A DNA stretch of 64,000 nt. Origin: Terebella lapidaria. Taxonomy: Eukaryota > Annelida > Polychaeta > Terebellida > Terebellidae. Location: the NCBI GenBank assembly GCA_949152475.1, contig OX424568.1:25829667-25893666 (forward strand). Reading direction: 5' to 3'. The stretch's first letter is position 1. Every line of letters begins with the position of its first letter. Below the pieces are notes generated by a model, which saw only the letters and a list, made by a program, of their open reading frames with translations, was not told the origin of the DNA and did no database searches. Below are positions 1 through 64,000 of the stretch, piece after piece. A program made the position numbers and the translations under genes.

Positions 1-96
1 CCGGCTGAGTTCGAGAAGTTCTTGTCCATTCAGATCAGCCCCTGCAAAACCATACCAGATTTCAGTGGATGTTACGTCCAACCGTTGTGCAATCAT
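1..96 (-). CDS. SAM-like first exon of a third array copy, cut by window edge
   Basis: This is the same sequence as the start of the exon at 2501-2677 and 5047-5223, beginning with ATG at 96. It encodes the first 32 residues of the SAM-like domain (MIAQRLDVTSTEIWYG onward). The rest lies outside the window. It shows that the array continues leftwards with at least one more head-to-tail gene copy. The start codon lies 42 bp past the stop codon of the downstream-placed copy. Confidence 0.75.
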   Translation of the reverse strand, partial: MIAQRLDVTSTEIWYGFAGADLNGQELLELSR

Positions 97-138
97 ACTT
101 GTAAATTTTATTTACTCAGAAATGAATGCATGAATAAA

Positions 139-2677
139 CTAGACGTCAAGGCCTAATGATGCCTTGGAGGCATTTCGGTGTGATGAGTTCTTTTCACCGA
201 GGGATTCAAGGGACTCGACAAAGTTTTTTCGAGCTGGAAATTCCATGTCGAGAAGGTGTTGTATTACTTTGATGCTAGTCTTTTTCTGCTGCAATTTCTC
301 GGTCAGCTTGTTGTAATACGACGCCAACAGTTTCGGGTTGTTCCTCCCTTGAAAAAATATTTAAGATTTAATTTGTAAAATGAAATAGCATGGTTCCAAC
401 ATCTGGTAACAATTGAGGAAAGTATACCATATTGATCCTACATATAGTACAAACACAGGCCGTTGAGACCCTTTTCCAAAAAAAAACATTGCCATTTCCG
501 TGTTACAATGTAATGTTATCATATCAACCTACTAACATGAATAAGGAATCAGGGCACCGCTGTTATGTTAGGAACCATACAGTACATGTACCTGCATGCC
601 TATAGCATGGGTAGAAAAAATCATAATCAAGCCTTTTACACTGATAATGCATTTTAAATTTTCTATTTTACCTGTTTCAGACTCGCCGTCCTCAACAACC
701 AGTGATGGCAGAGGTGGATTGTCTGCCTCGGCTGCTTCAGCGGATCTGTTTGGTTCAAGAAGGCAAGTGTTCACATGGCCTTAGTTACATAGATTGAGCA
801 ATGATGACGTTTTCTGTCCTCGTTACACAAACTGATCAAATTGCTTGAAGTAGCTCAATAACAGGCTCATTGTAATGGTGTAATGAAAACACCAGACCTG
901 TCGGGTTTCGGAGGGCTGGTGACAAAGCCGCCGGACATGTCGGATTCCGGAGGGCTGGTGACAAAGCCGCCGGTTATGTCGGGTTCCAGAGGGCTGGTGA
1001 CAAAGCCGCCGGACATGTCGGGTTCCAGACGGCTGGTGACAAAGCCGCCGGACATGTCGGGTTCCAGAGGGCTGGTAACGAAACCACCATACCTGTCTGG
1101 TTGAAGAGGGCTGGTGACGAAACCGCCGGACCTTTCTGGTTGAAGAGGGCTGGTGGCGGAAGTGCTGGCCTTAGTAACTGTAGCCACCGAAGTGCTCGAT
1201 CCAGTTGAGTTTGTTGTGCCTGAAATTATATTCGTATTTGACAATTAGTGCTATACTCTATAACCCTTTCGGAACTGAATTTATTTCAAAGCCACCTTCC
1301 CAGGTCTGTGTTTATTTCTGAGGTTATTTTGAGGGTCTGAGGTTATTTCAGAAATTAGTAATTTTAGCAATCACTGGTGAAACATTATTGATATTTTGGC
1401 TACGTACCAAGGTGGGAGCTGGTGACGGGAGTCCCGGCCCTCCGCGCTCCAACAGGGCTGCTCATCGAAATGCTGGCCTTGGCAACTGTAGCCGTCCTAG
1501 TGATAGATCCAGTTGTGTTGGTCTTTGTTGTGCCTGAAATAATGTTCAAATTTGACAATTAGTTTTAAATGATGAACCATTCTGAGTGAGTACCGTATAT
1601 TAAGTTTAATAGCTGTTTGTGTCCATCGTGTCCATGACCGGACATTTATATCACCTCTGAAAGTCAGTTTCTTTCGGCTGCGGGACGGTGTTTTGCCCTG
1701 TGGTTTGACTGTCGGCTTACAGTTGGCGAGCCGTCGCATCAGGCGTCGGAATATACCCTCCTGAAAGGAGCAGTTACCAGAACGATACAATGAGCATGAT
1801 GAAAAAATCCAAACATTGGAACAGTCCTGCAATATCACAAGCACTGTTGAAACCAAGATATTTATATCTATATCACACCGACAACAGCTCATGAACCATT
1901 ATACATTGTGGCTGTTTACATATACAAGTTATCATGCAGATGATTTGATGGTTCAATATGTGTCCTAGATCATGAGAACACTGTTGTCGGACGATGCATG
2001 TAGATAATTGCCTGCATGTAGATAATCTGGTGTCAGATCTCAATATCAATGCATACCCAAGGTTTTTGTGGATTCATATCTTGGGATCCAATACTTGGGT
2101 ATCGCTTGACGAGGGCCTTAACCACCTCCAACACCTCGTGACGGTTGGGCATCCGAGGGTCTTGAAGGTCCAGACAGACTGATGTCATACTGCTGATCGT
2201 ATTTCGTACCAACCGGTTGACAGAGGCGTGGGTGAGGCTACTTGAATGTAAACTGTCTACCAATGCTTGATCCATGTAGAGTGGGAAATCAAGGGCATGT
2301 GTCCTGATCACCCGAGAGCTTGGCGTGGTACAAGAAGCTGACAGACGAGTTTCGTTCGATGACGAACTCGGGGATCCCATCTGACAACAAAAATATACAT
2401 GTAATATGCAATTCGGCACATTTACTACAAGCTCGGAATGCTAGCAAAGTTACAAGTATTGTGCTTGGAGTGAGGAACGGTCAATATATATAGTGTTCAC
2501 CTGCTTTTTGGAAAGGAATGTTTCCACAGCCTTCCGGACTTTTAGATTTTCAGGCCCTGGCAATAGCTCCAGTAAATCTTGCCGGCTGAGTTCGAGAAGT
2601 TCTTGTCCATTCAGATCAGCCCCTGCAAAACCATACCAGATTTCAGTGGATGTTACGTCCAACCGTTGTGCAATCAT
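139..2677 (-). CDS. SAM-domain protein, seven-exon gene, intact copy (SAMD3-like)
   Basis: Exons inferred from splice signals: 2677-2501, 2380-2057, 1760-1655, 1533-1408, 1219-898, 745-672, 347-139. All phases agree and the joined frame is open for 445 residues. Exon 1 gives a SAM-like domain (GADLNGQELLELSRQDLLEL, then KVRKAVETFL). Exon 2 holds the HEVLEVVKALVKRYPSI block and exon 3 a basic FRRLMRRLANC block; both recall the SAMD3-like proteins of fish and invertebrates. Exon 4 and exon 5 begin with related Thr/Ser-rich text, so one arose from the other. Exon 5 carries seven 13-residue repeats of the form SPLEPDMSGGFVT. The last exon is helical and ends in LGLDV. Acceptors and donors are mostly canonical; the last acceptor (CAAG) and the exon-5 donor (CAG/GTCTGG) are the weaker ones. 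Function unknown; SAM domains usually mediate protein or RNA contacts. No promoter is obvious: the neighbour copy ends 42 bp upstream of the ATG. Confidence 0.7.
898..1137 (-). repeat. Coding minisatellite, 39-bp unit, about seven copies
   Basis: The 39-bp unit encodes 13 residues (SPLEPDMSGGFVT and variants) and lies within exon 5 of the SAM-domain gene. The identical array recurs at about 3479-3718 in the second copy. Unit count is the same in both copies, which again points to a recent duplication. Confidence 0.9.
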
Positions 2678-2719
2678 ACTTGTAAATTTTATTTACTCAG
2701 AAATGAATGCATGAATAAA

Positions 2720-5223
2720 CTAGACGTCAAGGCCTAATGATGCCTTGGAGGCATTTCGGTGTGATGAGTTCTTTTCACCGAGGGATTCAAGGGACTCGAC
2801 GAAGTTTTTTCGAGCTGGAAATTCCATGTCGAGAAGGTGTTGTATTACTTTGATGCTAGTCTTTTTCTGCTGCAATTTCTCGGTCAGCTTGTTGTAATAC
2901 GACGCCAACAGTTTCGGGTTGTTCCTCCCTTGAAAAAATATTTAAGATTTAATTTGTAAAATGAAATAGCATGGTTCCAACATCTGGTAACAATTGAGGA
3001 AAGTATACCATATTGATCCTACATATAGTACAAACACAGGCCGTTGAGACCCTTTTCCAAAAAAAAACATTGCCATTTCCGTGTTACAATGTAATGTTAT
3101 CATATCAACCTACTAACATGAATAAGGAATCAGGGCACCGCTGTTATGTTAGGAACCATACAGTACATGTACCTGCATGCCTATAGCATGGGTAGAAAAA
3201 ATCATAATCAAGCCTTTTACACTGATAATGCATTTTAAATTTTCTATTTTACCTGTTTCAGACTCGCCGTCCTCAACAACCAGTGATGGCAGAGGTGGAT
3301 TGTCTGCCTCGGCTGCTTCAGCGGATCTGTTTGGTTCAAGAAGGCAAGTGTTCACATGGCCTTAGTTACATAGATTGAGCAATGATGACGTTTTCTGTCC
3401 TCGTTACACAAACTGATCAAATTGCTTGAAGTAGCTCAATAACAGGCTCATTGTAATGGTGTAATGAAAACACCAGACCTGTCGGGTTTCGGAGGGCTGG
3501 TGACAAAGCCGCCGGACATGTCGGATTCCGGAGGGCTGGTGACAAAGCCGCCGGTTATGTCGGGTTCCAGAGGGCTGGTGACAAAGCCGCCGGACATGTC
3601 GGGTTCCAGACGGCTGGTGACAAAGCCGCCGGACATGTCGGGTTCCAGAGGGCTGGTAACGAAACCACCATACCTGTCTGGTTGAAGAGGGCTGGTGACG
3701 AAACCGCCGGACCTTTCTGGTTGAAGAGGGCTGGTGGCGGAAGTGCTGGCCTTAGTAACTGTAGCCACCGAAGTGCTCGATCCAGTTGAGTTTGTTGTGC
3801 CTGAAATTATATTCGTATTTGACAATTAGTGCTATACTCTATAACCCTTTCGGAACTGAATTTATTTCAAAGCCACCTTCCCAGGTCTGTGTTTATTTCT
3901 GAGGTTATTTTGAGGGTCTGAGGTTATTTCAGAAATTAGTAATTTTAGCAATCACTGGTGAAACATTATTGATATTTTGGCTACGTACCAAGGTGGGAGC
4001 TGGTGACGGGAGTCCCGGCCCTCCGCGCTCCAACAGGGCTGCTCATCGAAATGCTGGCCTTGGCAACTGTAGCCGTCCTAGTGATAGATCCAGTTGTGTT
4101 GGTCTTTGTTGTGCCTGAAATAATGTTCAAATTTGACAATTAGTTTTAAATGATGAACCATTCTGAGTGAGTACCGTATATTAGGTTTAATAGTTGTTTG
4201 TGTCCATCGTGTCCATGACCGGACATTTATATCACCTCTGAAAGTCAGTTTCTTTCGGCTGCGGGACGGTGTTTTGCCCTGTGGTTTGACTGTCGGCTTA
4301 CAGTTGGCGAGCCGTCGCATCAGGCATCGGAATATACCCTCCTGAAAGGAGCAGTTACCAGAACGATACAATGAGCATGATGAAAAAATCCAAACATTGG
4401 AACAGTCCTGCAATATCACAAGCACTGTTGAAACCAAGATATTTATATCTATATCACACCGACAACAGCTCATGAACCATTATACATTGTGGCTGTTTAC
4501 ATATACAAGTTATCATGCAGATGATTTGATGGTTCAATATGTGTCCTAGATCATGAGAACACTGTTGTCAGACGATGCATGTAGATAATTGCCTGCATGT
4601 AGATAATCTGGTGTCAGATTCATATCTTGGGATCCAATACTTGGGTATCGCTTGACGAGGGCCTTGGCCACCTCCAACACCTCGTGACGGTTGGGCATCC
4701 GAGGGTCTTGAAGGCCCAGACAGACTGATGTCATACTGCTGATCGTATTTCGTACCAACCGGTTGACAGAGGCGTGGGTGAGGCTACTTGAATGTAAACT
4801 GTCTACCAATGCTTGATCCATGTAGAGTGGGAAATCAAGGGCATGTGTCCTGATCACCCGAGAGCTTGGCGTGGTACAATAAGCTGACAGACGAGTTTCG
4901 TTCGATGACGAACTCGGGGATCCCATCTGACAACAAAAATATACATGTAATATGCAATTCGGCACATTTACTACAAGCTCGGAATGCTAGCAAAGTTACA
5001 AGTATTGTGCTTGGAGTGAGGAACGGTCAATATATATAGTGTTCACCTGCTTTTTGGAAAGGAATGCTTCCACAGCCTTCCGGACTTTTAGATTTTCAGG
5101 CCCTGGCAATAGCTCCAGTAAATCTTGCCGGCTGAGTCCGAGAAGTTCTTGTCCATTCAGATCAGCCCCTGCAAAACCATACCAGATTTCAGTGGATGTT
5201 ACGTCCAACCGTTGTGCAATCAT
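2720..5223 (-). pseudogene. Second copy of the SAM-domain gene, splice donor of exon 2 lost
   Basis: This copy matches the gene at 139-2677 exon for exon: 5223-5047, 4926 to about 4620, then counterparts of the remaining exons down to a stop at 2720. A 35-bp deletion removes the end of exon 2 and its GTATGC donor, which in the other copy lies at 2051-2062. Unspliced, exon 2 runs on to a stop after about 40 more residues. The other exons and their splice sites are kept almost without change. It may be non-functional, may use a cryptic donor, or may be an allele placed in tandem by the assembler. Its upstream side meets a dispersed repeat 40 bp from the ATG, so any 5' exon would have to lie beyond that repeat. 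Confidence 0.65.
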
Positions 5224-5261
5224 ACTTGTAAATTTTATTTACTCAGAAATGAATGCATGAA

Positions 5262-6035
5262 TAAACTAGACGTCAAGGCCTAATGATGCCTTGGAGGCAT
5301 TTCGGTGTGATGAGTCATTTATAATATCTACTAGATATCGACGAAAATGAAAAATGTCGACTCAGCCAAAAAAACTTCAGGTCAAGTTCAAAGTTCATCC
5401 GTAATACCCCTTAGACATGTTTGTCTAGGGCGACTAGTCCGAAAATAACGTCCGTTTCGCTGTACGACGCACCGTTTCCGAGATATCGACGAAAACAAAA
5501 AATGCAGACTCGGCAAAAAAATTTCGGGTCAAGGTCAAAGTTCATCCATAATACCCTCTAGACATGTTTGTCTAGGGCGACGAGTCCGAAAATACGACGC
5601 ACGGTTTCTGAGATATGCAGAAAGCCTCAAGGATGAATCAGCAAAAAATTATTTTGACCTCTAGGTCAAAGGTCGTTTGACCGATCGATCCCAAAATCAA
5701 TAGGGTTCTTCCCTGGTGGCATATGAACCTCCATGCAGAGTTCTGCAACTATTGCGTGAATATTTTTCCAGTTATCGTCCGGAAACCAAGTTTCAAAATT
5801 AGCCTTGATTTCATCCTCACGGACCTCACGGACCTCGGATCCGGCTAAAAAAGAATAGGGTTCTTCCACATATCATTTCTGACTTGTGGTGAAAATTTGA
5901 CAAGAATCCGTCAAGGCAATCTAAAGTTATCGTCCGGAAACCAAAACGGCGGAAGAAGAAAAAAAAGAAAGAAGAAGAAAAAAAAAATTTCTGCTAAAAC
6001 CATAAAGGCATTTCTGCCGAAATGCCTTAATAATG
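5262..6035 (+). repeat. Dispersed tandem-subrepeat element, copy 1
   Basis: It starts with AACTAGACGTCAAGGCC and a GATGCCTT box shortly after, and ends near AAGGCATTTCTGCCGAAATG at about 6008-6028. Internally it holds degenerate subrepeats of about 120-150 bp: a phrase about 'GTTTCCGAGATATCGACG', a 'GTCAAGGTCAAAGTTCATCC' phrase and a 'GTTTGTCTAGGGCGACGAG' phrase. Related copies lie at 10262-11795 and 52193-53335, with a short piece at 26410-26462. Both ends carry AAGGCATTTCGG-like sequence in opposite orientation, so a non-autonomous DNA element is the simplest reading. No credible protein is encoded; the open frame at 5666-5869 is made of the subrepeats. Confidence 0.6.
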
Positions 6036-7782
6036 TGAGATATATATCATTATAAAATAGATACATGCAAAATATCTTGTGAAATAAGAAAAATGACTAA
6101 GTGTAAACTGGATACCCAAAAATTCTAGTTGTAAGTCACTTCAAGCTTCAACTGACCAACAATATAGACACACTTACGAATAATATTTTCATTTCAATTT
6201 CCGAGGATTTGTTTGCGAACATATAATTATGTAAATGTGTAAGCCCATTATGCTTTAATGTGATTGATTGATTAATGTAGATTATGTGCCTATATTCCTC
6301 TGTGTTTGACGTGTCTGTGGTAACTAATTTGGGAATCAGTTTTGGACATATTGGCCGATATATAATGGCGGTTTGGTTTGGTTTGGTTTGGTTTCGGGAG
6401 CCATGGCTCAACCGTGTTATAGCCGTTCGCGCCCTTCATCGATGCGTGGTATATCGAAGGCGTACTGTACAATGCAAAAGGTACTACTGTTGATATCCAT
6501 GATAAAGTATTATTGTTGACAAATGTCCATGATCAAGTATGTCCATGATGAAGTATTACTGTTCATGCTGTTGACATAATTATGTCATTTACATTAAAAA
6601 ACGATGGCAATGTTCGAAGGACCTCGGTTAATAGCTGTGACATACATTTACCGAGCACGAATATCAAGATGATCTGGAGCATGAAGAGGGTTATTCGATT
6701 GATATATTGATATATCATAATTGATCAGCCCATCACTAGCCCTCAGCACTAATAGGCATTCGCCGATACACCCACCAGCTGTTCTGAAAGCGGATATGTC
6801 TAATCATTCCCACTGTTTGAATGCCAGAACCTTCAAATTTACAAATTGTTGTTTGCCCTTTCAGGACGATTTGCTTCTTGTGGACAGACGCTTTAGATCA
6901 TGCAGATCAGGGAAGCCAAGAATCAGTTACAAGGTATACACGAATGCTACTTACGCATGCTATAAAGTTGTTTTCACCAAAGAGAGAGCAGCCCTAGATT
7001 TGGCATTTCAAGTTTGGATTTTTCAAAGATTTCTGACAGTGTCTACGTTGTTAGATCGTCAGAAGTCGTATATTCATTAGTTTAGCTACTTCATTTTAGC
7101 TAGGTAGCGTTGTTTTGAAAGAAGGTGGTACAAGTTCTCTGCATCGAGGCCCATTTTCCTCATTTATCGCGCATAAATTGTGTTGTCTTTTGTAGATGAA
7201 GTGTTCTGTCTGTGCAAGAATTTGACACGAACGGAGATTCACACTGAGTGCTGTAAGGTCCAGGTGTGTTCGACGAAGGATCCTTGTGCCCAGTGTAGGG
7301 ATAAATTGCCTGCCCAGTGCACTCAGTACCTGTCCGGATTTCGCGTCTCAAGCAGAAAGCGGGTACAGATGTCCCCCCCCCCATCCCCTACCAGGCCACG
7401 TCCTCTAGTGTTTTAGCGCGACGTATGTGGCTGTTTGATCACAGAAGCAAGGTTGCCTCCCCAAGAATAATATTTTTGCAGAAAAATTCAATTCCAGTGA
7501 AACCAACGCATTTTCTAGTCGTAATTTTATCACCACAGGAAAGAGTGATGCTTTGACATCTAAAATCCCCCCCCCCCCCCCAAAAAAAAACATGACCAAA
7601 TGCTTCGAAATGAATGATTCCTGAGTACTCATTGTTGCCTTGCCAGTATAACGGGAATCGGTGGAGCTTAATGCGCAAAAGTAGGGGACCCCCTGCATAA
7701 AATATTCCTTTGTGTGCACTCTAAAACAGTTGAGCCGACTAATCAAAAATATTTTATTTAATTGTTTTGATTGTTGCAAAAT
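6036..7782. other. Intergenic DNA with no gene I can support
   Basis: AT-rich flanks, a (GGTTT)n run at about 6372-6395 and C-runs at about 7373-7384 and 7567-7584. Two short splice-bounded stretches on the plus strand, 6864-6932 (CAG/GACG to AAG/GTATAC) and from 7197 with a Cys-rich frame (CLCKNLTRTEIHTECCKVQV), could be exon remnants. They do not join in one frame and I assign no function. Confidence 0.4.
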
Positions 7783-8329
7783 TTATATCATTATGCTAAA
7801 TTTTCCGGGACACCCCACCCGATTTCCCCCCGAATCATGGAACTTGCGACCCACGAAGAGTTGCAGGGACATCTGGTGATTCTCTGAGCGCAGCCCATGG
7901 TTATTCCATTGGTTAGCAAATGCCTGCAACTCCATGTTCAGGCGAGGGAAGACATATTGGAGGGCCCATATGTTTTTTAGGTCATTTACTTCCAACTTGT
8001 TTTTGTGTTCAAGGTAGGCGAAGATGTCGTAGTAGAGGTTGGTTGCCCCATTCCACGTGTCCATCCAGGCCCGCTCAATACGTTGATTGTGAACGCTTCT
8101 TCCTCGTATCGCTGACCCTCTCCCTGATCCCCGAAGTAGCTCCATCATGTCGCATACATCGTTGTTTTCGCTGCCCTCGTCGACGCGAACTCTGGAAGGA
8201 ATGCTGAACACGACGATGGCCTTCAAGAAGTGCTGAAGCACCGTTTCGTTCTTATTGTTAGTGGATGCAGCCAGGAATACCAACATTCTGCTGTGGTCAT
8301 CTATCCCGCCATGGATCACAATCTTCCAT
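7783..8329 (-). pseudogene. Integrase-core (DDE) exon of a transposable element
   Basis: After an acceptor (ATTAACAG) at 8330, the minus strand encodes an RNase H-fold integrase core. The DDE blocks are recognisable as HGGIDDHSRMLVFLAAS, SRVRVDEGSENNDV and RSVHNQRIERAW, followed by a NQWNNHGLRSENHQMSLQLF tail. This kind of integrase core is common in animal genomes as transposon-derived, often multi-exon genes. Upstream text on the minus strand (to 8490) does not continue the family convincingly. The copy is an isolated fragment and looks partial. Exact element family not established. Confidence 0.65.
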
Positions 8330-10261
8330 CTGTTAATGAGAACACAGCGACAGAGTACGCGGCTTCGATATGACAGTAATTTTCGTTCTTGGGCATACAT
8401 GTATACTAAAAAGGTTACCTGAGCAAAATGATGATTGTTTCCGGACTCGTGAGCCCAAACAAACTGACCTAGAGGCCTTAGGCCACACACTTGCCGGGAC
8501 AGTCTACGTAATTATGACGTCATTTGTCGTCAATTCTATACTGCATCATTATGTTAGTTATCTAAACTTTTATCAAAATGGACATTTGGGGTGAAACACC
8601 CACGCCCAATTGGGGGCGAAATGCCCATGGGCATCTTGCCTCAATTTACATAGGTACTTCAAATTGCCATGGGCGTTTTGATCGCCATGATGGCGATGAT
8701 GATATAATTATTGTCATTCACAAGGGTGCAATGAAGCACGGAGGTAAAGCACTAGCCATGGGCGTTTTAACCACAAGTCTTCATTAAAACGCTTCCTCAT
8801 CTGAAAAATTATGTTCTCAGAATAATTGTTCACCAGCATGATATATTGATGGTAACAGGGTGGACTTGCGACACACTTGTGCATACTAACTTCGCCCACA
8901 GTTATCAGTAGGCGTCTTGCCTCCCTCTCCCCTACAGGGGGAAATTTCTGGACCTTATTTCCTTGTGGACAGGCATCAAGAAATATAAAAAACCTGAGGC
9001 ACAGGGGTTCATTCAACATGGTCAAATAAACCCCTAGTGCTCGTGGGATTTCTCTATTTCAAATCATACTGAAAACTACTCAGCCGTGACTGGCCGGAGT
9101 TTAACCAACATACAGCATTGAATAAACCCCTCAGAGAACAATGCAAGTATGATTTAACTGGAAGATAAAATATACGTTCAAATATATCCTGTCATCAGCT
9201 TGTGGTGTCTGAAGGTGTGTAGAATTGAACTCATCAATCAATCAATAATCATTTATTCTGCTGTATTTTCCCCGGATGGCACATTACATGTTGGCAGCTT
9301 AAAATGGAAAAAATAAAATCAATAACATGATTACTAAGAGGTAGCTGATTATAATACAACAAATATCACACAATATATACGTATGAGTATATGCCCAAAA
9401 TATTTATTTACTTATATCATGTATATGTCAGAAATGCAAACTAACCGCATGTGTTGCCAGTATATTGCCGGTATTAATTGTGACATAGAAACAAACAAAT
9501 AACCACTTGCTGTTAAAATGTTGTTAAAATCACACATACATCACATAAAAATGGGCACCAGTCCCAAATATAAGACAAACAGGTCCATTTCATGCATCAG
9601 ACTACTTTTCAGACAATAACATTACAAAGGTAACAAGTGGTGCACATATCTCCCTCACAAACTGACACATTTCCACAACTGTTGATATATGTGATCCATC
9701 CTTTATAAAATCACCAGGTCTGATTAATGACAAAACTATCACTGCACAAATTACATCACAAACCTTACTAATGCCTGCCATCAGCAAAATAAAGAAGCTA
9801 CATGCTTTTGAAGCTAAAAGCTTTACTTGTATGCATACGAATTTAGCCACATACCATGCAAACGTCTTCATAAACTATGCAGCCACACGTCCTGCATTAA
9901 AACATCAATACAAACGATATGATTGACAGAAAAAAATTTACTACATTCCTAAAACTTAGAATGCATGCTCATGTGTGTACAAAAAAGAACTGTTATCATG
10001 ATGGATATGAGCCAAATTAATTTATAAGTCAAATTGTTTTTTCATAATCTCTATAAGTATTTTCAGGGTTGAATGGAAAATACCCTATTAATTGTTGTTA
10101 TAAAAATTGCCAGAGGAATCATTACACATATTCAAACATAAGTTAATATTAATATGACTTATTAAAAAGAAACAGGACACCAATCATTGGGTGTGGAGCC
10201 TGCAGTCACTCTGATGTTACCGCTGTCTCATATGGTACACAGAACAAACAATGAAATAAAA
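8330..10261. other. Repeat-rich intergenic DNA; minus-strand retroposon tail near 9236
   Basis: 8570-8790 has repeated CCATGGGCGTTTT phrases. At 9236-9262, CATCAATCAATCAATAATCATTTATTC reads on the minus strand as a simple (ATTG)n tail, as at the 3' end of a LINE or SINE; the AT-rich stretch to about 10260 may be its 3' UTR. The hydrophobic open frame at 9602-9871 (minus) has no recognisable domain and no convincing context, so I do not call it a gene. Confidence 0.35.
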
Positions 10262-11795
10262 CAGAAGAAACTAGACATCAAGGCCTAGAGATGCCTTGGG
10301 ACATTTCGTGTGAAGCTCCAATTCCTACCCAACATATACCTTATCAAGAATCATGATGACTCTGAAAACATCTGTGGACAAAGTTTGACTGACTCTTTAG
10401 GCATATATGTGTAGAACGTCAGTTCTGCTTTGTAACATACCATTTCTCAGATATCGACGAATGTTAAGAATGCCCAATTAGCAGAAAATTTCAGGTCAAG
10501 GTATTGTCTAGGGCGAAGAGCCCGTTTTGCTCAACAATGCATTGTTTCTGAGATATTGAAGACATTGAATCGGCAAAACAAAATTCGACACCAGGGGTCT
10601 TCTCGACCCAATATTGACCCCGTTCCCCTAGACTAGTTTGTCCAGTGCAAGAAAGCCGAAATGAAGCTCCGTTTTGCTTTACCATGCACCGTTTGTTTCC
10701 AAGATATAGCCAAACAGGAAATGCCGAGTCAGAGAAAAAAATTCGACACCAGGGGTCGTATCGACCCAAGATACCCCATAGACTAGTTTGTCTAGTGCCA
10801 GGAGGCCGAAATTGAGTTCCGTTTCACTCTACGACGCACCGTTTTCGAGATAAGGCCAAACAGGAAGTGCCGATTCAGCAAAATAATTTTGCACCGTTTC
10901 CAAGATATCAATGAAAATGAATAATGAAGACTCAGCAGAAAAATTAAAGGTCGAGGTCAAAGGTCATCACTAATACCCCTCAGACACGTTTGTCTAGGAC
11001 GACGAGTCCGAAAATACGGCTGAACAGGAAGTGCCTAGTTGCAGAAAAAAAATCGACACCAGGGGTCGTCACGACCCAAGATGATTCCTAGCCTAGTTAG
11101 TTTCCGAGATATGCATGAAAGCCTCAAGGATGAATCGGCAAAATTTTAAGTCAGCTGCATTTCTTTTTTTGATGTATTTTTGGAGCACAACGTCAAATCA
11201 ACAAATTTTGTGAATCCATGCTGCACCCCACAGATCTCACCACTGCGCCAATCCTCCACGGTCGACACTATGGAACTGTTGCCATCGAGCGTTTCATTCA
11301 GGACACGGGACTCCACGTGATTAAATGTGGAATGTTCGTAGGTGTGGATCATCCTACACTGGCCGAGAGGAGAAGGTAGCTCCTGGTGCCAACTTTCCAT
11401 TCCTGCAGTGGCAGGGTGAAGACCTCAGATTTTGGGGATGGGGAAGACAGGCAGAATTGCCTATCATCATCGGCCGTCGTTAAATAAATCTGATTATTAT
11501 TATTATTACATGGCTATTATTGTGTATTGTAATATGCATTCAAATTCTATGCAGGAAATGCGAAAACGCAGAAGAGTTCCAGTCGTTGAGGTGCGGCAGA
11601 CCCCACATGGTAATGCAGCATGTGTTATCCTTTACATGAGAAAATCAACTTCAAATAACTATCCTGGGGGTGTCATAACTCACTCATGGAAGTCAGTATT
11701 CCTGGAAAAGTTCTCGATTAGCATTCGTTGATATTTCAATGTATTCCAAGATCTGTATCAACTATCATTAAGGCATTTATGCAGAACTGCCTTCA
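10262..11795 (+). repeat. Dispersed tandem-subrepeat element, copy 2
   Basis: Starts AACTAGACATCAAGGCC with the GATGCCTT box as in 5262-6035 and closes with ATTAAGGCATTTATGCAGAA near 11768. It contains about five diverged subrepeats built on the same phrases (CACCGTTTCCGAGATAT, GACACCAGGGGTCG, GACTAGTTTGTCTAG). The segment 11146-11760 is not subrepeat and may be an older insertion; frames there are unremarkable. Confidence 0.55.
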
Positions 11796-11900
11796 TGATA
11801 TAGCAGATTGTTTGTTTTGATTGGTACACTGGTAAGGTACGGTTTATCCACCTATTACATACAAATAAATTATGAATTGTTTATGATTACGTCTTTTCAG

Positions 11901-12335
11901 AAATCGTCAACGAAATCAATGGCCTGTACAAATCGAAAATGGCGGCTATTGTTGGGAGTCACAAAACTCAAGGAAGAGCTTTAGGGTTTGTTGCATCGGC
12001 AGCAATGTCCAAGGTGCGGGCGTCAAGAAACTTAGTCCTCAATCGAACGCCAAACCTTGTTTTCTCGGGGAATCAAGGCACAGGCAAAACATCTGTTGTT
12101 GCCATCGTGGCTGAGGTCCTTCACCTGTGGGCTGGTGAGTCAACCAGACTTGCACATTGCCCAACGAGAAGACCTAGTTGCGACGCACGTAGGTGAAACA
12201 GCAGTCATAACAAGCAGCGGGGAATAACGGGTCGGTATCACTTCGAGGATTTCACTCCTCCTGATCTGTTAGCGATACTCCATCAAATGGCCATCAAGTG
12301 CGGACGGCAGATCGAAGCCCCAGACGACTTTTGAA
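11901..12335 (+). pseudogene. AAA+ ATPase (CbbX-like) exon with broken downstream part
   Basis: Acceptor TTTTCAG at 11900 opens a frame with an intact Walker A loop (SGNQGTGKTSV) followed by VAIVAEVLHLW, and a perfect GTGAGT at 12135. Family knowledge: CbbX/SpoVK-type AAA+ domains read GNPGTGKTTVARIVAEVL. Right after, in another frame, comes QREDLVATHVGETA, which is the next block of this domain, and then, beyond a stop and a large deletion, RYHFEDFTPPDLLAILHQMA, the distal block of the same domain. Walker B (about 40 residues past the first of these blocks) is missing. The piece is therefore an ATPase gene remnant; no partner exons were found nearby. Confidence 0.7.
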
Positions 12336-13039
12336 ATAATTGGTTCAAAATAATCATTTTCCAGACTATTAGGCCAATCTACAAACATGTTTCAGACGAC
12401 ATTTATACTTCTCAAGACAGGGATATCACTTCACTATTACCTTTATTTTAGGTGATTTGCTATGCTCATCTTGTTCGAAGTCCAGCACTCGCCGCGTACT
12501 GTCAGCTTTCCTGAATACGAGTGCATACAACAACATATACAAACGGCATGAAAGAAGGGAGCGACTGGTCAGAAACGCATAATATTGCCCACTTTACAAG
12601 CTCTCATACACGTTATTCTTGTTCAACCCCTTCATGTTCAGCTGTCGATTGCGACACGAAATCGTGAGGCTCACTGGGGATCATTTGAATCTTTAAAAAA
12701 TTAAATGCCTTCTCCAATATATTTTTATAGGAATTTTTATGACCTCATTATTTCCGAGCTCACGTGTCCAGTGAAACTGGAAAAACAAATCACTTATAGC
12801 TAACGGTGCATCTGGAGCACCTGGTTGTATCTCCTTATGGCCATATGGAGTTAGCATGAAGTTTAATGAAATTCTGTGGATTTTGACACTAGAACTAGAC
12901 CTTGAGAAACGACTGGGTTTTGTTCCCTCGGAGTACTTTTCATTTGGGTATCGGTTCCATGATTATATCTTATGCCGTCATGGGTAACCGATGAACAGGA
13001 TGGGAACCTTAACTACCCGGGTACAGATTTTCACTTGTG
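12336..13039. other. No recognisable feature
   Basis: Unique-looking DNA with no frame, splice pair or repeat that I can support. Confidence 0.4.
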
Positions 13040-13215
13040 AGTGTGCCGCTTAAAAGAAACAAAGCCACTGATCCAGATATGATTCATGTATGGTTATCAA
13101 TGGCCAATCACAAGGACCTCGCTGCACCACTAGCTGTGATTTTTTAGCGGTCATTGAGGAGTACTCTTACCAGAGATGTAGAAAACTAACACTGTGGTAC
13201 CCTTCGCTAAGAAAG
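13040..13215 (+). mobile_element. LINE reverse-transcriptase remnant
   Basis: Plus-strand frame reads KKATDPDMIHVWLSMANHKDL...APLAVIF, matching the start of the LINE RT palm region (KAtGPDgIp...l...a..L..if...). Several stops follow. It is a very short, old fragment, strand plus, of the Jockey/CR1/L2-like group. Confidence 0.5.
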
Positions 13216-13685
13216 CTCCATAGATATTGGCATGGATATTGGCAATGACGAAGAAGACGCATTCTCCTCAAAGGGTTCGTAGACTGTGACATCTATTTCA
13301 TTCAACTGTTGTACACATTTTTATGGCAGTCCTTCACGCATGTACCTAGGTGAGACAGACAGAAAGGTAATTGAGGCAGTAGAGGTAACAATACAGAAAC
13401 ATAGCACCAAGGGTGCTGTAGCTTAGTGGCAATCATGTGAATTGCGTAGAATACTGAATACATATAAATTGTTACACTGACGTTAAAATCAATATTTTTT
13501 TCGTTAATGACAAATTTTCACAGACAGTCGATTCGAAGGCAACAAAACTTATACACATCACAAACGTATATAAGGATAATCTTATACATGATTTTGAGGA
13601 AAACTGTCTGAATAGATTTCGATAAATGACCACCAAACCGCAATATATGATTTCCCATTTGAATGTGCCAATACTTAGGCTCTCA
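13216..13685. other. AT-rich spacer, nothing recognised
   Basis: No coding or repeat signal that I can support. Confidence 0.4.
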
Positions 13686-13846
13686 ATTTGTATAATTGAC
13701 AAACTAGAAGTAGATATTTGACAAAGACTGAATAAAAATGTATTTGGAGACAACTCGATTTATTTGATTTAACAACTGTTTACAGTACATGACATTTATA
13801 GTGTACACATGTATATATGTAGATAAAAAACCAATACACCCACAAT
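13686..13846 (-). repeat. Split direct repeat B2 (3' end of Ngaro-like element)
   Basis: Copy of 14209-14368; marks the 3' limit of the element. Confidence 0.9.
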
Positions 13847-13924
13847 AAATCGAGCAGTTTTCTACAAACTAAAACTACTACTACACACAATATTTTAAAA
13901 AACACAATTTGGGAGGGTGGGAGG

Positions 13925-14208
13925 GAAATGGGGAATTTTTGTTGTTTGCTGGAAGACTGCGGCCACGCGACTGACCAACAAAGGGCTAACCGATCCGCCC
14001 GCCAATATAGAACTCTCGAGGAGTGCGTACAATGAGCTATACATGAAAATGAGCTAAACAAAGTGGAGAAACATAATAGGATATGAGCTCCACAGGAGAA
14101 AAACAAACTGGTATACAATGATTTTGTAGTAAACAACCCTAAGATACACGACTAGGCCAAGAAAATACAATTTCAAATTTATCTCCAATAAAACAATTTA
14201 TTAGGCCA
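13925..14208 (-). repeat. Split direct repeat A2
   Basis: Copy of 18197-18482, lying between B1 and B2 as expected for split direct repeats. Confidence 0.92.
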
Positions 14209-14368
14209 TAAATTTGTATAATTGACAAACTAGAAGTAGATATTTGACAAAGACTGAATAAAAATGTATTTGGAGACAACTCGATTTATTTGATTTAACA
14301 ACTGTTTACAGTACATGACATTTATAGTGTACACATGTATATATGTAGATAAAAAACCAATACACCCC
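14209..14368 (-). repeat. Split direct repeat B1
   Basis: Copy of 13686-13846, sharing AATTTGTATAATTGACAAAC at one edge and AAAAAACCAATACACCC at the other. Confidence 0.92.
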
Positions 14369-14383
14369 ATATCCCATAGTGAT

Positions 14384-15311
14384 TTAGGGAATTTTGTAGT
14401 TTGTAGATAAGATATTGGCGAACTTATCCATAGCTTGTGACCGTGTTGCAACTGTGGTATCAAGGTACCTCTGATACGAATCAGACTTCCAATCCCCGAG
14501 ATGTTTAATTATTTCGACTGGGATGCCGATTTGCAAGGCGAACGAGGCCCCTCCCCGCCTAAAACTGTGTCCGGAGTAGTGAGCGGAATCATAACCAATA
14601 CTTGACAAAACTGATCGGAGATCACGAACAAAGCGGTTGTAGCTGACGGATTGAAAACCAGCTGGGGACGAATACCCAAACAATGGAGTTTCTGAGGGCA
14701 TGACTGGTGAAAATTGGAACATGTGTTTTAATGAAGTAACGGGGCAAAGAGGGTGGCCCGGCAATGATGGTAGAGGAAGAACAAGACGACGTTCTTTGAA
14801 CTGAATAGTTTTTGTAGACGTGATTGTAAGATGAACCTGACCCTGAGGATTGATCACCACATCTTGTCTAGTAAGGTAATGGTTTGACTGAGAATGCTTA
14901 AAAAGATTACTCTTGCGAAGGAAAGTGAAAAACGCCGTGAGACATGCCGACCAGAAAACCGACCAATACGGAGATTGTCTGTCAATATGATGATATATCC
15001 TAAGCAAAATGTGTGGGGTCACAGGTAGTGCCTGTTTCACTGATATGCCTTTACAGCGTTTTATTCCTTTCAACAAACTTGTCAGAATATAATTGTCCTC
15101 AAGAGGATTAGGTAGACATGATTCTAGATGGAGCAGCTTCACAATATTCAGGAGGGATAGATATGCGACCACAAAATGATATGTACGATTTGAGGTAGGA
15201 TGCGTACGACCGTTTAGTTGATTCAGCCAATGCCATTTGTCTATAATACTTGATTTTGCTATCCAGATGAGCACAGAATGCATCCCGAGAACCTACGAGA
15301 GAAAATGACAC
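14384..15311 (-). CDS. Tyrosine recombinase of the Ngaro-like element
   Basis: Part of the element at 13686-18482. The C-terminal half carries the recombinase signature HSFRRGGASFALQIG and, about 20 residues on, HLGDWKSDSYQRYL; an Arg-containing box (RKSNLFKHS region) lies upstream. This enzyme replaces the DDE integrase in DIRS-order elements and inserts circular DNA without target duplication. Its start overlaps the end of the RT frame by about 19 bp, a usual arrangement for the group. Confidence 0.85.
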
Positions 15312-16951
15312 AAAGTTTTAGACGACATATGAGAGTGTAGCAAGGGACCAATTTGAAACATATATAATCCACTGTTGACACCCCAGTCTAGGAAGAAAGC
15401 ACGTTTATGATTTCGGTGTGACAAACGAGAAATGAAATCAGCCATAACATTATCCCTACCAGGTATCCAACTAGCCGAAATGTCGAAATTATACATGACA
15501 GAGTACAAATGGAGCTCCATAAGCCATGGCATGAGCCACCTACTTCTACACGAGCCTTTTGCAATAATTGCACGAGCCGTAACATTGTCCGTAATGAATA
15601 CGACTTTTGAATCTGCCCAGCAATGGGCCCACTTTCTGGCGGCAAAAACGGAAGATATGGCTTCTTTGTCGTTGATGTGCCATCTGTTCATACTTGGATA
15701 GTCCAATTGCCAATTTACATATCCCCAGTCAGTTCCATACACAAAACCCGAACCAGAGTTACATGCATCGAGATAAACAAAATGGACTTTTGAATGACAT
15801 AAAATTCGTTTTCCAGGAAAGGTATGTAATGCAGATAACCACCAATTTACAGCTGCTTTGAATTCCGACGTTAGTCGAGCCTTATGGAACGGCCTGCGCA
15901 GTGGGGTCATTAAGTTGAAAATTTCGCGCAGATAACATCTACTTGGCTTAACAACCTGGGACGCCCAATTAAGCTTTTCAGCCAATGTTTGTAACTGTTT
16001 TAGGGAAGCGCGCTTTCTCGATAAAAACTCGAGCAGTAATGACTTGAGTTCACTAGTTTTCTCCTTAGGAAGTTCGAGAGTCATCTGAAGCGTGTCAATA
16101 TCAACACCCAAAAATGTGATTCTATGAGTTGGACCATACACTTTATTCCACGCGATACTGAACCCTAGACTTCTAAGCAACGTGACCAAAGTATTCAGAC
16201 CCTTACGGCAAGTATCAAAATCTGGTGCAACCAACAAGAAATCATCTAAGTAACCAACCACGTCGAACCCTTTCTTGTGCATGAACCGTGTTACTGCCTG
16301 TGATAATCGATGGAAAATACCTGGGGCTTTACTCGCTCCCATCATCAATCTTGTATCGACAACGAATGATTTACACTTATCCCCTTGAAATTTCCACGAC
16401 AAACCACACATATGATACTGCGAGGGATGGATACCAACAGACCTATACGCAGATTTCAAATCAACCTTGCAACAATAATATCCAGGGGCAATAAAATTTA
16501 TAGCATCCTTTATGCTCTTGTATTTAAACTGATCCTGATCATGTACATAACTGTTCAACCCTAAACCAGATGGTCTACTCGCATCATGAATAAGCCGGAC
16601 AGAACCATCAGACTTTTCTATGGCAGCCAGTGGGCTAACAATAGTGGGAGCAAAATCTGTTCGTACATATCTACCAAAATCGATTTCTGAGCGAATCTGG
16701 TCTTCAACCTTAGAACTATGCTTTTTATCTGATGCAGAAGGATGATTTCTAGCATGGGCCGAGTTGGCTTCTACAGAATCAACAATCATGAAACCATTAC
16801 GAATACCGTCCATAAGAAATATTTTATCTGGATCATTTACCAGCTCCTTTTCCCACACATCACACACCAAATCCGAAATTTTGCCGCAGTTCACACTATC
16901 CACTACACAGCGAACTTTGTTTTCAATATCTATGGCAGTTTTTTCAGGCAC
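15293..16951 (-). CDS. Reverse transcriptase-RNase H of the Ngaro-like element
   Basis: 552-residue frame. RT blocks visible in order: VRLIHDASRPSGLG, CKVDLKSAYRSVGIHP, MMGASKAPGIFHRL, GYLDDFLLVAPDF, KVYGPTHRITFLGVDI. RNase H follows, with VYLDACNSG, DKEAISSVFAARKW and FITDNVTARAII. The length and the RT-to-RH spacing are normal for DIRS-order elements. It copies element RNA to DNA in the cytoplasmic or nuclear particle. Confidence 0.88.
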   Translation of the reverse strand: MPEKTAIDIENKVRCVVDSVNCGKISDLVCDVWEKELVNDPDKIFLMDGIRNGFMIVDSVEANSAHARNHPSASDKKHSSKVEDQIRSEIDFGRYVRTDFAPTIVSPLAAIEKSDGSVRLIHDASRPSGLGLNSYVHDQDQFKYKSIKDAINFIAPGYYCCKVDLKSAYRSVGIHPSQYHMCGLSWKFQGDKCKSFVVDTRLMMGASKAPGIFHRLSQAVTRFMHKKGFDVVGYLDDFLLVAPDFDTCRKGLNTLVTLLRSLGFSIAWNKVYGPTHRITFLGVDIDTLQMTLELPKEKTSELKSLLLEFLSRKRASLKQLQTLAEKLNWASQVVKPSRCYLREIFNLMTPLRRPFHKARLTSEFKAAVNWWLSALHTFPGKRILCHSKVHFVYLDACNSGSGFVYGTDWGYVNWQLDYPSMNRWHINDKEAISSVFAARKWAHCWADSKVVFITDNVTARAIIAKGSCRSRWLMPWLMELHLYSVMYNFDISASWIPGRDNVMADFISRLSHRNHKRAFFLDWGVNSGLYMFQIGPLLHSHMSSKTLCHFLS

Positions 16952-16966
16952 GGGAGGGGAGGTTAC

Positions 16967-18085
16967 CTATTCATATTTATGTTGAGTTTGAGGGTGGTTA
17001 CCCCCGCACACCAGGCACTTATGGTTGTACCTACACTTATCACCATACATACACTTAGAGTGGTTGTACAATTTACATGCACTGGTTGGACTGTCCCGTG
17101 CCTTAGCTTCACCACGATTCTCACGTTTTTGACCCCCGTATTTGGCACCGTTTCTTGGGGTTAAGTGGACTGAAATCAAGTGAGGGACGTCACTACCCCA
17201 TGGAAACTTATACACAGCCTGCATCTGTCTGTACTCTCGATCATACAAAATAACCGATTGCCACATATACCTTTGTGCGAGGTTAGCAATTTTTACGGTG
17301 TAAGATAGATAATGAGCCGTCTGATTTGTTGCTAGTTTACCCTCCACAAGAAGTTTAGCCAATATACGCGAACTAGCCGCTGCCCACTACATGGGTGTTA
17401 CATGTTCTATTCTGAGTTTTTTGGGGCCTGACCTGATAACAATTTCAGAACCATTATCTGAGGACACAATTTGTTCCGAGTGGTCACACATAGTTTGTGG
17501 AACAAAATCCACAATGTCGAAATAATCACTTTTCCTATGATCTGACAGATATATCAAAGGATTCAAATCTCCTCGACTATACATTTCCGTACCACACAAC
17601 TTATCAGTAGGCTGGACATTTAGACTGGTGAGAAGACTTGCATTTGGCACCCCTGACAGATCGGGAGGTCGTATACCTAGTGCATGGTGTTCAGTTGCAG
17701 CTTGTGTAGGAAGCCCCTCAGCCATCGCTTGATCCAAGCGTGTATCGGCAAGGCTGGAAGTGTGCGTCGTGGCGTTGTCCCTGGACGTCCCGGGCGGCGT
17801 GGGCGGTGGAGCGGTTGTGTCGTCACGTGCGTCGTCCCTTCGTCTCGGTGTAGATTGCGGTCCCGCGGCAATTCTGGTGAGCAAGCGCTCTAGTAAGCGT
17901 CTTTGTGCCAACAGTTTGATTTTCAGCGACGGAATGTCGCTAACCTGTAGCACACTCAATGTATCGTTGTCGACGAAGCCCTGGTTCTCCAGCAAAACAC
18001 AAGTGTCGGCATTGAGTCCATGTGACTTCAACCAGCCTTTGAATGCTTCGCCGTCGGCTGCCGTACCGTCTGTATCGTCCGTCAT
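16967..18085 (-). CDS. Gag-like region with N-terminal SAM-like fold and Cys-His knuckles
   Basis: The N-terminus (FKGWLKSHGLNADTCVLLEN...DIPSLKIKLLAQRRLLERL) looks like a SAM-type helical bundle. A low-complexity middle follows. The C-terminal end carries closely spaced Cys/His residues (CKLYNHSKCMYGDKCRYNH and HKCLVCGGNHPQTQH), suited to RNA binding. Position upstream of RT fits Gag of Ngaro/DIRS elements. I treat the region as one part of the element. Confidence 0.65.
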
Positions 18086-18196
18086 CTCCGCGACACCTCC
18101 GGATTCAAATGAATAAAAACGGCAGTAATCTATTCATAGGTAAAAGAAAATTTAAAAGTAAAAAGTGATGCAAAATTCACTTAGCTTTTGCGACCC

Positions 18197-18482
18197 CAAA
18201 TGGGGAATTTTTGTTGTTTGCTGGAGGACTGCGGCCACGCGACTGACCAACAAAGGGCTAACCGATCCGCCCGCCAATATAGAACTCTCGAGGAGTGCGT
18301 ACAATGAGCTATACATGAAAATGAGCTAAACAAAGTGGAGAAACATAATAGGATATGAGCTCCACAGGAGAAAAACAAACTGGTATACAATGATTTTGTA
18401 GTAAACAACCCTAAGATACACGACTAGGCCAAGAAAATACAATTTCAAATTTATCCCCAATAAAACAATTTATTAGGCCATA
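18197..18482 (-). repeat. Split direct repeat A1 (5' end of Ngaro-like element)
   Basis: Matches 13925-14208 (A2) with about two differences. Both end with CAATTTATTAGGCCAT. Confidence 0.92.
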
Positions 18483-18813
18483 TCTTGAAGTGTGTTCTAT
18501 GAGATTACTCTGCATAGCTCCCATTATGAAGGAAAACTTGGGTGAAATTTTCTAAGTCCAAAACAATTTTTCATCGATAATATCAATATACTAACTAGAT
18601 ATTATCGAGATACTAATTCGATATTATCGAGTTACTAAGTCGGGAATGAAAAAATAATAATTTTCCTTGGTGGCCCTTCTACGCTTCTGTATTTAATGAC
18701 CGAGTGTCATGAGACATATCTTCCCATGTCTGAGGTACTAGTACATCTGGAGGTCTATGAGTGGGCCAATGCATTATCTTTGTCATGTATTGTACTTTTT
18801 TTTTCATTTTCAG
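18483..18813. other. Spacer with small inverted/direct TATTATCGA motifs
   Basis: 18560-18640 repeats 'GATATTATCGAG(A/T)TACTAA' about three times. No gene seen. Confidence 0.5.
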
Positions 18814-19171
18814 TCAGGAGGAGGCCAGAGAGACCTTGTCCATTTTGTGAGGTCTTCAAATCTGATCTTCGTGCTCATCTGATCACAGTCCATGAAGATG
18901 AACAAAAAGTGCAAGCCTTGAACAGCTGTTCCCGTGAAGAACGTCTCTCTGCACTTGCATTACTCCGTGAAGAAGCAATAATGAAACAGAATAAAAAGAT
19001 AGTAGCAAAAGATTGTGAAGCTGCTGAACTGATGTGTGAAAGAACCAGTGAGGGCCCAAAGGTGATTTGTTCAAAATGTAATGGTGTGAATAAACAACAC
19101 TTTTTTACAAACATTACAGTCTTGGATTACATTATCTTCATTCGCACTAGCATTTTCCATGTCTTAGAATA
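18814..19171 (+). pseudogene. Zinc-finger exon of a recombinase-associated gene family
   Basis: Acceptor TTTTCAG at 18813 opens RRRPERPCPFCEVFKSDLRA then HLITVHEDEQKVQAL, a CPFC...HL..VH zinc finger, and about 60 residues on a second CSKCNG pair. From recall, invertebrate proteins with this CPFC finger continue to a core-binding domain and tyrosine recombinase fold. The second finger is not completed: the frame runs to a stop at 19171 with unrelated residues, so the exon either splices near 19083 or is broken. Related downstream-domain pieces occur at 33593-33860 and 48150-48320, but too far apart to claim one gene. Confidence 0.5.
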
Positions 19172-21511
19172 AATAGATCAACCTACATCATCCAACATGA
19201 TGATAGTGATCAGTCGTCTCACATAAATCATATCATCAATTATCACGATTTTGTCTCACGATTTTGTTGTGGTCGGTGGTGTTGAACAGTTCATGACAGA
19301 CCTGCTGATCCGTTTGGACACTAGTAAAATCACCGGTGTCAGATGTTGTTGCAGCAGGCGATGGGCACGCGATTAACACGCGATTAACATTAACAAGCGA
19401 TGGGCACACGATTAACAACATTCTTGTTCACACCAGCAAGACTACATCATCATCATTCCAATAGTTTTCGCGGAATATGTTTACTGATTTCACATTGAAC
19501 TTACTCAGCATCATCCGACTTGATGAAGACATGCACGGTGGGTGGCCCATCTCAAGTACAAAAACACACAATAATCCAATGGATACTGCCAGAATTCCAC
19601 AGCCAAATTTCAAGCTGCATATCATATTAAAGTTCTATATGTGATCACGCAATTAATTTCCAAAACAGGGGTTGATAGATCGATGGAAACTTATAATATC
19701 CGATTTAAACAGTGCAAATTGTCTGGTGCTGCCACACTCAAAGCGCACAAATACGTTGGTGTAACCTATTTGTCGACAAAATGAAACAAGAAGATAGTAC
19801 AGTGTTCAAAGTAGCTCACCCACGTTATATGAAGCACGAATCACCGCCTTACACACATTTCATAGATGTGATTTCAATCTGATGAAAGTTCCGTTGGAGA
19901 ATAATTTCAACATTTCTCCTCTTTTCGTGATGAGAACCAGTTTAAAACATAACAATAACATGTTTATCCACACAGAAGAATAAGTAACATAGAAAATCAT
20001 GTTTGTTTGAAATGTAGTGCACCTAACTGCAGTGATCGATCATAAAAACAATTTTGCTATTTTCAACAGTGTTGAATAGTGCTCCGAGTCCTGTATGAAG
20101 GAATCTAAATGTCGCAGGTGCTGGTTCGCCTTCGTTACAAGCCGCTTGCAACCTGGCATCGCTTGCCCTTGCGGTGCTTAGACGGGTCCTGAGTATAACA
20201 AAATGATCAAAGCAATGAAAATCGAACATTCCAGAATAATGTTTTGGACGATGACTCACTGGCATGAAACATTGCTAAAGACACAAAAATCTTGTTTCCA
20301 ACTGCAACAGAAGCACCAGCATCTTTCTTGTCATGAACACGTTACTACATCATCCTCCAGTGTATCAGGTTGCCTTGTCCGTCTGCGTGATTATGTCTTC
20401 TATCTGCTCTTTTGATAGTGATTTACCAAGCTCTGCAAAATTTGGAATAACAAATATATCTCATCTAAAATTTACGCAGTCGAAACCAAGTAAGAAACCA
20501 TTTAGATTGGAAATGTCAAGAACATTTTCTTAAGAAATTTGGAATAAATTACCTATGAGTTTTCTTATGTCACTTTATACTGACGATAACCAGGCAAAAC
20601 AAGACCAGACATTATTTGTTATAAATTGACATGATTTATCACATTAATTTATTGTTATATATTAACCCCCCCCCCCCCCCCCCCTCTCCCTCCCCTTTGT
20701 GAAAACTGATGGGGTCTCTTTTTAAAAAAAAATAAAGTAACATATCATAATGAACATTTAGCAGTGATTTTGACTCAATGGCGGACAGGCGGAGTGTTAG
20801 TTCCAAGATTTGGGATTGAATCGCCATGAAGACTTCATATTCCTAACAGGGTGCAACGGGGTCTGGGGCCGAGCCAACACCTTGTTGTTGCTCGGTGATG
20901 CATACTGGACTCCTTCTGAACACTTTACTCGTGGAAAGGGTTGCGATATTTTCACGCTTTTCACTATTATAAATATTTAACATCGATGGGGTACGAACGG
21001 ATGGGGACAAACGGGCGGGGGGGGGGGGGGGGGGGGGTGGAGGACCCACCGGTGGTCTGTTGATAGTGTCCACGAGAAATTGTAAATTCGGCATGAATTC
21101 ACATTCATACATGAGCTGTCTTCTCATTTTCGTATACTACCTGTTCATAAGGTTCATCATCTGAGGAACTGGTGGCAAGCCTAGACATCGGCTGTACCCA
21201 GGCTACAGTAGGCCCAGAAGTATTTCATGTATCAGCTTTCCCAGTCATACTTCTAACAAAATGAAACCGGGCCATAGAAACAATCCTGCCCCCAATGTGA
21301 AACTGACTGGTAGAATGTTGCCCCAGCGTGCGAAGGAGGCAGGCATCCAGGATTGTAACAATCTCAGTAAATGAATTTTGATGGAGCTTCAATAATAATC
21401 ATTATTACATTTGACCCAAATTTCTTGAACAGGCAAGAGCTCCACTAGGTATTCAGTTGCGAGTAAATAAATGTCATAAAACATCTGCAGCTTTGTATGT
21501 TATGTTTACAG
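19172..21511. other. Gene-poor DNA with G/C homopolymers and a small minisatellite
   Basis: 19355-19420 repeats GCGATGGGCAC(A/G)CGATTAACA-like units. A C-run of about 19 lies at 20666-20684 and a G-run of about 23 at 21016-21038; proline-rich frames there are artefacts of these runs. No coding region with splice or domain support. Confidence 0.5.
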
Positions 21512-21754
21512 GCGGCGATCGCTCAGCTTTCTGTGGATGACCTCAGGATTGTTCTGGAGTCGTTGAACAAATTCAGCCCCAGGTTACTGGCGTTCCATCT
21601 TCAGCAGTGTAGTGTTGTTCCTGAACGCACAATGCCTTGTCCACAGCCTTCGTGGTGTACATGTGGCGTTTGCATCCCCATGGACAACCACAAAATGAAC
21701 CTTCGTTGCCACTCACAGGATTTCAAATGTATAGTTGCTGACCCAGATTTCCAA
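21512..21754 (+). pseudogene. P2X7 C-terminal-domain-like exon, truncated
   Basis: Acceptor TGTTTACAG at 21511, then AAIAQLSVDDLRIVLESLNK and, 30 residues later, PQPSWCTCGVCIPM. Family knowledge: the P2X7 cytoplasmic 'ballast' domain occurs as stand-alone proteins in invertebrates with W-C-x-C-G-x-C followed by a CC pair and further Cys residues. Here the frame keeps the first Cys cluster but its continuation runs into a LINE 3' fragment from about 21755, so the domain is cut. A gene remnant, plus strand. Confidence 0.55.
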
Positions 21755-21817
21755 ACGAGATGTCCAGGCGTGATCAACTGGTCATGTCACGGGCTCGTAT
21801 AGGGCATACATACCTTA

Positions 21818-23665
21818 GGGGCCGGTCATTATTTATCGGGTGGGGGGGTTGGATGGATTTTCCGAGAAATGAGTTTTCAAAGTTTGACCCCCCCCCCCCA
21901 CCGATATCGAAAAACAAAGTATGACCCCCCCACCAAGATCAAAAATAAAAGTGTGACCCCCCCCCCCAATCCCCATGTACATATACCAGGCCATAATACA
22001 CAATGGTAACAATTATAAAGAGCCAGTATATGATACTTAAATGCTGTTTTTACACTTCATTCACATTCTATTCAAACAATTGTGACTTTTGTCGCAATTT
22101 TTTTACACTATTAAGTCAGTGGATATTATGAATTTGTGCCATTACAACTAATTCAATTACTATTTGTGGGTATATTATATCGGTATGGCATTGACAGCCT
22201 CTGATTGGATGTCGGGGGCAAGAAACAAAACACTCCTCAAGACATCTATGTCTAGGATCATGTTCCCCAGAATACTGAAATCTTTTTCTCACTCCCAACC
22301 CCACGTTTCCAAACCCCCCTGAAACACTCGAGACCCGGGTTAAAGGTCATTCAGTTCATTCACTGACTGGAAATTTGTTGGAGGAATGAAAAAAAAAACA
22401 TGAATCTTATTTCTTCCTGTAAATATACGGACTAACTGGACCCCAGAGTGAACTCGGAAAAATTATAACTCTTCCACATATCATTGATGAATCAGGCCAT
22501 CCTGGACTGGTACTTTCCCGGCCTTGAATCAATTCTGTGTTGCCTCGCTGATGGGTTCATGATGTTCCGTGATGATCCGCGATTGTCTAGCAATGTCCTG
22601 GCCACCAAGAAAGTCAGGTAAATCAGATTCACTATGGCATCATCCGGGACGATCCAGGACTATTTTGCAATCCTTGATGGAAAGGTCCATATTTTGTTCA
22701 TGGCGGTCCAGGACAGTCCTGAGCTCATCGAGGATTATCCTCAGTGGCCGGGGTTCCTGTGTTGGCAACGTGTTGAGTGGAAAATCGGTCTGTAATTTTG
22801 ACATGCTGGTTCGGGGTCATTGGATGTTATGAGATGTTGGTTAGCATGGTATGGGCCGGGTAATCCATTGTTAGTCTGTGACAGTGCCCTGCATGTTGAT
22901 CATCCTAGCTGGCACCGTATTCAGCTGCAGTGCTGCTGTGTTCTATTAAAGGTCCATAGTTCATTCTTGGTGACAGTGTTTCAGTCTGGGGTGATGAGCG
23001 GTTGTCGATTCACGACATCTCCTGATTTTGGGTGTTCCTGGATGGTCCTTTCTAGGATCAAATTTCAGCGAAACTATAGTTTCACTGATAATGTGACAAC
23101 GGGATTGATTCCACTTGCTGTCTACTCCAGTGAACCATTAGTCCAGGTTGAGTGGATTGTTTTCACTTAATTCACTATTTCAATATACAATTTTTTTTCA
23201 AATTAACTAAAATTCGAACTACCATCAACTCAGTAGCCTTTTGGCTTGTGATTGGGTGCTTGTGTACTTGTCGTATATCTATTCCATGGGGTCTGTTTCG
23301 GATTTCTAAATTTTTTTTCATAGGTTGTTGGGCAGTTGTGTGCTGGTTCCATCAGGTGTACAGTAGAAACAACTACATTTACTACACTGTCTGCCCCTGA
23401 CGACGCCAGTGTGTCTTTTGATAAAGTATTTGGTCGGGCTTTGTTTCTATTGCAAAGTGTTGTGTTTTATGTTTGTTGTTGGAATCATAAAAATTTGGCT
23501 ATATTGGTGGTAATAGATTGATTCTTACATCCGACCCCCCAGTTCCATTGAAAATAAAAGTATGACCCCCCCCCCCCCCCCAATAACGTTGAAAATGAAA
23601 GTGTGACCCCCCCCCCCCCCCCAGTTTTTACCTAACCCCCCCACCTGATAAATAATGACCGGCCC
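21818..23665. mobile_element. Non-autonomous TIR DNA transposon, TTA duplication (PIF/Harbinger-like)
   Basis: Ends are inverted copies of GGGCCGGTCATTATTTATC followed by a G-run. TTA lies on both sides (21815-21817 and 23666-23668), the TWA-type duplication of PIF/Harbinger elements. Excision of the element plus one TTA restores an uninterrupted LINE frame, which fixes the borders. Both flanks carry a C-run minisatellite (AAGTGTGACCCCCC type), three units left and two right, in the same orientation. Inside are a degenerate GGTCCAGGACAGTCCTG-like minisatellite (22560-22760) and a copy of a dispersed repeat (23225-23530). No transposase is seen. Confidence 0.75.
23225..23530 (+). repeat. Dispersed repeat family A, copy 1
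   Basis: Family hallmarks: a CATCAACTCAGTAGCCTT start, a CATCAGGTGTACAGTAGAAA core, CTGTCTGCCCCTGACGACGC, and a GGTGGTAATAGATTGAT tail. Other copies: 35398-35510, 42950-43163, 54413-54720 and a tail-only piece at 57017-57065. Length near 300 bp; non-coding, SINE or MITE class not decided. Confidence 0.8.
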
Positions 23666-24110
23666 TTACTCAGGGTTACCTGCTCCGTAGGGAGGAGGCC
23701 CCTGTGTGTGTGCCCTGTCGAGAGTGGCTGACGGTTGAACATGTCCTGGTACATTGTCAAGATTTGGCTGACACTCGTCGCATGTTCTACGAGTGTCAGT
23801 CAATACATGATGTTTTTAACGATATTAATATTTATAAAATCCTCAATTTCCTTCGGGAGATTGGGGTATATTTCTATTTTTAGACAAATAAATTCTAGTC
23901 AACGCCTTTGAGTCTAGATCTAGTCATCAATATGTTCAAAATTAAACTTCTAAGGTTTTACTGTTCTCTCAAATTTTTAATTGTAGAACTTGCGGTTTTA
24001 TCATTCTTGATACTACTTTCATATCCTTGTTTGGCACTGAAATGGCCTTCTTGAGCCCAAAGTGCCATTAAGCTTTATTCCTTCCTTCCTTCCTTCAAGG
24101 TCAAGGTCAA

Positions 24111-24507
24111 CGATTTTCCCAGAAAAAAACACCTTTCCAGTAATAACTTCTGCTTGAATCTTTGTATGCTCATGAAATTTGAATCATATCATTCAGAACA
24201 GGCATGACACTCAGACTTATATGTTAAATGCATGATATACCTTGAACTTAGTCAGAAAAATGAAGTCACATGAGCAAACTTTCAAGGTCAAGTTTTGAAA
24301 ACCATTGAAACCTGTCAAATATCCATTCTGGCAAGTGTGTGGCCTATGGCCTCTCGTTTTAGTATTGTCTTACAAGATTTTGGGAAAATTTGACCGTAAA
24401 CTCTGAAGATAAAATTATGGATCCCGGATGCAGTGTCATGCCAGTAGGTTATCGGACATTCGGTATTAACTAAAAAAATCTATATTTGACACTGCACAAA
24501 ACATCAC
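24111..24507. other. Intergenic, GTCAAGGTCAA-type repeat text
   Basis: The phrase CAAGGTCAAGGTCAACG and similar text recall the subrepeats at 5.3-6.0 kb, but no borders are clear. No gene seen. Confidence 0.35.
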
Positions 24508-24645
24508 CTTCATATCCATGATATCCATCCTTATCTTTCTCAGAGCCACTAGCCTCATCTTCCTCAGAGCTACTATCTTCATGTACGTCTTCCCGTGGGT
24601 CGTATGATGGATCCAAATCTGAATTGTCACTTGCTTCAGAGTCAA
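24508..24645 (-). CDS. Acidic exon of an unknown minus-strand gene
   Basis: Acceptor ATTCTCCTAG and donor GAAG/GTGATG frame an open 46-codon exon rich in Asp, Glu and Ser: DSEASDNSDLDPSYDPREDV, then a SSSEEDEASGSEKDKD run. Similar acidic composition and an SD..DP motif are found in the exon at 53857-53996. Such exons often lie N-terminal in DNA-binding or transposon-derived proteins. No neighbouring exon could be assigned. Confidence 0.4.
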
Positions 24646-24828
24646 CTAGGAGAATAAAATAGACTTTCACTGAAATTGAAGTGGATTACCAGGTAGCTAT
24701 AAAAGCTGAGAGTGTATCCCAGACACATTTATCTTGTGTCAGGGTGTGTCTTGTATTCTATGTTTGAGAGGCAGTTCGGTGGAGACATGATATTGCTTGG
24801 GGCACTTGACCTGACATTTGCCTTGTAG

Positions 24829-27340
24829 GTCATGGTGCTCTTATTGGCCACAAGACGGGCAAAGTGCTGGAGTTCGCTGTGCGGAGCAAAACCTGCAAGA
24901 CATGTGAGATGGCAAAACAGAAGATGATACCGGCCAAAATTCACAAATGTTACCGAAACTGGGGAGGTAGTGCCAAAGGGATGGAACCAGACATGGCTGT
25001 GGATATGGTCAAGACCTTGTATTCTTCAGGCTTCAAAGTAAATGAAAGTTATATGAATTTTATGACAAGTGAATTGCAGTTGAATAGCATTTCAGATTGA
25101 AATTTCATTGTCCATACATGCAAGCACACTATCATATGTACACATTGAACTGAAATTGCATCAATTTATTGATTTCTCATGAATATTTTCAGGTATCGGG
25201 TGTGATTATGGATGATGATACAACTACCATTCATCGTCTCCGGTCACAGGTTGACAGCAGCATACAGAAGTTCAGTGACCGTAACCATGTTGTCAAGTCC
25301 TTTACATCAGAATTGTACAGTTACAGAAGAAACACAATGGATTGCGGTACATCATTTCCTACTTGAAACGCCTGTTTGTAATGGCAGTCAGCCAGTGCAA
25401 GCAGAAACCAGATGAACTGAAGAAGCGTCTGGAAGCAGTGATTCCACATGCTTTCGGAGACCACACTTCTTGCGATGCAGTTTGGTGCAAAGCCCTTGCC
25501 CTGGATGATCCTGGAGCGTACTTGTACAAGATGCTTCCAAGACAGAAGCCATTATCTGATGCATAACTCAAGTCCGATCTGCTTACCGTCTTTGGAAAGT
25601 ACAAGTCACAAACCGAGAAACTCTCATGTCTTTTCTCATCGCCGGTGGGTACATGTAACTATCTTTTTCCTCATTGTAAAAGTGCAAGTTTACCATGCTG
25701 CTGTTAGTGAATGTCTGTTTCATGGTATATGATTCATGTACATCACCCTATTTTTGTATTCATATCTGCGTATAAAAACCATTTCAGAGCAATGAAAGTT
25801 TGAACAGCTCCATATCCAGGAAGGCACCAAAGGCAGTACACTACAGTAGCTCGGGTGCACTGCATTATCGTGTGAGTGCTGCAGTGGCAGAGAAAAACCA
25901 AGGATCATCATATGTTGTCAAGGTGAAATTACCTTTGAATTTGAAATGCTGAAAATGGAATCCTGGAAGTACTGACATTTGTTTGGAATATTTCCGTAAC
26001 ATGAGTGTTAAAGAAATTGATATCAATATTTTGTATGTACAGACAAGTGAGCAGCTGGGTTTATCCCCTGGAGCACGCACCCGTCTTGAATCCTTCAAGT
26101 TAGACAAAGAGCGAAAGTCACACCAGGAGCTCACACAAACAGTCAGGTACAAGCGACGGAGGCGGGAGCTGAAAGAGAGGCGCAGTACGGCCTCATCTGA
26201 GCTTAGAGAGGGAGTGACATATGAGAGTGGGGTAGACCTAACAGCTGATGGAGCCCCTCCTGATCCTTCACATATCCTGGAGATACCTGAGCACCTGTTT
26301 GTCGTCCTGTCACAGCAGAATGTACAGTTCTGTTTTTTGAACATTTAAATAAGATATTATAACCAGTATGATGAAGTATATAGGTATACTAGTATGATGA
26401 ATTGAATACTAATGAAACGAAGTGCCCCCAAGACATTCATGGGCCTTGATATCTAGTTTGATACTTTGTATCTGATATTATTTGTGTACATGTATCTCCA
26501 TCAATTTAAAAATATAATAATTTTTTTTATACATATCAGGCCACCAATGTGACATCACACAGATTTCGGCTGTCCAAGGTGACCGATGCTTCAATCAGTT
26601 CGTGCTTCCGATGAAGCCGATCACCAGGGAGGCAACAAATGTGACAGGATTATCAGTGGAGGAAGGTGAACTCCTGCACCATGGCAAACCAGTGAACGCC
26701 ACAACTGACTTTGATGCTCTGTCCAAATTCATCGACTTCCTGTCAACATTTCCAGACAGATGTGTCCTCCTTGCCCATAACTGTAAATCCTTTGATGCAG
26801 TCATTCTGGTTCAGCATTTGCTGCAACATAATATGTTCTCAGCTTTTGTAGAGGCATGTGAAGGGTTTGCTGACAGCAAGTTGATGTTTCAACAGTTGTA
26901 TCCAGAAAGGAAAGAAGAAAAGAAAAGCTTCAAACAAGTAGATCTTTGTACTGATATCATCAACTACTCCTATGATGCACACGACTCACTTGAAGATGTG
27001 AGAGCACTAGAGATGTAAACATATTCAGAGATCACAGATTCTCCAACATTCCTTCACTGCATGTTATGTGAAACAGTCATTTGTGTATTCCAGGCAGAAG
27101 CAAAGAAATGTGCAATGTTTCAGTACCATGTGTCAGTGATAAAGTGATGAGCAAAGCCACTGCTGGTAAGATAGCTGCATCTGGTCTCACCTTGGAACAC
27201 TGGAAGCTCGCACACAGTCGCGACCAAGAGTGTGGTGTACACAGTGTGTTGTCCGAACAAGTCAACGGAAAACCAAGAGTTACAGCTAATAAGCGAGTTA
27301 CTGACAAAATAAACAGCAGCCTAACAAGAATTTCATAAGT
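24829..27340 (+). pseudogene. Mutator-type transposase-exonuclease gene, multi-exon, disrupted
   Basis: Exons by splice signals: 24829-25037, 25193-25644, 25788-25922, 26043 to about 26300, 26540-27014, 27094 to about 27338. Exons 1-4 match from recall the Mutator-like transposase domain of cnidarian and mollusc proteins: HKCYRNWGGSAKGMEPDMAV, VIMDDDTTTIHRLR, FSDRNHVVKSF, SNESLNSSISRKAPK, LSPGARTR and YKRRRREL. Exons 5-6 match a DEDD 3'-5' exonuclease: CDITQISAVQGDRCFNQFVL, ATNVTGLSVEEGE, LLAHNCKSFDAVIL, AHDSLEDVRAL, VNGKPRVTANKR. Exon 2 has a frameshift near 25340 and an in-frame TAA at 25564-25566, and the DxE motif I of the exonuclease is not seen. It is probably a decayed copy of a domesticated or captured transposase gene; introns show it is not a retrocopy. 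Confidence 0.7.
26410..26462 (-). repeat. End fragment of the tandem-subrepeat element
   Basis: On the minus strand it reads AAACTAGATATCAAGGCCCA followed by a TGTCTTGGG box, matching the ends at 5262 and 10262. It lies in the intron before the exonuclease exons. Confidence 0.6.
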
Positions 27341-28568
27341 GAGTGTCATCATGTTGATGATTGAACAATGTGTTTCTAGGTTATTGTACCTTTGATCTAA
27401 TAACCTATTTGCATGGTGTTGCGTCTGGCCTCCGTCTGTCAATCCGTACCTACGAAAGCATACGTGTGCATGGAATTTCTATTCCATTGCCCTTATGTTC
27501 CTCTGTGATGTGTATAAGTTTGGGGGTTTTTTGGCCCAAATCGCTTTAATATCCATTTTCTGTCATTTCCAGGGTAAATTTTTCACTATGAAAAAAAAAT
27601 ATGACTTATGAAAATTTCTCCATTCATAATGAGTGCTGCCACAAATGTACTCATAGACTGCCCAGATTTGCATCTACAGATGAACTGATTGTGAATAGAG
27701 CTTATATTTGCATTATGAACATCAAGGAAGATGTTTAATGACCTTCAACTTGACATCTGATGAAAGTTATTGCTAAATGTCTGACTTGGAATGCTCAAAT
27801 TTGCCTCAGCGTCCTAAACGTTTACACATATAGATTTCTTTGTATTATGAACATATAGAGATTTAAATGCCGCAAATGTACATGAAATGGTGACATTCAA
27901 GCTCACACAGACGACCTTGATTGGTTATTTTCATATGTTCACACAGTTTACCTTGATTGGTGAATCTTGATTCTCGAGGTCATTTGTTACTTGGCAAAAC
28001 AGAAACCAAAATTGTCTGGTAACCTATTTTAACCTTTGGACTAATTTTTTTGGAAACTTAGTGAACAGTTTTGAGATTTTTGTTTCGAAACATGCTAATT
28101 TGTGCCCTTGATATTGTTTTTGGAGATGGAATGACTTCAATTGACCTATCTCAGATTCCCCTAAAAATTGTCCGAGTTTCACAAATTACGTCAGAAAACT
28201 TCTCTTTGGCCAATAGTAACGTTTCGCAGAATACGTTGAAAATGACGTAAATAGACTCGGACAAACTGGATTTGGGATAGGTTAATTGCACAAAAGACCC
28301 AAAATCTAGGCTGAAATAAGTTTTTGGCGATTTCCCCAAAAACTACTTTATCAGTTTTGTGATTTTTGAAAGCCTGCCATGCCATTAGGGTTCCTTGAAA
28401 TGGTGTATGAAGTATTGATTGCTATGAATAGCTCGAAAGACTTGATATGTGATCCCAAAAGGCCTGATTTGCAAAAATTGCCTTATTAGGTGAAAACGCT
28501 TGTACATAGGGCTTAGGTTTTCAGTATAGGCATATACCGGTAGGCAGTAATATATGGCACAATTATTG
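27341..28568. other. AT-rich intergenic DNA
   Basis: Contains a GGTAACCTATTTTAACCTTT phrase at about 28018 that resembles GTAACCTTTCTTAGCCCTTG at 35517 and a similar phrase at 36930, suggesting another dispersed family. No gene seen. Confidence 0.4.
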
Positions 28569-29306
28569 TGTAAAGTTATTGACTGTCGTCCGCTCTTCGG
28601 GATCCTCGAGGATAGTCCTCTCACCACGAGTCCTTGCGGACGCGCATCCGCTATTCCGGATCCTTGCGGCGGCGCCGCTCACCGGAGGTCACTGCGGACA
28701 CGGTAACCACTCTAACATTTACGGTAACTAGGTAACAGCCCACCCGACACGCCCAGGCCTACGGACACCGTTCAGAAACTAGTTCATCACCACGGTGTTA
28801 GCTGGAGAGGCCTGGCGAGCCGTGGTCTGCCTCGGGGACGGAACCCCGTACAGCCCGACGAGCTAGCCAGAGCCTACGTCACACCGTCCCGGGAAGGGAG
28901 AGAACTGGCGATCCACAGGGCTTGCGCCCCCGAGTCAGCAACTCGTCTCTCCCAGCCCGGGCCCCCCTATGGAAATTGTCCCCAGGGCCCCAAGGGGCCT
29001 CGACTCGTGACTCGGGACCTCAAAGCTCATGGCGAGCTCCGAGTGCATCCTCGCCACTCGATCGTGAACAATCTCCTCGATCAAGTCGCTTCCAGTGTAT
29101 ATATAATACACCAGAAACTAGAGGCTGCACGCGAAGTGTAATCAAACCATTGTTATAGTTTACTGGATAACGTAAATTACAATGCGTCGCTGTAGCAACG
29201 CCCGCTCGAACGGAGCGTGTCAAAACAAGGCCAAGACAGAAAAGGCCACACAAATGGCATGTAGTTTTACAATCACCTGCCGCGATCTTAGGGCAAAATC
29301 GCCACA
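28569..29306 (-). repeat. Candidate 3' LTR
   Basis: TG...CA borders, purine tract on the internal side, and a TATA-type TATATATAATA (plus-strand text) at about 29099-29109. Markedly more GC-rich than the surroundings. Confidence 0.45.
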
Positions 29307-29824
29307 TTACCCCCTTCTTACAATGTTGGTCCCCAACATGCTCCGCCTGCGCCAAAACCTGCCGAAACACGACGAGAGCATCGCATGACGGACTGAAGGA
29401 AGCAAGGTGAACGGTACCCAGAAGTCACGGCGCAAAATACTAGGACTTTAAGAGTCCCTTTTGGAAGAATGGGAAACTACCCCCGGACTTACGGAGTAAA
29501 CTATAACGCGCTTTGGAATTTTGAATAAACCCTCATAAACAAGCTAAAATTTTGACCGAGGTGGTCCAAAACCGTGTGGTGACCTTGGAAGGTCATCCGC
29601 CGAAAGGGACGGTGTGTCGAGTCTTTGGAATATCTTTAAGGTTAAACTTTAAATTTAGAATATTTGTAAAACGACACACCAGGTGATCAAAAGTGGTAGT
29701 ACCTCTAAAAAGTGTTTGCCCTGCCGGCCGGTGCCTCAGGTCTGCAGAGCGGATCTGAGGCAGGGCGGAGCCGCAGGAGCGACTCCGGCGCGCCGCCGCG
29801 CAAGTGCGGTGACGAGGTTAGCAC

Positions 29825-30644
29825 CTAGCCTTCCCCCTCTGTCATTGGCTCCTCGTCCGTGCCGCCTGTCTTGGGGTTTGGCGGCGGAGACGGGTCCCTA
29901 CGCTGCGGAAGCAGCCGAGCCGGCAGTGAGTAAGCCGGCTGCACGGGCGGACGAGGCAGGCCTGGTGGCGCTTGCAGGGGCTTCTGCGGGGCGCCCTGCA
30001 AACCGGGTCCTGACGGAGCCATGGTAACGGAGGCCGGTAGAGCTGTGGTGCCGAGATTTGCGATGGCGCCAAACATCTCTACCGTATCGCGGGTGCGCTG
30101 AGGACCGGCCGTGTGTTCTCCCCATACCTGGAGTAGGTATGGGTAGATGGCCAGCTCCAAAGCGACATCCGCCCGCTGGAGAGCCGCCTGGTTCCGGGCG
30201 GACGACTCGAGGTCATCGACGCCCTGGAGTAGGCGAGTCCGTTTTTCTTGCAATTTGCTATTCTGTTCTGATTGGATATCACAAGCGCGCTTCAGAGCCG
30301 AATTTTCCTTTTTCAGGGAGAGGGCTTGATTTTCCAACAGGCTGACCTTCTGGTCAACGGTAGATTTCAAGGTGTTGCTTGCCTTTGTATTTTGGTCAAT
30401 GCCGGCTTTTAAATCTCGCATTTGTAGCAAAAGCTCGGAGTTTTTCGGAGTCGGTTCTAGGAACAGTAATGTTATCTTCAGCCATGCCAGATGTGTTCAG
30501 TTTGTAACGTTTATCTGCCGAGCGGTTATTTGGGGATGTTACACTATCTATCATGTCTATACTACTATCCGACGATAAATGTCGTTTGGACATTTGAACA
30601 AAGTTAGTAGGCCCAGATTGTTTGTGTGTGGTGAATAACAGCAA
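29825..30644 (-). CDS. Gag-like coiled-coil and Pro-rich region of the LTR remnant
   Basis: N-terminal Ser/Asp-rich text (MSKRHLSSDSSIDMIDSV), then a heptad-patterned stretch (KSTVDQKVSLLENQALSLKK), a middle helical part and a Pro-rich tail. Position between a missing 5' end and the candidate LTR suggests a structural protein. No zinc knuckle is visible; identification is tentative. Confidence 0.35.
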
Positions 30645-31500
30645 AAGCGCGCGTGAAGCTCAGCGTCAAATTCAGTGCAGGTGAGTAGCGGGACTGGGCG
30701 AGACTGCTTGTACGTGTGATCGGGTGATCGGAACTACTGGCCTCCAGCGTGGTCGGTGGCAACGTACAATGGCGATGTTCACTGGAGCGTGCATTTGTGG
30801 GGTCAGGAGATTCAAAAATATAATGTCAAATATTCCACTTACTATTCATTCAATTCCCATGTGTTACAGTCATTTGAGGTCCATGGTACTTCATATATGT
30901 TAGGATCCACTCTGGGTTGTCAATGCCTAATGTAATCACAATAAAATCATGATTTCATCCGCTCTCACTCGCTGTTGTCAGCTAGCCCATGGTGCCCCGA
31001 GTATGTATGTGCTATTTGTTTGTGCTCTTCCTTAAAATCCACAATTTGTTCCTTGCCTGAAAGCATCACTGCAATCTGCACATGACGAAATACCATCCTT
31101 ATTAATCTATTTCCACAATGCTTCATTGAGTAAATGATCACTTTCATGCTTACTCAAACACAAACTTACTCGGGTAACCATAACCGTCTATGAATCCCTC
31201 GAAATACGTATTGATCACCCTGTTGTCTTCTCTTGACCATGATATCTGTGTCTTACTTTAGAAACTTTACTTGAGAGAGAGAGAAAGAGAGAGGAAAAAG
31301 AGGGAGAGAGAGAGTAAATTATGTTTTCTAGATAATATAGAAAATAATTTCCGAGCTAAAGAGCTAGGCTAAATAAAATGTAGATCTAGGTGTACCTTTA
31401 TTTAACTTTCACCTAGCCGCGATCATCTGCTTTACTAATATGCAACTGGATGATAGGTGATAGGTATAAATATAGTTATACATATTTTTATATATGACAG
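30645..31500. other. Spacer with a (GA)n microsatellite at 31273-31315
   Basis: GA-rich simple repeat; rest AT-rich and without support for genes. Confidence 0.6.
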
Positions 31501-32299
31501 ATCTACCATGGGAGCTATTCGAAAAACACTCACAATATATGGATGATCAGAAGGGTTTCGCCCTGACCCTGCATCTCCAATCACCAAAAGCCTGCGATTA
31601 TTTCAAGGACACGGTGCACTTTCCACTTCCCCACCCAAAAACACAAAGAAAGTATGTTTCATAGTTCCAAATAATTATGCGAAAATATGATTCATTTTCC
31701 ATCTCCAGACTACAAGTCAGAAATACCATAGGAAGTCATATATTTGGCATCTTTTCATGACATTAAGGTTGACTTCAAACACACTCAAAGGCTGAATCTC
31801 AAGATCAAGACTGACCTGAATTGTATGAATTTGCCTCTACAAGCAAACTAGTTGTAGTTTAATAGAGCTAATAATTGTATTATGACATATAGAAATGCTT
31901 ACATGTGTTTGCACATTTATTTTCATTCATTGCATGCTAATACAGGCATATAGACATTGTATGTATGAAATAGTTGTGATTATTGGGTTTTCTTGTTTCA
32001 AGATGGATGGAAAGTGTAGATGCCAAATCTGGCTTAAACATCACCTTGGAGGAAGTGCTCAGCCAGAAACGGAAGAAGAAACTATCTTGGATATCGCAAC
32101 TTCCATACATGTAATAGGAAAAAATTCAATGTTTTATGGTGACAGTATATTTTTTTCTCTCCCATATATAATATTTTCAGGTTCTGTTTGATGATCGATG
32201 CGATGTCGATTCGACAACATGTGGACTACAACCATCTAGCAAGCTCACAAAACAGGATAAACAGAAGCCCTGGCAACAAATACCCAACAATATAAATAG
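31501..32299 (+). CDS. P-element/THAP9-like transposase exon and two following exons
   Basis: Exon 31501-31651 is bounded by TATGACAG and GAAA/GTATGT and reads KGFALTLHLQSPKACDYFKD then FPLPHPKTQRK. Family knowledge: THAP9 and P-element proteins carry 'fa.tLhfySpkAYeylR...LPhPsTirkW', so the match is good. Exons 32003-32110 and 32181-32299 follow with good acceptors and donors and join in phase 0 through 75 open codons (MDGKCRCQIWLKHHLGGS start), but I cannot place them in the family with confidence. Host-domesticated or decaying P-type element; the remaining domains are absent. Confidence 0.45.
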
Positions 32300-32618
32300 G
32301 TGTTCAACAGTTGTTCATTGACCCATTATCGTGGTGTACTAACCAAACTAGTCCTGCTCCACGGCTGAACCTGTATATTTGATCAATATTTTAACTTCCC
32401 TGCCTTGTGGAAGATTGAAATAGGGGTTACATGCACAATTTAGTGGGCAGTTTCATTCTCAGCTATTTTCCCATAGTTGAGATCCGGAATGACAATTGGT
32501 TAGGATAGAAAAATGTTTATTAGACATTAGATTGAATGCAATCTCTGTAATCTTAACGATAAACAGAGATTGAGACCGTCACGAAAATACAAATATACAA
32601 ATATGAAAATATATATCC
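32300..32618. other. Spacer, nothing recognised
   Basis: Includes a short inverted pair (CAGAGATTG/CAATCTCTG near 32540-32570). No gene. Confidence 0.4.
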
Positions 32619-33262
32619 TAAGGAACTTGCAATTAAGGATACTACAGACTCCGCTAATTTTTCCAACTATCTAGACCTGAGGTTGGAGATTGATAATGAT
32701 TCTAACCTGTCAACTAGATTATATGAGAAACGTGATGATTTCAATTTTTCCATAGTCAATTCCCCTTTTCTAAGCAGCAACATTCCTATGTCACCGGCAT
32801 ATGGTGTGTTTGTTTCTCAACTTATACGCTATTCCAGAGCTAGTTGCAAATATGAGGACTTTGTCTATCGAAGTGCCCGGCTAGTTTCTAAACTGCTGCG
32901 ACAAGGATATGTTTTACCAAGACTTATAGCTGCGTTTAAGAAATTCTATGGACGTCATCATGATCTGGTTGATAAATACAGCAAATCCATGTCTGCCATG
33001 CAACTAGATCTATTTTCATGTTAATTTTGGGGAATTCATGACGGGTGCCACTAGTGGGGCAGGAAATGCTCACTCTTTCCGGAACACCTGATTTCACCTC
33101 CTAATGGCCATTTTTGGGGGTTCATGAGTTTCCCTGTCATTTTTGTTTTCTCTCACTTCGTATGCCTGATATGACTTTCTGTCCCCGGACTATGAGATTG
33201 GATAACGGACCCTGTTTTGTTTGCTCGGAATACTTAATACTGGGTATTGATTCCACGTCTAT
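32619..33262 (+). mobile_element. Penelope-type retroelement, 5'-truncated 3' end
   Basis: Opens inside the reverse transcriptase at ELAIKDTTDSANFSNYLDLR and runs through LYEKRDDFNFSIVN, SPAYGVFVSQLIRYSRA and AFKKFYGRHHDLVD to a stop at 33024. A 3' UTR of about 180 bp follows and ends in a 60-bp module (33203-33262) that also brackets the copy at 58.7-60.1 kb. Nearly identical to that copy. Family assignment to Penelope-like elements is from RT style (YLDLRLEID); no GIY-YIG domain follows the RT. Confidence 0.7.
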
Positions 33263-33592
33263 TCAAGCTGTATGCCTCAAATGTATCGCATGAATCGATC
33301 ATATAGAATGAAATAGGAAACGTCATAGACTATATGCGTATGGCATTGTTTCGAGTGCCAGATGGGTTTATCTTGACATGTTTTAGTGACACTTCAGGGA
33401 TTCCATACAATAACTGAACAAGGTCAAGGACATTGGTTGTCGTCCACAGTATCAGTATCATGGACATAGAAAAACAGTATGTAGTGATTATAACAATTTT
33501 TAGAGTGTAACCGAGAAAAACATGAATCAGCATGAATTATTATCGCTAAAGCATGAATCATTAAAGCAGACCGAATCAAGTCTGGCTACATT
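33263..33592. other. Spacer, nothing recognised
   Basis: No feature that I can support. Confidence 0.4.
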
Positions 33593-33862
33593 GTGCTACA
33601 TTTGGAGGGGATTGGCGAGGCCAAATATCAAGCCTCCACTAGGAGGAACTATCTGTTCTCACTGGACAAATTTGTCTCGTTTTTAGTTAGAACAGGTGAC
33701 ATCCTGTCCACGAAGGAATGCCAGGTCGTGTCCGATGCCATCAAAGGCTGGAAAAAAAGCCTCGTCCCAGCTGTAAAGGACAGGCGTCTTGAGAATCAGT
33801 CAAAAGAGCAAGGTATTCGAAAAAAATTATCAAGCTCTGGTAGCCATGGTCAAGGGGAATAA
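33593..33862 (+). pseudogene. Core-binding (recombinase N-domain) exon
   Basis: Frame GEAKYQASTRRNYLFSLDKF then VSFLVRTGDILS and IKGWKKSLVPAVKDRRLE. This is the helical core-binding pattern seen ahead of tyrosine recombinase folds in the CPFC zinc-finger gene family (compare 18814-19171). No catalytic domain follows. A short gene remnant. Confidence 0.45.
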
Positions 33863-34107
33863 TGAATTTACTTAGAGCAGCTCGAAAAGTCGATTATTAT
33901 GCTATTAATATTGCTGTTATAATGAGGCACCGATCAGCTGTTGGGATGTGTAATGATACAATGACGTATCATCTTGATCATGTGATTTAGGAACACAAAC
34001 ATGCCGTTTTGCCAAAACTGTTTTGAAATGTTATCATTTGGATTGTGTTTTTAGAAGAAAATAACGAAACAACTGTTGTAATGGATATGTACAGGGATTA
34101 AGGATCC

Positions 34108-34266
34108 CAAAATATATACAGAACAAATTGAATATCTAAAAATTTAGTATGCGCAAAAATAGTAAGTGCCACAAATTACATTATAATTTATTGATGAAAC
34201 TAAAACACTAAACCAAAATATATACAGAACAAATTGAATATCTAAAGATTTAGTATGCGCAAAAAT
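34108..34266 (+). repeat. Direct repeat of about 55 bp, 105 bp apart
   Basis: CCAAAATATATACAGAACAA ... TTTAGTATGCGCAAAAAT occurs at 34110-34160 and 34214-34266 with one or two differences. Confidence 0.85.
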
Positions 34267-34687
34267 GAATTATTTTGATATACCTATTAATTTCCTCACA
34301 GCAAGCGACGCACCTGTTTCGCACCAAACTCACGCTGTCTCCAAAATCTTCATAGCCGATGCGATTCAACAAAGCTGCTTGAGAGATCTGGATGTACTGA
34401 AGAATGGCATCCAAAGCAAGACCGATTTCGGGAAGCACGCATGGCGACAATAACAACCTCAAAATTGTAATATTGACAAATCCGAAAAAAACCCAGGTAC
34501 AGTCAAGAGATTAAACGCTATCACTGAAAGAAATGAAATTTCAGGAATGATGTCAACAGATGCAAGTGGCGACAAATATATTACCATCAACAACTTCCTA
34601 ACCGCGAAAGGGTTCGACTGGAACTTGACGGCTGCAAACAAGCATTACCTCAAATTGAATGCCAAATCACAGGTCAACCATGCCTAG
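34265..34687 (+). pseudogene. Open frame with one internal stop, unknown
   Basis: One reading frame stays open from 34265 to 34687 except a single TAA at 34451. Its text (TASDAPVSHQTHAVSKIFIA, then LNAITERNEISGMMSTDASG and YITINNFLTAKGFDW) has normal protein composition. I recognise no family. It could be a decayed exon. Confidence 0.3.
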
Positions 34688-35073
34688 ACTTACCGGGCCT
34701 AGACCAAGCCCAGGTGGTGCCACTCTCGAGTACGGGACGCTTCAGAGTGGCGGCACCTGGGTCTAAACCATGCCCGTGAAAAATGTCAATTTATAATATG
34801 AAAAAATATGATTGTCACCAGTAATTAAAATACCTATACAGTATCTATTTACTGAATTTTCTGAATAAAGGATGTGAGGAATGACATTGTTCACTTTGGA
34901 GGTTGAACTGTGTACACACAAGGCGATGTGTTTTGTTGTCATCAGAAGCAAGAAAATAACTTTCTTATTTCTTTTCTGTGAAGAATATGAAAATTTTTTG
35001 CTAAATAACTGTGAATGTTTGAATTCAAGACAATGTTATTATGGCTGGTTATCACACATATTGATAATTTCAG

Positions 35074-35648
35074 ATATCTTCTCAAGTGAGAGACTGCCAC
35101 CAGAGACGCCTGAAGCTGTGAGAGACACATCAACGTCTGCAGGTTTGAAATCTGTAGTGAGAATTAATACATGCTTTGATGAAATTTAGCATTCATGTAC
35201 AAAATTGAGAAAAAATTATGTATGTTTTAGACGTGACTGTGAAATGCAAATACAGTTGTATTTGCTTTTTAGAACCTGCCTGTGTGTATGACATGGATGA
35301 CAACATTGACGATGTTGATGATGGGGAATTCGACTCTTCAAAACTGAAAAAGAGTGTGTACTTAGAACAAGTTTTGTATCTTTAGAACGTTAGAACAATG
35401 TACAGTAGAAACAACTACTTTCAACACACTGTCTGCCCCTGATGACGCCAGTTTGTCTTTGGATCATCAAAATCTGACTGTATTAGTGGTAATATATTGA
35501 TACTCCTCAGGTAACCTTTCTTAGCCCTTGGGCTAATTTTGAATACTCTTCAGCGGATGATGATTATAAGTCTCTGAAGGCTAAATTTAATTCAGATGCA
35601 GCTCCGAGTGTGCCTGCCTATGTGACTTGGGCTGACACCATCAGATAA
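35074..35648 (+). CDS. Three acidic exons of an unknown gene
   Basis: Exons 35074-35142, 35273-35353 and 35554-35648 have good acceptors (ATTTCAG, TTTTTAG, TCTTCAG) and donors (CAG/GTTTGA, AGA/GTGTGT), and all phases agree. The joined product reads ERLPPETPEAVRDTSTSA, VYDMDDNIDDVDDGEFDSSK and DDDYKSLKAKFNSDAAPSVP before a stop at 35646-35648. The middle exon is very acidic. They precede the OB-fold-like exons on the same strand and may belong to the same gene family, though the stop argues for separate or alternative ends. The second intron contains a shortened family A repeat. Confidence 0.45.
35398..35510 (+). repeat. Dispersed repeat family A, internally deleted copy
   Basis: GTACAGTAGAAACAACTACT to GTGGTAATATATTGATACTC, missing the middle part present at 23400-23480. 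Confidence 0.8.
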
Positions 35649-36291
35649 CCAACAATGTGAAAAAATGTGCTGGACAACTTCCAGGAATTCTTGCAAGATC
35701 TTGATGGCGGGTGAAAAACACCTAAACAAGCTCACTTGAAAAGAAAACATGAAAAATGAGACATAAACAACCTTCTATGTCCAAGAGCAAGTCATTCCAA
35801 AAGGCGACTGATCTTTCCTCATCTCGTCGCATGTTGCTACCCACAATACTGAAGGTGATGGTGAATATCTGCCCAAATGATTCTGCTTGAACCTGAACAT
35901 AATATAAAACATATTTAACTCAATTACAATTACACTGGTTATAATGCAATCATTACACATGTATGTATAAATAAAGGTGAAACAGTTGATTATGATGTTT
36001 GAGAAATTGTAAGGAGAATAGCAATTTTTCATACTTTCGTCGAGAACGACGCCTCAGGCCTCACCAAATACCAATTAGGATCGCATGAATAAACTTGGCT
36101 ATTATTTGTTGAACAATTTTTGCACTGACTTACTGTTCCAAAGCAGTTTTCAGCCTGTCACATGCGATGAATTTACAAAGGTTCTGTATCAGCTTCCCTT
36201 TCCGGTCAAATCGAGCCAGTGGCGCACATGCAGCGATCCACTTGAAACATTGAAACTGTAAAATCTATGAAATTCTTGTATAAACTTTCAG
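35649..36291. other. Intergenic or intronic DNA
   Basis: No coding signal beyond chance frames. Confidence 0.35.
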
Positions 36292-36912
36292 GAAGAATCA
36301 GTCAGAACCGTCACTGTTGGAGGCAATACTACAAAAGTCAAAGACATCATCATTCAGGACCAGCAGGACAAGATCAGAGTCGCCTTGTGGCGAGAAGCCA
36401 GTGAAACTCAACTTGGTATCGACAGTATCATCACCATCAAAGACATCACAGTAGGATTTTCAAAGTATTACAACACCCCAGTCATCTCCGTCAATGATTC
36501 ACATGATGTACAGGTAATATTTACCAAGAAACCTAAAAATTTGCAGTATGGTTCAGGTACCTCAAAACAAGTCCAAATATCACAAACTTAACAGACAAAA
36601 ATCATGCTCTAGCGTTGAATTAGATTGATTTTGCTGAGAATATATTGACCTACTATTGTATTTCTACAGCTTGAAACACAACCGGCGCACGCAAGAGACG
36701 TAAAGATTCTGGCCATCGAATCAGAGCTAACTGACATCGTCTGCTTGTTCATTGAAGAAAACGGCATTGATGTGGAGATGAAAGTTGCGGACGAACTGCT
36801 TCTTAATCATCTGAACCTACCAACCACTGCCAACCTTGATCAACTATTGGCACTCCTTCCAGTGCAGTGCTCTGCGAAGATATCAAACAGAACGATTGAA
36901 TCATTCCAGTGA
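36292..36912 (+). CDS. OB-fold-like protein, last two exons
   Basis: Exon 36292-36513 (74 codons, acceptor CTTTCAG, donor CAG/GTAATA) reads VTVGGNTTKVKDIIIQDQQD then IRVALWREASETQLGIDSII, the V-x-D...D..........LW pattern of an OB fold like those in RPA-type single-strand DNA-binding proteins. Exon 36670-36912 (acceptor TTTCTACAG) continues in phase with AIESELTDIVCLFIEENGID and ends at TGA 36910-36912. Both exons are clean. Upstream exons are unknown; the acidic exons at 35074-35648 are candidates. Probably a host or transposon-associated nucleic-acid-binding protein. Confidence 0.55.
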
Positions 36913-37555
36913 TTCTGTCCCGAGGCATGTCCAGTAACATTTCTCAGCCCTTGGGCTGATTTTCTTTTCTTGATTTTCTTTTCTTTGTTGAATTGTGGAC
37001 TATCTTAGTTGCGTTTGTTGACTCGATTGCCCAAATATTTTATATCTCGCAGTCTCGCACAGTTCTGCTTTTACTTGCATTTGTGAATATCTAACCCATC
37101 TGGTATGGTAAGATATTTTCACTGTGATTTTAGGTTCATGGACACTATCCCAATCAAACCCTCCAGATCCAATCCAGTATTATGTTGCTGATCTGCTTAT
37201 GATTTTGTGTAACAGCACTCCTTTACTCTCAAGCCGTCATTTTAAAAGGAAATATGCAGAGGTTCTCCATGAACGGATTGTCCGTCTACATAGAATCCCA
37301 TGAAACTCCTATAAGTGTTCAAATTTGTAAAACCGTTCTCTTCCTTTAGACCTTTGCTTGTCAGGTTGACTTTCAGTCAGGTCTTTCCCTGCCATGCTTC
37401 CAAAACCTATGGAATGAATATTGAATTGAAACAAATGCAAAGTTTCATTACTTCATCCATTCCAAAATTAATATTAAAAAACAATAACAAAATATAGCTG
37501 AAACGAGACAATCAGAGATTGCAGACCCTCGCCCTTCAGATTTAGTCACTAAAAT
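36913..37555. other. Downstream non-coding DNA
   Basis: Starts with the GTAACATTTCTCAGCCCTTG phrase shared with 35517. Otherwise nothing. Confidence 0.4.
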
Positions 37556-38580
37556 TAGGCGATAATTGAGAGTTTTGGTCTTAAGACCATCGGTTGTACG
37601 CCATACGATTGGGAATTGGCCAAAGAAAAATACAAAAATAGGTTGAACATTTAATATTGATTAGAACCGGAGTTATAGTCAATTATGTGATTTTATTTTT
37701 TCAGTTGCCATGGCAACCGTTTTCACCCGATTTTGGCAAAATTTGAAAGGGACTGAGCCACTACCATAGCACTCCAGCCCTATAAATTTCAAATCTATCG
37801 GACCGTTTGCCTTTGAGTTATGAGCGCAGACATTTGCACTGAAACGTCGCTGGCCAAAAATAACCGAAATCGTGACCCCCAATTTTTCGACATCAGGCGA
37901 TAATGGAGAGTTTTCGTCGTACGACCATCGGTCGTACACCATACGATCGGGAATTGGCCAAAGAAAAATACAAAAATAGTTGGAAAAATTAATATCAAGT
38001 AGAACCGGAGTTAAAGCCAATGATGTGATTTTCTTTTTTCCGTTGCCATGGCAACCGTTTTCATCCGATTTTGGCAAAATTCTGAAGGGACTGAGCCAGC
38101 GCCATAGCACTCTTGCCCTATAAATTTCTAATCGATCGGGCCGTTTGCCTTTGAGTTATAAGCGCAGACATTTGCACTGAAACGTCGCTGGCCAAAAAAA
38201 TTCGAAACCGTGACCCCCAATTTTTCGACATCGGGCGATAATGGAGTTTTGGTCGTACGACCACGGGCCATATATCAGATGATCAGGAATTGGCCATAGA
38301 AAAATACAAAATTAGTTAGAAAAATTTATCTTGAATAGAACCGGAGTTATGGTCAATTATTGATTTTTACATTTTCCGTTGCCATGGCAACGGTTTTTGT
38401 CCGATTTTGACCAGATTCGAGGAGGACCGAGCCACTGAGATACCGCTTGATCTCTATAAGTTTCATGTTGATCGGACCATTCTCCTTCGAGATATGCGCG
38501 CTGACAAACAAACAAACAAACAAACATACAAACGGACAGACCCAATTGCAATACCCTCTGCCCCTATCGGGGCGAGGGTA
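37556..38580 (+). repeat. Three tandem units of about 338 bp
   Basis: Units begin near 37556, 37894 and 38233 (GGCGATAAT...GAGTTTTGGTCGTACGACC). Each carries a perfect GTTGCCATGGCAAC palindrome (37704, 38042, 38378) and phrases such as TTTGCACTGAAACGTCGCTG. The array closes with (CAAA)n at 38505-38527 and CCCCTATCGGGGCGAGGGTA. Unit identity is about 80-90% by eye. Likely a dispersed element with internal tandem units. Confidence 0.85.
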
Positions 38581-38608
38581 AATATACACGTAAAAGACAA
38601 TGGTTTAA

Positions 38609-39683
38609 AGGGTATATATCACGAAAATTGGATATTGGTTTTTGGTATGTATGTGAAAGCACTTTTTGAACCGAACAAAATGGTCTTCACAGCATACTGA
38701 TATCATGATTCCTTCCAAAGTTATGACACCTTGAACTTGTACATAATTACAGAATCTGACATCAAAGTCTGACAGCTAATTAATATGCAAATGAGATGTA
38801 TGACGTCATTGACAGATTGCTTTTTAATTAGGCATTTTAAATGGAATAATGTGACCGTTTGTATCCATATATATTCACCAAAACCCATTTTTATGCTTTA
38901 TAGTTCGAATAGTCAGTGATTTCAAGGAATTCGTGGTTGCCATGGCAACCAATGGTCTGGTTGGGCCCTTAGCAACCGGTTGCTAAGGTCAATATCTAAT
39001 TAAAAACAATATATACATTCATGAAACCATTTCAGACAATAGAATAATGACCATATATTGATGAATATATCATCAAAATGTCTGAACACAACACTTAGCA
39101 ACCAATACAGGTTTGGGAAACCAGCAGTAATAGCATCCATTATCTACGAAAGGCTCTAAACATCAGAGATTTCTCAGGCCTGTATCGGTTGCTGAGGTGT
39201 GTTTTTGAACATTTTGTTGATCAATTCCACAGAATATAGTCACTATTCTGCTATCTGAATTGGTTTGATACTTTCATATCGTATTTTAACTTGAATACCA
39301 GCCTTAGCAATCTGGTTGCTAAGTGCAAAATCAGCCGTTTGGTTGCCATGGCAACCAAAATTTATATACACTCACTGACTATTCCTACTGAACGATATAT
39401 TTGATGAGTTTTGTTGACCAAATATTAGCTTAAATGCTTTATTGTGACATGTTAAATCGCCTAATTAAAAAGCAAGCTGTCAATGACGTCACACATCTTA
39501 TTTGCATACTAATTAGCTGGCAGATTTTTCAAGACTATCTGGAGAAATTTGCCGGATTTTCAATATTAAAATAGCCATAACTTTTTAACAAATCGAGATA
39601 TCAACATTCTGTAAAAACTGTTCTATTCAGCTCAACGAGTGGCTTCAAATAAGCCGATATCATATTTTCGTGTTATATACCCT
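38609..39683. mobile_element. Foldback TIR element with TTAA duplication
   Basis: Ends AGGGTATATATCACGAAAAT and its inverted partner, each outside flanked by TTAA (38605-38608, 39684-39687). Inverted similarity extends far inward, e.g. 38755-38860 against 39430-39530 (CTAATTAATATGCAAATGAG / GCCTAATTAAAAAGCA). TTAA targets are used by piggyBac and Kolobok elements; superfamily not resolved. The centre has GGTTGCCATGGCAACC and TTAGCAACCGGTTGCTAAG palindromes. No protein is encoded. Confidence 0.7.
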
Positions 39684-39689
39684 TTAAAA

Positions 39690-39918
39690 GAACCAAAAAT
39701 TCACAATCGACGAGTTTAGAAGTCTTATAATTAAAAGGTCCAACAGTTTGAACACTAACTCCTCCGCATCAGGCAAACTTAGTTCATTCTCCCGCAAATT
39801 TCTGGTTCTTTCAGAACCTGACGATCGTCGACGTTGAGTGCTATTTTCGAAATCAGAAGAGCCAAAGTCATCGGGCTCAGGATGATGTGGAGGCGATTTC
39901 GACAGCCGCAATATGTGC
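39690..39918 (-). CDS. Possible Ser/Asp-rich exon, minus strand
   Basis: After acceptor ACCTGACAG the minus strand reads HHPEPDDFGSSDFENSTQRR and LRENELSLPDAEELVF. Composition is protein-like, but the donor is unclear and no family is recognised. It lies right against the foldback element. Confidence 0.25.
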
Positions 39919-41240
39919 CTGTCAGGTTTAAAACATTTAAGAAGACGATGATATGGAAGTATTAAAAATATAATGTAATATTCCAATCATCGGGATCAAG
40001 ACTTACTCATAAAACTAGTCTATATATTTATTTATTTAATCAGATATAACATTAATACATATCAGTCGTGTAAAACTAGTATTGTCTGGAATGACAAACA
40101 TGGCCACATTGATATGTGTCACTGCTACATGATATATATGATTTGAAGGTTTCCTCATTGTCGAAGAACGTTATTCTTGACATGGTTCATCAAAGTGTCA
40201 AAAGTAACCAAAAGAAAAGATGCAAAATATCAAAGTAATCGATTTTTAGACCAATAATATTGCCATGCCAACAAAAATCGATAGTTGTTGTATCCCTACC
40301 ATAGTTCATATAATATGAAGAAGCTCACTCAAAATCTGTTGCCTTCACAAGAAAATCTCTACGTACATGGCGATGGCGGCGACAGTGTGACGCCCATGAA
40401 TCCATAGTATCCGCTGATCTCATGGCACTAACGAAAAATACACATGATAGCTAGGCAGATATGTAATGAAATGAGATGAACAATGAAAATGCGACTGACC
40501 AGAATGTGTTGCTATGTTTCATTTATTAAGGTAGGAGCCTATTTGTTGCGTTAAATTTTCCCAATTTTTGTATATAAGCTGGCACTCAAAATCCATGTTG
40601 AGCTGTGCTATTTTTTGGTTCATACTATACCTTTTCATACTGTGAAGACATCGCAACCTTCATCGAGAAGATCTACTTCATCACTGAGAGTCAAAAAGAA
40701 TATAAATGTATAGTATAGAACTGTCAAATCCTTATTTGTACAAATTTTTTGATCGAGTTTATATAGAATTACTGTGACTGATATGATGACAGTTGTATAA
40801 GGCACCAGATAGTCACAGATTCCTTTTATTAAGGTTCAACGCTTTGAAGGGTATTAAATGAAAGTACATGTATAAGTTAAATCAAAACTTTTTGTTGCAT
40901 TAAATTTTCTCAATTTGCTTTGATAAGCTACCAGTCATAATCCATGTTAATATGTATTATTTTATGGTGCGTATCGGTGGGACCTCCGACGCACTGCAAA
41001 AACTGCCAAAGTGCGGGACAGTGAAGCCAATATATTTAAGGTCAAGGCAACATGAAGGGAGACGAACGACATAGACGACAGGCAGCTGCTGGCAATTTGT
41101 GACAATACCATGTCCATGGTACCAATATTGTACTACATTGGCAACATTAATGGCTGTATCATCCAACAAACAGCACTAATCACATTCTTGTCTGACTTCC
41201 TAGTCACGCATGTGCCAGGGGCACTTGGACCAAACAGCCA
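39919..41240. other. AT-rich DNA with a diverged duplication
   Basis: About 90 bp at 40550-40640 (TTTGTTGCGTTAAATTTTCC...) resembles 40888-40975 (TTTGTTGCATTAAATTTTCT...), spaced about 335 bp. No gene supported. Confidence 0.45.
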
Positions 41241-41244
41241 CATC

Positions 41245-41870
41245 TACTTTGCTGGGGGCTGACTTGATGGAACATCTGTGACACTCCTTATGGCGTCGAG
41301 GACGTTCCAGAACTCAAATCCACTCAAGAAAAAGCTGATACCAGAATGTTCCTCCATGCAAGATACACAGACCAGCAGATGGCTGCAGAAGATGTTCATG
41401 GGAAATTGTCATGAAATTTCCTGATACTGATGTTTTTGTGCACATACTGACGAACTTTGGATTGAGATGGGCAGCACGACCGCCATGGAAGATAAACATC
41501 GCTTTATCCCAGTACATGTAATATGTCAGCAGCTTCGCCCTCAGTTCTCTAAGGTACTTCCGGCTCTTCATGCCTTAGATGTGACAGGACCCCAGCATTC
41601 TTTGGGATAGGCAAGAGCAGTTTTCTGCTGTGCTGAAAAGATGGCAGATGAAAGCTAACTTTGGAACTACTATCTGTTGAAGATGAGATGGCAGCTCTTG
41701 GAGCAGCACGATGATTCGTGGCAGAGCTATATGACAATAAAAAGAAGCCTAGTGAGGCACACGACAACCTCAATGACTGGAGAGCGAAGAGAGCGGCTGA
41801 CAAGGATTTACAACTGCAAAGAGTGCCACCTTCAGGTAGACAGCTGAATATGATGAAAAAAAAATTATTA
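41245..41870 (+). pseudogene. Remnant of an animal transposon-linked gene (EADTR...ATGC-type)
   Basis: Scattered over plus-strand frames are KSTQEKADTRMFLHARYTDQ, a TPAFFGIGKSSFLL piece and FVAELYDNKKKPSEAHDNLN. From recall, a frequent uncharacterised protein family reads 'L.sTqEEADTRmllHa...gcDTTSaffGkGKksa...FvcelYg'. Several stops and frame changes are present. Old, dead copy; function of the family unknown to me. Confidence 0.4.
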
Positions 41871-42654
41871 TATTATCATAACTTTGACTCATTCCAGAAA
41901 TGTATGTCCACTCCGTTCCAATTTTGTGCAATATATTGGAATACTTTAACAATTCGCAAGTCTAAAACTATCCAACAGGTCCGGATACTACAAAAGTATT
42001 TTATCTTTGACCACATCTTTTAAAAATATAAGGTTTAAAAATATGTTTACAGTGACCCAACGCTGAAGCGGGGCCCGTGCCAGGAGGCCAACACAAGCCG
42101 TCACAGTGCCACTTCAATCTTCTTAGATACTAGTACATAATGTCACACAGGGCAACACAACAAGTTAGCTACAAAACATTTTCCAAAAAAATTATTAGAG
42201 GAAACGCAATATTGCACAAAATTGGAAAGGAGTGGACAAAAATTACTAGAATGTATTGATACACGAAAAAGTATCAAGTGGTACAAGAAGCTGGTCTTCT
42301 AATACTTCTCGCTGGTCTGAAATAGTAGAGTATCTAACGAGGGTGCAAAATTCCGTATTCAAAACAATACACCGTGGTCTAGCTATGTTACAAATAGTAA
42401 AGTTAAAACTATCACATTTGATATAGCCGAATTTAATCCGCTTTCAGGCGCTCTACACTTTGAACCCTTTAAACCCTATTTACACTTAAATATAGTGATA
42501 TGTATCTTCACAATTTGGACGAGGAAGACGAATTTGGAGACCAAGTAGTTCTGCAGGCGATTTCAGAGAATGTTTAATTGTGAGATAGTCATATATTTGA
42601 CTTTGAAGCAAGGCGCTACCCTGAGTCGCTCAGAAGGTGAAGGAACTTTACTGA
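41871..42654. other. No recognisable feature
   Basis: AT-rich; chance frames only. Confidence 0.4.
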
Positions 42655-42780
42655 AGCCATGGCATTTGTTGTTTTAGGACATTTTCCCGAAGGTCAAGGA
42701 AAGGTCATGTTGAAACTCCTAGCCATGGAGTTCGGTGCCCTCAAGAACTTTGTGGCTTCTTTGGATGGCGAAATGACCGT
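42655..42780 (+). pseudogene. Fragment related to the last exon of the SAM-domain gene
   Basis: The frame VMLKLLAMEFGALKNFVASL resembles VIQHLLDMEFPARKNFVESL of the last exon at 139-347. The similarity covers about 25 residues, in the opposite genomic strand. It suggests an older dispersed paralogue, 40 kb from the tandem array. No other exons of the gene were found around it. Confidence 0.45.
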
Positions 42781-42949
42781 GACTGCTAAAATATGGTGCA
42801 TGTACGTAGTATTCTGCGACAATTTCTCGTTTCAACTTTCTGGTTTTGTGTTCACTTGTCCAGTTTCAAGTAAAACATAGTTTTCACATCATTGTGCTTT
42901 ACTTTGTTCACTGCCATGTAAGCCACCAGTTGTATCAATTGTCCAACAC

Positions 42950-43163
42950 TGATTTATTGGATGGGATTAGATTGTCTACTAATTCCATCAGGTGTACAGT
43001 AGAAACAACAACATTTAACACACTGTCTGCCCTGACGACGCCAGTGTGTCTTTGGATAAACTACTTGGTCGGGCTTTGTTTCTATTACAAAATGTTGTAT
43101 TTTACGTTTGTTATTGGCATCATCAAAATCTTTATTGGTGGTAATAGATTGATATTTACATAA
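42950..43163 (+). repeat. Dispersed repeat family A
   Basis: CCATCAGGTGTACAGTAGAA to GGTGGTAATAGATTGATATT; diverged first third. Confidence 0.85.
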
Positions 43164-43289
43164 AATATGTATATCAATCTTGACTTCGAAGTGGCGCTGA
43201 CTTAAGCTTGCCCCATATAAGTTGACCTAGTTCTCAATTACATCTTTTGCTACATGCGTGGAGAATTGAGACGATATTTAGATTTCGCA

Positions 43290-43680
43290 AACAGTCAGTT
43301 AGTCCAGCAGAACTGCAGAGGAGCATGTTTTGGCGTCATTATGAACTTTTTTTGCTGATTCATCATCTCTGAGCATTCCTGAGTCAGAATCAGCCGGGTG
43401 CCACCTTGGCACCCTTGGGGATTTTTTTCCAGAGCCGAAAAACAAAACGGCTGCCACTGAATACGGCTGAATTTATTTCTTTGGCAATATCTCCTATTCT
43501 AGGCCACTTAGAAGCACAAACTTGGTGTCTACTACTAGGTTTTCATGGTCAAGGAATCCATTTATAATAATGCCAAACTTGTATATATAACAGCTCATCA
43601 GATTTTCGAGATTAACCACCCAGATATTTGAAAAATCTGGTTTTGGTCAAGTGATTAAATGCTCATGCATTTGCCACTCA
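43290..43680 (+). repeat. Left arm of a 4.5-kb inverted-repeat pair
   Basis: Inverted partner at 47430-47850. Shared text includes GCATGTTTTGGCGTCATTAT, GGGTGCCACCTTGGCACCCT and a GGTTTTCATGGTCAAGGAATC stretch. Arms are similar but diverged (roughly 85% by eye). Confidence 0.85.
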
Positions 43681-43859
43681 GTACAACATTTATTGCTGTC
43701 CACCTCTATGTATCCAGGCTCAATAAATCAATGACAATACATGTGACAATATGTTTTCACTATTAAATTAGGTGTTACATGAGACAACATTACGAGTCAT
43801 TGGCCATTCTTTGTAACTGAACCGACATCATCATCATCTTCCTGAACAGGTTCTTCCTT

Positions 43860-44106
43860 GGTATGTTCATTGCAACATTCTGGTCCAGAATAACAGGCAC
43901 AGAGGTAGAAGTGTATACCGACAAACAGACAAATTCATATTCCAAGACCGAATCCATGGACAAATTTTACAAGATCAGTGTGAGTAGTCAAATCCGAGAG
44001 ATACTAAGGTATCAAAGTCAAAGCCATGTGAGCATCTCCTGCCCCGCATGCGACACCCGCTGTGATATCCACACTGGCATATCGAGACGGAAATATATGC
44101 ACAAAA
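43860..44106. other. Spacer with an unassigned plus-strand frame
   Basis: A frame with ATFWSRITGTEVEVYTDKQT is open at 43863-44141 but overlaps the Penelope-type tail; no family recognised. Confidence 0.25.
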
Positions 44107-44925
44107 CTATAAGGATGGGATATCTTTCATCATATGTGTGACAGGCTTGGCGTAACCTTCAACCAGATCATAGTGTCGACCATAAAACTTCTTGAATGTC
44201 GACCTCAGCCTAGGCATTTGGTATCCTTGTTTGAGCAATTTGGTAGTCAGAACCTGTGCTCTAACTATGAATTCCTGGTATGATGAACATGCTCTAGCAT
44301 AACGAATTAACTGGGACACGTAGACGCCATAGGCTGGTGATGCTGGGATATTACTGCTCAAGACAGGAAAGTTGATAATGGGAAAATCAAAATCGTCACG
44401 TTTGTCATATAACCTTGTACACAATTTGCCTTTATGGTCAATTTCGAGATAAATGTCAAGATAAGAAGCTGACACTGGAGAATAAGTTGTTTCTTTGATT
44501 TCCAGTTCGTCTGAATATATCTGATGTAGGTATTCACCAAATCTAGGGTTATTCAAGGATATGACATCAGCAATATACCTGTAGGTAAAATTGAACGAAC
44601 TGGCCAATCGTTTATCTCCTCGTTTCATAAGATTTTGGATGAACTCAGCTTCATATGAGTATAGGAACAAGTCCGCTAATAGTGGTGCACAATTGGTACC
44701 CATAGGGATACCAACCGTTTGTTGGAAAATAACACCACCAAATTCAACAAATATGTTGTCAATGAGAAATTCCAGCATACTAACGATATCATGTTCATCA
44801 TATTTAGTAGCACAGTCAGTGTGTTCTTTAACAAAATAAACTGAATTGTGATTAACCACAAGATATTTATATCGTCTTTTGCCATTCTTGTGCAAAAATG
44901 ATTGTTGAATAATATCCTTCAACAG
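44107..44925 (-). mobile_element. Penelope-type reverse transcriptase, 5'-truncated
   Basis: Minus-strand frame from LLKDIIQQSFLHKNGKRRYK through FLIDNIFVEFGGVIFQQTVG, IPMGTNCAPLLADLFLYSYE, FTYRYIADVISLNN, YLDIYLEIDHKG and KKFYGRHYDLVEGYAK to a stop at 44107. The YxDD box reads YIAD, so the enzyme is probably dead. About 60-65% like the 58.9-60.1 kb copy by eye, hence a different subfamily. The text between 44926 and 45192 in the same frame does not belong to the RT. Confidence 0.7.
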
Positions 44926-45192
44926 AACTTTGAACAAGACATCTGTGGCACTACACAGCCACATCTCGCAGTGGAACATGGCCCGCTGGTGGAGCATCCA
45001 CATTCTACTGTTTGTAGAATGGCGACAGGTACAGTGTATACACCAGTTGGAAGCGGGGTTGGAGGCATGTTGTGCCGTCTCCATCTGTATTCCGACCATA
45101 TCGATCGGGTCAAAGTGTGGAGGATCTGGTTGAGCAGCGGATTTATGCATAAGAATTGTAATTGAGTACGATGTAGATGATGAACAAATCAC

Positions 45193-45479
45193 CTTGTGAT
45201 AGGGGCAATACCTTAAGTTTCGAGGCTAATGTGTTCTTCACAGGATGGGGGGTGAACAAACATATCATCTCATAGTTTGAAAACATGATAGGCAGCAAAA
45301 GAAGAAGTCGTTTCTGGCATCAGGTTTGTTTCATTTGCTTCTGGTTGACCAAGTGAGATTAGGTGATTCCCCCTCTTGGGGGTCTTCAGTGATGTGGCAT
45401 TTCCAATACCAAACAGATACTGTAGTACACACTGTTACTCCCACCTCCCCCATTGAGACATGTACACCTGGCATATATT
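45193..45479. other. Spacer, nothing recognised
   Basis: No supported feature. Confidence 0.35.
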
Positions 45480-46640
45480 ATGCTATTCTTCGGTGTGTTC
45501 GAGCAGTTTGACGAATGCTGGAGGAAAGCTAATGTAGTCCCACTGTGGATGTGATAAAGATATGGCGGCACTACCGTGATTTGCAAAGTGATGGAACATA
45601 TTCTGGTGAGCAACCTGATGGACCATTTTGACGAACACAATGTCCTAGTCGACTGCCAACACAGCTAAACGTCCATATGAGTCCCAACTCATCATTGCGA
45701 TTCACGACCTGACTTCCCCAAACGGGTGCAAACAAGTACATATGGCCATACTAGAATCAGCAAGACATATGATCGGGTCCTACACTCCAGACTGAAAAGC
45801 AGGACTGGACTATTATGGAATCAAAGACAAACATCTTCTATGGATTGGTTCATTTAAGGATCAGACAACCCAAAAGATCCACGTAGATGAAATCTGGCCT
45901 TTGAATGTCTAGTGTCTGATGTTTCTACTCTTCATAGATGACATCACAATGAATTTAACATCAACCACCAGGCTGCGTGCAGATATTTGTTTGATCTTTC
46001 ATGAACTCTCGTCAACTGAGAATCACATTCTGCTTCATAATGACATTGACAGACTGGTAGCCTGAATTCACAAAAGGCAAATGGATTTCAATACTGAAAA
46101 CTGTTACATTGTGAGAATTTCACTGGCCACAAAACCTATTGCTACTTACATGTATCAATATTCCATAGGTGGCAGGACAGTACAGGATGATAACCCACAA
46201 ACGACGGCGACTCGGGCACTATGCTTCCCTTGTAGAAACCTTATTCAATGTGACAAGTCATCCAAGCCAAAGGAAAAATTTCGCTCTCATCTGACCTCAT
46301 TTAATATTGCTGTGTGGTCCGGTGCCCACATCAGGCCAAGCTATAAAACCAGCTTGGAAAGATTCAGTGATCTGCGGCCAGCTTTCTAGCATACGAACCC
46401 TATGACAATCGTCATTCAGACATCATTACAGCTATTCCTAATGACCTCGGATGGATATCACTCATGGAGTGGAGAAGAAGAATGACGCTGACCCGTATCA
46501 GATGGAAATTGGATTGACCATCATCCTTCTAAGCTGTTCGCACAATCAGCAGTTCGCACAATATCAAACAACTGTCAACATGTACCAGTCATTTATTCCG
46601 GCACAACACCTGATTGAAATGGCCTTCGCCATCGTGTGAT
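45480..46640 (+). mobile_element. Decayed LINE ORF2 3' half (CR1/L2-like)
   Basis: Plus-strand pieces in order: QFDECWRKANVVPLW, ICKVMEHILVSNLMDHFDEH, ISKTYDRVLHSRLKS, RQMDFNTENCYI, SYKTSLERFSDLRPAF and YQSFIPAQHLIEMAF. They follow the order of LINE RT palm, thumb and C-terminal parts. Many stops and frame changes. It lies inside the 43.3-47.8 kb inverted-repeat bracket. Confidence 0.7.
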
Positions 46641-47429
46641 CAGCGCCCAATCCTTGGTCGTCTTCAAGACATGACTGGTGGCTATTCCACTGAAGTAGAT
46701 GAACGGCTTCAATCGAGCCTTGTTTTAGGTTACTTCGTGAACCACTTTTTGCAGAAATAGTATCGTGTATAGACTGAGCTGATGTTTTTTTATTATTTCA
46801 TTTTTTTACAGTCTGGCAAGATCTTGTCATTTGCTTTGTGTTGGTCTGTATCTATCAAACTTACGTAAACCTCACAGCACCCCAAATGGTATATTATGCT
46901 GGCCATACTGTGCAATTTTGTATCTTGATATCTGTTTGTGAATGCTTCACCATTGAAGTCCCATATGGGAGGACATCGCCTCAACTAACTTGGTTAACTA
47001 GGAACAGAAGAAACAAAGACTGCCTTTATTGCTGCCTGTTATTGTTCCAAACGGAGAAGTGATCAATGTCTGTTTACCGACATTTGTACTGAAGGTGAAG
47101 ATGGCAAACTCGAAGATCACATCAGCTGCAAAACTGAAGGTATTGCCCCATCACAAAATGCCTTTGCTCAGCATGTACACCATGCTCGAATGCAAGTTTT
47201 GTGGAAATCCGCTGTTCAACAACAGATGTGCTGTTCAAAGTTCCGTGGCTGTATTTTAAACCAAGATTGTTGCATCGAATATATACAACCTGTTCAGGAA
47301 GGCGATAATGATGACTGATCAAGTTATGATCTGTAAATGACCCACAATGTTGTCACATGTAACAGTTGATGAGATAAAATCATACAGCTTTTGTTGGGTC
47401 AGTACCATAGATTCACTAACCTAGTAGTG
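46641..47429. other. Unassigned DNA
   Basis: A plus-strand frame at 47030-47259 (CKFCGNPLFNNRC) has a Cys pair pattern, but no splice or family support. Confidence 0.25.
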
Positions 47430-47850
47430 AACACCACGATTGTTGATTAAAGTGGAAAATGCATATGACTTGAACAGAACCAAATTTTTTCAAGAATCGG
47501 GTTCGTCAATCTCGAAAACCGGATAAGCTGTAATATATACAAGTTTGGCAGTATTATATTTGGATTCCTTGACCATGAAAACCTAGTAAGAGACACCAAT
47601 TTTGTGCTTCTAAGTGGCATAGAAGCGGAGATATTGTCAAAGAAGTAAATTCAGCGGTATTCGGTGGCAGCCATTTTGTTTTTCGGCTCTGAAAAAAATT
47701 CCCCAAGGGTGCCAAGGTGGCACCCGGCTGATTCTGACTCAGGAATGCTCAGAGATGATGAATCAACAAAAAAAGTTCATAATGACGCCAAAACATGCTT
47801 CACAAGAAAATAGTCATTTGGCAACTGGACTAAGTCCCTGCAAAGCTGCA
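47430..47850 (-). repeat. Right arm of the 4.5-kb inverted-repeat pair
   Basis: Inverted match to 43290-43680; see that entry. Outer edges both carry a TTAGTCCAG phrase. Confidence 0.85.
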
Positions 47851-48149
47851 GAGACAGAATGTACGCATTACATGTGATTCTGATGAAAGATTGAAAAGTT
47901 ATAAGTATTAGATACTTTCATAAAAAGTTATAAGAATAAGATACTTCCATAATAGATGTGGAATCAATACACAACAATTGCAAAACACCAGAAGGTCTGT
48001 CCAGCAGTGGCAGCGGCAATGAAAAACGAAGACATTGTGACTCAGTCATTATTCCTTTCTGGACGGGTTCCACCAAAGCATCTCATTGCTAATTGATGGA
48101 GTTTTCCCTGTCATGACGCATCATGACACGAAATTTCGGAAATAGCAAG

Positions 48150-48320
48150 AAACGATCCACTTATTATTGCTCTGGGTTATTCGTGGATGTGGCGAAACAT
48201 GAGAAATATTTTGCGAAGGAAGTACTACACTTCGAGCAGGATGAGGGAAGTCACGAGACTTTTGCAGCACCTCAGAGAGCTTGACAACAGAGCAGATTCG
48301 AACCCGACTCTACTTGTTAT
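48150..48320 (+). pseudogene. Short recombinase-family gene fragment
   Basis: Frame LIIALGYSWMWRNMRNILRR then YTSSRMREVTRLLQHLRELD. The 'Y.S.kMReLaRLLl.lr' phrase is, from recall, the segment between zinc finger and core-binding domain in the CPFC gene family seen at 18.8 and 33.6 kb. Confidence 0.35.
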
Positions 48321-48350
48321 CCGGCCGACAAAAAGAAAAAGACATACCTC

Positions 48351-49133
48351 ATGTTAAACTTAAAGAACCAATGTCCTACCCACTATATCAGAAATACCAA
48401 TAGCTATGAATTTCGTCTGTATTTCATTATCATGGATATTGTTTATCATCGGCTTTATAAGCCAACACAGACTTCCGAATATATACCACCCAAACGGTCT
48501 TTTCTGAAGATAAAATTTGCCAATAAAGGTATCGATGCAATTAACATCAGTAATATATTACATCATAAGTCTGTTCAGTCCCAGGTACCATCATACTTCA
48601 CTGACACGGCCGCTCCATCTATATCCTACTCATATACCAAATCTGTTGCTTCCAAGATATTCAACTACAAACAAACATTGAATGATTTGGATATTGATGA
48701 TCTCTTACATAACCCACCCTCCTGCACTTGCATTAACTCTCCGTTCATACACGATCCAGTTGGGCATGTTATTTCAGGCGACCTCAATATAGTGGAGAAT
48801 GAATCATTGAAAGACATTTTGTCCAAAGGTCCCAAATATAGAGAGCCCACGTCGTTTTCATGGAGATACAATTTCAAGTTAATCATGGATGCAGTTGAGG
48901 AGCATGCCATAAAATGGACAAAGCGAGAAAAGGCAGAAACTGATTCTTTGTCAGAATGGGTCAAACAGATTAGGTCATTGGTCTACAAACGCATTAATGT
49001 TTTGTCAAAGTCAGTTAGTACTAAATATAGCTCTGTCTTCAATGATCCCGTGATTACTAATAGTTTGTTGAAACTTCAAGAAAGGTTCGTCATTGTCCCT
49101 GCAGATAAAGCTTCTAATAATGTTGTAACATAG
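48351..49133 (+). mobile_element. Penelope-type element, N-terminal half
   Basis: 260-residue frame: SYSYTKSVASKIFNYKQTLN, PPSCTCINSPFIHDPVGHVI, VENESLKDILSKGPKYREPT, and the terminal VIVPADKASNNVV just ahead of where RT motif 1 would begin. This half is missing from the other copies in the window. It ends abruptly at 49130 and is followed by unrelated DNA, so the catalytic half is absent. No GIY-YIG motif seen in or before it. Confidence 0.6.
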
Positions 49134-49938
49134 AGTTTGAGTGAAGGCGAGGCCTGACTGACCTGTCAGCACCTCCATTTCAGTCTCACCCCAGTCACGT
49201 CATTGACTTATAGGGCCTGCAAGTCTTATTTCTTTCACATGTTGTAAAGATGTATTTAGGTCGTATTTGCATCAAGTTTGATTTATTCAAGGCTGTAGTA
49301 GTCATGTGTAGTTAAATTAGGAACTGGAAGTGGAACTCGACAACTCTCGCAAACGAGTCGAGTCACAGCAACGAAAGTAAGATATTTATTTTCAGTAATC
49401 ACTAATTGGCCGTAAAAAATACAAAAATACTAGGGAAAATTAGTATCTAATGATATATAATATAATAATGAATATGAAAATTAACCCTCGTGTTGCAACT
49501 TGGGTCCTTTTGCACCCGGAATCAGTTTTGTTCTGTTCTAAGTCATTTATTTATTATCCATCAAGGCCGAAACCTACTTGTATGCCTCAAGCTATCCCGA
49601 CTACATAATTCGTGAAAGAAAATAGTTGTGCAGCACACAAAGACAAATAGTTTGAAAAGCAAAATAAAATACGTTGAGTGCAACCCGGGCCTCTGAGGCC
49701 CAGGTGTCTGTTTTGTTGTGTTTCAGCAGTTCAGCAAATAACATTTAGCAAATAACAGTCTATCCAATCATGCAATTTTTTTTATAGCATCAGATACCTG
49801 AGATTCAGTGTACTAATAGTTATTGATGCTTTGGAAATCAACTGTAGTCCGTTCATCAAGTAATATATGTTTGGTATTTGCAGGATACATAGCGAACGCA
49901 GGGCAACATGCCTAATTTTTTATTTGTAATGTTTCCAG
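49134..49938. other. Non-coding DNA, probable intron
   Basis: Contains a small CTCGACAACTCTCGCAAACGAGTCGAG hairpin-like stretch near 49336-49362 and CAACCCGGGCCTCTGAGGCC at 49681. Ends at the acceptor of the next exon. Confidence 0.35.
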
Positions 49939-50129
49939 TTCCCACGACGATTGCGTCCATGGCACCTGCGGGAGTAGCTACACATTCGACCAACTTGATA
50001 CCTTTGAGAGTGTCACATGGTTCACAACTGACCAATCAGCAACATAGGGGCGGGGCCGCTCAACCCAATAACTCCTCTCCCCGACCCAGTTTACTCGGGA
50101 AACGGACGCACGAAGGCGTCAATGGGTGA
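49939..50129 (+). CDS. Terminal exon of an unknown host gene
   Basis: Acceptor TGTTTCCAG at 49938, then an open frame PTTIASMAPAGVATHSTNLI, HGSQLTNQQHRGGAAQPNNS, PRPSLLGKRTHEGVNG and a TGA at 50127-50129. Pro/Gln/Asn-rich, GC-richer than its surroundings and with normal codon use, so probably a genuine C-terminal exon. Product unknown. The Transib-like element sits 13 bp past the stop, in the presumed 3' UTR. Confidence 0.45.
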
Positions 50130-50142
50130 GGGTCACTTGTTT

Positions 50143-51850
50143 CACAGTGCTTACACAGATTAAGGTACCGCGCGGTACCTTAATCAAAGATGGCGGAAGG
50201 TAAGTTATGCTTCGACCTTTCATCGGCGATTTCTAGCATATACATGAGAAGTGCGTGTATATTTTTGTGGTTTCTGAGAGGGAGTTACAACATATACACT
50301 GTGGATAAGTTACAAGAGATGTTCTAGTGGCATTCGCGAGTAATTTGAGGCAGAAGAAATCGGCTTGATTACGGTAGCACGCAGAGCTGAGCGGCCAGTG
50401 ATTACGGTACCACGCGTAAAAGATTGTGGTACCACATCAGAAAAATGTGTGTACTTTCGAACATGAATGCATCTTGGTGGAATATTAATAGAGTAAGGAG
50501 AGCATATATTTTCCGTTTTCAGCACATTGGAAAAACACTACCTGAATTATAATATACACTGTTATTATATTGAAGCCGGGATTCAATCAATTTTTGGGAA
50601 TCTGCTGATATTGGCTAGGGGATTCTTGTAAGGCAACGTTTCTTGCATGAACGCCTATATCCAACCATACTGACCTCCCCCCCCCCTCCCTTAAACACGC
50701 TCAACATTTATCATATCGTAGCTGACTGTGTGATTGTTTACGTTTGCGATTTACATTATATTCAAAGTAATACTTGTTTTCTAATTCCTGTCATACATGT
50801 GTATGAATTACCCAATTTTATTCCATATTCTGCCTTGTACCAATCTCTAGCCCAGAATGCCGACGGTGATGTGTTAGTTAATGTGTTCATCACGTTTTGT
50901 TCCATCACAGATATGTTGTGAATAAATAAGATTTTGTTATTTACAGCCCAGTTATGAATAGATAAGTTTTTGTTATCTGTTTTTATTTTCCCCTAAACAT
51001 CCGGTGAACCAAGGACCAGAAATCAAATGTCACATCACTGTATCTGATGCTATACAAAGTCTCAGCCGACAAGAAAGTTCTTATATCCAATAAGATATGT
51101 AGAGAAATGTTTTGGGTATCTCCTGCAGTATTGAAAGGAAGTCATTCCCCCGTCCCGTTTTTTGTACAACAAGATAGGCACGCTTGAACACCGAAGTGAA
51201 GCTCTCGTCATATACCCGGTCATAATAATGAGATATTCTGATGATATTTCATCATTTTCCAAACATTCGGGTCCACTCTGGGATGCCAAACGTTTGAATC
51301 TAATACACCTGTCATTGACATCTATCAAGCATTTGTGGCCCTGTATAAGTCGATCAATTATAATATACTTGATCAATTATATACTGTACTATCAAACTGT
51401 ACAGACTTTCATAGTAGTTCTCCTGTTTGGTCACACAGAATACGCCACCGAACGCTGAATTCTTGGTCTTGATGCTGATACAGTCTGTATGACTGTGTGT
51501 CACAAAAATAACACCTCTGTATCGAAAAAAAACATTAAATGGGTAAATTGTATAGTTGTGGTACCGTAATCATCGATGCAGGGTCTGTTCGTGGTACCGT
51601 AATCCACCTCACGCGGTACCGTAATCAAGCCGATTCCTTCTCCCTCAAATTACTCGCGACTGCCACTCTAACATCTCTTGTAACTTATCCACAGTGTATA
51701 TGTTGTAACACCCTATCAGAAACCACGAAAATAAACACGCAGTTCTCATGTATATGGTAGAAATCGCCGATAAAAGGTCGAAGCATAACCTACTTTCCGC
51801 CATCTTTGATTAAGGTACCGCGCGGTACCTTAATCTGTGTAAGCACTGTG
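50143..51850. mobile_element. Transib/RAG-type TIR element, non-autonomous
   Basis: Both ends start CACAGTGCTTACACAGATTA in inverted orientation, and similarity runs for about 290 bp (50143-50440 against 51555-51850). TGTTT flanks both sides (50138-50142, 51851-51855): an exact 5-bp target duplication. Family knowledge: Transib and ProtoRAG transposons make 5-bp duplications and their TIRs start with a CACWRTG-type heptamer, close to the RAG signal CACAGTG. No 12- or 23-bp-spaced A-rich nonamer is visible. The TIRs hold a motif GATTA(A/C)GGTACC several times and a YY1-like AAGATGGCGG. The 1.1-kb middle has no credible protein. Confidence 0.7.
50157..50184. repeat. Perfect palindrome in the left TIR (partner in right TIR)
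   Basis: GATTAAGGTACCGC and its reverse complement meet head to head; the same palindrome occurs near 51810-51836 in the right TIR. It could extrude as a hairpin or bind a dimer. Confidence 0.9.
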
Positions 51851-51855
51851 TGTTT

Positions 51856-52192
51856 GGCATCAAACGGCTGAGTGAAAATCTTTGCCATGTTGCTCATGAT
51901 TTACACCTCCAGTTCAATTTGGGTCCTTTGGGTCCTTTCAAATCTGAAACTCAGACTTTGTTTGAACATTTTTCATTACATTTTTCTTCATTCTACTTGC
52001 AGGGATTATTTGATGATCGTGAAGAGGAACCTAATGACCAGCTTGAATGCTGCTGACTCTTCCACAAACAGCTCCAAAGGAGAAACAGGGCTACACCAGT
52101 CAGCCACTGCTTCCCCCAAACCTCCACTTGCTTGGTCAGTACATGTATCACTCATCAGAGAGAAAACTGCAGAATGTCTGGAGAAAAGCTTT
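51856..52192 (+). other. Possible exon at 52003, product unknown
   Basis: A good acceptor (TCTACTTGCAG) at 52002 is followed by a frame with NLMTSLNAADSSTNSSKGET and TASPKPPLAWS, open to 52195. No donor is decisive and no family is recognised. Confidence 0.3.
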
Positions 52193-53335
52193 TAACTAGA
52201 CATCCCCATTCAAAATCGGGATGCCTTATGCTTTTGTCTGCTTTTTTTGGTGTGTTGCGTGCCACCAACTCACCTGTTTGATTGGCGTGTCCGTCCGCCC
52301 ACAACAATTGCTCATGAACGTGATAACTGACAAAGTTTTCGATCGATGACCCCCAAAATCATACCAAACATGCTCCCAGACATAATCTCAGACGAGTTCG
52401 ATGATGGTAACCTGGCCAATTTTTCAACGTCATATCGTGGCTCCATTGGTCGTAACATGCAAAAGTTTAATTTTGGGTTGTGAGTACGATAACTGACAAA
52501 GTTTCAACTAATAAGCCCGAAAATCATTCCATAAAAACATATATCTAGACGTAATCTCGGACAAGTACGAAGATGGGTAACCTTGGCCAATTTTTCAAAG
52601 TCATGCCTGGGATGTGCCTTGAGGAGATCCAAATGTCCGCTGATTCGCTTTCCGGATGACAACTCACTAATGCCTACATGTACACCCATCTTCCCAAAAT
52701 TTTCAGAGCTCATCCAAATTACTTCGATACAGCCACCTATTGTTTTTTTTTTATAAGATCCGATTTCCAAGATGGCTGTCAGTGACCATTTTGAACTAAA
52801 AATCGGTTGTTTTCACCATTTCCGGATGATAATTCACGAACACACCAACCCATTTTCACGAGACTACTGGAGCTCGTCCAAAATACTTTGATACAGCCCC
52901 CCTATTTCATGGATATCCAATTTCCAAGATTTGAACCAAAAATTTGTCACTTTCACCATTTCCGGGTGATGACTCATGAACACCCCAACCAAGCTTCACA
53001 AAACTATCAGAGCTCGTCCAAAGTACTTTGATACAGCCCCCTATTGTTTCTCATGGAAATCCGATTTCCAAGATGAGTGCCAGTGGCCATTTTGAACAAA
53101 AAGTCGGTCGTTTTCACCATTTCTGGATGATAACCTCACGAGTGCCTTGACTGATCTTTTTTAAACCTTCAGGCCTCTTCCAAAACGCTCAGGTACAGCC
53201 CCCATATTGTTATTCATCGAAATCCCGATTTCCAAGATGACTGCCAACAGGTATTTTCGAAAAGAAAATGGGAGATTTCTGTCAACCGTTTTTCTGGTCG
53301 AGTTCCACAATTAGAAAATGAAGCATAATTAATGG
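52193..53335 (+). repeat. Tandem-subrepeat element, copy with different subunits
   Basis: Starts AACTAGACATCCCCATTC with a GGGATGCCTTA box, the same kind of head as 5262 and 10262. Inside are four diverged subunits starting near 52654, 52822, 52963 and 53123 (141-168 bp), each with TTTCACCATTTCCGGATGAT, GCTCGTCCAAA(A/G)TACTTTG and ATCCGATTTCCAAGATG. Ends near GGGATGCCACAAAGCCGAGA. Non-coding. Confidence 0.6.
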
Positions 53336-53856
53336 GATGCCACAAAGCCGAGAGGCTTTAATGTTCAGTTGTATGCGGATTGTTTGAATAATGAAAAGAG
53401 GAAGTCAGTCGTAAAACAACAATTTACAAATGGAATCTCGACAAAATTCTGGCTGTGAACGTGTCCATGACACGGTGTGGAAATTTGTGTATGCATGATA
53501 TGTAAATTATGTATTAAACCATGATAAATTTGTACTGACATTACCACCCACAGCAACGAAGGGCGAGAGAGCAGGCGATTCTCGACAGACACCACCTTGC
53601 CATCCACAGAGTCCAGGGCGCCATCAGAGATCAAGGTCAAAAAGCTAGGTTCACAGGTCCTAAGTAGCTGGGTATCACCAAACTAAGCTCATACATGTAG
53701 CAAGGACAATCTTCCTCACCCAGTCACTCTGCATGATGGAATTTAGGCATTGGAATGGGAACGGGGGAGACATATTGACATTTCCAAACTACATAATGAG
53801 CAGTGTTTAAAAATTATCATGAATGGGCCTTTTTGGAACTCCGGGACATACAATAC
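53336..53856. other. Spacer, nothing recognised
   Basis: No supported feature. Confidence 0.4.
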
Positions 53857-53996
53857 TTGTAGCGACTTTGTCTCCCATCACAGTCCTCATCCGGTTCCCA
53901 CAACTCATCGTCAGGGTCGAATCCAGCCTCACTCACGTCGTCAGACTTGTCGGACTCGCTGTGAGCCACCTGCTCCATCGGTGCTTCTCTTGTTTT
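53857..53996 (-). CDS. Acidic exon of an unknown minus-strand gene (second example)
   Basis: Acceptor TTTACTCCAG and donor ACAA/GTATTG bound a 140-bp exon reading AHSESDKSDDVSEAGFDPDD and ELWEPDEDCDGRQSRYK. It resembles the exon at 24508-24645 in composition (SD...DP...D) and splice layout, so both may come from one dispersed gene family. No further exons identified. Confidence 0.4.
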
Positions 53997-54412
53997 CTGG
54001 AGTAAACAATGAATAATATTAATATTATTCACACAAGGAATACAAGTGCACAAGTACATGTATGTACTGATAACAATATACAATTAAAATGTAGCACATC
54101 TATATACAGTTTTCCCCCTCATATAAAACTCCTCTCAATAAAGACTTCCCCCTCTATTTATAAAGACATTATTTGAATCACTTCAACGTGTACAGTAAAT
54201 GATTTTGTGGCTAAAGGGTAGTCCTTAAGGGTTCTAGGGGGATTACTGTATGAGCAGGAATTTCAAGGTAGCACACAATGACAAAAGCAATCACTGAACA
54301 CACCACTGTTAGCAACTCCAATGGCGGGAGGTTGACAAGGTTTGCCTGACAACTCCTTGTTGCAAGGTTGTTGTTCTGGACAGGTGGGGTAGTTTGGACA
54401 CCTGAGGGATGA
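53997..54412. other. Spacer, nothing recognised
   Basis: No supported feature. Confidence 0.4.
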
Positions 54413-54720
54413 ATGTGAGTATCAATCTATTACCACCAATAGTCAGATTTTGATGATACCAAAAACAAACGTAAAATAGAACATTTTGGAATGAAAACAA
54501 AGCCCGACCAAATAGTTTATCCAAAGACACACTGGCGTCATCAGGGGCAGACAGTGTGTTAAATGTAGTTGTTTCTACTGTACACCTGATGGAATTAGTA
54601 TACAACTGCGCAACAACCTATGAAAATAATTTAGAAATCTGAAGCAAACCCCATGGAATAGATATATGAAAAGTACATAAGTACCTAATCACAAGCCCGA
54701 AGGCTACTGAGTTGATGGTA
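54413..54720 (-). repeat. Dispersed repeat family A, full-length minus copy
   Basis: On the minus strand it runs from CATCAACTCAGTAGCCTTCG to TGGTGGTAATAGATTGATAC. Most complete copy along with 23225-23530. Confidence 0.88.
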
Positions 54721-56216
54721 TCCTCGGGGACAGATTTAACGTCCGCCACATCACGCTATGTTCGGCTGTCCCAGAACATCTAACAAGCCATTGGACACTG
54801 CACCTCATCCAGGTGCATCCGAACACCTATCACACACACCACAAAGTGAAATCCAACAAGAAATTTCATTATAAGAACCATTTTGGGGGTTGACTTTGTG
54901 TTGCTTTGAAATGACCAATCATGTTTGTCAACATTCATATTGAACCTAATGGCATGAATTAGTCTTTTAAACTGTAATCAGTGAAGCGTGATGAACAAAA
55001 CATAGTCTAGAATAATGAAAAATAGGCCACACAAATGTATAAATAACCCTGGATAATATTATGTTTTGGATCTTCATTGAAATTATTTAAACATAATATT
55101 TGAGTCTTACAGTTTTTGACCAGTTTATAAATAAACACACGGTAATGAGATCAAATTTGAGTGAAAAAATACACACCTCATTGCTATTTAGCATTGAACT
55201 GTAGGCATGGCGTGCAACTGTGTGTATTTCATAAGATACATATTATTATTTGCGTGTGCTACGAAGCTTCTGAAAACACCTGTATTGTTTTTACATGCAT
55301 GTGATTCCCTTCCGCAAAGGAAACATAAAGGCTTTAGAGAAAAGTGACAGATTAGTTGAGGCCAAGAGAGTGGTTGCCTGCAGCTTCTCAAGCATGGAAG
55401 ATGCAATTTTCTTCTCAGGCTATGTCCGTGCAGCAATGAAGAAAAAAGTAACTTTATATCTGTTGTCTTGAACAAGACTTGTTCAGAATTTATTTCTTCA
55501 ATTTGTTTGTTCTGTTTTGATAGTTAACTTCGTCTCCAAATTTCAGTACCTGAAAGACTCACACTTATTGAGAATGTTTTTCCATTTTATTTATTATTTA
55601 GTTGAATCTGATTCTGATAATTTTTCCATTCATTTATTGTTTGCATTTATATGCAAATATCGGATGTGATAAATTGATGGCATCCTGGCTCTTTGCGAGT
55701 TTTTATCAGATATGCATACCAGTGTTGAGGTAATAAACCAAGTTAGGCCTATATATATTGTCTACAGGATGGCTGCAATGACAATATCAGTATACAACAT
55801 TTGCTGTTTGCATTTATATGCAAATATCGGATGTGATAAATTGATGGCATCCTGGCTCTTAGCGAGTTTTTATCAGATTTTCGAAAGTTAGCAGTTCTGA
55901 CAATATGCAGTTATATAATATATAAACATTCCCTGACATCTGCCACTGCCATTTAAAACGTCATGTAAAATTGCTCCCTAGTGAAATATTGCAATGTTTG
56001 GAACAAGAATATAACCCGCCAGTGTCGGAAAATAGTTTGCTAATAGATCTAACAAGCAAATAGTGAAATACAATGCATCAAAATTGAAACATAATAAACC
56101 GAGAATGAAGTGAGAAGCTTTATGTATATAGTTTGACAGCTGAATTTATGTATCCAGTTTTAGAGCTGTTGAATTAAATTGTGATTTGTGCCCAAATTTT
56201 GTGAGAATAGTGTGAA
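54721..56216. other. AT-rich DNA with a 72-bp direct repeat
   Basis: TTTGCATTTATATGCAAATA ... GCGAGTTTTTATCAGAT occurs at 55640-55711 and 55806-55878, almost identical. On the minus strand 55188-55475 a frame with LKPLCFLCGRESHACKNN shows a CxxC pair, but support is too thin for a gene call. Confidence 0.5.
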
Positions 56217-57630
56217 ATGAGTTGGTAATGCCGGCCTTGTGGGACTTCGTTCATGTCCAGATTCATGGGTCTGTGACAGTTTAATTGTGGGATAATTGTG
56301 TCCAAATTTTGTGAGATTAGTTTGAAATGTGATGGTAATTTTAGCCTTGTGGGACTTCGTTCATGTCCAGATTTGAGGGACTCTCATGTCCAGTCATTGT
56401 GGGATTATTGTGTCCAAATTTTGTGAGATTAGTTTGAAATGAGATGGTAATTTTGGCCTTGTGGGAGTTCGTCCATGTCCAGATTTGTGGGACTTTCATG
56501 TCCAGTCATTGTGGGATTATTGTGTCCAAATTTTGTGAGATTAGTTCGAAATGGGATGGTAATTTTGGCCTTGTGGGACTTCGTTCATGTCCAGATTTGT
56601 GGGACTTTCATGTCCAGTCATTGTGGGATTATTGTGTCCAAATTTTGAGAGATTTTTTAGTTTGAAATGAGATGGTAATTTTGGCTTTGTGGGACTTCGT
56701 TCATGTCCAGATTTGTGGGACTTTCATGTCCAGTCATTGTGGGATTATTGTGTCCAAATGTTGTGAAATTAGTTTGTAATGAGATGGTAATTTTGGCCTT
56801 GTGGGACTTCGTTCATGTCCAGATTGGTGGGACGTTCATATCCAGTCATTGTGGGATTATTGTGTCCAAATTTTGTGAGATTAGTTTGCAATGAGATGGT
56901 AATTTTGGCATTGTGGGACTTTGTTCATGTCCAGATTTGTGGGACTTTCATGTCCAGTCATTGTGGGATTATTGTGTCCAAATTTTGTGAGATTAGTTTG
57001 AAATGAGATGGTAAGCTATCATCAAAATCTGACTGTATTGGTGGTAATAGATTGATACTTACATTTGGCCTTGTTGGAATTTGTTCGTGTCCAGATTTGT
57101 GGGACTTTCATGTCCAGTCATTGTGGGATTATTGTGTCCAAATTTTGTGCAATTAGTTTGAAGTGAGATGGTGATTTGGGTCTTGTGGGACTTCGTTCAT
57201 GTCCAGATCTGTGGGACTTTCATGTCCAGTCGTTGTGGGATTATTGTGTCCAAATTTTGTGAGATTAGTTTGAAGTGAGATGGTGATTTTGTGGGACTTT
57301 CATGTCCAGTCATTGTGGGATTATTGTGTCCAAATTTTGTGAGATTAGTTTGAAGTGAGATGGAAATTTTGGCCTTGTGGAACTTAGTGCATGTCTAGAT
57401 TGGTGGGACTGTGTCACTCATTGTGAGATTATTGTGTACAGATTTTGTGAGATTAGTTTGAAATGTGATAGGAACTTTTTGTGATTAGTTTGGAATGTGA
57501 TGGTATTGGGGGCTTCGTGGGACTTAGTACATGTCCAGTGATTGTGGGACTGTTGTATAAGATTTTGAGAGATTCTGCCTGTAATAGTTTGGAATTTAAT
57601 AGTAACTCTGGACTTGTGGGACTAAGTTGA
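56217..57630 (+). repeat. Satellite of about 113-bp units, roughly 12 copies
   Basis: Unit text: TGGTAATTTTGGCCTTGTGG, GACTTCGTTCATGTCCAGAT, TTGTGGGACTTTCATGTCCA, GTCATTGTGGGATTATTGTG. Central units (56440-57000) are nearly identical; edge units are diverged, as expected for a satellite homogenised from the middle. The units contain an internal half-repeat (TGTCCAG twice). Frames across it are by-products. Confidence 0.95.
57014..57065 (+). repeat. Family A tail lodged inside the satellite
   Basis: CATCAAAATCTGACTGTATT and GGTGGTAATAGATTGATACT sit between GGTAA and TTGGCC of one satellite unit; only the 3' tail of the family is present. Confidence 0.85.
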
Positions 57631-57777
57631 TATTTATGTTAATTTCAACTTTTCGAAGCTGTTTAATTTGGAATCTAATGGTACCAATGGGCGTGGTTCA
57701 TGTTTATATGCCATTTAAAGTGATTAAAGTGTTTTTAACCATATATGTTTGAACTGATTTGAAGAGCGAATGAGCGA

Positions 57778-57825
57778 TGGGGCGTCGCAGATTACTAGCG
57801 AGAGCTGCTGCAATGGACAAAATAG
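57778..57825 (+). CDS. Possible first coding exon
   Basis: ATG at 57778 opens MGRRRLLARAAAMDKI and meets a good donor (ATAG/GTAAGA). Length 48 bp; next exon not identified. The frame at 58190-58406 (YVRLSVVKHKFDDSRHTLPV) is a candidate but not linked by phase with certainty. Confidence 0.25.
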
Positions 57826-58459
57826 GTAAGAAAGATCATTCCCAATACTGTTGATACACATGCAGTTACTCAACCGAAATGGAATCAAAATAAAGTCCTC
57901 TTTATCTTGGGCCACCCGGTAGTATTAACTATGATCTTTGTTAACGTGTGAATTGTTGGCCTCAACCAGGCAATTTTACCATCTGTTTGCAGATGTTGGA
58001 CTCCCAGTGTTAGCATAACTGATTGGAGACGGTGGAGGTGCCTGGTGGCCAGGCTTGGTTGTTGGTTTGCAGCCTTCAGCAGTGGAAGTTTTTTTTTTGG
58101 AGTGACAAATCAAGGCAAATGTCTCCGTTGGAACACCCAACATTACTACTAGTATTTGCATTTACAATTGGTAACATGAGCTCATTTTTTGATCTGAAAA
58201 CGTTTCCACATATGTATGTCCATTATGTTCGACTGTCAGTTGTGAAGCATAAATTTGATGATTCCAGACATACGCTGCCCGTAGAATTGTTGGAACCTTA
58301 CGATGAGAGCACTCAGTGCAGTAGCCTTCTTAAATTCACAAGAGGTGAAACCTCTCATGGTTACATGGTTCTTTTTTTTCAGAACAGTTGCATCATTAAG
58401 CGTTGATGTCCAGTTTGTTCCGCAGTTCCATATACACCATCATTTTACTACATTATTTT
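57826..58459. other. Spacer with an unassigned plus-strand frame
   Basis: The frame at 58023-58406 has protein-like text in its second half only; no family recognised. Confidence 0.25.
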
Positions 58460-60110
58460 ACTGCGTTTAAGAAATTCTATGGACGTCATCATGATCTGGT
58501 TGATAAATACAGCAAATCCATATCTGCCATGCAACTAGATCTATTTTCATGTTAATTTTGGGGAATTCATGACGGGTGCCACTAGTGGGGCAGGAAATGC
58601 TCACTCTTTCTGGAACACCTGATTTCACCTCCTAATGGCCATTTACGGGGGTTCATGAGTTTCCCTGTCATTTTTGTTTTCTCTCACTTCGTATGCCTGA
58701 TATGACTTTCTGTCCCCGGACTATGAGATTGGATAGACGTGGAATCAATACCCAGTATCAAGTATTCCGAGCAAACAAAACAGGGTCCGTTATCCAATCT
58801 CATAGTCCGGGGACAGAAAGTCATATCAGGCATACGAAGTGAGAGAAAACAAAAATGACAGGGAAACTCATGAACCCCCGTAAATGGCCATCAGGAGGTG
58901 AAATCAGGTGTTCCGGAAAGAGTGAGCATTTCCTGCCCCACTAGTGGCACCCGTCATGAATTCCCCAAAATTAACATGAAAACAGATCTAGTTGCATGGC
59001 AGACATGGATTTGCTGTATTTATCAACCAGATCATGATGACGTCCATAGAATTTCTTAAACGCAGCGATAAGTCTTGGTAAAACATATCCTTGTCGTAGC
59101 AGTTTAGAGACTAGCTGGGCACTTCGATAGACAAAGTCCTCATATTTGCAACTAGCTCTGGAATAGCGTATAAGTTGAGAAACAAACACACCATATGCTG
59201 GTGACATAGGAATGTTGCTGCTTAGAAAAGGGAAATTGACTATGGAAAAATTGAAATCATCACGTTTCTCATATAATCTAGTTGACAGGTTAGAATCATT
59301 ATCAATCTCCAACCTCAGGTCTAGATAGTTGGAAAAATTAGCGGATTCTGTAGTATCCTTAATTTCAAGTTCCTTAGGATATATGACATCCAAATAATCA
59401 CCAAACTTGGGATTATTTAGCGACAATACATCATCTATGTATCGGAAAGTGAAATTAAAATTACATGTTAGTTTCTTAGAACCTCCTCTTTGTAAATGTT
59501 GGATAAAATCTGATTCATATGAGTATAAAAACAGGTCTGCCAATAATGGTGCACAGTTTGTACCCATGGGAATACCAATAGTTTGTTGAAATATTCGACC
59601 ACCAAATTCCACAAAAATATTATCAATCAGAAAATTAACCATATTTATCACATCTATTTCAGTATATTTGTATGGGGCATCAGAGTCGCCTTTAACAAAA
59701 TAAGCGGTATTATATTTAACTACAATATAGTGGTACCGACGTTGTCCCTTTTTAGAGAAAAACGAATTATTGATTAGTTTTTTAAGCTGAGATTTCAGTT
59801 CAGAATGAGGTATAGTTGTGTACAAAGTGGAGAAATCAAATGTTTTGATAGACGTTACTTTTGAAAGTGTGTGAGAATGTAGATATTCCAATAAAGATTT
59901 GGAATTTTTTAATATCCACATTTGGTTTATACCACTTCTAGAATAGATGGTTTCAGAGTACTTTTGGAGACCCTGTTTAATTTTAGACAATATAGTAGTT
60001 AATATTTTAGAAAGGGCTTTGGTAGAACATGAAGCTGAACCTGAAATATATAACGGACCCTGTTTTGTTTGCTCGGAATACTTAATACTGGGTATTGATT
60101 CCACGTCTAT
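58460..60110 (-). mobile_element. Penelope-type element in a palindromic arrangement
   Basis: Minus-strand RT copy (58971-60055): GSASCSTKALSKILTTILSK, YSRSGINQMWILKNS, FDFSTLYTTIPH, GIPMGTNCAPLLADLF, FRYIDDVLSLNN, YLDLRLEIDND, KKFYGRHHDLVD, stop at 58971. The catalytic YIDD is intact, but the element is 5'-truncated just before GSASCSTK. Its 3' tail (58795-59070) is repeated in inverted orientation at 58460-58735. A 60-bp module lies between the arms (58734-58793) and again, inverted, at 60051-60110 at the 5' break. The open frame starting at 60131 runs through this module, so its first 25 residues are not native RT. No GIY-YIG endonuclease is present after the RT. Confidence 0.75.
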
Positions 60111-60976
60111 CAATGTGGTGTCTGTATCCATGACAATTGTTTATGTACATGTGGATTGGGTATCGTATTTTTTAATACCAAACTTTGTAGATGTTGATGG
60201 TGTCAGAAATCAATGTACAACGTTCGAGTTAATGTCAACATGGATTGAAAATTATTTTTCTATGTATAATCTTTATTCATGGTTGCATATTACAGTTACT
60301 TGGACAATTTGGAGCGCAGAGCTCGATCTTTGCTGGAGACTTTCTTGCTGGATCGCACCTGATCCATGATAATTTTACACTTGTGGTGTACAGGTATTTT
60401 GAAGTAGAGATTTATAATATTTATTAGAAGTTTGTCCTTTACATCTGTATGCTCTGATGCATACGTTCCACTGAAATAACAGCTTTGAACTGTACTGTTA
60501 TGAAAACACGCCGACCTGTACTTTTCCTCATTCACGTCCGCAGACAACCCAGGGAAAGTGTCACAAAAGACCTGCTCCAGCTCCACAAACATGCTCCTGG
60601 CATCCTGCGTCAGATTCGTGAGTTTTCCACGCGTCTTGGCTGCCAGCAGGGTGCCTTCTTCAGGTTCGTCCTCACTGACTAGATGACCAAGGAGTTCATG
60701 CATTTCACTTTCCTGCGAGCGTCTCATCAGCTTGCTGACGACAGATCCACCAATGTAGTGAGCTATAATATGTCACTCTCTTCCGTGGTGATCGGCCCAA
60801 GAGTTGGTGCAGCGCTGTAGGAGAACGATCTGTCCAGGAACTGATTGAAGACCTGTAGGGCCATCCAGGTCGTGAGCTGATGATCTGTGGTCACCCTAGT
60901 CAGCTCGGGCAGTCCACCGGCTACGCGCCTGAAGAATGCAGCCTGTGATAGCTCTCGGTTGATCCCGCCGACCTGG

Positions 60977-61101
60977 GGCCTATTTCACAAAGAATCTAAA
61001 TCAACTTTGGCCGACTAAAATAGGATTTAGCCTACTATCTACCATGTTAAATGCCGAACTTAGTCGGCTAAAGTAGATTTAGATTCTTTGTGAAATAGGC
61101 C
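60977..61101. mobile_element. 125-bp palindromic MITE with 5-bp duplication
   Basis: TIRs GGCCTATTTCACAAAGAATC (and inward CTAAATC) in inverted orientation with CCTGG on both sides (60972-60976, 61102-61106). Removing it and one CCTGG keeps the exon frame of the surrounding gene open, confirming the borders. Superfamily uncertain. Confidence 0.85.
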
Positions 61102-61149
61102 CCTGGACTTGTGGACGACTGACGAGGTGCACAGGCCTTGCAATAACTG

Positions 61150-61883
61150 GCTGATATCTAAAACTATATAAAGTGTAAAATAAATGTAAGTGGAGTTACC
61201 TGTATTACAACAATGTGTTCGTGTCATCTGAATTTTGATTCACAAGAGGATAGTTGAAGAGACATGAACACATTATTACTGGTAATTTGGACCATGGTTT
61301 GTTAGGTTCAATCTGATACAACTAAAGATGCATCATATATAGTTCAGTTTGTGATATATTGTCATGTTTGTGAAAATATAACCATGATACATGTACTAGT
61401 AATCGATATTGCTATATGTGCACAGTTTATTGTGTTCAGCTCATTTCCTGAACGAATGTATGAATATAATGTGCAAGGTATTTTGTGTATATATTATAAT
61501 GTACAATCGAAATGGTGTGTATCATCAATGGATGTTGTTTGAAGGACGCCCAAGTGATATAAACAATTTTATAAGGTGAACAACGTAGTCAGATGCATAC
61601 ACAGTAACAAATATAAGGTTTGGTATGTGTATAGTAATGCTGGTATATGTAGCTCATTGGATGTTGTTTGAAAATGTTGGTACAATGAAGCTCGTAAACA
61701 ACTTTCAAGCACCCAACTGGTCAGGATTTAAGATTCTTTCTCTGATCAACATGTACATATTACCTAATTCATTGCAAGATATTTGTGTGTGTGTAGGTGT
61801 GTGTAGTTGTGTGTGGGGGTTTGTTGTGTGCTATTCCATGTTGTAATTCAACCAGTTTCAACACAAAGATTCATGGAACTTAC
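61150..61883. other. Probable intron with a TG-rich stretch
   Basis: GTGTGTGTAGGTGTGTGTAG lies at 61785-61804. No other feature seen. Confidence 0.4.
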
Positions 61884-62265
61884 TTTTAGCGGAGTCTTTT
61901 TCCAGAAGGAAACAGAAGGAAGGTCGTAGCTCTCGCAGAAGTTTCTCTGTCATCTCCATGAACTGCTGATGAATAAATGTGAATTATTATGTCAATTAGT
62001 TTCAATGCTTCAGATCACACAAATTTAAAGAATAAATTGCATAGTTGGTAAATTATTTGTAAGCTTCAATTTTTGAACTTATTTGGTCTGGCAATTTGCA
62101 GAAATTTTTTACAACATTTTTCATAAAAACACAGTTGCAGAATATTCCTGGAAATTTATTTACAATTGTGCTGTCAGATGTATCTTCTTGTAGCACTACA
62201 ACTGTCTCCGTATCGACTCGGTCCAGGTCCTCGGGAAGTTCTTTCAAAATTTCACTGAGGTCAAT

Positions 62266-62646
62266 CTGCAATAGTTTTCAATATTTCAATAAGCATATCA
62301 CTATATACTTATGATGAAATCATCAGTCAAATTGCCAGTCCTATCATATACACAATACTCAAAGCCCTCTTTTACATTAATCAACATAAAAAATGATAGA
62401 TTTAGGTTCGAATAGCACCACTAGAGTATTAAAAATTCAAACCATCAGTGCTGAGTTAATTTGTGAACAGATATATTTTGTGTTGCATTTATAATATAAA
62501 CCAACCTAGATAAATATCTTCAGAATTCTAGTTGGGGTTATCTATTGGGTGTCTTGAGCAAAAAAGCATATAAATTATTTTAAATTTATAGCCACCCACC
62601 CCCACCCAGGTTTGGTGGAAGACGTCAGAAAGCAACAGCCAATATA
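62266..62646. other. AT-rich spacer
   Basis: No supported feature. Confidence 0.4.
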
Positions 62647-63287
62647 CTCTGATTTTTCTAACTCGTTTACACCGTTTTTTGCCGATATTTTTTCGATGTT
62701 TAATGGTATCGTATTGTAACTTTGCATACTTCACCTGGAGATCAAACGGCATTTTGATTTTCAGATTTCTGCAGAATTTCAGACTTCTGCTCATAGAACT
62801 GTGAGAGTTAGCAATCTACCGCAATGATAAATTTTCCCTGAAATCCTGTCGTTTGCATGTCAACAAATATTGTTTTCCTTTGGCACGTGATGGGCGATTC
62901 TGTTCGGATAATTTGCATAGGGGCGAGGGTTAGGATTTGGGACCGCCCACGCAGGTAAACTGATTCGAAATGACTCGCACGTGTCGCACCTTGACGACAA
63001 CTGACAACCCGATCCCCCTATTGTGACTAATTTGAACTTTTCCATTTGGATTCCGTCATCAGCTGTCGAGAACCAAGCAATATGTCGGCGCCCATGGTTC
63101 AAGCACATCCTCGCTTAGATAAAAAATTTGTGTTTTGAGAGAAACAGATAGCTTTCCGGAAGGCAGGTTTGTGTGAATTGATTGCCGTTTGTACCACAGA
63201 TATGCAATATTCAGTTGAATAGTTCGCTCGAAGTAACTTGACTGAACTAAAGGCAAAAAACGGTGTAAACAAGTTTTAAAAAATCAG
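62647..63287. mobile_element. TA-flanked TIR element, copy 1
   Basis: Left end CTCTGATTTTTCTAACTCGT with TTTACACCG following; right end is the inverted form. Flanked by TATA on both sides, as for Tc1/mariner-type MITEs. The inside (62830-63240) differs from copy 2. Confidence 0.7.
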
Positions 63288-63293
63288 AGTATA

Positions 63294-63860
63294 TACTCTG
63301 ATTTTCCTAACTTGTTTACACCGGTTTTTGACGATATCTTTGCGATGCTAAATGGTATCGTTCTATAACTTGGCATACTTCACCTGGGAGTCAAACGGCA
63401 ATTTTCTACCAAATTTCAGACTTCTATCGTAATAATTGAAGAAGTTGGCAATCTACCCCAATGTTAAATTTAAGCCAAAAACGGGATCTCGAGAATCTGA
63501 GCTTATTCGAGGATTTGATCCTGTTTACATCCACCAGGATTCGAAGGATTGTTGTAATTTTAGACCAGATGACACATTGGGGGTGTTTTCTACACAAACA
63601 TGTTGATTTTGAAAGATTGCACCACTACAAAGCCGAGCAAATGCACGAAATTGTGTGAGAACTCAGAAATTAAATGACAGGGCTAAATTTAACATAGGGG
63701 TAGATTGCCAACTTTTTCAATTTTCGTGATAGAAATCTGAAATTCGGTAAATAATTGCCGTTTGACTCCCAGGTGAAGTATGCCAAGTTATAGAACGATA
63801 GCATTTAGCATCGCAAAAATATCAGCGAAAAACTGTGTAAACGAGTTAGAAAAATCAGAG
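63294..63860. mobile_element. TA-flanked TIR element, copy 2 (foldback)
   Basis: Left end CTCTGATTTTCCTAACTTGT and an inverted right end; inverted similarity covers about 180 bp per arm (63294-63475 against 63680-63860). It abuts copy 1 with only TATATA between them. Confidence 0.75.
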
Positions 63861-64000
63861 TATAGTTGATTTGAAAACTGAAAAGTTATGCATAGTCTCA
63901 CATGACTGTATAAACCCTTTGCCTCCAGAAATGTACACATGTATCCATCAGGTTTCCAAGTCACATAGACCCCCCCCCCCCCCCCCCATCCCTTGACGAG
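63861..64000. other. Spacer with C-run at 63970-63987
   Basis: Homopolymer of about 18 C near the window end. No gene seen. Confidence 0.7.

Follow-up and report, generated by a model that had tools for sequence, protein, structure and literature searches.

The 64,000-nucleotide stretch of DNA analysed here (the window) contains a transposable element of 1,708 bp (50143-51850) that carries CACAGTG at each end in inverted orientation and is bordered directly outside both ends by an exact, unstranded TGTTT (50138-50142 on the left and 51851-51855 on the right). Both features had been claimed by a sequence-only reading of this DNA and were borne out when the window was re-read. The long terminal inverted repeats (TIRs) that it described are also present, although slightly shorter than its estimate of about 290 bp, the inverted arms matching over 239 bp ungapped at 93% or over 272 bp gapped at 89%. 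The left TIR (50143-50414, forward strand) begins CACAGTGCTTACACA, the right TIR (51590-51850, reverse strand) ends ...GTAAGCACTGTG, and the internal region (50415-51589, unstranded) has no recognised gene, the longest open stretch in the element being 107 aa. No second family copy was found within the 64-kb window by blastn (E ≤ 1e-3).

Each TIR has the same layout of the heptamer, 8 bp, a 28-bp palindrome and then AAGATGGC. The unstranded palindrome (GATTAAGGTACCGC/GCGGTACCTTAATC) is perfect at 50158-50185, has a second copy at 51808-51835, and folds as a single-strand hairpin (z = -3.7), none of 200 shuffles being as good. It is followed by the block AAAGATGGC (50186-50194, forward strand; second block at 51799-51807, reverse strand), whose core AAGATGGC we call YY1-type on the basis of the YY1 motif as given in PMC7481187. 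Our comparison of 52 distinct termini, of which five come from one tandem array (L035) and are not independent, showed a perfect palindrome in 44 and the core in 46; all 52 share the start of the left TIR, which had served to select them and is thus not independent of the selection. Both TIRs have subterminal repeats of the GATTACGGTACCACG type at their inner edges, two on the left within 50367-50414 (50367-50381 and 50400-50414, forward strand) and three on the right within 51558-51626 (51558-51572, 51590-51604 and 51612-51626, reverse strand).

The terminal 21-mer, allowing up to two mismatches, occurs at 219 places (119 forward, 100 reverse) in the 761.6-Mb genome, searched in 438 contigs, whereas the reversed pattern used as a control gave 0 and 1 matches, so that chance was rejected as the source of these ends. 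The best 100 of the 219 places were listed and all 100 are exact; the family comprises roughly 100 copies. Exact 5-bp duplications lie directly outside CACAGTG in 21 of the 25 two-ended copies inspected, that is, in 16 of the 20 with the best-matching ends (window copy included) and in all five of the long end pairs picked for length (2.9, 3.8, 3.8, 5.6 and 14.1 kb), which were read at their ends only. The other four include two that agree over 4 bp (L033, L038) and two that are mismatched (L031, L042). These counts leave out L048, a single family end in 10 kb, and take the outer end for L034 and L043 and the inner pair for L039, where other pairings represent tandem or nested ends. At 27% GC the 21 duplications are rich in AT; T is the last base in 14 of them and A the first in 11. 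Over the range of 2-11 bp tested, the longest duplication common to the flanks was 5 bp in every pair. The sequence-only reading had proposed searching for further TIR copies and aligning their flanks, and had named duplications of 8 or 3 bp and borders lying inside or outside CACAGTG as findings that would speak against it; none occurred among the copies inspected, which had been found by similarity to this end.

A hAT element with 8-bp duplications is ruled out by flanks that share at most 5 bp in the pairs tested, and to that extent the earlier dismissal of hAT was right. It did not cover the hAT5 group, which also makes 5-bp duplications (PMC12730594, citing Kapitonov and Jurka, 2007), so that excluding the 8-bp type leaves other hATs and makes hAT5 the main rival. 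On this explanation the C-A-N-N-G ends and the subterminal repeats would be hAT features, and the window element does carry repeated subterminal motifs; hAT transposases are also common in this genome, with at least 149 PF05699 matches (150 of the 273 candidates scored). None of these 149 matches lies between the listed family ends, the nearest being 29.7 kb away among the ends listed, and the third base of the family border is C, whereas the hAT end consensus YARNG has A or G there. We consider a hAT5 affiliation unlikely.

Empty sites, which had likewise been proposed as a check, were sought by joining the flanks of 19 insertions minus one duplication and comparing them with the sequence gathered in the analysis. 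A match spanning the junction was found for seven of the 19 insertions, and three of these are clean paralogous empty sites with the 5-mer present once and an ungapped junction (L039 in L050, L045 in L011 and L050 in L030). The junction matches of L038 and L035 have one base changed in the 5-mer, that of L049 has a gap within it, and the junction rows shown for L040 are its own flanks only; the remaining 12 insertions had no junction match in the sequence gathered. At L039:7441-9700 a family member sits in the TIR region of another member, providing a clean empty-site control.

Identities, counted over aligned ungapped positions, range from 96.4 to 99.9% among nine copies of the commonest type and from 94.7 to 96.0% among four copies of the window's type. 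L049 and L050 are 99.87% identical, while L040 and L041, which lie on separate contigs and have unlike duplications, reach 100% identity over 1,977 bp. Since identical copies occupy unrelated sites, movement has been recent, and the data point to its having been repeated. The suggestion of a non-autonomous family that may be, or may recently have been, active thus agrees with the copies, the empty sites and the identities: this is a real, recently active non-autonomous family.

No transposase was recognised in the family copies read, and Pfam gave no match above its cut-offs for any of eight open stretches taken from four copies (the window copy, L029, L033 and L044). The commonest type holds antisense pieces that resemble LINE reverse transcriptase by eye, with no Pfam match. 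A member of 14,064 bp with an ATTAT duplication (G000:C15:17604481-17618544; L054, L055, L064-L069), was read at its ends and in six 300-bp samples. These hold the commonest non-autonomous type near the right end (L069, 83-87% identical), a repeat that is widespread (L067) and, in L065, coding sequence that resembles HECT (Pfam E = 0.089, below the cut-off) and has only two other genome matches, possibly a gene capture or a nested insertion; the samples L064, L066 and L068 could be assigned to nothing. As a candidate autonomous copy this element was dropped, given the content of its samples. Tandem arrangements of family ends also occur. At G000:C2:49211782-49228430 (partly L035) a family end lies within a tandem array of units of about 1.66 kb, 11 of them in step, and has thus become a satellite; single ends stand in tandem at G000:C6:21381228 and 21382357 (L057, L058) with the same flank AATTGGGAACAGC, in L034, and in L043:301-934, where the left end forms a 333-bp repeat.

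The same genome carries RAG1-like genes. PF12940 (RAG1) matched 18 genome places, in six of which the frame is open for at least 466 aa. The copy on contig C7 (L051:244-3372, G000:C7; with L052 and L053) is an intact RAG1-like gene of 1,042 aa whose protein finds its closest solved relative in lancelet RAG1L 6b40 (593 bits), compared with 274-289 bits for vertebrate RAG1 and 27 bits for HzTransib. It holds the stretches DGADGMGD, GIDATHAD and SSEGNEAGNK, which we take to be the surroundings of the catalytic D, D and E, and its C-terminus CSKCYAYGHNKRTC fits the Cx2Cx3GHx4C zinc motif described in PMC7204232. Relative to C7, the RAG1L core is 99% identical on C9 and C3, 98% identical on C1 (open frame of 682 aa) and 99% identical on C14, where about 53 residues are missing, while the C2 copy is broken by stops. 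Upstream of RAG1L, identity among the C7, C9, C14 and C3 copies is about 99%, which marks a recently active RAGL element. An open stretch of 144 aa in this upstream part (L052:785-1216), with no Pfam match, is possibly a further exon or gene. A Pfam search for RAG2 gave no match, its controls being equally silent. Mostly broken RAG1-like copies of roughly 33-74% identity on C1, C4, C5, C6 and C12, one of them still with open frames (C1:81375670-81377620), belong to older RAGL lineages that this genome also holds.

The 5' end of the resident RAGL element is CACATAGAAACGTCC; the point at which similarity stops agrees to within 2 bp among the C9, C14, C3, C1 and C2 copies, and a less similar piece on C1 (79%) begins within 6 bp of this end. 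The 15-mer CACATAGAAACGTCC occurs at exactly six genome places, in every case as the 5' end of a copy that carries RAG1L. No inverted match that could mark the 3' end was found near the copies at up to one mismatch. CACATAGAAACGTCC and the family's CACAGTGCTTACACA agree over the first four bases (CACA) and then diverge, and membership of the family in the resident RAGL family is rejected as far as the 5' end goes. Against the protostome RAGL end consensus CACTWMCAAACKTYKBB given in PMC7204232, the RAGL 5' end agrees at 13 of 17 positions and the family end at five.

It is conceivable that the resident RAGL transposase moves the family in trans despite this differing terminus, since open and in several cases nearly identical RAG1L frames are at hand, both kinds of end begin with CACA, and 5-bp duplications are the RAGL value (PMC7204232). 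We regard this as quite improbable, the two ends differing from base 5 onwards as the consensus scores reflect. Among the family ends listed (the best 100 of 219, 75 of 75 and 11 further), the one nearest to a RAG1L match is 56.6 kb from it. RAG1L showed no similarity above chance between family TIRs in the window and L001-L050 (three matches only, E 2.4 to 9), its matches lying elsewhere, and among the ends listed no RAG1/Transib-type transposase was found in an element with family ends. The block AAGATGGC is absent from both strands of the first 700 bp of the C7 RAGL copy.

A Transib source was sought with a probe of two motifs, which matches HzTransib (E = 5.8e-39) and is therefore sound, although it would miss strongly divergent Transibs. 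It gave no genome match at E ≤ 10, with one candidate scored and no positive-control genome, and two scans of the genome contigs for Transib relatives found none. The earlier attribution to a Transib- or RAG-like family is supported only in part: the 5-bp duplications and the CACAGTG borders accord with it, but the RAGL 5' end differs and the Transib probe has no match. Most animal genomes lack autonomous Transibs and the others have only a few, according to the authors' replies in PMC4411706, so a missing Transib source is not strange. A survey of mollusc genomes reports a single Transib element (PMC10294476), which would count against a Transib affiliation in a molluscan host only. A TIR transposon lineage as yet undescribed, with a transposase of its own that makes 5-bp staggers, would accord with the failure to identify a transposase and with a layout of long palindrome and GGTACC repeats that is unlike the TIRs in the literature consulted. 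The border and the duplication are, however, already those of a known clade, so that such a lineage is not needed, and we think it very improbable. Duplications of 5 bp are given for Transib, RAG and RAGL alike (PMC7204232), and lineages with CA..TG ends are grouped as CMCT, with 2-5 bp duplications (PMC12730594).

The family is probably best explained as non-autonomous and of the RAG/Transib kind, depending for its movement on a source in trans that is lost or has escaped detection. In this model a trans-acting DDE transposase would recognise CACAGTG and the TIR sequence next to it and cleave at the heptamer's 5' C; integration into AT-rich DNA through a cut staggered by 5 bp would then leave the 5-bp duplication. 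The enzyme may come from an element of Transib-like or divergent RAG-like type that has been lost, is missing from the assembly or has diverged too far for the probes, and the AAGATGGC block, like the palindrome and the GGTACC repeats, would be a putative protein-binding site. The CACAGTG borders with 5-bp duplications, the identity of the heptamer with that of the RSS and the presence of RAG-type elements in the genome make the RAG/Transib kind likely. What counts against it is that no transposase was recognised between the TIRs, that the Transib probe found no match and that the RAGL end differs; the AT-rich duplications, the four of 25 copies without an exact duplication and the lack of a nonamer count further against it (ACAAAAACC is absent from both strands of the window copy, which therefore has no 12/23 arrangement). 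It is also conceivable, though in our view unlikely, that ends pairing CACAGTG with a distal YY1-type block are cut, or recently were, by a RAG-like recombinase other than that of the resident RAGL element. Were that true, two RAG-type cut-and-paste systems with different signals would share one genome, and the vertebrate heptamer would serve one of the two.

Our search of the literature on RAGL, RAG1L MITEs, CACAGTG with 5-bp duplications and non-autonomous Transib recognised, in titles and the openings of abstracts, no description of the present family. Elements of this kind are known, since non-autonomous RAGL has already been described from the oyster P. imbricata and from several deuterostomes (PMC7204232), and as a transposon family alone this one is ordinary. 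About a hundred copies, some of them very young, that bear the exact RSS heptamer in a genome with an intact RAG1-like gene and close copies of it nevertheless form a testable natural set. They raise the question of which ends each RAG-type enzyme cuts and which bases beyond CAC determine this, a question that bears on the origin of the V(D)J split signal.

Compared with known systems, the family shares CAC-initial heptamer-like ends and 5-bp duplications with Transib elements and their non-autonomous derivatives, but differs in its AT-rich targets (RAG and Transib favour GC-rich ones), in a very long TIR with a perfect palindrome and in the lack of a detected Transib transposase. The RAGL transposons, both the protostome RAGL of Martin et al. 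(2020) and ProtoRAG, likewise make 5-bp duplications. Protostome RAGL has AAA at positions 8-10, after the heptamer (PMC7204232), whereas the family end has CTT. The lancelet ProtoRAG TIR consists of the heptamer CACTATG, in place of the family's CACAGTG, and TR5 (GCCATCTTG), which overlaps a YY1 site and lies 27 or 31 bp away (PMC7481187, PMC8289069); the GCCATCTT-type block of the family TIR recalls TR5 at 36 bp from the heptamer. AAAGATGGC is the reverse complement of GCCATCTTT and agrees with eight of nine TR5 letters, so the block probably stands on the opposite strand to TR5, assuming that TR5 is written on the heptamer strand. This likeness is suggestive only, because unrelated elements commonly have YY1 sites in their promoters. 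The ends also agree with the RSS of vertebrate V(D)J recombination in the heptamer, as the sequence-only reading had proposed: the RSS heptamer quoted in PMC8289069 and PMC7481187 is CACAGTG, identical to that of the family.
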